A stretch of 36,754 nucleotides of DNA, taken from positions 1-36,754 of IMG/VR virus record IMGVR_UViG_3300020428_000037; one strand, given 5' to 3'. Within the stretch, counting starts at the first letter, position 1. Each line of letters starts with the position of its first letter. Origin of the DNA: a virus. A program made the position numbers and the translations under genes. The notes beneath the pieces are model-generated. The model saw nothing but the letters and a program-made list of their open reading frames with translations. It had not been told where the DNA came from and searched no databases. Of this stretch, positions 1 to 36,754 are shown in pieces.

Positions 1-61
1 AGTCTAGCTGATGAGGTTTAATTAACCGAAACTAGGGTATTAATTTACCCTAGTCCTAGAC
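1..61 (+). ncRNA. Type I hammerhead ribozyme, copy 1
   Basis: All elements of a hammerhead are present in order. Stem I 5' strand GTCTAG is at 2-7 and core CTGATGA at 8-14. Stem II is GGTT (15-18) with AACC (24-27) around a 5-nt loop. GAAA is at 28-31. Stem III is 8 bp (32-39 with 46-53) around a TTAATT hexaloop. The cleavage triplet GTC is at 53-55, and stem I 3' strand CTAGAC (56-61) pairs perfectly with 2-7. Stems II and III are closed and stem I is open, so this is type I. Predicted cleavage is after C55. The next gene starts at 91 with AAAGGAG before it, so cleavage would leave a 35-nt leader with a 5'-OH. Every helix differs in sequence from the copy at 36336 while pairing is kept. Confidence 0.93.
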
Positions 62-90
62 AATCAAGTCTAAACATAAAGGAGAATATT

Positions 91-543
91 ATGAATAAAA
101 TTGAATATAAAAATATGTGTGATGCTATTGAAAAAATGGTTGAGTTAGAATTAATATTTAACCAATCAAAATTTTATGGTGCTATTAAAAACTGGATAAG
201 TGGTGAAGATTTTTGCCAAATGTTTTCCCGTCTTTACCCTTTTTATTATCAAACATTATATAGGAATAGGGATAGCCGTGATATTATTTGGGAGTATTGG
301 AGCCGTAAAAAAGACGAAATAGATACCTTTAATATTTATGTTAAAATTGAGGGTGGTTTACAGTTAGGTATTATTACTTGTTACAGAGCAGGTCAATGGC
401 AATCTGATGATGATTATGCGTTAAATTTTGAGTTAGGTTATGAGCATTTCAACGACAAAGAAAATGTGCCTTTTGTTAGTTTTGAATCTTATGAAGATTT
501 TAAATATACTAATCAAATTGACAATGACACGAATCAAAAGTAA
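91..543 (+). CDS. Hypothetical protein, first gene after ribozyme copy 1
   Basis: Predicted 150-aa protein that I do not recognise. It is rich in aromatic and acidic residues, with many Tyr and Trp in residues 48-75 (for example LYPFYYQ and IIWEYW). It has no signal peptide, membrane segment or catalytic motif that I can see. The start is supported by AAAGGAG about 8 nt upstream. The leader between the hammerhead cleavage site and this start closely resembles the leader after the second ribozyme (AAGTCTA, then ACATAAAGGAG), so the ribozyme and the ribosome-binding leader look duplicated as one block. It is the first of a run of small plus-strand genes. Confidence 0.8.
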   Translation: MNKIEYKNMCDAIEKMVELELIFNQSKFYGAIKNWISGEDFCQMFSRLYPFYYQTLYRNRDSRDIIWEYWSRKKDEIDTFNIYVKIEGGLQLGIITCYRAGQWQSDDDYALNFELGYEHFNDKENVPFVSFESYEDFKYTNQIDNDTNQK

Positions 544-581
544 TTTACACAAAGGAAAGAAACAAAACAAAGGAGAGAATA

Positions 582-827
582 ATGGACAAAATTGAAACCG
601 AAAATGGTTATTACTACAAAGGCAAACTATCAGAAGTATCGGCAAAGATAAAAGCCGAGGTTCAAGAGTACAAAGAGAGGTCAATAAAAAAGGTTCTTAA
701 AAAGAACACCTCTTTCACTACCCTTGGTGATAGTATTATATCACCTATACAACTACTGGATAAAATGGTTGCTAAAGGCAATATCTCAAAAGAACGAGCC
801 GAAGAACTAAAGCAAACGGTCAAGTAA
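582..827 (+). CDS. Small hypothetical protein with SHOCT-like C-terminus
   Basis: Predicted 81-aa lysine- and glutamate-rich protein. The last 25 residues (from LLDKMVAKGNISKERAEEL onward) look like the short helical SHOCT-type oligomerisation motif often found at protein C-termini; this is a resemblance only. AAAGGAG lies upstream of the ATG. The stop codon is followed at once by the ATG of the next small gene, which points to translational coupling. Confidence 0.7.
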   Translation: MDKIETENGYYYKGKLSEVSAKIKAEVQEYKERSIKKVLKKNTSFTTLGDSIISPIQLLDKMVAKGNISKERAEELKQTVK

Positions 828-941
828 ATGCTTAAATTAAAACTACTGTTCGTGGTTATGGTGTTATTGTTTTTAAACGCAATAGCACCAAAGCCATTTG
901 AAAAACATGACCAAGTGGAATGTATTAACTTAAATGACTGA
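828..941 (+). CDS. Tiny membrane or exported peptide
   Basis: A 37-codon reading frame whose ATG directly follows the stop of the preceding gene and whose end overlaps the next start in the string ATGACTGA. It encodes a lysine-containing N-terminus, a hydrophobic stretch (LLFVVMVLLFLNAIA), then a short polar tail with one Cys. This has the form of a signal peptide or single membrane anchor. The tight coupling on both sides is the main evidence that it is translated. The function is unknown; a small lysis or superinfection role is possible but not shown. Confidence 0.6.
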   Translation: MLKLKLLFVVMVLLFLNAIAPKPFEKHDQVECINLND

Positions 942-1137
942 ATATAATATTAAATTAACTATAAGAACCAGCATTGAAAAAATAGTTGATGCTGACTCGT
1001 TAGAACAAGCCGAAGATATAGTGTGGGAAGATTTAATAAACGCTGACCCTAAATATGGTCATTACATACTTATAAGCGGTACAAAAAATTACGAATTATT
1101 AAACAAGGAAGACTTTGAAGGAGAGAATAATGAGTAA
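934..1137 (+). CDS. Small hypothetical protein, DpnD/PcfM-like fold possible
   Basis: Predicted 67-aa acidic protein. A beta-strand-like N-terminus (YNIKLTIRTSIEKIVDAD) is followed by SLEQAEDIVWEDL. This strand then Ala/Glu-rich helix pattern resembles the small DpnD/PcfM-like proteins of phages and plasmids. The similarity is weak and rests on pattern only. The start overlaps the upstream stop (ATGACTGA), and its own end overlaps the start of the next small gene at 1130. Confidence 0.65.
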   Translation: MTEYNIKLTIRTSIEKIVDADSLEQAEDIVWEDLINADPKYGHYILISGTKNYELLNKEDFEGENNE

Positions 1138-1258
1138 AAGATTAATACCTGGTAAGACAAGAAATAGTAAAGGCAAAAAGGTATCACACAGGCCAATAAG
1201 GGCTAAAGATGTTATTTTTGATGAAGATATTAGAAAGTGGTACAAAAAAAATGACTGA
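1130..1258 (+). CDS. Tiny basic protein upstream of glycosyltransferase
   Basis: A 42-codon frame with GGAGAG shortly before its ATG. The product is strongly basic in its first half (MSKRLIPGKTRNSKGKK) and ends WYKKND. It overlaps the preceding gene by 8 nt, and its stop overlaps the glycosyltransferase start as ATGACTGA. That is the same junction string as at 934, suggesting a chain of translationally coupled genes. No function can be assigned. Confidence 0.6.
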   Translation: MSKRLIPGKTRNSKGKKVSHRPIRAKDVIFDEDIRKWYKKND

Positions 1259-2501
1259 AGAAACATATCAACAACCATTATTTGAGGACATAGAACAAGA
1301 AGACCATTGGGTTAGGCATTGGCAAGGTATGCCTCATTTTCATAGTGAGCAAGAAAAAGAACCTGAGATTACGGCAATCTTTAAGTTTAGAAATAAAGAT
1401 GATTTTTTAGAGTTTAAAGATACTGTTCAAGAAAAACTTTATAACAATGAAACAGTATTTATAGGTGAGCAAAGTATTGAAACAAAAAGGGCATGGTACC
1501 CTCTTAACGAAAAAGCAAGTAAGTATAGATATGTTAATAGAGATAAAACAATTAACCCTAGATTCCCTATTTATATAGTTAGTAAAGGTAGATATAAAAC
1601 TAACCCTACAAGCAAAGCATTATACAAAATGGGCGTACCTTTTTATATTGTTGTAGAGGAATTTGAATATGATTTATATGCACAAAACGAATACATAGAT
1701 AAAGATAATATATTAATATTACCTAAAGGTTATCAAGATGACTATGATGTATTTTGGGAAGATGATGACCCGAGAGTTGGGCCAGGGGCCGCTAGAAATT
1801 TTGTATGGGACCATAGTATGAATAATGGACATGATTGGCATTGGGTCATGGACGACAACATAGAAAATTTTAAAAGATTAGATAACAGTAAGAAAGTTAT
1901 TTGCACAAGTGGGAATATGTTTTACGCTTGTGAGGAATTTGTTTTAAGATACAAGAACTTAGCACAAGCTGGTTTACAATACACTTTCTTTGTTCCTAGA
2001 GGGCAAAAACGACCAGCTTATAAATTAAACACAAGAATATATAGTTGTTTATTAATAAGAAATGATACAGGCTATCGTTGGCGAGGAAGATATAACGAAG
2101 ATACAGATTTATCTTTACGAATGTTAAAAGATGGTTGGTGTACCGTTCAGTTTAATTTCTTTTTACAAGGTAAGTTAGGAACGCAGACACTTAGAGGTGG
2201 TAACAGTCAAGAATTTTATGACGGCGAAGGAACTAAAAACAAGAGCCAGATGTTAGTTGATATGCACCCTGATGTGGCTGTAAATTCATTTAAGTATGGT
2301 CGTTGGCATCATCATGTAAATTATGATAAATTTAGAAACGCAAGATTGATTTTAAAAGATAATTATTTAATGCCGACTGGTGTTAATAATTTTAAAGTTG
2401 ATTTAGTTAGATTAAAAAAAGATGATGACTTAGAAAGTAAAGAGTTAGAAAAATTAGAATTAGAATCAGAAGTAGAAGGAGATAACAATGAGAATAATTA
2501 G
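1251..2501 (+). CDS. TET-associated-type glycosyltransferase (TAGT)
   Basis: Predicted 416-aa glycosyltransferase. The central region begins with the diagnostic strand FPIYIVSKGRY (about residues 105-115) and continues with MGVPFYIVVEEFEYD. A GT-A-like acidic metal-binding motif WVMDDN lies near residues 198-203, followed by RIYSCLLI and RGRYNEDTDLSLR (about 280-290). This pattern matches phage TET/JBP-associated glycosyltransferases, which transfer sugars onto oxidised or hydroxymethylated pyrimidines in DNA. I chose ATG 1251 rather than the in-frame ATG at 1209 because 1251 sits in an ATGACTGA overlap with the upstream small gene. No TET/JBP dioxygenase or hydroxymethylase is visible in the window, so the acceptor is unclear; a protein or cell-surface substrate cannot be excluded. 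It overlaps the recombinase gene by 14 nt. Confidence 0.8.
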   Translation: MTEETYQQPLFEDIEQEDHWVRHWQGMPHFHSEQEKEPEITAIFKFRNKDDFLEFKDTVQEKLYNNETVFIGEQSIETKRAWYPLNEKASKYRYVNRDKTINPRFPIYIVSKGRYKTNPTSKALYKMGVPFYIVVEEFEYDLYAQNEYIDKDNILILPKGYQDDYDVFWEDDDPRVGPGAARNFVWDHSMNNGHDWHWVMDDNIENFKRLDNSKKVICTSGNMFYACEEFVLRYKNLAQAGLQYTFFVPRGQKRPAYKLNTRIYSCLLIRNDTGYRWRGRYNEDTDLSLRMLKDGWCTVQFNFFLQGKLGTQTLRGGNSQEFYDGEGTKNKSQMLVDMHPDVAVNSFKYGRWHHHVNYDKFRNARLILKDNYLMPTGVNNFKVDLVRLKKDDDLESKELEKLELESEVEGDNNENN

Positions 2502-3243
2502 TTATATAAGACTATCATCAGAAACACAGATAGATAATCAATCAGCAAATAATCAGAAAGAAGTAAACACTCTTGAGATAAATAAACTAAAAGAATCAGG
2601 AGATATTAAACATAATATTCAAACTGAAGTTATTGATGATTCAGGTATATCAGGTCTATTAGATTTTAAAGATAGAAAGTACGGCAAACAATTATTAGAA
2701 TTAAAAGCAGAGGATTATATATTTGCATCTAACATTGATAGACTTGCTAGAGATAATAGAATTTTTGAAAATTTTATTTACGACTGCAAAGTAAAAGGCA
2801 TTAATGTAATAGTACCAAACACCGGCAACATAGCTAAAAGCAAAGTTGGTCTTGAAGCATCACTTCATGCCGTTTTTGCTAAAGAATATGCTAGACGAGT
2901 TAAAGAAAATTGTAGAACAGGGACAAAAAGAAAAAGACAATTTGCCTATCACGAATTTCCTGCTGTAAAAAATGGTATGGGTGGTAAAGTACCTTATGGT
3001 TATAGAAAAGAAGGCTCTGGCAAAGACGCTGATTTTATTAAGTATGTATGGTTAGATGATGCTGTATCTTTAATTAAAAAATTAGCTAGTGATGGTAACT
3101 CTTTAAGAGGTATAGCTGAAACAGTTACAGCATCTTTTTCTATGTATGAAAAAGCAAGTATAACGCATCAAACAGTAAGCAAGATATTAACTGACTCAGC
3201 AGAGTATGAAAAAAGTTTAGCAATTAATCAAGAGGTAATGTAA
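2488..3243 (+). CDS. Serine recombinase / resolvase family protein
   Basis: Predicted 251-aa serine recombinase. The N-terminus carries the catalytic motif YIRLSS (nucleophile Ser10 or Ser11), and the conserved RLARDNR follows at residues 85-91. A DNA-binding Recombinase-type segment with VPYGYRKEG lies around residue 170, and an HTH-like segment (NSLRGIAETV, then TVSKILTD) is near the end. The length is short compared with large serine integrases (about 450-550 aa), so the zinc-ribbon and coiled-coil parts are missing. It could resolve multimers, invert a segment, or integrate the phage genome. No attachment site is obvious. It lies in the accessory operon between the glycosyltransferase and a small ORF. 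Confidence 0.85.
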   Translation: MRIISYIRLSSETQIDNQSANNQKEVNTLEINKLKESGDIKHNIQTEVIDDSGISGLLDFKDRKYGKQLLELKAEDYIFASNIDRLARDNRIFENFIYDCKVKGINVIVPNTGNIAKSKVGLEASLHAVFAKEYARRVKENCRTGTKRKRQFAYHEFPAVKNGMGGKVPYGYRKEGSGKDADFIKYVWLDDAVSLIKKLASDGNSLRGIAETVTASFSMYEKASITHQTVSKILTDSAEYEKSLAINQEVM

Positions 3244-3473
3244 TGAAACAAAAAGAACTACAAAAAGAAATTGAAAAAGATTTGGATAAATTGGGGAATA
3301 AATATAGCGAAATGGGTGATGAGCAAGAGTTATTTTTTATGGCTTATACATCAGAAACATTTTTAGTTAGTATGATAAAAAATGTTCCAGCTTCTCAATC
3401 GTTAATTATTTTTGTAAATATACTTAAAAATATACTTACAAATTTAGTTGACACTTACGCTATAAAAAAGTAG
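3243..3473 (+). CDS. Small hypothetical protein at end of plus operon
   Basis: Predicted 76-aa protein with a charged N-terminal helix (KQKELQKEIEKDLDKLG) and a more hydrophobic C-terminal half. Its ATG overlaps the stop of the recombinase gene (TAATG), so it is probably translated by coupling. It is the last gene before the strong terminator at 3523. I do not recognise it; a partner of the recombinase is one possibility from position alone. Confidence 0.65.
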   Translation: MKQKELQKEIEKDLDKLGNKYSEMGDEQELFFMAYTSETFLVSMIKNVPASQSLIIFVNILKNILTNLVDTYAIKK

Positions 3474-3522
3474 ATTTTAATTGTAAATTCATAATGTTTA
3501 CAACCTTTATTAAATGTTGATG

Positions 3523-3558
3523 AACAAGGGCAGTTTAATTACTGCTCTTGTTTTTTTT
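3523..3558 (+). terminator. Rho-independent terminator of the plus accessory operon
   Basis: A 12-bp stem (3523-3534 with 3541-3552, one G-U pair) closes a TTAATT hexaloop and runs into eight T residues. It lies 50 nt after the last plus-strand gene. The same TTAATT loop occurs in stem III of both hammerheads. Confidence 0.9.
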
Positions 3559-3562
3559 ATGG

Positions 3563-3629
3563 GTAAGAAAACCTAGCCAAGTCTTACGAGGGTGGGAAGG
3601 AAAGATGAAAGAATAACTGCTTGGCTAGG
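3563..3629. other. Structured intergenic element with possible pseudoknot
   Basis: A perfect 10-bp stem, CCTAGCCAAG (3572-3581) with CTTGGCTAGG (3620-3629), encloses a 38-nt purine-rich loop on the plus strand (GGGTGGGAAGGAAAG). A second 6-bp helix, GTAAGA (3563-3568) with TCTTAC (3582-3587), interleaves with it, giving H-type pseudoknot topology. It sits between convergent operons, past the plus terminator and downstream of the large terminase gene. The strand of action is unknown. It could be a minus-strand 3' end structure, since CTTGGCTAGG is followed by TTTTCTT on that strand. Confidence 0.5.
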
Positions 3630-3682
3630 GAAAATAAAAACGCTTTTTCTACATCTAGTGATTATTTTAAACCAAGAAATAG

Positions 3683-5095
3683 TTAAACAACACCCTTAAT
3701 ATCTCTTACTAGAGGTTGTTTCCAATCTCTTGCATAAGAACCTGAACGAGAAGCAATAGCATCACCTGCCATTAAAAGAACTAAAGCATCAGCAACATCT
3801 GGTGAACGACCAATTCTTTTTTTTATCTGGTCTTTCGATTCAACTTGTATCTTACCACCAGCAGTAAATTTATATTTTACACCAACTAAGTCAGCAATCA
3901 TGTATTCATTAGCTGGTAACTTGCACATTTTAGCTTCTAAAAATGACCTAAACTTAAACCATAATTCACTTCTTAAATTCATGTATGTTTCTTTTTGGCT
4001 AGGACTTTCTGCCACATTAATTCCAACAGCGTTTAATCTTCCTATAGCATTAAGACTATCCAGAACACCATAACCCATTCCTATAACATCTATATAAACT
4101 TCCATAGGCCTATTTTCTGGTTCTGTAGTATCAAACTCAGCTTGAACTCTACCACTTAACTCCATTAAATCTAATCGCTTCCATGTTTTGATTTCAGTTA
4201 TAATGTTGCCTTGTTTTTTAACAAGAACTGAACTATCTGCACCATGTCTTGCTACATCTAAAGCCCATATTGTATCAGATACACCATGGTCAGAAGGTAT
4301 TTCTCTTTGTATAGCTGAATCGACTAACTCTAAAGGTATAATAGTATCGTCAGTTTCTTCTGCAAATTCACCTAATACTCTAACTTTATATGCTGAACTT
4401 TCTTCACCATATCTCATAGCCATTTCTTCAACAAAATCTTCTGATACTCTATCGCTATCAAAAGCAGATATATGAAAAGTTTTCCATGCGCCTTTTAATT
4501 TGTTGTGCGTATCATAAAATAGACCAGAATTTCTTGTTGGGTTACCTAATAAAATTGTGTGAACATTATGTCCTGACATAGAACCAGCGGCCGATTCAAA
4601 GACTTCTTCTGGAATTCCTGATGCTTCATCACAAAGTAAAATAACTTTACCTTGACTATGAACACCGGCTAACGCTTCAGGCTGTTCTTTTCTTGAGGTT
4701 CTAGCTGATATAAACGCTTCAGCACTTCTTGATTTTAAAACTACTCTATCACTTTTAACATCAACTAAATCTTGTAATGCTTGTGGCATTTCGCCAATCC
4801 ATTTCTTTAACTCGGCAAACAAAGCATCAAACAACTGACCACTTGTTGGAGCAGTTACTATAAGTTTACAATCGAGGTGTGTAAGTAAAGTATGTATTAA
4901 TATCCAACTTGCAACAGAAGATTTACCAACACCGTGAGCAGAACGAACAGATATTTTTCTTTCACCAGAAACAATAGCTTTCATTAACTCAGACTGCCAT
5001 TTATCTGGATTAATACCTAAAATGTTTTCACAAAATAAAGTAGGTTCATCTTTGTAAGTTTTAATAAAATCCACAAATGGATTAGGTTCATTCAT
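3683..5095 (-). CDS. terL: Terminase large subunit
   Basis: Predicted 470-aa packaging motor. The N-terminal ATPase has Walker A SAHGVGKS (residues 52-59), Walker B VILLCDEA (151-158) and the coupling motif LLGNPT (182-187). The C-terminal RNase H-like nuclease shows ALDVARHGADSS (278-289), YIDVIG (Asp336) and the final acidic motif SPDVADAL (Asp433, Asp436). The length is usual for the family. The start codon immediately follows the stop of the small zinc-binding ORF. It is the last gene of the minus-strand replication operon, far from the small terminase at 34173, which heads the late operon; across the circle they are about 5.8 kb apart. Confidence 0.96.
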   Translation of the reverse strand: MNEPNPFVDFIKTYKDEPTLFCENILGINPDKWQSELMKAIVSGERKISVRSAHGVGKSSVASWILIHTLLTHLDCKLIVTAPTSGQLFDALFAELKKWIGEMPQALQDLVDVKSDRVVLKSRSAEAFISARTSRKEQPEALAGVHSQGKVILLCDEASGIPEEVFESAAGSMSGHNVHTILLGNPTRNSGLFYDTHNKLKGAWKTFHISAFDSDRVSEDFVEEMAMRYGEESSAYKVRVLGEFAEETDDTIIPLELVDSAIQREIPSDHGVSDTIWALDVARHGADSSVLVKKQGNIITEIKTWKRLDLMELSGRVQAEFDTTEPENRPMEVYIDVIGMGYGVLDSLNAIGRLNAVGINVAESPSQKETYMNLRSELWFKFRSFLEAKMCKLPANEYMIADLVGVKYKFTAGGKIQVESKDQIKKRIGRSPDVADALVLLMAGDAIASRSGSYARDWKQPLVRDIKGVV

Positions 5096-5254
5096 TTACC
5101 ATTTTCCTAAAGGACATTTTTGTTGTTTAAATAATGTCTTAGCATTTATAACACATCTGCAATAATTACAAATTGCTCCATAAGTTCCTTCTGATTTAGA
5201 ACTGCAATCATTACAGATTTTAATTCTTTTCTTCTGTAATTTTCTACTTATCAT
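5096..5254 (-). CDS. Small zinc-ribbon-like protein
   Basis: A 52-codon frame ending directly before the terL start. The product has two cysteine clusters, ICNDC and CNYCRC, about 15 residues apart, consistent with a treble-clef or ribbon zinc site, in a lysine-rich background. No HNH histidines are present. The Shine-Dalgarno sequence is poor (A-rich), so translation may depend on coupling. Its place beside terL suggests a packaging or nucic-acid-binding accessory role, as HNH-like partners often sit there, but that is inference. Confidence 0.6.
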   Translation of the reverse strand: MISRKLQKKRIKICNDCSSKSEGTYGAICNYCRCVINAKTLFKQQKCPLGKW

Positions 5255-5266
5255 TTATTTTTTCTT

Positions 5267-5545
5267 TTAATTTAACTTCTTTTTATCATATTCAACACGA
5301 AAAACATTTTCACCAAATGCACCTATAACTCCCATACAAGACTTTGCTGACTCAGTAAAATCTTTATAACCATGACAATCCCTTGGTGTTTCACAGACAC
5401 AACATTTTGACTCGTATTCAAAACAAATTACTTGAGAACAAGCATCAATCATTAATTCTATATAATCAGCTTCAGTAATCTTAATAAAATCATCAAAATC
5501 AATAGATTTTTTTATGTCAGTCATAGCGTTTACATTATACACCAT
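5267..5545 (-). CDS. Cysteine-rich hypothetical protein
   Basis: Predicted 92-aa acidic protein with seven cysteines, five of them clustered in CFEYESKCCVCETPRDC. This may bind zinc. It overlaps the upstream gene by 11 nt. Met8 is a possible alternative start, but GGGAAAG precedes the chosen one. The function is unknown; it belongs to the run of small genes between the primase-helicase and the large terminase. Confidence 0.65.
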   Translation of the reverse strand: MVYNVNAMTDIKKSIDFDDFIKITEADYIELMIDACSQVICFEYESKCCVCETPRDCHGYKDFTESAKSCMGVIGAFGENVFRVEYDKKKLN

Positions 5546-5813
5546 TATTTCTTTCCCATATAATATTACTTATTTCTTTGTTTAGTCTGATTAACTGACT
5601 ATCAGTTAATTTAACTTTTATACAATTTCTATTACTATTACTTATTATTAAGTATTCTTTGTTTATACTTACACAATCATAATTATTATTTTCTGCCAAA
5701 TTCAAGATATATTTTCTTCTTTCTTCTTTATTAAAACTATAGTTTCTAAAAACTTGTTCTTCATCTGCTGTAATACCAACAGATTCTAATAATTCTTTAT
5801 TAGTTTTGTTCAT
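5535..5813 (-). CDS. Hypothetical protein
   Basis: Predicted 92-aa protein starting MNKTNKELLESVG. I chose ATG 5813; an in-frame TTG lies 15 nt upstream but adds only five residues and deepens the overlap with the previous gene. The product is charged and mostly helical by eye, with a hydrophobic strand CVSINKEYLIISN in the middle. It overlaps both neighbours by about a dozen nucleotides. No family recognised. Confidence 0.65.
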   Translation of the reverse strand: MNKTNKELLESVGITADEEQVFRNYSFNKEERRKYILNLAENNNYDCVSINKEYLIISNSNRNCIKVKLTDSQLIRLNKEISNIIWERNNGV

Positions 5814-6027
5814 CTTTAGGTGCGCCAAACATATTTACAATTAAGTTATCTGCAATTTTTTGCAATTCTTCTTCTGACAAATGTTTATTTTGTTCTTTAA
5901 TTAAATCATCAAATTCAAGAGTTAATATACCTTTTTCGCCATTTATATCTACTATCTCAAATTCTTCATCTTCAACATTATCTGCATCAATATTATAATT
6001 GCTTTGCTTTTTCTTGGAGTCTGACAT
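5800..6027 (-). CDS. Acidic hypothetical protein
   Basis: Predicted 75-aa protein, strongly acidic (VEDEEFEIVDINGEKG). The start is supported by AAGGAAATTAG upstream, inside the end of the preceding gene. Small acidic phage proteins of this type are sometimes DNA mimics or inhibitors, but nothing here proves that. It lies in a tightly overlapping series of small genes. Confidence 0.65.
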   Translation of the reverse strand: MSDSKKKQSNYNIDADNVEDEEFEIVDINGEKGILTLEFDDLIKEQNKHLSEEELQKIADNLIVNMFGAPKDEQN

Positions 6028-6256
6028 CTTCTAATTTCCTTATGTTATGTTTTGCTTCTTTTATTAATCGTTCAAGTATAATTGGTGACCTTAATCTACC
6101 AAAATGACCATTTGGGCTTTCTAAATTAATTATTTGATGATTAAATTTTTCTAATATGATTAATTGTTTTATTAATGATTCTCTTTCATACTCTAGTTTT
6201 ATTCTTTTTCTTCTTTCAGAATTTATTTTTGAGTTTAAAATAAGTTTAGTAACCAT
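5993..6256 (-). CDS. Basic helical hypothetical protein
   Basis: Predicted 87-aa very basic protein with long charged helices (SERRKRIKLEYERESL and ERLIKEAKHNIRKLEDV) separated by a Gly/Pro-containing turn, compatible with a coiled-coil hairpin. Its ATG overlaps the stop of the NrdR-like gene (TAATG). No family recognised; nucleic-acid binding is possible from charge alone. Confidence 0.65.
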   Translation of the reverse strand: MVTKLILNSKINSERRKRIKLEYERESLIKQLIILEKFNHQIINLESPNGHFGRLRSPIILERLIKEAKHNIRKLEDVRLQEKAKQL

Positions 6257-6546
6257 TAAAGTTTTCCTTTTAAAAAACTATCTATAAATTCTCTTTCATC
6301 TATATCATCATTTTGAATATAAAAACTATCCGTTCTTTTAGATTTAGAGGGTGCTTTAGTATGACCTCGTCTGCGAATCTTCACCAGTGGGCTTCTTTCG
6401 GCTTTGTTTTTTTGTAAAACTATATTTTCTTGTGTTGAAAATCGAAAACCACAATCTAAACACTCTCGTCTGCGTTTGATACAAACATCTGCTTTTCTGC
6501 TTTCTAGCACTTTGTTTTTACTACTGTTACATTTACTACAATTCAT
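6256..6546 (-). CDS. NrdR-like zinc-ribbon protein without ATP-cone
   Basis: Predicted 96-aa protein. Residues 1-41 match the zinc-ribbon half of the ribonucleotide reductase repressor NrdR: MNCSKCNSS, VLESR, IKRRRECLDCGFRFST. The four zinc ligands are paired as CxxC and CxxC, with the typical arginine run between them. The ATP-cone that senses dNTPs in true NrdR is absent; a basic, disordered-looking tail follows instead. I chose ATG 6546, right after the upstream stop and just before the first zinc cysteine; a start 54 nt upstream would only add overlap. No ribonucleotide reductase gene is present, so it might act on host promoters or simply bind DNA. Confidence 0.72.
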   Translation of the reverse strand: MNCSKCNSSKNKVLESRKADVCIKRRRECLDCGFRFSTQENIVLQKNKAERSPLVKIRRRGHTKAPSKSKRTDSFYIQNDDIDEREFIDSFLKGKL

Positions 6547-6547
6547 T

Positions 6548-7132
6548 TTAAAAAGGTATCTCATCATCAAAAGGTGTAAAATATTTTTTACTTTCTTCAT
6601 TGCCTGTAACTTTTACATTACGGCCTTCTATTTGAACGCAATCAAACTTTTCTACCTTTGCTTTTCTAAATATTTCTTTACATTTATTTACTTCGTGTAA
6701 AGTTTCTAAAATTTCTGCTATTTCTTTTGTTGAATAAACAATAGCACCGTCAAGTTTCTCAAATAGAATATCTTTATCAGCCTCGTTTTTTACTATTAAA
6801 AATTCTTTTTTATTTTCTGAAATAGCTGTCCAATATTCTCCTGTTGGTGGTGTATGACCAGCTAAACGAACAGCTTTATCTATAGCTAACCAACCTTTTT
6901 TCATGTTGTTACACATCTTAACAACAATCTCTGCTTCTACATCATTACTAATAACTTTATTAAATTTATCTTTTGCTCTTTGAAATTTCTTTTTTATTTC
7001 ATGGTCTGCAAGTTGTTCAAGAGTACCAGCACCCCATATCTTTTCCATTTCAATAGCTATTTCATCAACACCTTTGATATAAGTTTCTTTAACTTTATTA
7101 TTCCATTTATTTTCTTTACTTAGTTTAACCAT
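6548..7132 (-). CDS. Hypothetical replication-associated protein with SSB-like acidic tip
   Basis: Predicted 194-aa protein of unknown fold with a lysine-rich helical N-terminal half. The last residues, FDDEIPF, are almost identical to the conserved bacterial SSB C-terminal tip (DDDIPF in E. coli), which recruits host repair and replication proteins. The body does not look like a classical OB-fold SSB, and a separate gp2.5-like SSB candidate is encoded at 9838. It overlaps the primase-helicase gene by 13 nt, consistent with a replication role. It may act as a loader or as a decoy for SSB-interacting host proteins. Confidence 0.7.
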   Translation of the reverse strand: MVKLSKENKWNNKVKETYIKGVDEIAIEMEKIWGAGTLEQLADHEIKKKFQRAKDKFNKVISNDVEAEIVVKMCNNMKKGWLAIDKAVRLAGHTPPTGEYWTAISENKKEFLIVKNEADKDILFEKLDGAIVYSTKEIAEILETLHEVNKCKEIFRKAKVEKFDCVQIEGRNVKVTGNEESKKYFTPFDDEIPF

Positions 7133-8949
7133 ATCTTTTCATTCCAAACACCAATTATGTCTTTGTTTTGTAAACCTAATATACCTCTCTTTAATATCTG
7201 ATTCTTTTGACTTGTACTCTTTTCAGTCAACTGAGGAAGTACAGAAAATTCTATATGACTTAGTGTTATATATTTCTTTTCACCGACATCTGCATTTATC
7301 CAACTTTCTTTTGCTATGTCTGAATCCATTACATTGACAATAGTATCATAAATAAGTTTTTGATTCGCACCTAGCTTTGGTATAAATGGTCTATGAACCT
7401 CAGATATATCTTCTCTAACCTTTTCTAAAGTAACAGAAGTTTCACCTATTAATGCTCTGGACTCAACTTCAAGAGCAATATCCTCTAAAGACTCAGCGTC
7501 TTTTTGTTTTTGAACCTCTAAATGAACATTAGGTTTTGAATATTTACAGAAAATTGAAGTATCAACACCACCTAGCAAAGCACTAGACCCTCTTAAACCA
7601 GCAGTTTCACTTTTACCTGAATGGTGAATAACTAATACAGCACAATTAATATTTTCTCTTATATAATCACATGAACTAATAAAAGCACCCATATCACTTG
7701 CACTATTCTCATCAGAACCTGCATTAGATAAGGCTCTTGCTACAGTATCTATAACAACAAGTTTAAAATCTTTTCCTATGTGATTGATTGTTTTGACTAA
7801 TTTATCAAGTTCATCTTGGTCTAAAAAGTTTACAGTTTGTGCAAGTAAATGAAAGTTTGGTGTTGTTTTAGGTTTGTTTTTCATTAACCATGCTTTAATT
7901 CTTTTCTTTAAACCACCTACACCCTCACTTGCTACATATAAAGTTTTACCCTCTACTGCTGATAGACCTTGCCAATCTCTACTTGAAGCTATTGATAGGC
8001 TCATATCTAAAGCACAAAATGTTTTGTAACTAGCTGGTTGACCATAAATAACAGCAAGTCCATTTTCTGGTATTAAATTTTCAATTAAAAACTTTTGATT
8101 TTTTAACGCAAGAATATCACCAATAGCCATAGTAGGAAAAACATTAACATCATCTTTATTGTAAGGTTCAGCACTTAATATAAGCTGTTCTAAATTACCG
8201 CCTTGTTCAATAAAATCTGATATATCTTGTTTTTCAGCGACTTTTCCCTCTAACTTAACAATATGAACGCTCTCAGAAGCCGTTAGAATGGAATTTGCAA
8301 CCTTCTCTATATGTAAGTACCCCGCAGAATCGTTGTCTGGGATTAAAATTACTCGTCTATCTTTAAACCATTTACTTAAAGAATCATGCCAGTTTTTACT
8401 ACCGCCACTATTAGTTGTAGCAAGAAAACCTAAAGACATTAATCTATCTGCATCTTTTTCACCTTCAACAATAAATATTGTTTTATCTTTTTGCTCTAAT
8501 ATTTGAGGTAAGTTATATGGTAAAGGTTCAATATCTTTTAAACCCCAATGCCATTGATTGTCTTTAAAATGTCTTTGTCTAAAATCTTTAGGTTGATAAC
8601 GAACAACCTGGTATCTAACTTCGTTTAATTCATTTCTATAGTTATATTCAGCAACAACTTTTCTTTCTTTAGTTTTTATTGTGTGTTTTTCTGTAATTTT
8701 ATCACCAATATCAAATTCATTATAAAGATAATTAGAAAGTTCTTTACCTGAAAGGCCTTTGTTTTTTATAATTAAATCAATTAAACCACCACCTTCATTT
8801 TCTTCAAAATCAAAATAAGTTGCGTTTTCTAAATCTATTGCTTTACTTAATCTTTTGCCAAATCGCCATTCGTTGTCATTTTTTAAAGTAGGTTCACCCC
8901 AAAATTCTTGACCTAAAGATTTGATTGCTTCTATATATTTTTTATCCAA
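7120..8949 (-). CDS. Primase-helicase (Toprim plus RepA/AAA_25-type ATPase)
   Basis: Predicted 609-aa fusion. A primase-like N-terminal region is followed by a Toprim domain with VEGEKDAD (residues 161-168) and PDNDSAG (204-210). The C-terminal RecA-fold helicase has Walker A GQPASYKT (303-310), Walker B LVVIDT (397-402) and HHSG near 443. I see no N-terminal zinc-binding cysteines. The start must be TTG 8949: an in-frame TAG lies four codons upstream, no ATG follows nearby, and AGGGG precedes it by about 8 nt. The start overlaps the end of a tiny membrane ORF. It would unwind DNA and perhaps prime synthesis at the fork. With no phage polymerase seen, a host polymerase is presumably used. Confidence 0.9.
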   Translation of the reverse strand: MDKKYIEAIKSLGQEFWGEPTLKNDNEWRFGKRLSKAIDLENATYFDFEENEGGGLIDLIIKNKGLSGKELSNYLYNEFDIGDKITEKHTIKTKERKVVAEYNYRNELNEVRYQVVRYQPKDFRQRHFKDNQWHWGLKDIEPLPYNLPQILEQKDKTIFIVEGEKDADRLMSLGFLATTNSGGSKNWHDSLSKWFKDRRVILIPDNDSAGYLHIEKVANSILTASESVHIVKLEGKVAEKQDISDFIEQGGNLEQLILSAEPYNKDDVNVFPTMAIGDILALKNQKFLIENLIPENGLAVIYGQPASYKTFCALDMSLSIASSRDWQGLSAVEGKTLYVASEGVGGLKKRIKAWLMKNKPKTTPNFHLLAQTVNFLDQDELDKLVKTINHIGKDFKLVVIDTVARALSNAGSDENSASDMGAFISSCDYIRENINCAVLVIHHSGKSETAGLRGSSALLGGVDTSIFCKYSKPNVHLEVQKQKDAESLEDIALEVESRALIGETSVTLEKVREDISEVHRPFIPKLGANQKLIYDTIVNVMDSDIAKESWINADVGEKKYITLSHIEFSVLPQLTEKSTSQKNQILKRGILGLQNKDIIGVWNEKIWLN

Positions 8950-9022
8950 GAAAAACCCCTATAAAAAATGCGATAATTAAATTACTTGTCATTATTAAAA
9001 ATAAAAATTCATCAAAACTCAT
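8942..9022 (-). CDS. Candidate 26-aa membrane mini-protein
   Basis: A 26-codon frame bridging two real genes. Its ATG overlaps the methyltransferase stop (ATGA) and its end overlaps the TTG start of the primase-helicase by 8 nt. The product is almost wholly hydrophobic (FLFLIMTSNLIIAFFIGVFLG), suiting a single membrane helix. Translation of this frame could deliver ribosomes to the weak TTG start, so it may serve as a coupling device as much as a protein. Confidence 0.45.
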   Translation of the reverse strand: MSFDEFLFLIMTSNLIIAFFIGVFLG

Positions 9023-9612
9023 GGCTCAATCCAATCTAAAGTTGTTTCGTTGTTATCCCAACTTTTACCTCGCCATACAAACCAAGCATAAGCTGTAGTA
9101 CCACTACGACCTTTTGGTATTTCTTCACCATTTCTCCATAAAGTTTGTCTTTTAGAAAAAACATATATGTTGCTAGGTTTGTTTTCTTTATACCAATGGT
9201 ATCTTTTTTGACCTTCTAAAAAATTTAATCTTAAAAATAAAGCTAGTTTACCACCTGATTGAGCAGTTAAATTATAACCAAGTTTCATAAAATCAGTTGC
9301 GTATTTAAAAGGTGGGTTAGTTATAATATTTCTAGGCATATCATCTTGATAAGAACATTTTAAAAAATCAGCAACAGAACTAAAGTTTTTATAACCATGA
9401 TTGACAATATCAGTTGATAAAACTGAATAACCAGCATCAAACAATACATCACTTATATCACCTTTGCCACAAGCTGGTTCCCATATATTACCTGAAAACT
9501 TTTGCCTTTCTAAAAGCTGTTCAACGCATCTTTTAGGCGTAGGGTATAAATCGTATTCTGCTCTACTACCTGTTTTTAAAATTGTATTAGACTTGGATTG
9601 TAATTTCGGCAT
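9019..9612 (-). CDS. DNA methyltransferase (N6-adenine/N4-cytosine type)
   Basis: Predicted 197-aa SAM-dependent methyltransferase. Motif I is WEPACGKGD (residues 44-52), an acidic residue at the end of strand 2 is in STDIV, and catalytic motif IV is TNPPF (98-102), typical of amino-methyltransferases acting on adenine N6 or cytosine N4. The protein is short and has no separate target-recognition domain, like many orphan phage enzymes. No restriction partner is nearby. It probably modifies phage DNA against host restriction or alters regulation. GAAGGAA precedes the start. The 225-bp region upstream holds strong secondary structure. Confidence 0.85.
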   Translation of the reverse strand: MPKLQSKSNTILKTGSRAEYDLYPTPKRCVEQLLERQKFSGNIWEPACGKGDISDVLFDAGYSVLSTDIVNHGYKNFSSVADFLKCSYQDDMPRNIITNPPFKYATDFMKLGYNLTAQSGGKLALFLRLNFLEGQKRYHWYKENKPSNIYVFSKRQTLWRNGEEIPKGRSGTTAYAWFVWRGKSWDNNETTLDWIEP

Positions 9613-9725
9613 TTAAGTTCCTTCTACACATAACTATTTCGTTATCTCCTTCAAACAAAAAGTTTCCAAAAGAGATATATAAAACAAAAAACAAATTAAC
9701 CATTATTTCAGACTTTTCATGTTTC

Positions 9726-9837
9726 AGCATACAAAGGGGTGGTGGAAAGAGTAGACAAGTGGGGAGAATGATTAACTATTATTAACAGTTATTATCCACT
9801 CTTTCCATTAACAAGCACCCAATAGTATGCTTGTTAA
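9726..9837 (-). ncRNA. Candidate structured RNA between SSB and methyltransferase genes
   Basis: Three nested perfect helices are visible: AGCATAC (9726-9732) with GTATGCT (9825-9831), TGGAAAGAGT (9743-9752) with ACTCTTTCCA (9798-9807), and TAACT (9773-9777) with AGTTA (9787-9791). A competing perfect 10-bp hairpin, 9808-9817 with 9828-9837, starts directly at the SSB stop codon and shares bases with the outer helix, so two exclusive folds are possible. No T-tract follows, so it is not an ordinary terminator. It lies in the leader of the methyltransferase-primase part of the operon and could be a processing, attenuation or small RNA element. It matches no class I know. Confidence 0.5.
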
Positions 9838-10479
9838 TTAAAAATCTTCGTCAAATTCTTCAGTAAGAGCATCTATTTCATTTGGCATAGGTGATTTTAC
9901 TTCTTCTGACTTAGATTCAAAATCAATTACTTGCTTTGACTCTGTGTTACTTTCGGCTATTTTCAATTCTTCAGGTCTTTCTTTCCAATCAACAATCTTC
10001 ATATTAGGTATAAATACTTTAGCTTTACCCCATTTAATTGGTCCTTCAAGGCCATCAAAGTGAACTACTGGTATTTTCTCCTTTTCATTTGCTTCTAAGT
10101 AACTGTCATGTAGCTTATCAACTGCATTAATAATACTACCTGCACTAGAGCCAAATGTTACTACACCAAGATTCTTATTGTAAATCTTGACAACAAAGTA
10201 TTCTTTATGAGTTTCAGTTGGTTTATTTGGTGGTTGATTCGTACCTAATGGTACAGTAACTATGCTTGGTGGTGACTCATTAAAGTCTGCCCAACCTACT
10301 TCCATAGCCTCAAAATCGACAAGAACTTTAAAATCTTTTTTATATTCTTCGTTCTCTCTAATTTCATTTTCTCTGTCATAATAACTATGAGTATAAACAC
10401 CGTCTTTGGCGTTATAACCAAGTCTATCATAAATCTTATTTGTTGAACTTCCGTCACTTGTTGTTAATCCTAATGCCAT
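9838..10479 (-). CDS. Single-stranded DNA-binding protein, gp2.5-like
   Basis: Predicted 213-aa protein, probably the phage SSB. Support comes from the strand-rich body (KVLVDFEAMEVGWADF, FVVKIYNKNLGVVTFG), the strongly acidic C-terminal region ending EEFDEDF with a terminal phenylalanine as in T7 gp2.5, and its place directly after the exonuclease. Its start overlaps the exonuclease stop (TAATG), and GGAG lies within the end of the upstream gene. It would coat ssDNA during replication and recombination. The sequence is divergent, so the assignment rests on architecture and context. Confidence 0.65.
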   Translation of the reverse strand: MALGLTTSDGSSTNKIYDRLGYNAKDGVYTHSYYDRENEIRENEEYKKDFKVLVDFEAMEVGWADFNESPPSIVTVPLGTNQPPNKPTETHKEYFVVKIYNKNLGVVTFGSSAGSIINAVDKLHDSYLEANEKEKIPVVHFDGLEGPIKWGKAKVFIPNMKIVDWKERPEELKIAESNTESKQVIDFESKSEEVKSPMPNEIDALTEEFDEDF

Positions 10480-11363
10480 TATAAATCTCCTTCTAAGTTA
10501 ATGGGTTTGTTAATTAATATAGTTTCTTCTGCGTCTAATGGTGGTAATGTTTCTTTGTATGCCCAATAAGGTATATCTAAAGTAACAATTTCGTTTGGGT
10601 AATCATCATATATTCCGTTTACTTCAGCATCTTTATATTCAACCAATGCTTTCTTCATACACGCTATACCTTCATCTAAAAAAGATTTAGGTAGTTCGTA
10701 AATACAACACGCAAAAGGTGGTTCTTTTTCTACAAACAAAAATAAAAATCTTGCTATCTTTCTGCCTGTAGCTAAAGACCAAACATGGCGATAAAATGCT
10801 TCTTGTATATGATAACCATATCTTGATATAGAACGAACAACGCTATCTTCATCTGCTGATTGAGTTGTTTTTAAATCAATTAATATATCAGAAGTTTCAC
10901 CTATTATAACTCTATCAGGTCTTGTTTTCATTTTAACACCTGTAAAAGGGTCTTTTGCAAAAGCTGACATTTCAGATTGACCAAAATCAGAAGCAATAAT
11001 CTTGTTACACTCACTTTTTCTGTGAACACTATCTCTACTTCGTAAGCATATATCGTATTCTTTATCTGTGATTATAATTTGATTTTCTTTTTTTGATTTT
11101 TGAAGTTCTTTATATAATGTTGTTCTTCTATCTTTACCACATTTTAAAACAGATTCTTCAAACTTATCAGGTTCAAGTATTGCTACATGAACTGCTGTAC
11201 CTATATCAAAATGAACTGAATGTTTAGGTTCGTGAAATTTATAGTGAGCAACACTCTTATTATATATTGTCTTAATACCAGAAGAACCTATTGCTTCTTT
11301 TATAACATGATAGCCGTCATGTGATAAATGAGGTAAAACTGATGGATATTTAATTTGTTCCAT
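10479..11363 (-). CDS. RecE-like PD-(D/E)XK exonuclease
   Basis: Predicted 294-aa nuclease of the RecE/exonuclease VIII (DUF3799-like) group. Visible motifs are the N-terminal GTAVHV (residues 55-60), Glu131 in QSEMSAF, RPDRV (148-152), the catalytic DILIDLKTT (159-167, giving D-x-K) and YHIQEAFY (184-191). It would digest 5' strands of duplex DNA to expose ssDNA for annealing recombination, acting with the following SSB-like gene. GGAAGGAAAG precedes the ATG. It heads the minus-strand replication operon, divergent from the GHKL ATPase gene. The lack of a recognisable annealing protein is notable. Confidence 0.85.
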   Translation of the reverse strand: MEQIKYPSVLPHLSHDGYHVIKEAIGSSGIKTIYNKSVAHYKFHEPKHSVHFDIGTAVHVAILEPDKFEESVLKCGKDRRTTLYKELQKSKKENQIIITDKEYDICLRSRDSVHRKSECNKIIASDFGQSEMSAFAKDPFTGVKMKTRPDRVIIGETSDILIDLKTTQSADEDSVVRSISRYGYHIQEAFYRHVWSLATGRKIARFLFLFVEKEPPFACCIYELPKSFLDEGIACMKKALVEYKDAEVNGIYDDYPNEIVTLDIPYWAYKETLPPLDAEETILINKPINLEGDL

Positions 11364-11441
11364 ATTACTTTCCTTCCAAAGAAATTCATTTCAAAATATT
11401 ATGATTCGTTTTTGAATCAAATTTTAATTTAATTTTGATTT

Positions 11442-11500
11442 AGAATGTAAATTTTTTTTTAAATTTAAAAAAGTTACTTTTTAAAAATCGCAGAATGTAA
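11442..11500. repeat. Direct repeat pair AGAATGTAA in divergent control region
   Basis: AGAATGTAA occurs at 11442-11450 and 11492-11500, exactly 50 bp apart, in the AT-rich region between the exonuclease and the GHKL ATPase gene. The spacing is close to five helical turns, which would suit a protein binding both copies on one face. A separate palindrome, GATTC-6 nt-GAATC, lies at 11403-11418, nearer the exonuclease start. Confidence 0.4.
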
Positions 11501-11517
11501 GCGTTTTAATTTTGAAC

Positions 11518-11546
11518 TTGACAGTAATGTTCGCATCATCTAATAT
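11518..11546 (+). promoter_or_regulatory. Sigma70-type promoter giving a nearly leaderless mRNA
   Basis: TTGACA (11518-11523), a 17-bp spacer, then TAATAT (11541-11546). The expected transcript start is near 11553, only about 3 nt before the ATG at 11556. No Shine-Dalgarno sequence lies between them, so the transcript is probably leaderless or almost so. Confidence 0.75.
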
Positions 11547-11555
11547 GGTTACATT

Positions 11556-13043
11556 ATGAATTTACTTTCACAAAAAAATCCAACTAAAGTTGGTAAGGTA
11601 GACTCTAGCGATATGCAGACAAAACCTTCTCGTTTAAATAATAAATGGTTTAGTGTAAATCATATTGGTCTTAAAAAGAATCAATCTGATAAAAACAAAA
11701 TCTTTATTATTAAAGAATTAGTTTCTAATGCTTTTGATGAAGATATTTCTAAATGCGAAGTTACTGTTTCTTGGGATAGTAATGGTTCAACAATTAAAGT
11801 TGTTGATGATAGTTCTGAAGGATTTAAAAAATTAGCTGATGCTTATACATTATTTAATGAAAGTTACAAAGCTAGTGATACTTCAAAGAGAGGTAGATTT
11901 TCCTACGGCACTAAATCTTCTTTAGCTATGTTTAAAGAAGCAAAGATAGTTAGCACAAAAGGAACTATACTTTTTAAATCTAATGGCACTAGAACTAAGA
12001 CCTCAACTAAAACTGAAAAAGGTTCAATTTTTGAAGGTGTAATTAAGTTAAAGAAAAGTGAATATGAAGAAATATTAAACTTATCTAAAACTATAATACC
12101 ACCAAAAAATGTTGAGTTTTTGATTAACAATGTTTTATTAAAAAGAGCAAACAATCACTCAGTCTTTACAGAAACTTTACCAACTGTAACTGTTGATGAA
12201 TCAGGTAATTTTACACCTACTTCAAGACTAACTGAAGTTGAATTGTTTAAGTCTTTAGATAAAAATTATATTTGTGAATTAGGAATACCAGTTGTTGAAA
12301 CTGATATACCTTTTACAATAAATGTTAATCAGAAAGTTCCTCTTTCTAAAGATAGAGACAATGTAAAACCAACTTATCTTAAAAAGTTAAAAGCATTTGT
12401 ATTAAATCAAACTCATACTGATTTATCAGAAGATGAATTGCAAACAACTTTTGCACAAGAGGCCTTAGAGCAAAAAGAAGCTACTGCTGAAGCAGTTAAG
12501 TCTGTTATTGATGCTAAGTTTGGTGAAGATGCAGTTGTATATGATATGTCTGATATTGAAGCAAACAAGAAAGCGTTTGCAGATGAAAGACAAGTTATCT
12601 CAGGTAGCCAACTTTCTAAAGAAGCATGGTCTAAAGTAAAAGAAGCAAGAGAAGAATATTCTGATTTTGCTTTGCCGTCTGGACAAATTGGTAAGTATGC
12701 AAAACCTGAATTTACTGGTGGAGCAGAAGAAGTTCCTGTTGATGATAAGATGCAAGAAGTAGTTGACTATGCAAAGTTCTTACATCAACAATTAGGCTTT
12801 GGAAGTTTATCAGTTACAGTACATGACGGCTCAGGGGCTCTTGCAAGTTATGGTCGTGGAAACTTGCAGTTGTTCTTTAATGTTCTTGGTCGTCAATGGT
12901 TTGATTTAGATACAAACAAACAAGAGATACTTGAACTGTTAATACATGAGTTTGGCCATTACTATTCTGCTGACCACCTTAGTAGAAATTACTATGACGG
13001 CTTATGTAAAATAGGTGCAAAGTTAATAATACTTAAAGTATAA
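11556..13043 (+). CDS. GHKL ATPase with C-terminal zinc-protease motif (rIIA-like)
   Basis: Predicted 495-aa protein. The N-terminal Bergerat-fold ATPase has the N-box ELVSNAFDED (residues 54-63), G1-like VVDDSSEGF (82-90) and G2-like RGRFSYGTKSS (112-122), resembling T4 rIIA-type and other phage GHKL proteins. The C-terminus has HEFGHYYSADH (464-474), i.e. HExxH with a third His six residues after the second. That is the metzincin-type spacing, with Ser in place of the usual Gly. The protein may couple ATP-driven conformational change to proteolysis. It has its own promoter and a terminator-like hairpin at 13056, so it forms a separate early unit opposite in direction to the replication operon. 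The substrate is unknown. Confidence 0.8.
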   Translation: MNLLSQKNPTKVGKVDSSDMQTKPSRLNNKWFSVNHIGLKKNQSDKNKIFIIKELVSNAFDEDISKCEVTVSWDSNGSTIKVVDDSSEGFKKLADAYTLFNESYKASDTSKRGRFSYGTKSSLAMFKEAKIVSTKGTILFKSNGTRTKTSTKTEKGSIFEGVIKLKKSEYEEILNLSKTIIPPKNVEFLINNVLLKRANNHSVFTETLPTVTVDESGNFTPTSRLTEVELFKSLDKNYICELGIPVVETDIPFTINVNQKVPLSKDRDNVKPTYLKKLKAFVLNQTHTDLSEDELQTTFAQEALEQKEATAEAVKSVIDAKFGEDAVVYDMSDIEANKKAFADERQVISGSQLSKEAWSKVKEAREEYSDFALPSGQIGKYAKPEFTGGAEEVPVDDKMQEVVDYAKFLHQQLGFGSLSVTVHDGSGALASYGRGNLQLFFNVLGRQWFDLDTNKQEILELLIHEFGHYYSADHLSRNYYDGLCKIGAKLIILKV

Positions 13044-13055
13044 CAAAAAGGAAAC

Positions 13056-13083
13056 AGTAAGGGGTTAATAGCCCCTTACTTTA
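13056..13083 (+). terminator. Terminator-like hairpin after the GHKL ATPase gene
   Basis: AGTAAGGGG (13056-13064) pairs perfectly with CCCCTTACT (13072-13080) around a 7-nt loop, followed by TTATT. The U-tract is short, so read-through into the next small gene is possible. Confidence 0.65.
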
Positions 13084-13106
13084 TTCACAACTTATCAACA
13101 ACAAAT
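13081..13106 (+). other. DnaA-box segment, copy 2
   Basis: TTATTCACA at 13081-13089 fits the DnaA box consensus TTATNCACA. It continues ACTTATCAACAAC, a near-exact repeat of the segment at 34958-34980 in the iteron region. Two copies of a sequence over 20 bp long in unrelated intergenic regions suggest a shared binding function. Confidence 0.55.
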
Positions 13107-13174
13107 TTCAATCACAATCTAGACACAATTTCGAATCGAAGTAATATGACCTTAATTAAGGAAAGGAAAATATT

Positions 13175-13396
13175 ATGAATATAGAAGATACAATAGTTTA
13201 TACAAACATTTCATTAGGGCTAAGTATTGTTCATAGAAACGCACTTGAACGCTTAGAAGATTTATCAGTAACAACACCTTTTACAAAAGAAACTGAAAAA
13301 GAGTTTGATAAGTTAAAACATGGTATTAAATTAATTAACGAACAACTAGAGCATTATAATTTTTTATTGGAAAATGGATATGAAAAGCGTACTTGA
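13175..13396 (+). CDS. Small helical hypothetical protein
   Basis: Predicted 73-aa protein, mostly helical and charged (ALERLEDLSV and EKEFDKLKHGIKLINEQLEHYNFLLE), resembling small coiled-coil phage proteins. AAGGAAAGG precedes the ATG. It follows the second DnaA-box segment and may be co-transcribed with the GHKL ATPase gene or have its own promoter. Function unknown. Confidence 0.65.
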   Translation: MNIEDTIVYTNISLGLSIVHRNALERLEDLSVTTPFTKETEKEFDKLKHGIKLINEQLEHYNFLLENGYEKRT

Positions 13397-13442
13397 GTTT
13401 ATTATTACTTGTATAGTTTTATTTTTGTTTGGTGAAAATTAA
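13380..13442 (+). CDS. Candidate 20-aa membrane peptide
   Basis: A 20-codon frame starting inside the end of the previous gene. The product MKSVLEFIITCIVLFLFGEN has the form of a single membrane helix. An ATG six nt earlier is an alternative start. The ribosome-binding site is weak, and it runs 4 nt into the convergent minus gene, so this is a tentative call. Confidence 0.3.
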   Translation: MKSVLEFIITCIVLFLFGEN

Positions 13443-14011
13443 CCAAATATACCACGCTTTTTTAATTTATACTTTCTGTTAGCTTTTTTTATTTCTTCTT
13501 GAGCAAGATTTGATTGTGCATTATTTAAACCTAAAGCATCAATAGTTTTGATAGGTGTTCTAAAATAATCTTTATTTTCATCAAATTGATTTTTTATAGA
13601 ATCAAGAATCATATCCTCTTGTGATTGATTTTTTGAAATTGTATTTCTATTGTCAGCCATGTCTGCAAAAGGACTTCTGTCAGCACCAAATTTTTCTTCT
13701 AATCTATTTTGATATAAGTCGTAACCTCTTTCACCAAAAGTTCTATCATCTTTATTAAGTAAATTTTGAGTTAGTCTAACAGGCTCTAAAGAAACACTCA
13801 CAGCATCTCTATAAGTTTTTGGGTCTGATAGACTTGCAACTTTATCAGTTATACCTTTTCTAATAATTTTAGGAGAGTTCATAAGATTGTTACTAGATTC
13901 CATTAAACTACCATCACCACCAAATTTATCAGCCATTCTTTTTTGAACGGCCGCTTTCATTATACTATTCATGCTTCCTGAGGCGGCGGCAGACCCTGCG
14001 GCTTTTGCCAT
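13439..14011 (-). CDS. Putative virion-associated protein, last late gene
   Basis: Predicted 190-aa protein with a small-residue-rich N-terminus (AKAAGSAAASGSMN) followed by a charged, disordered-looking body and a basic C-terminus (KKANRKYKLKKRG). It is the distal gene of the late operon, after two large putative internal virion proteins, so a minor virion or ejection role is likely by position. GGAG lies upstream, at the end of the lipoprotein gene. No family recognised. Confidence 0.6.
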   Translation of the reverse strand: MAKAAGSAAASGSMNSIMKAAVQKRMADKFGGDGSLMESSNNLMNSPKIIRKGITDKVASLSDPKTYRDAVSVSLEPVRLTQNLLNKDDRTFGERGYDLYQNRLEEKFGADRSPFADMADNRNTISKNQSQEDMILDSIKNQFDENKDYFRTPIKTIDALGLNNAQSNLAQEEIKKANRKYKLKKRGIFG

Positions 14012-14013
14012 AA

Positions 14014-14148
14014 TTATTCTCCGTTTGGTTTAGATTTAATTACTATTTCTAAATCAGTATTGCTTGGCATTTGTGTAGATACATTTACATGACCTGATGC
14101 ACAACCAACTACTAATAAAATAGGTAGTATTAATAATAATTTTTTCAT
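14014..14148 (-). CDS. Small lipoprotein
   Basis: A 44-codon frame with AAAAGGAG ahead of its ATG. The product is a short lipoprotein: KK, a hydrophobic core LLLILPILLVV, then lipobox VVGC with Cys16 for lipidation, leaving a 29-residue periplasmic tail with no membrane segment. It lies between two late genes. Small lipoproteins in phage late operons are often outer-membrane spanin subunits, but the tail lacks the proline richness of Rz1 and no adjacent inner-membrane spanin is evident. Confidence 0.7.
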   Translation of the reverse strand: MKKLLLILPILLVVGCASGHVNVSTQMPSNTDLEIVIKSKPNGE

Positions 14149-14163
14149 TTTTTGCTCCTTTTA

Positions 14164-17100
14164 CTAAGGTATAATAGGCACATTTCTAGCGTCTAATATA
14201 CTTTTATTTAATTTTTCTTCAGCAGTCATTTCATTCCATGATTTTTCAAACTCAGGGTAAGTTAACTCAACACCGTATGCTAAGAGAAAACTTTTAAATT
14301 TAGAAAATGCTTCAGCTTTATTTTTTGGTAATCCAAGAGAGGAAACATCTGTATTTAAGTTTTGACCTATTGTTAATAATCTTTCCATTTTTTTACTATC
14401 TAACAAAGCATCTTCAATAATTCTTTTTATTTGGTCGTTCTTTAAATTTTGCAACATAGCAGTTGCTAGTTTAGTAAATCTACCAGCAATAACAAGACCA
14501 GCACCAGCACCAGTTGAAAAGTTTGTTGAGAAGTTAGCGGCCGCAACTCGAACAAAAGTATCAATCATACCATTTGTCGGGTCTATTTCTTTTAATGCTC
14601 TAAACAAATCAGGGTTGTTTAAAGCACCTAAATCTTGGTCATATACTTTTAAAGCAGTATCAAGATTGTCTAATTCCTTTTTTGTAAATAAACCTGATTT
14701 TTGCAAAGTTTCTCTTAGCGTTTTATTTGCACCATGAGGTTTACTTAATATACTTGAAAAATTAGAAGAAACTAAAACGCCTGGTGTTTTATCAGAAGTT
14801 TCAAAGCCCATTCTTGAAATAGCTTCGACAACAGAACTTTTTAAACCTTTTATAGCATCATTAGAATTTTTAAATTTCTTTGTATTGTTGATAATATTCA
14901 TAAGCTGACCTGCGCCATTTTCTTGGTCTAGTAAAACTTTTTCTAAAACAACACTTGGATTTTCACTATTAATTAATTGACTAAAATAATTAACTTCTTG
15001 TGTATTTGGTTTACGAGTTAATTTAATTTTATTAGTAAATGGGTCTTTAATAATTGTATTTAATTCAAAAGCATTTTCTTCAAGTAATTTAGCTAAAGTA
15101 CCAACATCATTTTTATAATTATCAACAAGTTTTTTAAACTCAGGATATTTGTTAATAGTTTTTTGATTTTCAGCAATCCATTTTGTAATTGAAGTTGGGT
15201 TAAAGGTTCCTGTGCCAGGGTCAAAAACATCATCAACCATTAAAGCTAACATACCTTGAACACCTTTTTCACTTTCGTCTATAAGTGCTTGTTGTTGTTT
15301 TAAATTTTTACCTGTTAAAGGTATAGCAGTTTTTAAACCTTCTTGTACTTGATTTAATGCAAATGGTGTTTTGTCATATTTAGCTACACCTTGCTCCAAT
15401 AATATTTCAGCTAATTGTGATTCTTCTTGTTGAAAAGTATTTCTACTTGTTTTGTTTATAATATTATAAATAGTTTCGTTTCGAGTAAACGCATCATGTT
15501 TACCTTTAGTTTGAGCAACGGCTTCTTTTGCAAAAGCAAAACCTTTACCAATATCGTCATTTAAAGCAACTCTTAAATTATACAGTTCATTTAATTTTGG
15601 TTGAAATAAATCTGGTCCTTTTTGTAATTCTTTATTAATTTCTGCATCAATAGATTTTTTTAAATTATACGCTTCTTTGTAAGTTATAGTTTCACCCTCA
15701 TTTAGTTTATTTATAACTGTGTTTATAGGTTTTCTTAATGAGTTATTATATAAAGTATCACTTGGGTTAGAATTAATTGCTGAGTTTTTAGCTTCCTCTA
15801 ATTTTATAAAAGGTTGTTTTGTTGTAGTTTCAAAATTGTTTTCTGTTGATTTCCATAATGCTTTTTCTTGTGATTTAACATCATCATATATTGTTCTAAT
15901 TACTTGTGTAGTTCTAGTTGATGCTTCTTTATCTGTTAATTTAAACTCATCTTTTAAACTATTAAAACTTGCAGTAATAAAATCGTCTATAGTTTTTGTT
16001 ATGTTACCACTTTCTTCTGCTAATGCTTGTTCTACCGCTTCAGCATAACTCATACCAGTAAACTCTGCTTCACTATTACCAAGAATGTCTTGAATCCTTT
16101 GATTCATATTTTTTTCTCTTGTAGATTGATTTTGTGCAAATCTTTTTAAAAACGCTTCATTGTTTTTTGCTTCCCAGTTTGTGAGAGCCATTAAGGTTGG
16201 ACTTTGACTTTCAGGCACATCACCTCTTTGACTCGCTATAAAAGATAACTGACCAATTTCATCATCTATTTCATTTGTTGATAATTTTGCAATTCTTTCG
16301 TTACTAGCTTTTATGTTTTTTAATAATTCTGCTGGGTCCTCTTTAGCAATTAACAAGGCTCTTTCTAATTGTTTATAAGCATATTCTTCAGCTAACGCTT
16401 GTATTTCTTCATCTGTTTTGCCACTTATACCTTTTAATTTAGAGTTACTTCTTAGATGTAAGGCTATATTTTGTGAAGTGTTTTTTAAATAACCCATAAC
16501 ACCACCAACAAATTTTTGCTTAGAGCCGACTATATCAGTTTCAGAAAGAGCCTTACTTTCCATGCCTTTGCCTGAAAAACCTTTTCTAAACTCTTTAAAG
16601 AAACTATCGTTGCCTTGCATGGCAGTATCAAGACCTCTAATTGTTCTACCTATAAGACCTGCATCACCTGTTCCTAAACTTCTCTGTAAAGCCCTTGAAA
16701 TACCACCTGCACCTTGTTTAGTTAATTCAGGAGCAACACCTGTAAATAATGTGGTAGCTAAAGGTAATGCTTCAACAAAACCTCTTGTAATGTAATCAGG
16801 TACTGTTTCAGGGTTAGCAATATTTGTATTTTCAAGAGCATCTTCTCTCAATGCCATTCCTCCAGCATAACCTAATCCAGAAGTAATCTCTGTTAATCCT
16901 GCTGTTTTAGGGTTCATAGCAGTATATCTTCTCATAGGCTCTGTAATATCTGTTAAATAACTATCTCTGCCTTGAGTAACATTTCTGTTTGAATTTTTAA
17001 ACGCAACTGGTGGTTTATACCCACTTGAAACAGGTAAAGTTTTTGCAAAAGGATTTGTAGGGTTCATAATAAATCTATTAAATGCAAAAGCATAAGGTAC

Positions 17101-17631
17101 AACATCTCCAGCAAAATCACCAGCTCTTGAAGAAAAATTAGTAGGCAATGTTCTTTCGTCAACATTACCATAACCAATATTTCCTTTATCAAAAGCAAAA
17201 TCTTTTAATCTACCACTCCAAGGTGCGCCTTGGTCATCTAAATCAAAATAATCAGTATTAAAAATTTTGTTTAAATCTCTTTGAATTAAATTAGGTGCTG
17301 ATTGACCAAAATCTAAAACACCACCAACTTTGTCTAAAAGATTTTGATTAAAACTTCTAAGTGGTTTTACAGTTGACTGTTGATTATCTATTCTTTGATT
17401 TAAGTTGTTTCCAATACCAAATAATGCTTCTTGCGTTTCTTCGTTAAGACCTAGTTCATTAGAATTATCTAATATACCAACTATATTGTTATAATCACTT
17501 ACAGTAGTTTTTTCATCTTGGTTGTATATATCATACCCACCACCATAACTACCATCAATATTTGGTTCCATATCAAGATATTTATATATTTGCCCTAATT
17601 TTCTTTTCTTATCTGTTTCTGATAATGCCAT
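14164..17631 (-). CDS. Large internal virion / ejection-like protein
   Basis: Predicted 1155-aa protein, the largest in the window. It has long helical segments, an Ala/Gly-rich region near residues 1030-1060 (FSTNFSTGAGAGLVIAGRF), and many Asn/Lys-rich stretches. I see no lysozyme, transglycosylase or peptidase motif. Size, late position and helical character match the internal or ejection proteins that podoviruses send into the cell envelope ahead of DNA. Function is inferred from context. Confidence 0.65.
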   Translation of the reverse strand: MALSETDKKRKLGQIYKYLDMEPNIDGSYGGGYDIYNQDEKTTVSDYNNIVGILDNSNELGLNEETQEALFGIGNNLNQRIDNQQSTVKPLRSFNQNLLDKVGGVLDFGQSAPNLIQRDLNKIFNTDYFDLDDQGAPWSGRLKDFAFDKGNIGYGNVDERTLPTNFSSRAGDFAGDVVPYAFAFNRFIMNPTNPFAKTLPVSSGYKPPVAFKNSNRNVTQGRDSYLTDITEPMRRYTAMNPKTAGLTEITSGLGYAGGMALREDALENTNIANPETVPDYITRGFVEALPLATTLFTGVAPELTKQGAGGISRALQRSLGTGDAGLIGRTIRGLDTAMQGNDSFFKEFRKGFSGKGMESKALSETDIVGSKQKFVGGVMGYLKNTSQNIALHLRSNSKLKGISGKTDEEIQALAEEYAYKQLERALLIAKEDPAELLKNIKASNERIAKLSTNEIDDEIGQLSFIASQRGDVPESQSPTLMALTNWEAKNNEAFLKRFAQNQSTREKNMNQRIQDILGNSEAEFTGMSYAEAVEQALAEESGNITKTIDDFITASFNSLKDEFKLTDKEASTRTTQVIRTIYDDVKSQEKALWKSTENNFETTTKQPFIKLEEAKNSAINSNPSDTLYNNSLRKPINTVINKLNEGETITYKEAYNLKKSIDAEINKELQKGPDLFQPKLNELYNLRVALNDDIGKGFAFAKEAVAQTKGKHDAFTRNETIYNIINKTSRNTFQQEESQLAEILLEQGVAKYDKTPFALNQVQEGLKTAIPLTGKNLKQQQALIDESEKGVQGMLALMVDDVFDPGTGTFNPTSITKWIAENQKTINKYPEFKKLVDNYKNDVGTLAKLLEENAFELNTIIKDPFTNKIKLTRKPNTQEVNYFSQLINSENPSVVLEKVLLDQENGAGQLMNIINNTKKFKNSNDAIKGLKSSVVEAISRMGFETSDKTPGVLVSSNFSSILSKPHGANKTLRETLQKSGLFTKKELDNLDTALKVYDQDLGALNNPDLFRALKEIDPTNGMIDTFVRVAAANFSTNFSTGAGAGLVIAGRFTKLATAMLQNLKNDQIKRIIEDALLDSKKMERLLTIGQNLNTDVSSLGLPKNKAEAFSKFKSFLLAYGVELTYPEFEKSWNEMTAEEKLNKSILDARNVPIIP

Positions 17632-17643
17632 TATTTATTGCTC

Positions 17644-18951
17644 TTAGTTTCTTCGTTGTAAATTAAATCTGTTACTATTTTTTTTTCTTCTTGTGTTTAA
17701 ATTTTCTAAACCTTCTATAAGGTCTTGAGAACTTGAATCTGATTGAACTATATTTATTTTATCTTGAATTGTAGGGTCACCAGTTTCATACGCTTTTGCC
17801 AACATGGCTCTATTTGCCATAATAATACCTGGTAATTCAGCGATTCTATTATTGTATGCCACAAGTTCTGAATTATTTACTTCCTGTTGGTCTTCATTTG
17901 TAGGTGATGGTGAATTAATTAATTTATCTCTCATGTTTATAGCAGACTCAAGTTGTTTTACTAATTCACCTTCCCAAAACAACATATCATTTACATTTTC
18001 TAAATCTGTTTTTTGTGTGCCTGGTATTCTAGGCGCAACATTTTCATCAATAAATGCTTTTGATATTCTTTGATTTTCACTACCTGTTATTTTTCTTTTA
18101 ACAAAAGAAGTTAGTGGTAAATATACTTTATCTATAATGTTTCCAGCTATTTTTGATTTAGGAAACATTCTTGATAAAATAGGGTTATCAGAACCTGTTT
18201 CAGTATAGCCTCTAAAATCTGCATAATTTCCACCAAAAAATTGTAAAGGTCTTTCACCTTGACCGTAAGCACTAAAAGGCACATTAGGTAAATCTAATTC
18301 ATATTTGTTATTATAGTAATCAAAATTTCTAATTGTTGGTTTACCACCTTCACTTTTATTTCTGCTATCAAATCTTACATCTTTAATTTTATCTACAATA
18401 GATTGATTGAAAACATCTTCAGTAACACCAGAAGTAACTCTTTTAAAAATATCAGGGTCTTTATCTACCATATTTAATGGTTGTATTATTCTCTTTTGGT
18501 TTGCGTCTAAACTTCTAAATCTATCAAGAAAATTAGGAACATCTACATCATTAATAACTCTGTATCTTGTTTCTTGATTTTTTTCTTGTAACTCCCTTAG
18601 TTTACTACTTAAACCAACATAACTTCTTTCTCCTGTATGGACTACTCTGCCTGTATCATCAATAATACTTACAGTTTCGTCTAGTGTATCTTTTTGTCCA
18701 GCTTTAACTTCTGCACTAAATATGTCGTCAGGACCTACTATGCCTATTTTTTGTGATATTGCACCTCTGGCTATATCACCAATATCAAGAATACTTGGCC
18801 CTTCAACTTTAGAAGGGTCAACCCCTTGAGTTGTTGAAGGTGAAAAACCAATATTAGGGTTAGGCATTCCTGCGTTATTATTGCTACTAGGTTTACTTAG
18901 CTGTATTAAGTTTAAATCTTCTAAAAATTTTCTTCTTCTATCTATAACCAT
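17644..18951 (-). CDS. Putative virion protein
   Basis: Predicted 435-aa protein with a low-complexity N-terminus (residues 17-50, rich in Asn, Pro and Ser) and a mixed charged body. It ends in an Arg-rich stretch (NTRRKKNSNRFNLQRRN). It lies between the 1155-aa protein and the Gln-rich 505-aa protein in a closely spaced late cluster, so it is probably part of the same internal or tail assembly. I recognise no domain. Confidence 0.6.
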   Translation of the reverse strand: MVIDRRRKFLEDLNLIQLSKPSSNNNAGMPNPNIGFSPSTTQGVDPSKVEGPSILDIGDIARGAISQKIGIVGPDDIFSAEVKAGQKDTLDETVSIIDDTGRVVHTGERSYVGLSSKLRELQEKNQETRYRVINDVDVPNFLDRFRSLDANQKRIIQPLNMVDKDPDIFKRVTSGVTEDVFNQSIVDKIKDVRFDSRNKSEGGKPTIRNFDYYNNKYELDLPNVPFSAYGQGERPLQFFGGNYADFRGYTETGSDNPILSRMFPKSKIAGNIIDKVYLPLTSFVKRKITGSENQRISKAFIDENVAPRIPGTQKTDLENVNDMLFWEGELVKQLESAINMRDKLINSPSPTNEDQQEVNNSELVAYNNRIAELPGIIMANRAMLAKAYETGDPTIQDKINIVQSDSSSQDLIEGLENLNTRRKKNSNRFNLQRRN

Positions 18952-18961
18952 TTTTTACCTC

Positions 18962-20479
18962 TTATCCAAATAATGTTGAGAAACTGCTTTGTTTTCCTGT
19001 TGATTTCATAGGTGTTGGGAATCCTTGTAATATACCACCTAAATATTGCGCTAACATCATTTGATATTCTTGTCCTTCTAAGAACTGTTGATAATCAAAA
19101 TCTAATTGTTGTTGGTCTCTCGCCATTCTTCTATCGCCTATATCTGTCATAGCACCAAATTGGCCTAAAGCTGAATCTGTAACACCAGAAGCTAAATCGG
19201 CCGCTGATAGTAAGCCTTGTTGATTCAATGCGTTAGCTTCAAGACCAGCACCTTGATTAGCCATACCTGCCTGTAATGATGATGATTGATTGGCTAAATC
19301 TGCTTGTAATGATGATGATTGATTGGCTAAATCTGCTTCAAGTTGATTAGCTACATTCTGTGCTTGGGCTCTATATTTATTATCGACATTTGATTGTGCG
19401 ACTCTAAACGCATCTTCTTGATTCATGCCTTGTGCTTGTAAATCTCTAGTAGCATTTGCTAAATCAATTTCTCTTGCGTTGGCTTGATTTGCTAAAGCAG
19501 ATTGTTGCATCATTTCTGTATTAAATTGACCTAGTGATAAATCCCTAGATTGATTTAATCTTTGTGCTTCCATGGCCGCATCTAACATTGATTGTTCGGC
19601 CGCTAAATCAGTTGCTTGATTTAATCTTTGTGATTCCATTTGATTTGTAATGTTATCTCTTTGTGCTTGATTTAATAAACCTATGTCTTGAGAAGCTAAT
19701 TGTGAAGCTGTGTTAAAACCTTGTTGACCTAATAATGCACTTTGTTTAGCTATTTCTGATAATGCTTTGTTTTGTATAAGACCAGCTTCTACACCCTCTC
19801 TAGTACCTCCAAATGCACCTGCTTGAATGGCCCTATCTTGTAATTGTGATAATGATTTATCTCTACCTTCTAAAATTTCATTAATAGTTACATCTCTAAC
19901 CATTTCGTTATAAGGGTTCATATACGGGTCCAAAGAAGTATTTGCTAAAGTTTGAGGGTTTATTAAGCCAGGCTGACTAATTCTCTCAATATCAAAACCT
20001 CTTTCTAAAACTTCTCTTGCTGAAATGTCATTTGGGTCTGCAACTCTTTCGCCTGTTACATCTCTTGAAGATACCATTGTTCTAGCTATTTCACTTGGTA
20101 AATCAATAGTACCAGCGGCAACATCTCTTGAAGATACATCTCTTGAAGATACTTGGTCAGGTGTGTAATTAGCAACATTCGACATTCTACCATATAAGTC
20201 GTTCATCCTATCTGTTTCTGCAAACTGATTACCGCCTAAAAATTTTAATGCTTCTCTTTCACCGATTGTTGTATAAGTATCTGCTTCAGCAAATCTTGGG
20301 TCTTGATACGCTTCATAATCTTTTAATCTTTGTTCCATAATAGGTTGACCATACATATCTCTACGACCTGTATCGACTGATTCCATTACAGCACCTTTAC
20401 CAATGTTAAAGGTTTCTTGCATCATTGCTTTAATGGCGGGGTCTAGTTCTGAACTATTACTACCTTTTGATTTAGCCAT
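18962..20479 (-). CDS. Gln/Ala-rich helical virion protein with internal repeats
   Basis: Predicted 505-aa protein. The N-terminal third has repeated SSRDV motifs (residues about 112-140). The middle carries SLDPYMNPYNEMVRDVTI and QAGAFGGTREG, a combination I associate with a virion protein common in marine podoviruses. The C-terminal half is a long Gln/Asn/Ala-rich helical region with 11-residue repeats (LANQSSSLQAD). It probably forms an elongated or multimeric internal or tail component. The gene starts 2 nt after the stop of the acetyltransferase-like gene upstream. Confidence 0.65.
   Translation of the reverse strand: MAKSKGSNSSELDPAIKAMMQETFNIGKGAVMESVDTGRRDMYGQPIMEQRLKDYEAYQDPRFAEADTYTTIGEREALKFLGGNQFAETDRMNDLYGRMSNVANYTPDQVSSRDVSSRDVAAGTIDLPSEIARTMVSSRDVTGERVADPNDISAREVLERGFDIERISQPGLINPQTLANTSLDPYMNPYNEMVRDVTINEILEGRDKSLSQLQDRAIQAGAFGGTREGVEAGLIQNKALSEIAKQSALLGQQGFNTASQLASQDIGLLNQAQRDNITNQMESQRLNQATDLAAEQSMLDAAMEAQRLNQSRDLSLGQFNTEMMQQSALANQANAREIDLANATRDLQAQGMNQEDAFRVAQSNVDNKYRAQAQNVANQLEADLANQSSSLQADLANQSSSLQAGMANQGAGLEANALNQQGLLSAADLASGVTDSALGQFGAMTDIGDRRMARDQQQLDFDYQQFLEGQEYQMMLAQYLGGILQGFPTPMKSTGKQSSFSTLFG
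19271..19336. repeat. 33-bp tandem repeat inside the Gln-rich virion gene
   Basis: Two near-identical 33-bp units start at 19271 and 19304, differing at about one position, and a degraded third follows. They encode the 11-residue repeat LANQSSSLQAD. The near-identity at DNA level points to recent duplication. A second repeat, of 15 bp (ACATCTCTTGAAGAT), is tandem at 20121 and 20136. Confidence 0.75.
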
Positions 20480-20481
20480 TT

Positions 20482-20844
20482 CTATAACTCCTTATCTAAT
20501 GTAAAGAAAGTTGGTTTATAACCAACATCTTTAAACTCTCTTTGCCAACCTTTTCTTCCTGTTAAAGTTGTGTATTTGCAACCTACTTCTCTTGCTTTGT
20601 TTTCTAACATAGGCATTATTTTTTTTATTTCTTCTGTATGACCACCAGCTAAAACACCGTGTAAATTATAATACTGTGGAAATACATGAACTTCAGTAAT
20701 AATGAAGGAGTTTCCTAAAGAATGAAAAAACATTTCACCTTTGGCTATACTTTGTCTTACATCATCAATAGTATGACTGTTCTTTCCATAATCTAACGCT
20801 TTCTGTATGCTTTCGCAACATTTTTCAAAATTTTCTATTGTCAT
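20482..20844 (-). CDS. GNAT acetyltransferase-like phage protein
   Basis: Predicted 120-aa protein with GNAT-like layout: a strand region FIITEVHVFPQYYNLHGVLAGG, a helix (IKKIMPMLENKAREVG), then YTTLTGRKGWQREFKDVGYKPTFFTL, resembling the C-terminal GNAT strand-helix-strand. Such small acetyltransferase-like genes are common among structural genes of marine podoviruses. Whether it is catalytic is uncertain. It overlaps the 68-aa gene upstream by 4 nt. Confidence 0.6.
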   Translation of the reverse strand: MTIENFEKCCESIQKALDYGKNSHTIDDVRQSIAKGEMFFHSLGNSFIITEVHVFPQYYNLHGVLAGGHTEEIKKIMPMLENKAREVGCKYTTLTGRKGWQREFKDVGYKPTFFTLDKEL

Positions 20845-21047
20845 ATTGTACTCGCTGTTATGTTACCTGAATTATCTACTGTAATATTATATCTAGTTCC
20901 GTTAGGTGATTTTAATATTAATCTTCCGTCATTAATGTTTATATCTGTATCTTTCTTAAAGTTTTTTTTATCTTCTTGCTCTAAAGTATTATTTGTCTGT
21001 TGAGTAACACTAGAACTATATTCTTGCATTGGTAAAGGTAATCTCAT
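20841..21047 (-). CDS. Small late protein
   Basis: Predicted 68-aa protein with a polar linker-like first half and a beta-rich second half (GRLILKSPNGTRYNITVDNSGNI), which looks like a short beta-hairpin domain of a virion accessory. It overlaps both neighbours by one to four nucleotides, showing coupled translation between the tail-hub protein and the acetyltransferase-like protein. No specific function. Confidence 0.6.
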   Translation of the reverse strand: MRLPLPMQEYSSSVTQQTNNTLEQEDKKNFKKDTDININDGRLILKSPNGTRYNITVDNSGNITASTI

Positions 21048-22543
21048 TATCCTCTACCTCCACCAGCTCTTACGAATATCTGCATATTGCCAACTCTCCA
21101 ATCAGAATTTCTTGCTGTTTCAACTCTAAATTTAACTTCTCTAGCAGTAAATCTTACATCTGTAGGATTGGCTAAAGCAAAAGAACCACTACTTGGGTGA
21201 GTTGTTTCTGTGCCTGTAGGGTAGTTTCTAACTTTAAATTTAGCAGAAACATCACCTAATGTTTTTTCGTCTGGTATTATTTGTAACACATTCATCAACT
21301 TACCACTTGGTTGGTCAAGTTGATAAGGTCCTGATTCAGCAAAAACACTCGTTGATTCGCCTGAATATGAATATCCAGTTTCGTGTTCATAAAGTTTATA
21401 GTCAGCACCAATCATAATAGGATTTAAAAATATACCTTCATCTTCTGCACAAGTTCTAGCTAAGTTACCTATTGTCCAATGATTTTCTTTATAGTTCCAA
21501 GCAACATATCTATTGTTTTCTGTGCTATCAGAACTAGGATAAAACCACCATATTTCTGAGAATTGAGAATTATTAAAAGCATATACTTTACTTTTTTGAC
21601 TAACATTCATATCGCTAAAGACATAATCGCTAACTTCACATGGTAATGATTTGACAAGCCCATCATACATAAAGAACTGACCATTACCCATCCAAACTGC
21701 AAAAGTATCAGTAGCAACAACTGAGTTTGCTGAAATAACTCCACAATTAGAGCCAACTCTTTCAAAAGAATATACAAAAGGTAAGCCTACATAAGTTGAA
21801 GTATAAGCATCAATAGTTGAAAGTATAAGTATTTGACCTTTAGTTCTTATTGCTGTTATTACTTTCCCATTACCATTAAGATTAAAACTACCAGCTTGAT
21901 TTGTGCCACCTGGTGTCCAATCTGTGTTATCTTCTAAGTCTGACCATTGTATTTTTTTTGGGTCGCCACCAGCACCTAAAAGCATTAATGCTCTTTCTTC
22001 TGTAACAATTATACCTTGATTACTTGTTGGGCAATTAGCAATTTGTTGAGCAACAGTTCCGTTAATTAATTGCCACTCATAAACTTTTCCGTCTGTTGTG
22101 CTACAACCAACTAAATATTGCCCCCAATTATCTAAAGACCAAGTTGTGCAAGGTGTCCATATACCATGGTCAGGTCTTTGTGTACCATAGTTTCCTGTTC
22201 CATATATATAACTACCATAAGAAACATTTTCGACAGCGTCATCATTTCCTGTGGTAAATCCTGTTGGAGTTATGTCGTATTGTTGACCTTCAATAGTATA
22301 ATAATATAATTTACTAGAAGTACCTACGCCTAATCTTCTGTTTCTATTGTTATCAGTCCAACTAACTATTTTTCTAGCTTTGCCTGTTACTGTAGAACTA
22401 CCTAATTGAGTCCAACCTTTTACTGGTTGCATAGCATTATTATCCCAACGAACTAAATTACAATCATGCCAACGGCCTTTTGACTGCAATTCTGTTCCGT
22501 TCTTATAAACTCCACTTGGTATTTTTAATTCAACATAAGGCAT
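21047..22543 (-). CDS. Tail hub / nozzle-like beta-propeller protein
   Basis: Predicted 498-aa beta-rich protein. It opens MPYVELKIPSGVYKNGT and then shows recurrent WxxG and GxxYxW-type strands (RWHDCNLVRWD, KGWTQLGSS, KVYEWQL, IQWSDLEDNTDW, FAVWMGNGQFFMYDG, YVAWNYKENHWTIG), as in a beta-propeller. Size and position agree with P22 gp10-like tail hub or nozzle proteins, which bind below the portal and adaptor ring and plug the tail tube. This is assignment by architecture rather than a clear signature. Confidence 0.65.
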   Translation of the reverse strand: MPYVELKIPSGVYKNGTELQSKGRWHDCNLVRWDNNAMQPVKGWTQLGSSTVTGKARKIVSWTDNNRNRRLGVGTSSKLYYYTIEGQQYDITPTGFTTGNDDAVENVSYGSYIYGTGNYGTQRPDHGIWTPCTTWSLDNWGQYLVGCSTTDGKVYEWQLINGTVAQQIANCPTSNQGIIVTEERALMLLGAGGDPKKIQWSDLEDNTDWTPGGTNQAGSFNLNGNGKVITAIRTKGQILILSTIDAYTSTYVGLPFVYSFERVGSNCGVISANSVVATDTFAVWMGNGQFFMYDGLVKSLPCEVSDYVFSDMNVSQKSKVYAFNNSQFSEIWWFYPSSDSTENNRYVAWNYKENHWTIGNLARTCAEDEGIFLNPIMIGADYKLYEHETGYSYSGESTSVFAESGPYQLDQPSGKLMNVLQIIPDEKTLGDVSAKFKVRNYPTGTETTHPSSGSFALANPTDVRFTAREVKFRVETARNSDWRVGNMQIFVRAGGGRG

Positions 22544-22548
22544 TATTT

Positions 22549-23112
22549 TTATCTCTCAATTAAGTACAATACTTCACTTATCTTCATAGCTGTTGCTTTA
22601 GTAGTCTTTAAATCTGGTGTTGTGTCGTTTCGATAAGTAACTAATAAAACACCCCACGCATCTTCTGAACTCATTATAGGACAAGCTGTATTAAGTATAT
22701 CTCTATCTAAAGAAGTACATTGACTTAAAACAAAATGACCAATCACATATTCATCACCTTCCATAAAATAGCCTGTTGGTAATAAATCTTCACTATTTCT
22801 AGGTTCATTATACAAAGGAACTATATTTCGTGCATCTATCCAATCGTATAACCAAACTGATTCAATATCTCTGTTTGACCTTAAAAGTTTAGTAATTAAA
22901 TCTTCTACTTTAACTTTTTTCTCAGGGTCTTTTTCATACACCTCTATTATTGGTATTTCATTATCTTCTTCAACACCAAGATTTAGATATTGTTGAAAAC
23001 CTATATAACCAATTATAGCTACAATGATAAGACTTGTAATCTTCATAACAAAAGCTGACCAGCTTTGTTCTGGTGATATAATGCTTTTTATTGCTTCTAT
23101 AATATTATTCAT
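22549..23112 (-). CDS. Membrane-anchored late protein
   Basis: Predicted 187-aa protein with one strong membrane helix at residues 28-46 (SLIIVAIIGYIGFQQYL) and a C-terminal soluble domain of about 140 residues containing WLYDW and two cysteines. N-in topology would place that domain in the periplasm. It is preceded by a multi-membrane-segment protein, a PD-(D/E)XK protein and a coiled-coil membrane protein, so this is probably part of the lysis cassette. An inner-membrane spanin or lysis regulator role is plausible; no enzyme motif is visible. Confidence 0.6.
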   Translation of the reverse strand: MNNIIEAIKSIISPEQSWSAFVMKITSLIIVAIIGYIGFQQYLNLGVEEDNEIPIIEVYEKDPEKKVKVEDLITKLLRSNRDIESVWLYDWIDARNIVPLYNEPRNSEDLLPTGYFMEGDEYVIGHFVLSQCTSLDRDILNTACPIMSSEDAWGVLLVTYRNDTTPDLKTTKATAMKISEVLYLIER

Positions 23113-23555
23113 TTTCTCATTTTCTCTATTGCTCTACTTGAGAACCAAAAACATACAACTGAACTTAAAATACCAACATCTGTATCAGAATATATCTCTG
23201 GTAAAAACTCATGTAAATCACCACCATTTTGATATATTTGAACTACTGCTAAAGTTTTTGCAGTTAAGTATAAACCTAATATTGCAAAAGTAACTGTAGG
23301 TCTTACAAGACCACTTAAATTAACTATCCATTTACTAGCATTGTTTTGAATTGTTTGACTGTGTTGATACACACCTGAAATTTCGGCTTCATCTGCTCTA
23401 GCTTTAGCTACAGTAATCTTATGTTTAGCGGCCATTTCCATTACAGCTAATTCATGTTTTTGATTACTCTTTTGTTTAAAATGGTCAAGAACAGCAGGTA
23501 AACCTGAACTAGCAAAACCTAATAAACTACCTATTAATCCAAACATGATAAACAC
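23109..23555 (-). CDS. Holin-like protein (GTA_holin_3TM type)
   Basis: Predicted 148-aa membrane protein. An N-terminal hydrophobic helix (FIMFGLIGSLLGFASSGLP) is followed by an Ala/Lys-rich helical region (ELAVMEMAAKHKITVAKARADEAE) and two C-terminal hydrophobic helices (VRPTVTFAILGLYLTAK and VGILSSVVCFWFSS). This matches the 3TM holin group of gene transfer agents and marine phages, where WIVNLSGLVRP-type sequence precedes helix 2. Holins open the inner membrane at the end of infection. It overlaps both neighbours slightly. Confidence 0.7.
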   Translation of the reverse strand: MFIMFGLIGSLLGFASSGLPAVLDHFKQKSNQKHELAVMEMAAKHKITVAKARADEAEISGVYQHSQTIQNNASKWIVNLSGLVRPTVTFAILGLYLTAKTLAVVQIYQNGGDLHEFLPEIYSDTDVGILSSVVCFWFSSRAIEKMRK

Positions 23556-23947
23556 CTCTCAAAAGATTCTTTTGTAATATTTGGTTTATAAAAATGAGCT
23601 TCACTAATTTTAGTTGTAGGACCTGTAATTTCAGAAACATTTTTAAAAAGTATTCTTTGTTGTCTTATTGATGCTAAAGCAACAATATCAGTATCTTCTT
23701 TTGTAAGTTTTCTTTTTACTCTACCTACTGAAGTTGAAAAATTGTATCTAGGTTTACCACCTTTTGCTGATTTTTTATCTGTTGTGCTAGAAGATTTAAC
23801 TTGAAGTCTTAAAGGTTTATTTAAAACATTAACTACAATGTCATAACCTTCAGCATCAACTAAAGAGGTATTATAACCAAGTTTTTCTAATTCAAAACAA
23901 ACCATTAATTCACCAACTCTGCCTAACTGCTTGTTGTTATTACCCAA
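23534..23947 (-). CDS. PD-(D/E)XK endonuclease-like protein in lysis cassette
   Basis: Predicted 137-aa protein with the PD-(D/E)XK core: Glu in GRVGELMVCFELEKLGYN, Asp in AEGYDIVVNV, and LQVKSSS giving the Q-x-K motif. A basic loop with KGGKPRYNF follows. The fold resembles Holliday-junction resolvases and PDDEXK group I intron endonucleases. I chose TTG 23947, just before the conserved core and with TTGGA upstream; a GTG start at 23989 is possible but would overlap the previous gene by 50 nt. Its place among membrane and lysis-type genes is unexpected. It might be a homing-type insertion or a late junction-cleaving enzyme. Confidence 0.75.
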   Translation of the reverse strand: MGNNNKQLGRVGELMVCFELEKLGYNTSLVDAEGYDIVVNVLNKPLRLQVKSSSTTDKKSAKGGKPRYNFSTSVGRVKRKLTKEDTDIVALASIRQQRILFKNVSEITGPTTKISEAHFYKPNITKESFERCLSCLD

Positions 23948-24143
23948 ACATTTTTCCAAACAAACCAACAACGGTCGCAGATATACCACTTGCTGTTAAA
24001 AATATTCCTATAACAACTCCTTTTCCTGATTTCATTTGTCCTTCAAGAGAATCAAGTCTTGTGTTTAATCTCGTTACTTGTTTTTCAAGACTTTCAACTG
24101 CTTCTATTAATTTACCTTGTTCAAGTTCTGAAAGACCACTCAT
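23940..24143 (-). CDS. Coiled-coil plus transmembrane protein, XhlA-like
   Basis: Predicted 67-aa protein with heptad-like helix LEQGKLIEAVESLEKQVTRL continuing to LDSLEGQM, then one C-terminal membrane helix (VVIGIFLTASGISATVVGLF). This coiled coil plus single membrane segment is the layout of XhlA/haemolysin-like holin partners. Its ATG directly follows the stop of the 58-aa membrane protein gene. Confidence 0.68.
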   Translation of the reverse strand: MSGLSELEQGKLIEAVESLEKQVTRLNTRLDSLEGQMKSGKGVVIGIFLTASGISATVVGLFGKMFG

Positions 24144-24320
24144 TTAACTGCTCTTTTTCTTCTTCTTGTGATTGCAGTCGTAATGCACATTGTTAAAATT
24201 CAAAGCTAAAATTTTTATTATTTTTTTAAATTTTTCAGGTAATATATTTGTAGGAACAAAGCTACATATCAAAGATGATAAAGTAACTATGCTTGTTAAT
24301 ATTAATAATAATGTAGTCAT
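24144..24320 (-). CDS. Small membrane protein with basic tail
   Basis: A 58-codon frame with an excellent ribosome-binding site (AAAAGGAG, 5 nt before the ATG) and a stop immediately before the next gene. The product has a hydrophobic N-terminal helix (TTLLLILTSIVTLSSLICSF) and a strongly basic C-terminus (HKKKKKSS). Size and features fit a small holin, antiholin or pinholin-like protein in the lysis cassette. The exact role is unknown. Confidence 0.7.
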   Translation of the reverse strand: MTTLLLILTSIVTLSSLICSFVPTNILPEKFKKIIKILALNFNNVHYDCNHKKKKKSS

Positions 24321-24331
24321 AAGAACTCCTT

Positions 24332-24844
24332 TTAATTAAGTATAACTTCTTCTTCTGGTGGATATAAAGGTGCAGGTAAAGGTGGTAAAGTAGGATTAGG
24401 GTCATTAGGGTCAAAAACCCAATCTTCTAATTCAATAATAAAACCTTCCCATAAAGCAATTTTTTCTGGGTCTGTTTCTTTACCTTTATCTTCTATTGCT
24501 AAAGCAAGTTGAAAATCTCTACCTGATTCTAATTCTTGTTTTATAAACTCTTGTTTTTGAACTAAAACTGGACCAGACATATCTTCTTTGTTTTCAACTA
24601 CAGTCCAAACTTCATTAATTTTTTCATAAGTATCAGGAGCAAGTTGTTCATAAGGTAAAAGTGTCCACTCAAAATCGTTATTAAAATCTGCTGAACAATC
24701 TATTAGTTCCCAGTTATTATTAGGGTCATCAGGATTTTCATTTAAAGCATTAATAATGTTTTCTTTTTCTTGTGGAAAACCAACAGCTTCATCATTTTCA
24801 ACTCTAATATAATAGATAGCATTTATATCTCTTAATTCACTCAT
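24332..24844 (-). CDS. Tail fibre assembly-like protein
   Basis: Predicted 170-aa acidic protein lying directly after the putative receptor-binding fibre, with which it overlaps by one nucleotide (TAATG). It has a strand-rich N-terminus (INAIYYIRVENDEAVGFP), a helical middle, and a proline-rich acidic tail (PTLPPLPAPLYPPEEE). Position and composition resemble tail fibre chaperones, but no diagnostic motif is seen. Confidence 0.5.
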   Translation of the reverse strand: MSELRDINAIYYIRVENDEAVGFPQEKENIINALNENPDDPNNNWELIDCSADFNNDFEWTLLPYEQLAPDTYEKINEVWTVVENKEDMSGPVLVQKQEFIKQELESGRDFQLALAIEDKGKETDPEKIALWEGFIIELEDWVFDPNDPNPTLPPLPAPLYPPEEEVILN

Positions 24845-26328
24845 TACAAATTCTCCGTGTTTGTAGTTGGATATGACCTAGTGTTACCTGGGAATAAAAT
24901 TCTTACGACAGCTTTTGCGCCACTACCTGCTCCTGAACATGGACCCCAACCATACCAAGCACCGCCACCAGCTCCGCCACCGCCGTAATCAGTACCACTT
25001 CTACCACCTCCAGTATATTGATAGTCAACACCTAAGGCATCATCAGCGCCAGAGCCACCGCCACCGCCACCGTATCTATTTGTACTAACACTTGAATCAT
25101 AAACACCACCAGCGCCACTTGTACCTTCTCCATATCTACCAGTTCCACCGCCACCAGCACCAGACCCGGCACCACCACTTGCATAAGATGGAACAGAAGC
25201 ACCAGCACCACCGCCACCGCCAGAACCAGCATTACCAGATTGATTAGAACTGTTGTTCATACTACCACCATCACCAGAATAACCGGCCGCTCCAGCACCA
25301 GAGCCTAGATTTCCGTAAGCATTACCGCCATTTCTTTTAACATCACCTACGCCTTTACTGGCATCACCACCACTAGTTCCATTTTCCCCTGGCTGTGCGG
25401 CAACAATAAAGTTACTAATACTACTTGTGCCACTACTTGTACTAAATCCAGCCACATTTGCATAATGAGGCGCACTTATATACGAGTTCATGTGAAGATA
25501 ATAAGTTGTTCCAGGAGTTACTGTGTAATTGTTTTTATAAGATAATGCTCCACCTTTACCGCCTGTGCCAGAAGTAACATTATTACAAACAGAGTAACCA
25601 CTTCCACCTTTACCTATAGCCATTATAGATACAGATGTAACTCCAGCAGGACAAGTCCAACCGACAGTACCGCTAGTTCCTGTATACTCATATTGACCAG
25701 CTTTTACATTTGAAAGATTAGTATAAGCTGTGGCTGTTCCAGCATCATTAGTTAATGTTACAGCACATCTTACATACTGTCCATCATCACTACCTGTTAA
25801 AGTATAAGAATTACTTGTTGCTGAACCTATATCAGAGAAAGAACCTCCTCCTCCTCTTTGCCATTGATAAGTGAAATCACCAGAAGTATTCCAAGCTCCG
25901 TCTGTAGTATATAGAATATTGTTGAAAGCATTAACTGGAGTTGAGAAACCCATACCAGAATGATTGCTACATTTTATCCATAAAGTTGCTGGAGCAGAAT
26001 TAGCCACGATAATTTGAGTATAAGCACCAGCTTGACCTGGTGTTCCAGAACTTGACACGCCAGTAGTATAATTTGAACCATCTTCTGTTGTACTAAACAC
26101 TAAAGGGTGTCCTGAATTACTTGCGTCTGATTGGTCAAATTTGTAGGTAAAACCTTGATATAGTTGTACATACAAACTATTTTGTCCGTTTGCATAAAAC
26201 TTATTACCGCCAGAATTAACGACTGTTATTGTAAAAGTTTCATCTCTTGGCGTAAGAACTGGAATACTTACATTTTCAGGTTCAATAACTGCACCTGAAG
26301 CCAGAATCATGTTGTTGCCTAAACTCAT
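24844..26328 (-). CDS. Tail fibre / adhesin with cupredoxin-like, Ig-like and Gly-rich domains
   Basis: Predicted 494-aa protein. Residues about 30-130 look like a cupredoxin: SGHPLVFST provides His74, and WIKCSNHSGM provides Cys120, His123 and Met126, the H-C-H-M set of type 1 copper sites. Residues about 148-208 have an Ig-like pattern (FTYQWQRGGGG, then GQYVRCAVTLTNDAG). From about 225 to 480 the sequence is extremely Gly/Ser-rich with aromatic residues (GGGGGSGADD, YTGGGRSGTDYGGG), as in polyglycine-rich phage adhesin tips. The order suggests a mount, spacer and receptor-binding tip. It would contact the host surface. Confidence 0.75.
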   Translation of the reverse strand: MSLGNNMILASGAVIEPENVSIPVLTPRDETFTITVVNSGGNKFYANGQNSLYVQLYQGFTYKFDQSDASNSGHPLVFSTTEDGSNYTTGVSSSGTPGQAGAYTQIIVANSAPATLWIKCSNHSGMGFSTPVNAFNNILYTTDGAWNTSGDFTYQWQRGGGGSFSDIGSATSNSYTLTGSDDGQYVRCAVTLTNDAGTATAYTNLSNVKAGQYEYTGTSGTVGWTCPAGVTSVSIMAIGKGGSGYSVCNNVTSGTGGKGGALSYKNNYTVTPGTTYYLHMNSYISAPHYANVAGFSTSSGTSSISNFIVAAQPGENGTSGGDASKGVGDVKRNGGNAYGNLGSGAGAAGYSGDGGSMNNSSNQSGNAGSGGGGGAGASVPSYASGGAGSGAGGGGTGRYGEGTSGAGGVYDSSVSTNRYGGGGGGSGADDALGVDYQYTGGGRSGTDYGGGGAGGGAWYGWGPCSGAGSGAKAVVRILFPGNTRSYPTTNTENL

Positions 26329-26341
26329 TTTTATCTCCTAA

Positions 26342-27166
26342 TTATGACATATCTTGAGCAGAAATAAATCCATACCAATTAGTTCCGCCATCAACTGTCA
26401 TTAAAACAATTACATCATGGTTTGAACTTGATAAAGCTGGTGCTTGACCACCTGCCCACTTAACAGCGGCGCCCCATGCAATAGTATATGATGAACCACC
26501 TATTTTTAAGACCATGCTGTAAGCATCTCCTGAAGCTGGTATATTGTTAATTGTTAATGTTGTTATGTTTTGTGTAGGTGTAAAAGAAAAAGCATTTCCT
26601 GTAGAGCAATCTAAAGTTAATGTTCCTGTAGATTGTGTAACATTGCTACTTGTTTCTCTTGTACTTGTTGATTTTAAAATTGTAGCTGTAACTGTACTTG
26701 CTACAGAACCACCTATTACTGTTCCGTCAATAGTTCCACCATTTAAGTCAACTGTAGTTACAGAACCTAAATCACTAACAGTAGCACCATTAAAATTAAT
26801 TGTGCCTGTGCCTGTTAAATTTGTGGCTGTAATAGCCCCGGCTGTAGTTGCACCAATAGTTACTCCGTCAATCGTACCACCATTTAAGTCAACTGTTGTT
26901 ACAGTTCCTAAATCAGAAATGGTTGCACTAGCGGCTGATATGGCCGCAGAATCAAGTGTAACAGTTCCGCTACCTACTAGAGTTCCACCTACACTTAAAG
27001 TTTTTCCTGAACCGACTTGCAGTCCAACTGAAGTTCCTGAACCAGCGGCGGCGAAAAGAGCATCAAGAGAATCTAAATCAGTATTTAATTTAGTTCCCCA
27101 AGTGTCCGTAGAAGCACCGACTTCTGGCTTAGTCAGATTCAGATTTGTTGTTGTTGTATCTGCCAT
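26342..27166 (-). CDS. Tail fibre protein with beta-repeat shaft
   Basis: Predicted 274-aa protein. The N-terminus ([19 protein letters not shown]) is a typical start of phage tail fibre proteins. The middle contains two close copies of [14 protein letters not shown] with Thr/Gly/Ile-rich strands between, consistent with a trimeric beta-solenoid shaft. The C-terminus ([15 protein letters not shown]) resembles fibre ends. The repeats are also visible in the DNA near 26725-26790 and 26865-26930, and could recombine. Confidence 0.78.
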
Positions 27167-27184
27167 CGCATTTACTCCTTATAA

Positions 27185-27844
27185 TTAGGCCGCTACTTTA
27201 TAGACTTCAGTCCATGTTGTAGAAGCATTTGGTTCGTCAACCCATTTTAATCTTGCACTAAAGTTTGTAGATGATTGGGCTGATATATTTGAAACATCTA
27301 TAAACACTATTCTATTGCATACAGCCGTAACTGTAGAAACTCCGTTAATAGGATATGGATTACCACTAAATGTAACAGTTCCTATTACACTCAATGATGA
27401 AGTAGCTTGTGCAGGTATTATACCGCCACTTACTACTTGTCCTAATAACGAAACAGTTGCTACAGCATTAACTGTTATTTGTGGTGATGCTACATATCCG
27501 CCAACAGCAGAGATAGTTGCAACAGCATTAACTGTAGCACTTGCATCTCTAATTGTTCCAGCAGAATAATTACCATAACCATATTCACCAGAAGAATAAG
27601 TATCTACAGGGTGAGCCGCAGATAAACTTAAACTTGATGATGAAGTTGAAGATATTTGACCGCTATCGGTATATCCCCAAACTCCGTAAAGATTAGAACT
27701 GTAGCCACCTCTTCCATAACCTCTAAAGGCTCTATTTGTAAAGCTAGATGAGGCTGTTATTGTGCATGAAGCATCTGAGTAACCCCATTCGCCATACACA
27801 TTGGAAGAATATCCACCTTGTCCATAATCTCTAGTTCCAGACAT
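27185..27844 (-). CDS. Repetitive Gly/Tyr/Ser-rich tail protein
   Basis: Predicted 219-aa protein. It has two copies of a Tyr/Gly-rich unit, GYSSNVYGEWGYSD and GYSSNLYGVWGYTD, about 35 residues apart, and a shorter third (YSSGEYGYGNYSAG). Later come two copies of the strand ITVNAVAT/ATVNAVAT. The C-terminal LKWVDEPNASTTWTEVYKV looks like a small beta domain. It is probably a tail fibre or surface-exposed virion protein. Confidence 0.65.
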   Translation of the reverse strand: MSGTRDYGQGGYSSNVYGEWGYSDASCTITASSSFTNRAFRGYGRGGYSSNLYGVWGYTDSGQISSTSSSSLSLSAAHPVDTYSSGEYGYGNYSAGTIRDASATVNAVATISAVGGYVASPQITVNAVATVSLLGQVVSGGIIPAQATSSLSVIGTVTFSGNPYPINGVSTVTAVCNRIVFIDVSNISAQSSTNFSARLKWVDEPNASTTWTEVYKVAA

Positions 27845-27852
27845 TTAATTCC

Positions 27853-28242
27853 TTATGTTAAATCAATATCTAAATCACCAGCGGGTACTCTAAACACATC
27901 ACCAGTTGATATTGGTTTTTGTGTAGCTAAAGTTCCTACTGCATATAAATTACCACTTGTTGAAGCATCTAATACACCAACCGCTACGACTGTTCCGTAA
28001 CTTGCTGTTGCTGTAGAATATTCAACAGCGGCCGTGTTACTTGACTGACTTAAAGTTGTAGTAAAAGTAACTGTTTGTCTTGCATACCCTGTTCCAGAAG
28101 TTGAAACCTCAGTTCCGCCTGTTCCGTCATCACCTGGTGCTACAGTATATAACGCCAAATAAAGTGTTCCAGCGGGAGTAAAAGTTGTTCCTGAAAAAGT
28201 GTGGGCAAGAATTTTGTTTTCTAAATAATCGCTAAAACTCAT
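27853..28242 (-). CDS. Phage tail/virion protein, LYLALYT family
   Basis: Predicted 129-aa beta-rich protein. The opening SFSDYLENKILAHTFSG followed by LYLALYTVAPGDDGTG and GYARQTVTF is a widespread signature of small phage tail or decoration proteins. It lies between the adaptor and the fibre genes. The exact location in the particle is unknown. Confidence 0.7.
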   Translation of the reverse strand: MSFSDYLENKILAHTFSGTTFTPAGTLYLALYTVAPGDDGTGGTEVSTSGTGYARQTVTFTTTLSQSSNTAAVEYSTATASYGTVVAVGVLDASTSGNLYAVGTLATQKPISTGDVFRVPAGDLDIDLT

Positions 28243-28254
28243 TTTTTAATCTCC

Positions 28255-28878
28255 TTATTGTAATGCGGGTGCTTTTATTCTTAAAGTTGAATCGCCTACT
28301 CTTGCCTTTTGGTCTGCGATTTCTAAGTCCTTAACTAATTTCTGATACAAACTAGACCATACTGCTATTCTTGAATCATCTACTAGATATGGTGCTGATT
28401 GTAGCAGAGTTCCGTATAAATATATATCAGGACTGCTATTCATTAACCAATTAGTTGGGTTAGTGTCAGTTAAGTTAGGGATTTTACTATAGTAAGTTAC
28501 TTCTCCTGTCAGCGTTGCTGAATCAGGAACAGGTAAAACTTCTAGTTCTTGACCTACTATTGTGTAAAATTTTGGTGTACCACCTGAGGTGTAAGTTTCT
28601 CTTAATTTATCAAGCTGTTCATTTGTTGTAAATTCTAAAGTTACAATAGGATTTGACTCTATTACAAAGTCAACTGTTTGTAACCAATCGGCTGGTACAG
28701 CACTATATTGAGAATCAATCGTTGCTGTTGCTCTTTTAATCATTTTTCTATTTCGTATTTCTTTATTAAAACCAGCTTCAGCTAAAGTAATAAAATCTGG
28801 TATAGTTGTAGTTAAATCAGTTCTATTAAGCCAGTCTGCTACACTTGTTTTTAAATCTGAATAATTTACTAAAGCCAT
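28255..28878 (-). CDS. Head-tail adaptor, SU10-type
   Basis: Predicted 207-aa protein with a helical N-terminus (DLKTSVADWLNRTDL and IPDFITLAEAGFNKEIRNRKM), then a beta-rich section and helices at the end. The DWLNRTDL and LAEAxxNxEIR pattern is typical of the SU10/P22 gp4-like adaptor that binds under the portal. It is in the expected position after the capsid gene. GGAG precedes the next gene within the same tight cluster. Confidence 0.78.
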   Translation of the reverse strand: MALVNYSDLKTSVADWLNRTDLTTTIPDFITLAEAGFNKEIRNRKMIKRATATIDSQYSAVPADWLQTVDFVIESNPIVTLEFTTNEQLDKLRETYTSGGTPKFYTIVGQELEVLPVPDSATLTGEVTYYSKIPNLTDTNPTNWLMNSSPDIYLYGTLLQSAPYLVDDSRIAVWSSLYQKLVKDLEIADQKARVGDSTLRIKAPALQ

Positions 28879-29207
28879 TAAACAGTTCCTTCTCTTGTTC
28901 TAAAGTATTTATTATCTGGGTCGTTTAACCATTTTTTTAAAGCCTTAGGGTCATCTAAAATACCTTTAGCTTTTAAATCGTAATAAAGAACCATTGGTAT
29001 TGAAGCTACTTTATTCCAATGACCATAAGGGTCTCTTTTATCGCTTAAATTAAATTGTTCTTTATTATCTTTTATTATTTGCGTTACATCTTGTTCTCTA
29101 CTTAAAACAAAATTATGCTCTCCTTTGCCTGAAATATCTTCTTCAAAGGTAAAGTTATTTGAAATTTTTGTTTCGTTGTCGAAATTTATTAATCTTTTTT
29201 TGTTCAT
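28878..29207 (-). CDS. Conserved phage structural-module protein
   Basis: Predicted 109-aa protein ending in a conserved-looking block: DPYGHWNKVASIPMVLYYDL, then LKKWLNDPDNKYFRTREG. I recognise this as a small protein found between capsid and adaptor genes in many podoviruses; its function is not defined. It overlaps the adaptor gene by one nucleotide. It is preceded by a hairpin that may reduce expression relative to capsid. Confidence 0.7.
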   Translation of the reverse strand: MNKKRLINFDNETKISNNFTFEEDISGKGEHNFVLSREQDVTQIIKDNKEQFNLSDKRDPYGHWNKVASIPMVLYYDLKAKGILDDPKALKKWLNDPDNKYFRTREGTV

Positions 29208-29219
29208 TTGTTTAGTTTA

Positions 29220-29246
29220 GGGGTAGTCGCAATCGCTAACTACCCC
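29220..29246 (-). terminator. Hairpin after the capsid gene (attenuator-like)
   Basis: GGGGTAGT (29220-29227) pairs perfectly with ACTACCCC (29239-29246) around an 11-nt loop in the short gap after the capsid stop codon. There is no long U-tract on the minus strand (TAAACTAAAC follows), so it would act as a partial terminator or an RNA-stabilising 3' end, letting capsid mRNA accumulate above downstream messages. Confidence 0.6.
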
Positions 29247-29260
29247 ATTTCCTATGTGAT

Positions 29261-30232
29261 TTATGAATCTGTTAAATCAGCAACCACACCAAGTGCGGCT
29301 TCATTTTTAACTTTAAGTCCATATTCTACAAGTATCATGCGTTTCTCAGCATCACCAGTTTTAGCTAAATCAACAACTTCTACAGGTCGTAAGAAGCAAG
29401 TTGAGTAAAACTCAGCATCTAAGACATAAGCATCTCTTTCTCTTTGGAATCTATTAGGAACAATATTAACTGCTCCAAAGTCTGATACATAAATATCAGC
29501 GGCTCCAATAATAACACCAGCTTCAGGTTTTTTAACTTCATACCTGTTAGCGGCGATACCTGAGAATCCAGATACTACTGTTTTATTGTGTGGACCAACC
29601 ATAAGCATCTTAGGTGTTCCGCCTTGAGACCATACTTTTTCGATAACATCATCAAGTAAGCCTAAGGTGAAAGCTCTTTTGTTAGCATTGGTTGAATCAC
29701 CAGCCGCATTATTAACAATACCACCAGCTACTGTTGGATTAGTTCCGCCAGTGCCTCTGCTTGAGTTTGTTTTAAGCCATGCTGGAAGTCCTGCTGTTTG
29801 TCTAGCAGTACCAGTTCCACCACCTACACCTGCACTATTTGCCAAAAGTGTAGCTTCTTGGTCTCTTTTAAGTTCTTGTCCAAGTTTAGTTATTTGATAG
29901 GCAAGTTCTGAAGTTCTACCTGCCTCGTTAATAACTTCTAAGTTGTCAGCTAAGACAACAAGTTTTCTTGAAATGTTTGTATAGTTTCCTATTCTAGCAG
30001 TAGCCACTGTCGCTGGAAAAGTACCAATATCATCACCATCTATTTGATAGTTTGTAGAAGCGTTAGCAAGAGAGTCAGTTTGCCACTCAAAGAAAGTGTT
30101 TCTGACTGTTTCTCTGCCACCGTTCGACATAAATGGTGTTTCTTCAGGAGAAATGTTATAAATGATATTAGATAATTCTTCACGAATACCAACCGCTGAA
30201 TACCTTGTAAAAGTATTTGCAATAATTGCCAT
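29261..30232 (-). CDS. Major capsid protein, SU10-like HK97 fold
   Basis: Predicted 323-aa protein. It begins MAIIANTFTRYSAVGIREELSN and continues SPEETPFMSNGGRETVRNTFFEWQTDSL, with later RDQEATLL, a Gly-rich insertion near residues 135-175, and EYGLKVKNEAALGVV at the C-terminus. This is the pattern of the SU10/DUF5309-type major capsid protein. Position after the scaffold gene and size support it. It forms the icosahedral shell. Confidence 0.88.
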   Translation of the reverse strand: MAIIANTFTRYSAVGIREELSNIIYNISPEETPFMSNGGRETVRNTFFEWQTDSLANASTNYQIDGDDIGTFPATVATARIGNYTNISRKLVVLADNLEVINEAGRTSELAYQITKLGQELKRDQEATLLANSAGVGGGTGTARQTAGLPAWLKTNSSRGTGGTNPTVAGGIVNNAAGDSTNANKRAFTLGLLDDVIEKVWSQGGTPKMLMVGPHNKTVVSGFSGIAANRYEVKKPEAGVIIGAADIYVSDFGAVNIVPNRFQRERDAYVLDAEFYSTCFLRPVEVVDLAKTGDAEKRMILVEYGLKVKNEAALGVVADLTDS

Positions 30233-30249
30233 TGTATTATCCTCTTAAA

Positions 30250-31293
30250 TTAATCGTTTAACAACATGGAAATGGCTGATTGTGCATCTTGCCATTTTCC
30301 GTTTTTCTTTAATCTTGAGGTCGTGTTTTTATAGGCATCAGTTTTCTTAGGGGCTTTTTTGCTACCACTTCTCAGAACTTTTGTTCCGTTAGTGTTGTTT
30401 GCTCTTTTAACTACTTTGCGTTTACCTTTGTTGTAAAGCATAGCATCTCTTAAAACGCTAACATGATTAGCTTTTACTAAAGCAGAAACTTCTTCTTCAG
30501 TAACACCTTTCTTTAAAAGAAAGTCTTTTAATTCAGCTTTTTCTTTTGTAGCAATAGTTTCGTCTTTCCATGAAGGAATAGCTTTAGTTAGTTTTTGAGA
30601 TTCTTCAGTTAGCATAGTTTTATACTGTTCTAACTGGTCTCTTTGTTCTAGCTGTGCTACTCTTTGTTGTTCCATTTTGACAGCTTGTAGTTTTTCAACT
30701 TTCTGCTGTTGATAGGAATTCCACTCATGTTGTTTTCTACCAGCTTCGATTGGGTCTTGTTCATACATTGTATTCCAATCTGGTTCAGGCTCTTTGCCTA
30801 GTTCTAGTATTTGACTTTCTAAGTTCCCTAAGAGTTGTGCATATTGATTACGCTCCTCTTGAACTTGTCTAGATTCAGATTCAAACTGCTTCTTTTCATC
30901 AGCAAGTTTTTGGCTTTGTCTAGTAAAATGCTGTTGCCTTGAATATCCATTTCTTAATTCATCTAAAGATACTTGCTCTAATTTTCCGTCAATCTTCACT
31001 TCAATTAATTGTTCTTGCAAATCTTCATTTTCATTAATGTCGGTTTGTTCATCTGCAAACAGTTCGGAATCTTCCTCATCTTCTAGGACTTCTTCATATT
31101 CTTCAGAAATTTCCTCAGAAGGTTCGTCTATATATTCCTCGCCAGAATCAACATCTTCTATAGGCGGTTGTTCTGACTCTGTTTCATTACTTACTTCTGC
31201 TTTATCGCTAGGGCGAGTCAGAATGTCAGTAATTTGTTCAACGCTAGATTTTAATTCAGGCGATTCCTCAACTGGGTTTGTCGCTTGGTTCAT
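30250..31293 (-). CDS. Scaffolding protein
   Basis: Predicted 347-aa protein with a very acidic first third (EEYIDEPSEEISEEYEEVL). A long Gln/Glu/Lys helical middle follows (QSQKLADEKKQFESESRQVQ onward), then a basic C-terminus (RKVVKRANNTNGTKVL, SGSKKAPKK) that would contact the capsid subunits. Acidic start, coiled-coil core, basic end, and location just before the capsid gene are the standard features of a phage scaffold. It directs procapsid assembly and is normally released. Confidence 0.85.
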   Translation of the reverse strand: MNQATNPVEESPELKSSVEQITDILTRPSDKAEVSNETESEQPPIEDVDSGEEYIDEPSEEISEEYEEVLEDEEDSELFADEQTDINENEDLQEQLIEVKIDGKLEQVSLDELRNGYSRQQHFTRQSQKLADEKKQFESESRQVQEERNQYAQLLGNLESQILELGKEPEPDWNTMYEQDPIEAGRKQHEWNSYQQQKVEKLQAVKMEQQRVAQLEQRDQLEQYKTMLTEESQKLTKAIPSWKDETIATKEKAELKDFLLKKGVTEEEVSALVKANHVSVLRDAMLYNKGKRKVVKRANNTNGTKVLRSGSKKAPKKTDAYKNTTSRLKKNGKWQDAQSAISMLLND

Positions 31294-31294
31294 A

Positions 31295-31576
31295 TTAAAC
31301 TCCTTTTTTGTTTTTTGTAATATTATCTGCCTTTATTTTTAAAATATGGGCGTTGTCTGCAACAGCCCATAGTTTTTCTTCCAGTAAGTCAACTGCTTTC
31401 AAAAGATGAAAATATTGTTCTCTCTCTTGAGTAGCATGAGGTGAAGTTTGAGACCATGAAACATGGACATCTTGCTTAACACTTTCCATGACTGCTTGAA
31501 AAGTAGTATCGTCTAAAATGCGTTTTGCATTTTTTCCGAAAATTATTAAATCGTCTATATGGCCATTGTTACTCAT
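31295..31576 (-). CDS. Small protein between portal and scaffold
   Basis: Predicted 93-aa mainly helical protein (IIFGKNAKRILDDTTFQAVM, EREQYFHLLKAVDLLEEKLW). It overlaps the portal gene by 4 nt (ATGA). Small helical proteins in this position are common in podoviruses and are thought to be head-assembly accessories. The role is unproven. Confidence 0.68.
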   Translation of the reverse strand: MSNNGHIDDLIIFGKNAKRILDDTTFQAVMESVKQDVHVSWSQTSPHATQEREQYFHLLKAVDLLEEKLWAVADNAHILKIKADNITKNKKGV

Positions 31577-33783
31577 TGTCTAACTCTTGCCATATCACTA
31601 ACTAATTTTGTTTGTGCTTTCATCTGTTCTCTATCTCTTTCAACTAATGCTCTAATAACAGTAGTTTCAACTTGAGTTCCATATTTTGCCTCAATTTCTG
31701 CGGCCTTTAGCATGATTTCAGCATCTAGTTTATCTCTGTCTAAATCATCTCTACGCTTCATTTCTTCAGTTTCTAACTCTATTTTTGCATTAGCTTTCAT
31801 CATATTAGCTTTAATTTCTTGAATTTGTACTTGAATTAACTGTTCTGAAACATCAGGTTTCTTTTGCATCATAGATTGTCTTTGTTCAGGTGTCATTTCA
31901 GGAACTTCTTTAAAGAACATAGACGCATCTTTAAATCCAGCAAGTTCTACCATTTTTGCCATAGTATTTCTGTACTGTGTCATTTCAACTAAAGGATTAG
32001 AAGCGCCTAATGTTTGTAGTATCTGTTCTTGTTTTGACGCTATTTGACCTAGATATTGCATACGCTCTTGTGCAGTTCCATTACCGAGACCTACATTAAC
32101 TACGCAATCCATTCCTGTTTGCCAAACTCTAGGGTCAATAGGAATCCATTCATTGCGTAATCGAACTGTTCTTTCTTTATCTTGGTGTCTAGCAAGTAAT
32201 TCGTAAATACCTTTGAATAAAGGTTTCATGCCTGTTTCAGCAAATATTCTAGCTATTAATTCTATATGTTGTTGTCCGCCTTGAACAGTTGCTTGAACGG
32301 CTGAAGCTGTAGCAGATTGTAACGCATCAGGGTCTAATCCCATTGACGCTTTAGAAATTCCAGTTCTGTTTTCTTTTACTTCATCTAAGTAATTCAACAT
32401 AGGAAAACAATCTTTACCAACAAATGGCATATTAAAAGGTTGTACTGCACCTGCATTTCGTTGACGAATAATACCACCAACTTCTGTATTCATAACATCT
32501 TCTATGTTTGCTTGTCCTTCAACAACTGCAACTCTAGGGTGAACACTTAATGCAAGACTATCTAACATAGAACGCATAACCATTGATTTAACTTTTTGTA
32601 TATCTTCAGTTATATCTGCAATACTAAGTCCAAAGAAAGTATGTGGCTCAGGGTCAGGGCAGAAAGAAACGAAAGGTATCTGGTCGCATTTTAAATTCTT
32701 TTTAATTTCGTAATTATCACCTACACAACATAATCTTCTTAGTTCTGCTATGCCATCGCCTGTCATATCTATCTTCATATACGCTTCGACATATTGAACT
32801 TTTAAGTTAGCGTCATCTTCTACAGGATTAATACCTGCATCTGAGTAAGTGTTTCTTGCTTGATATTCTGCGTTATCGTCTAATTGTGTTTCATAAGGTG
32901 TAGCAAACTTCTGAACTTCGTCATAATCATATCCCATTTCCACTAAATCAGAAACAGTTAGGTATCTTCTGTGAGCAATGCAATAAGCATCTTTCATTGA
33001 AGTAGCATCTCTATCAATCAAAAATTCTTCTGGTGGGACTGACTCAACCCTTACGCAACCATGTTCTTTCTTTCTTGTAACTTTCACATCATGTAATTGT
33101 GGTGTCATCATGCTTTGTTGCATTAACTCAGGTATAACTTCTTCAATTTGTTCTTCTGTTTCAACAACTGCTTCAGCTTTTGGAAACGCAGGGTCAGGAT
33201 ATGAAATAACTTCTGTTACTTCTACTTCGTCATCTGCTTCTAATACTGCAAGTTCGTTGTCGCTTATTCGTGAATATTCGTAATATTCAGCATGATAAGT
33301 TGTGTCCCAGTAATATTTTAAGATTCCGTTCTTACATAACAAAGCATCTTTAAAAGCATTATAGAAAATTGGAAAACCATCGTTGTCTTGTTGTAGTACA
33401 ATTCTGTTTATGTAATCTGTAGCCTGTTCAGCTAGTTTAATATCTTCTTTACCAAAAGGTACAAACTCAACTACATTTTCGCTTGAGAAGAATATTCGCA
33501 TAATACTAGGTAATATGTCTGCGATTGTGTCGTGAACATCAAGTGAGATAACTTGGCTTCGCCCATCTTCTTCGTTTCCAAATGGTTTACCCTGATAGTA
33601 GTCAATGCTCGTAGCCCGTAATGGTGAAATTGTGTTGTCAATGAAATCAACAGCGTCATCAAGAGCAGAGCCCACAATGCCTTGTAGTTCCTCTTCTGAC
33701 GGTCCTTCATTGTTAAACTCTCCAGTAGCTTCGCCTGACATATCACCTACATCTTGGGCTTCGTAAGTTTCGTCATACTTCAT
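31573..33783 (-). CDS. Portal protein
   Basis: Predicted 736-aa portal, in the size class of P22-like portals. The N-terminus is acidic; then come LRATSIDYYQGKPFGNEEDG and VHDTIADILPSIMRIFFSSE, a typical portal wing region; then the stem and crown region with RNAGAVQPFNMPF and KENRTGISKASMGLDPDALQ. The last 80 residues are a charged helix compatible with a barrel (KANAKIELETEEMKRRDDLD). It forms the dodecameric DNA channel at one capsid vertex. The start overlaps the stop of the 39-aa lysine-rich gene. Confidence 0.93.
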   Translation of the reverse strand: MKYDETYEAQDVGDMSGEATGEFNNEGPSEEELQGIVGSALDDAVDFIDNTISPLRATSIDYYQGKPFGNEEDGRSQVISLDVHDTIADILPSIMRIFFSSENVVEFVPFGKEDIKLAEQATDYINRIVLQQDNDGFPIFYNAFKDALLCKNGILKYYWDTTYHAEYYEYSRISDNELAVLEADDEVEVTEVISYPDPAFPKAEAVVETEEQIEEVIPELMQQSMMTPQLHDVKVTRKKEHGCVRVESVPPEEFLIDRDATSMKDAYCIAHRRYLTVSDLVEMGYDYDEVQKFATPYETQLDDNAEYQARNTYSDAGINPVEDDANLKVQYVEAYMKIDMTGDGIAELRRLCCVGDNYEIKKNLKCDQIPFVSFCPDPEPHTFFGLSIADITEDIQKVKSMVMRSMLDSLALSVHPRVAVVEGQANIEDVMNTEVGGIIRQRNAGAVQPFNMPFVGKDCFPMLNYLDEVKENRTGISKASMGLDPDALQSATASAVQATVQGGQQHIELIARIFAETGMKPLFKGIYELLARHQDKERTVRLRNEWIPIDPRVWQTGMDCVVNVGLGNGTAQERMQYLGQIASKQEQILQTLGASNPLVEMTQYRNTMAKMVELAGFKDASMFFKEVPEMTPEQRQSMMQKKPDVSEQLIQVQIQEIKANMMKANAKIELETEEMKRRDDLDRDKLDAEIMLKAAEIEAKYGTQVETTVIRALVERDREQMKAQTKLVSDMARVRQ

Positions 33784-33892
33784 TTGTTTTCTTCTCTTTT
33801 TTTGAAACTTTGGTCTTTTTGGTTTCTTTCTTAGGTTCGTTTCTGTTCAATAATTCCTGAACATCATGTTGAGCATCATATCTCGTAACCAT
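33773..33892 (-). CDS. Tiny lysine-rich protein before portal
   Basis: A 39-codon frame with AAGGA 7 nt before its ATG. The first half is VTRYDAQHDVQELLNRNEP and the second is a lysine cluster (KKETKKTKVSKKEKK). Its last 11 nt overlap the portal start. It is the first gene after the candidate promoter at 33940, so the ribosome-binding site and overlap support real translation. Function unknown; the lysine-rich tail suggests contact with nucleic acid. Confidence 0.6.
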   Translation of the reverse strand: MVTRYDAQHDVQELLNRNEPKKETKKTKVSKKEKKTNEV

Positions 33893-33939
33893 GTAGGATT
33901 CCTTATTCTGACACTATATATATAGCGTTTCTACTGTTT

Positions 33940-33968
33940 ATTATAATGATTCTGAAAATTTTTCGCAA
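33940..33968 (-). promoter_or_regulatory. Sigma70-type promoter for the portal-led late genes
   Basis: On the minus strand, TTGCGA (33968-33963), a 17-bp spacer and a perfect TATAAT (33945-33940). The expected start near 33933 gives a leader of about 40 nt to the 39-aa gene. A GATTC site lies in the spacer. The neighbouring CTATATATATAG palindrome (33914-33925) could be an operator. Confidence 0.65.
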
Positions 33969-33996
33969 AGAAGTTATTAAATACTTGTAGTAAAGA

Positions 33997-34085
33997 GGGG
34001 GGTCTCTCTAATATAGGAAATATACTCAAGTTAGTGTGTGAGTATCTAAGCTATATCAAGCACTATCACTTAAACGAAGGGGGGG
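33997..34085. other. Intergenic region with poly-G runs and inverted repeat (candidate packaging site)
   Basis: Runs of six G (33997-34002) and seven G (34079-34085) flank an inverted repeat ATACTCA (34022-34028) / TGAGTAT (34039-34045). Such G runs are rare in this AT-rich sequence. The element lies directly downstream of the small terminase gene, a usual place for pac or cos sequences. The remainder of 33893-34172 shows no convincing gene. Confidence 0.35.
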
Positions 34086-34112
34086 CAAATTTCAGCGTTT
34101 TATATAAAAGTT

Positions 34113-34134
34113 AAGTCATTGAATTAATTGACTT
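34113..34134 (-). terminator. Weak terminator-like hairpin after the small terminase
   Basis: AAGTCA (34113-34118) pairs with TGACTT (34129-34134) around a 10-nt AT loop. On the minus strand AACTTTTAT follows. It lies 39 nt past the terS stop. The stem is short, so some transcription may continue into the portal genes. Confidence 0.35.
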
Positions 34135-34172
34135 TTATTTATTATTGTAAATGTGCTGTAGCAAATAGACAA

Positions 34173-34661
34173 TTATTTATTAATCTTTAATGCCTCAAGG
34201 TGTAAATCTTGAGTCGATATATTAACCTTTACATCATTGCCACCACCAGCCTTGAACTGTGAATTATAAGACCCTGCCTTCCATTTCCTAGTATCTATCT
34301 GGAGTTTGGCTTTGTTTATTGAATCGCTATCCAAATCCACGCCGTCGGCTATTTCTATAGCCTCTTCCATTGTTTTATGTGCCATTTCCTTTTGTGCCAC
34401 CTCTCTCACCCGCATAACTTCTCCTTTAAAGTCCCCTTTAAAAGAATCACGAGGTAAGTCCAAATACTTATAAAATACTGACCAAGTTAAACTATCCTTA
34501 TTTGGTCTGGTGAAGTCAGGTAGTAAAGGACATTTACCTTTAATAATTTGATTAAAAGAATACCCTTCCGCCAATGCTTCTAATAATCTAGCATCTAAAG
34601 ACTCAAGTCCTATTTCTTTTAAATGATTTAATGCTTTCCTTGTTATTGGTTGTCCTGCCAT
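34173..34661 (-). CDS. terS: Terminase small subunit
   Basis: Predicted 162-aa DNA-recognition subunit. The N-terminal helical region has an HTH-like pattern (LDARLLEALAEGYSFNQIIK), and the C-terminal part shows INKAKLQIDTRKWKAGSYNSQF, a clear match to the K/R-W-x-A region common to phage small terminases before their C-terminal strand. It would bind the packaging site and stimulate the large subunit. GAGGACG precedes the ATG. It heads the late operon and is divergent from the accessory operon across the iteron region. Confidence 0.82.
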   Translation of the reverse strand: MAGQPITRKALNHLKEIGLESLDARLLEALAEGYSFNQIIKGKCPLLPDFTRPNKDSLTWSVFYKYLDLPRDSFKGDFKGEVMRVREVAQKEMAHKTMEEAIEIADGVDLDSDSINKAKLQIDTRKWKAGSYNSQFKAGGGNDVKVNISTQDLHLEALKINK

Positions 34662-34695
34662 TTTGATTCGTCCTCATGTAATTAATTAGATTCAT

Positions 34696-34724
34696 AATAT
34701 AATATTATTTAATAAAAGATTCAA
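34696..34724 (-). promoter_or_regulatory. Sigma70-type promoter for the small terminase gene
   Basis: On the minus strand, TTGAAT (34724-34719), a 17-bp spacer and TATATT (34701-34696), about 35 nt before the terS start. GANTC sites overlap the -35 box and lie on both sides (34665, 34689, 34718, 34730). Confidence 0.6.
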
Positions 34725-34753
34725 TTACTGACTCAAATAGCAAATTGCATTTC

Positions 34754-34773
34754 ATAGCGTATATATACGCTAT
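34754..34773. promoter_or_regulatory. 20-bp perfect palindrome, candidate operator
   Basis: ATAGCGTATATATACGCTAT is fully palindromic over 20 bp. It lies just upstream of the terS promoter and next to the iterons. A dimeric regulator or initiator could bind here. A related core (TATATATAGCG) appears at the portal promoter near 33917. Confidence 0.6.
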
Positions 34774-34781
34774 TGAAAGTA

Positions 34782-34950
34782 TGCAATCTTGCAATCCTTA
34801 AGAGCGTTTAAAAGTATAAAAGTTATTAAATGCAATCTTGCAATCGTTTAAGTTATTGATTTAATTACATAAATAAAAATGCTTGTGATGATTTGCAATA
34901 ATGCAATCAGTAAAATAAATGTTGCATTTACCTATTTTATAGATGCAATC
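34782..34950 (+). repeat. TGCAATC iterons, paired at 8-bp spacing
   Basis: TGCAATC occurs at 34782, 34790, 34831, 34839, 34902 and 34944, with the variant TGCAATA at 34894. Three pairs have exactly 8-bp phasing (34782/34790, 34831/34839, 34894/34902). Inverted partial copies (TTGCAT) lie at 34746 and 34922. All point the same way. This is the layout of replication initiator or repressor binding arrays. Confidence 0.75.
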
Positions 34951-35015
34951 TCAAAAGTTATTCACAACTTATTAACAACTAATTTAATTATTTTGTAAAT
35001 TTGTTTAAAATGATG

Positions 35016-35044
35016 TTGACAAGGTTTTACTACTATGGTAATTA
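35016..35044 (+). promoter_or_regulatory. Promoter of the plus accessory operon
   Basis: TTGACA (35016-35021), a 17-bp spacer and TAATTA (35039-35044). The -35 is perfect and the -10 is weak, which suits an activated or phage-modified promoter. It would start the operon that, across the circle, ends at the terminator at 3523. Confidence 0.5.
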
Positions 35045-35088
35045 AATACCCATAAGTAAATTTTATTAATCAATTAAGGAGTAACATT

Positions 35089-35307
35089 ATGAATATAACA
35101 AAATATAAAAACCCAGATGATGTAAGAGATTGGACAGATTTCTTTGTAGAATTAAACGCAAAAGAAATAGAAATAATCTGCAATCATTTAATAAAATATC
35201 AACAAAAAGAAAATGATAATTTGATTGAAAGTTTATATGAAAAATTATCTAATTTTGACAATCATCACAATCAAGATGATACATCAATTCAATATTTTAC
35301 AGGATAA
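35089..35307 (+). CDS. Small hypothetical protein, first gene of accessory operon
   Basis: Predicted 72-aa acidic helical protein (DWTDFFVELNAKEIEIICNH then LIKYQQKENDNLIESLYEKL) with a His/Asp-rich tail. AAGGAG precedes the ATG. It is the first gene after the iteron region, where regulators or initiators of the region are often found, but no HTH is visible. Not recognised. Confidence 0.65.
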   Translation: MNITKYKNPDDVRDWTDFFVELNAKEIEIICNHLIKYQQKENDNLIESLYEKLSNFDNHHNQDDTSIQYFTG

Positions 35308-35319
35308 TTTTATTAATCT

Positions 35320-35343
35320 GGGGTTGGCAATTCCGCTGACCCC
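35320..35343 (+). other. GC-rich hairpin upstream of ardC
   Basis: GGGGTTGGC (35320-35328) pairs with GCTGACCCC (35335-35343), two wobble pairs, around a 6-nt loop. No U-tract follows. It stands out in an AT-rich intergenic gap 12 nt after the 72-aa gene and could be an attenuator or an RNA end-protecting hairpin. Confidence 0.5.
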
Positions 35344-35366
35344 CAACAACTAAAAAGGAAAACATT

Positions 35367-36341
35367 ATGAAAAAATTAAATATCAAAGGTCTTAAAGGTT
35401 CAGCAGTCAAAAAAGAGATTGAGGACACTATGTCAGCCAATATTCTAGAAATGATGAACCAACCAGGCTCAAATCACTGGTCCAAGAATTGGTCAACCAA
35501 TTCAGCTATGAACCAAGACGGCACACCTTATAGAGGTTACAATGCCTTAATATTACCTTGGGTTAAATATGATATGGGTTACAAGTCCGATTTTTGGGGT
35601 ACTTTCAAGAATTGGAAATCCAAAGGCTTTTCAGTTAAGAAAGGCGAATCATCAACGGCAATTATCTTTTCATCACCAGTATTAGAGGATTACGAGGACA
35701 AAGACGGCAACACCAAACAAAGACCTAAATTTTGGTTATATAAGGTTTATAGCGTTTTTAATGCACACCAAGTTCAAAATGAGCAAGGTAAGTTGGCAAG
35801 TAATTGCGAGCCTTACATGATGAAAAGACCTGCCGAGGTTCAATTTACCATGGACTTAACTCAAAAGGTTATTGACTCATATCTTACAAGCCAAGACATA
35901 GAGTTAAAAGAAGGTGGCAATAGAGCGTATTACAGTCCTAGCCAAGATTTTATTGGTATGCCTAAAAAGTCCTCATTTTTTGATAATGGTGTAACGGCAG
36001 AACATAGTTATAAATCCACGCTATTACATGAGATTGGCCACAGTACAGGTCACGACTCAAGGCTTAAAAGAAACATATCCAATATGTTCGGCGATGATGA
36101 TTATGCCTTTGAGGAGTTAATAGCAGAATTTACGGCCGTGTTCATGTCAGCCCATACAGGTTTAGCGGTCAGTCCACCAATGAACCATGCTAGTTATATT
36201 AAAAGCTGGAATAAAAGGTATCACGAGGACAGCCGATACATTGTCAAGGCTATCAGCAAAGCCTCGAAAGCCTGTCAGTTTATCATGGATAATTCATGCC
36301 TAGCAGAACAACAGGAAGAGGAGGTATCAAAGTCAGCCTAA
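35367..36341 (+). CDS. ardC: ArdC-like antirestriction protein
   Basis: Predicted 324-aa protein. The N-terminal ssDNA-binding ArdC domain shows NHWSKNW, PYRGYNALIL (residues 54-63) and FWGTFKNWKSKGFSVKKGE (76-94). The C-terminal zincin-like metallopeptidase domain has HEIGHSTGH (221-229) with the downstream acidic ligand region EELIAEF (249-255). ArdC proteins travel with incoming single-stranded DNA on plasmids and phages and protect it from restriction. AAAGGAA precedes the ATG. Its stop codon TAA (36339-36341) lies inside stem I of ribozyme copy 2, so translation termination and ribozyme folding overlap physically. Confidence 0.88.
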   Translation: MKKLNIKGLKGSAVKKEIEDTMSANILEMMNQPGSNHWSKNWSTNSAMNQDGTPYRGYNALILPWVKYDMGYKSDFWGTFKNWKSKGFSVKKGESSTAIIFSSPVLEDYEDKDGNTKQRPKFWLYKVYSVFNAHQVQNEQGKLASNCEPYMMKRPAEVQFTMDLTQKVIDSYLTSQDIELKEGGNRAYYSPSQDFIGMPKKSSFFDNGVTAEHSYKSTLLHEIGHSTGHDSRLKRNISNMFGDDDYAFEELIAEFTAVFMSAHTGLAVSPPMNHASYIKSWNKRYHEDSRYIVKAISKASKACQFIMDNSCLAEQQEEEVSKSA

Positions 36342-36393
36342 CTGACGAGGATTATATATCCGAAACTAGGTCTTAATTGACCTAGTCTTAGGC
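36336..36393 (+). ncRNA. Type I hammerhead ribozyme, copy 2
   Basis: Stem I 5' strand GCCTAA is at 36336-36341 and core CTGACGA at 36342-36348. Stem II is GGAT/ATCC (36349-36352 with 36358-36361). GAAA is at 36362-36365. Stem III is CTAGGTC/GACCTAG (36366-36372 with 36379-36385) with a TTAATT loop. The cleavage triplet GTC ends at 36387, and stem I 3' strand TTAGGC (36388-36393) pairs perfectly. Compared with copy 1, base changes in stems I, II and III are compensated by their partners, which is direct covariation support. Predicted cleavage after C36387 leaves a 40-nt leader for the 48-aa gene at 36428. Confidence 0.93.
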
Positions 36394-36427
36394 AATAAAG
36401 TCTATAACAACATAAAGGAGAAACATT

Positions 36428-36574
36428 ATGAATGATGCAATTTTCATAAGTTTAATAATAAGTCTAATATTTGCTGGAGTTTCAGCATTAGCATACTGGA
36501 TGGCTCTACCAACATTAGAGCAATTCGACAATAAAGAGAACTTCTATAAATCACTAACAAAGGAGGATTTTTAA
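36428..36574 (+). CDS. 48-aa single-pass membrane protein
   Basis: A 48-codon frame with AAAGGAG ahead of its ATG. Residues 5-27 form one membrane helix (IFISLIISLIFAGVSALAYW), followed by an acidic cytoplasmic-type tail ending LTKEDF. It is the first gene of the RNA segment that the two ribozymes would release. Its stop is one nt before the ATG of the next gene. Function unknown. Confidence 0.7.
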   Translation: MNDAIFISLIISLIFAGVSALAYWMALPTLEQFDNKENFYKSLTKEDF

Positions 36575-36575
36575 G

Positions 36576-36754
36576 ATGGGAACTAGATGTAATATAGCAA
36601 TCGAAACTGGTGATACCACACTTTGGATTTACAGGCATTGGGACGGTTATCCTGCAGAGACAGGCAAAGACCTAGCCACAAAGCTGGTAAATGTTAAAAG
36701 CGCCAATGAGTTTATTACCAAATTAATTAATGATGATGCTTATGAGGTAACAAC
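36576..36754 (+). CDS. Small conserved phage/plasmid protein, cut by the window edge
   Basis: The frame begins MGTRCNIAIETG and contains WIYRHWDGYP, a pattern seen in small proteins encoded near antirestriction genes on phages and plasmids; function unknown. AGGAGG lies 9 nt before the ATG. The frame is open at the right edge with two bases of a codon left. Joining these to bases 1-7 gives Thr, Val, then TAG, a complete 62-aa protein whose stop lies in stem I of ribozyme copy 1, exactly as the ardC stop lies in copy 2. Confidence 0.8.
   Translation, partial: MGTRCNIAIETGDTTLWIYRHWDGYPAETGKDLATKLVNVKSANEFITKLINDDAYEVT

Follow-up and report, generated by a model that had tools for sequence, protein, structure and literature searches.

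Hammerhead ribozymes with the upstream gene's stop codon in or against their 5′ limb: probable punctuation between phage genes

Introduction

Hammerhead ribozymes of prophages flank single genes and cleave in vitro, and a hammerhead set around ardA of A. tumefaciens cleaves in E. coli; it was also proposed in 2011 that the prophage hammerheads process long transcripts to mRNAs of the length of one gene (Perreault et al. 2011, PMC3088659). The gene-flanking arrangement, the cleavage and the single-gene mRNA proposal are thus already known from that work, the main text of which does not mention stop codons. In 2017 the role of hammerheads in phages and bacteria was called an open question (PMC6155905).

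Two further systems resemble parts of the arrangement described here. In the RiboJ insulators (PMC7536230) a hammerhead and a following hairpin likewise provide each gene with a uniform, cut 5′ leader, but these devices are engineered, sit after promoters and do not overlap with an upstream stop; the likeness is one of working only and implies no descent. In E. coli, ribosomes at a stop codon repress an RNA hairpin a few bases downstream, an effect that is lost beyond ~27-30 nt (PMC4824070). These ribosome-repressed intrinsic terminators are similar to our case in that an RNA structure lies a few bases from the stop, where a terminating ribosome can hinder its folding, but they act once, during transcription, whereas a ribozyme remains able to act once the ribosome has left.

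Here we describe hammerheads found in the IMG/VR virus record IMGVR_UViG_3300020428_000037 (the window, i.e. the whole stretch of 36,754 nucleotides that was analysed) and in many other viral contigs. Like the hammerheads of Perreault et al., they are repeated between varied phage genes and occur beside an anti-restriction gene (ardA there, ardC here). In addition we describe the rule that places the upstream stop in the 5′ limb, C-terminal residues encoded by the ribozyme and a leader hairpin.

Results

Two hammerheads in the window

We built a covariance model from 54 other hammerheads, excluding the window and its closest relatives, and it gave exactly two matches in the 36,754-base window, at 1-62 (E 2.8e-16) and 36335-36394 (E 3.8e-16). 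The second match (copy 2) lies at the end of an ardC-like gene:

35367..36341, + strand, ardC-like anti-restriction gene, 324 aa, matching phrog_7245 (PHROG anti-restriction protein) with E 1.7e-70
36336..36393, + strand, hammerhead ribozyme copy 2, type I topology, from covariance model and predicted fold
36336-36341/36388-36393, + strand, stem I, GCCUAA paired with UUAGGC
36339..36341, + strand, ardC stop TAA, the three bases that close the 5′ strand of stem I, read directly
36342-36348, + strand, core CUGACGA (DNA CTGACGA)
36349-36361, + strand, stem II, GGAU-UAUAU-AUCC
36362-36364, + strand, GAA
36365-36386, + strand, stem III, ACUAGGUC...GACCUAGU
36387, + strand, C17 of the cut site GUC, with the cut expected after C36387 as deduced from the core
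36414..36420, + strand, Shine-Dalgarno-like AAAGGAG of the gene after copy 2, read directly
36428..36574, + strand, small downstream ORF of 48 aa, read directly, which would begin the 3′ product

The first-pass annotation had read the ardC TAA as the final three bases of the 5′ strand of stem I (GCCTAA, then CTGACGA), and this is exactly what stands at 36336-36348. The final ardC codons are TCA GCC TAA, the AGCCTAA part of which falls in the ribozyme consensus. The stop-in-stem placement is kept in two related contigs (L001 and L002) and in most ArdC relatives, and divergent ArdC homologues followed by the same ribozyme also end in ...SA before the stop. Elsewhere in the window, positions 1209-2501 match the PHROG beta-glucosyl-HMC-alpha-glucosyltransferase (E 4e-49), which suggests DNA modification beside ardC.

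The first match (copy 1) lies at the other end of the window:

2..61, + strand, hammerhead ribozyme copy 1, from covariance model and predicted fold
2-7/56-61, + strand, stem I, GTCTAG/CTAGAC
8-14, + strand, core CTGATGA
15-27, + strand, stem II
31-54, + strand, stem III
55, + strand, C17, with the cut expected after C55
78-84, + strand, AAAGGAG ahead of the downstream gene
91..543, + strand, downstream gene, 150 aa, starting 36 nt past the expected cut

The copy 1 ribozyme, with GTCTAG followed by CTGATGA, is as the first-pass annotation had read it, but its further claim that this TAG stops a gene spanning the window edges holds only if the contig is circular. No terminal repeat was found at the window ends, the gene at the window's end extends in the related contig L002 more than 300 nt beyond the window's end point and lacks a ribozyme there; the reading of GTC TAG as the stop of an edge-spanning gene is therefore possible but unproven. 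The window's first base is one base ahead of the copy 1 ribozyme and L002 ends within the same cassette; such contig ends at or near the repeated ribozyme cassette are consistent with assembly breaks at repeats. The relative G002 is colinear with the window (~68-91% identity) but permuted relative to it, so that the window probably represents a permuted genome that is almost complete, with its ends in a variable cassette region. At the position of copy 1, G002 has the stop in loop II.

Identity of the ribozymes

Both window copies match the type I hammerhead core CUGANGA ... GAAA ... NUH, and in their predicted folds three helices surround the core, with the open end at stem I. RF00163 (Hammerhead_1) and RF03152 (RAGATH-1-hammerhead) are the best Rfam family matches of both copies, which share with these families the core, the type I topology and the stem arrangement, but score below the gathering cut-offs: 19.2 and 24.2 bits against 34 bits for RF00163, and 23.0 and 28.4 bits against 56.3 bits for RF03152. 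Because of these scores routine annotation misses both copies. As the hammerhead structure and core are present, the low scores weaken the Rfam label, not the ribozyme call.

In an alignment of 61 diverse copies CTGA-GA, GAAA and the T before the cut are invariant, and 99.9% of the cells are paired (61% after shuffling). All three helices covary, including all 6 pairs of stem I, and pairing was ~27-39% when the partner strand was slid; the covariation score was 0.95, as opposed to 0.18 for shuffled and at most 0.16 for slid alignments. RNAalifold, unprompted, returned the same structure. We have high confidence in the identity of these elements as ribozymes, as we have in the stop rule described below. 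Self-cleavage of the window copies would be expected after H17, the cut site deduced from the core.

Related hammerheads in viral contigs

A first search pattern, in which the core and part of stems II and III were fixed and stem I was left free, found 82 stretches in viral contigs, and a second pattern added at least 120 more. Stem I was fully paired in 74/82 of the viral first-pattern matches versus 1/13 of those from GTDB genomes, and when 0.81 Mb of Markov-resampled sequence was put through the structural scanner there were 0 matches. Among the matches listed there were 288 distinct hammerheads at 167 loci in viral contigs. Only one of 14 pattern matches in GTDB genomes passed the hammerhead scan (L092, position 3785, minus strand); it comes from Flavobacterium sp. 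A45, a strain which may carry a prophage with the hammerhead.

The elements are often in tandem: 64 locus-strands have at least two copies and 35 at least three, with a maximum of 9, and copies never occur on both strands of one locus. As in the gene-flanking arrays of Perreault et al., several hammerheads stand in the same orientation beside single phage genes or small blocks of genes (the window has two). Most elements with a called upstream gene (229/246) are also followed by a codirectional ORF, and the distance from the expected cut to the downstream start is mostly 22-44 nt. Dense arrays with a ribozyme at nearly every gene junction were seen at L056 (9 copies in ~4 kb), L016, L007 and L024, and some leaders in these arrays lack Shine-Dalgarno motifs; our searches gave no cultured relative for these arrays.

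A blastn search with ardC and its ribozyme found no match among GenBank phages, and the L056 and L016 regions had no plasmid match and no isolate match apart from a 66-base microvirus match. The matches of copy 1 to Flavobacterium phage elemoB and others were weak and short and were rejected, the 24 kb examined having no hammerhead. In PaP3, which has been cited as a hammerhead carrier, no hammerhead scored above the Rfam cut-offs.

Position of the upstream stop codon

We numbered positions from the core C (zero) and took the first base of the stop codon as its position in the 246 elements with a clear upstream ORF. The stop lies between -16 and +14 in 228/246 (93%), in 186 upstream gene clusters, and never later; the first base past the expected cut is at +37 or later. 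Stops were found at -16 to -9 in 62 elements, at -8 or -7 (across the edge of the six-base stem I) in 38, and at -5 to -3 (within stem I) in 71, including 50 at -3 as in ardC. A further 31 form the core UGA at +1 and 26 lie in loop II at +11 or +14. The remaining 18 are farther upstream than -16, some of them perhaps due to wrong ORF calls. Antisense ORFs showed no comparable stop peak.

To avoid bias, the count was repeated with all elements whose gene runs to at least -9, taking the stop wherever it was found. The gene's own frame was stopped by +14 in 193/193, while the other two frames were stopped by +16 in 243/386 (Fisher 1e-30); with one element per gene cluster the figures were 143/143 and 187/286 (5e-21). 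Similarly, frame-0 genes reaching stem I had a stop at -3 in 50/50, compared with 56/143 elements behind genes in other frames (dereplicated, 43/43 vs 51/119, 6e-13). A universal three-frame stop cassette can be rejected, only 86/288 elements closing all three frames by +16. The stops in the gene's own frame are thus maintained or selected, for reasons on which the frame comparison is silent.

The distance between stop and ribozyme does vary, a finding which the first-pass annotation had regarded as counting against its proposal and which is borne out in part. In ArdC homologues the stop is at -3 (eight), -5, -8 and -12, and near-identical copy-1 ribozymes close unrelated genes in three different frames. 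The stop is TAG in stem I in L002, UGA in the core in L001, and UAA in loop II in L004, L037 (twice), L045 and L066. Translation of the ribozyme's 5′ limb in a single frame gives the proteins of the last four loci, otherwise unrelated, a common C-terminal tail, SLADEV; frame-2 genes in general end in S-x-(T/A/S)-D-E-x. It follows from the varied positions that the element supplies the gene end, and that placement in stem I is one solution among several. Thus, when the stop-in-stem placement noted for ardC is compared among homologues, its general part stands (nearly all of the 246 stops are in or against the 5′ limb) and its specificity for stem I does not. What is conserved is that the stop lies in the 5′ limb or abuts it, since stops vary from -16 to +14 and the same ribozyme ends genes in three frames.

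Leader hairpin and competing folds

In the window's group the leader carries the stem I 5′ strand a second time, and the freed 3′ strand can pair with this repeat:

36389..36404, + strand, alternative hairpin of the copy 2 3′ product, TAGGC (stem I 3′ strand) with GTCTA (36400-36404), excluding stem I
57..72, + strand, alternative hairpin of the copy 1 3′ product, TAGAC with GTCTA (68-72)

The same hairpin was also seen in L003, L012, L035, L075 and L196. Leader hairpins with at least 5 pairs occur in 14/168 dereplicated elements, compared with 3.5 ± 1.7 when the leaders are swapped (highest value 9 in 500). A family-wide version was dropped, loose criteria giving 44 against an expected 34 ± 4.6; only the strict version for a subset stands. 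When the 5′ limb is covered, the leader hairpin is the predicted fold. Its role could be to cap the 5′ end created by the cut, to make religation harder or to act as a competitor of stem I.

At 36332-36346 of the window, GUCAG (ardC end and stem I) can pair with the copy 2 core CUGAC, and this upstream fold is ~4.5 kcal/mol more stable than the copy 2 hammerhead in context, according to a prediction that leaves out tertiary contacts. The pairing may possibly be a folding trap opened by translation.

Discussion

We think it probable, at odds of roughly two to one, that these type I hammerheads serve as punctuation between genes, cleavage yielding single-gene mRNAs. Our confidence in punctuation by cleavage is moderate because it rests on analogy with the tested arrays. 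The structure, covariation, position and stop rule are observed; cleavage of these copies and the fates of its products are inferred. The more stable competing fold predicted for copy 2 and the 18 stops that lie farther upstream speak against this reading. The proposed cassette consists of a stop codon, a self-cleaving ribozyme, a short leader and a ribosome binding site. The upstream ORF closes immediately ahead of stem I, inside it, at the core UGA or in loop II, so that the second half of the ribozyme (GAAA, stem III and the cut site) is never translated and the cut would not take away the stop. Two constraints would suffice for the placement: ribosomes must be kept off the region responsible for folding and cleavage, and the stop must remain with the upstream fragment.

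Hammerhead cleavage leaves a 2′,3′-cyclic phosphate and a 5′-OH end. Cleavage after GUC would split the polycistronic transcript into an upstream mRNA, which retains its stop and whose 3′ end, bearing the cyclic phosphate, is capped by the hairpin of stem III, and a downstream mRNA beginning with a short 5′-OH leader. In the window's phage group the freed stem I strand could refold into a small hairpin at the 5′ end of this leader. The same cassette is used again behind unrelated genes in all three frames. Here and in many other phages, one short sequence thus terminates the protein and probably cleaves the mRNA into single-gene pieces as well.

A terminating ribosome has a footprint on the mRNA, and the first-pass annotation suggested that it covers stem I and makes cleavage dependent on translation. 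The position is as suggested in that nearly all of the 246 stops lie on or against the 5′ limb, where the ribosome would be in contact with stem I or with the core; that the stop itself lies in stem I is true of some genes only. A ribosome terminating in the 5′ limb would hold the stem I 5′ strand, the cut would wait until upstream translation slackens, and in some groups the stem I 3′ strand would pair instead with the GUCUA repeat of the leader. Such gating is physically reasonable, given that in E. coli a ribosome positioned on a stop codon represses hairpins close by (PMC4824070), and the mutually exclusive leader hairpin, enriched as described above and predicted to form when the 5′ limb is covered, speaks for it. 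However, the stop position is imprecise (-16 to +14), most of the family has no leader hairpin, and hammerheads can cut once ribosomes have gone, which means that coverage may do no more than postpone cleavage. A switch is also unnecessary, since the same pattern would be expected of compact genomes in which translation ends ahead of the catalytic half and the cut. For these reasons we consider translational gating unlikely.

It is also conceivable that the ribozyme is functional but its overlap with the stop is not, the overlap resulting from trimmed intergenic DNA and from conserved letters that tend to supply stops. The median gap at ribozyme-free codirectional junctions is 18 nt, the core UGAUGA always closes one frame, and the codon at -3 in stem I is TAA, TAG or TGA in 136/288 elements. 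General compactness may partly be the cause of the stop rule. As a full account it is quite improbable, because closure of the gene's own frame in 193/193, when all three frames are closed in only 86/288, means that the frame of the gene determines which stops are kept or selected. That the repeats act mainly as DNA, as short conserved seams at which gene cassettes recombine, while any ribozyme activity is a by-product or has disappeared, would fit the near-identical cassettes behind unrelated genes and the ends of the window and of L002 at the cassette, but is very improbable, as selection for DNA identity alone would not give three covarying helices with the catalytic core kept.

For the stop rule, the frame statistics, the ribozyme-encoded tails and the leader hairpin we found no earlier report in the open-access literature; their novelty is provisional because the search covered open-licence papers only. 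In 186 upstream gene clusters the stop is tied almost without exception to the 5′ limb, and this comparison is strong evidence for an action of the ribozymes on translated mRNAs at gene borders; if gating were true, the near-universal placement of the stop would be its signature. For annotators the hammerhead can serve as a marker of gene ends, which the current Rfam cut-offs miss. The stop rule also makes the role of phage and bacterial hammerheads open to simple tests.
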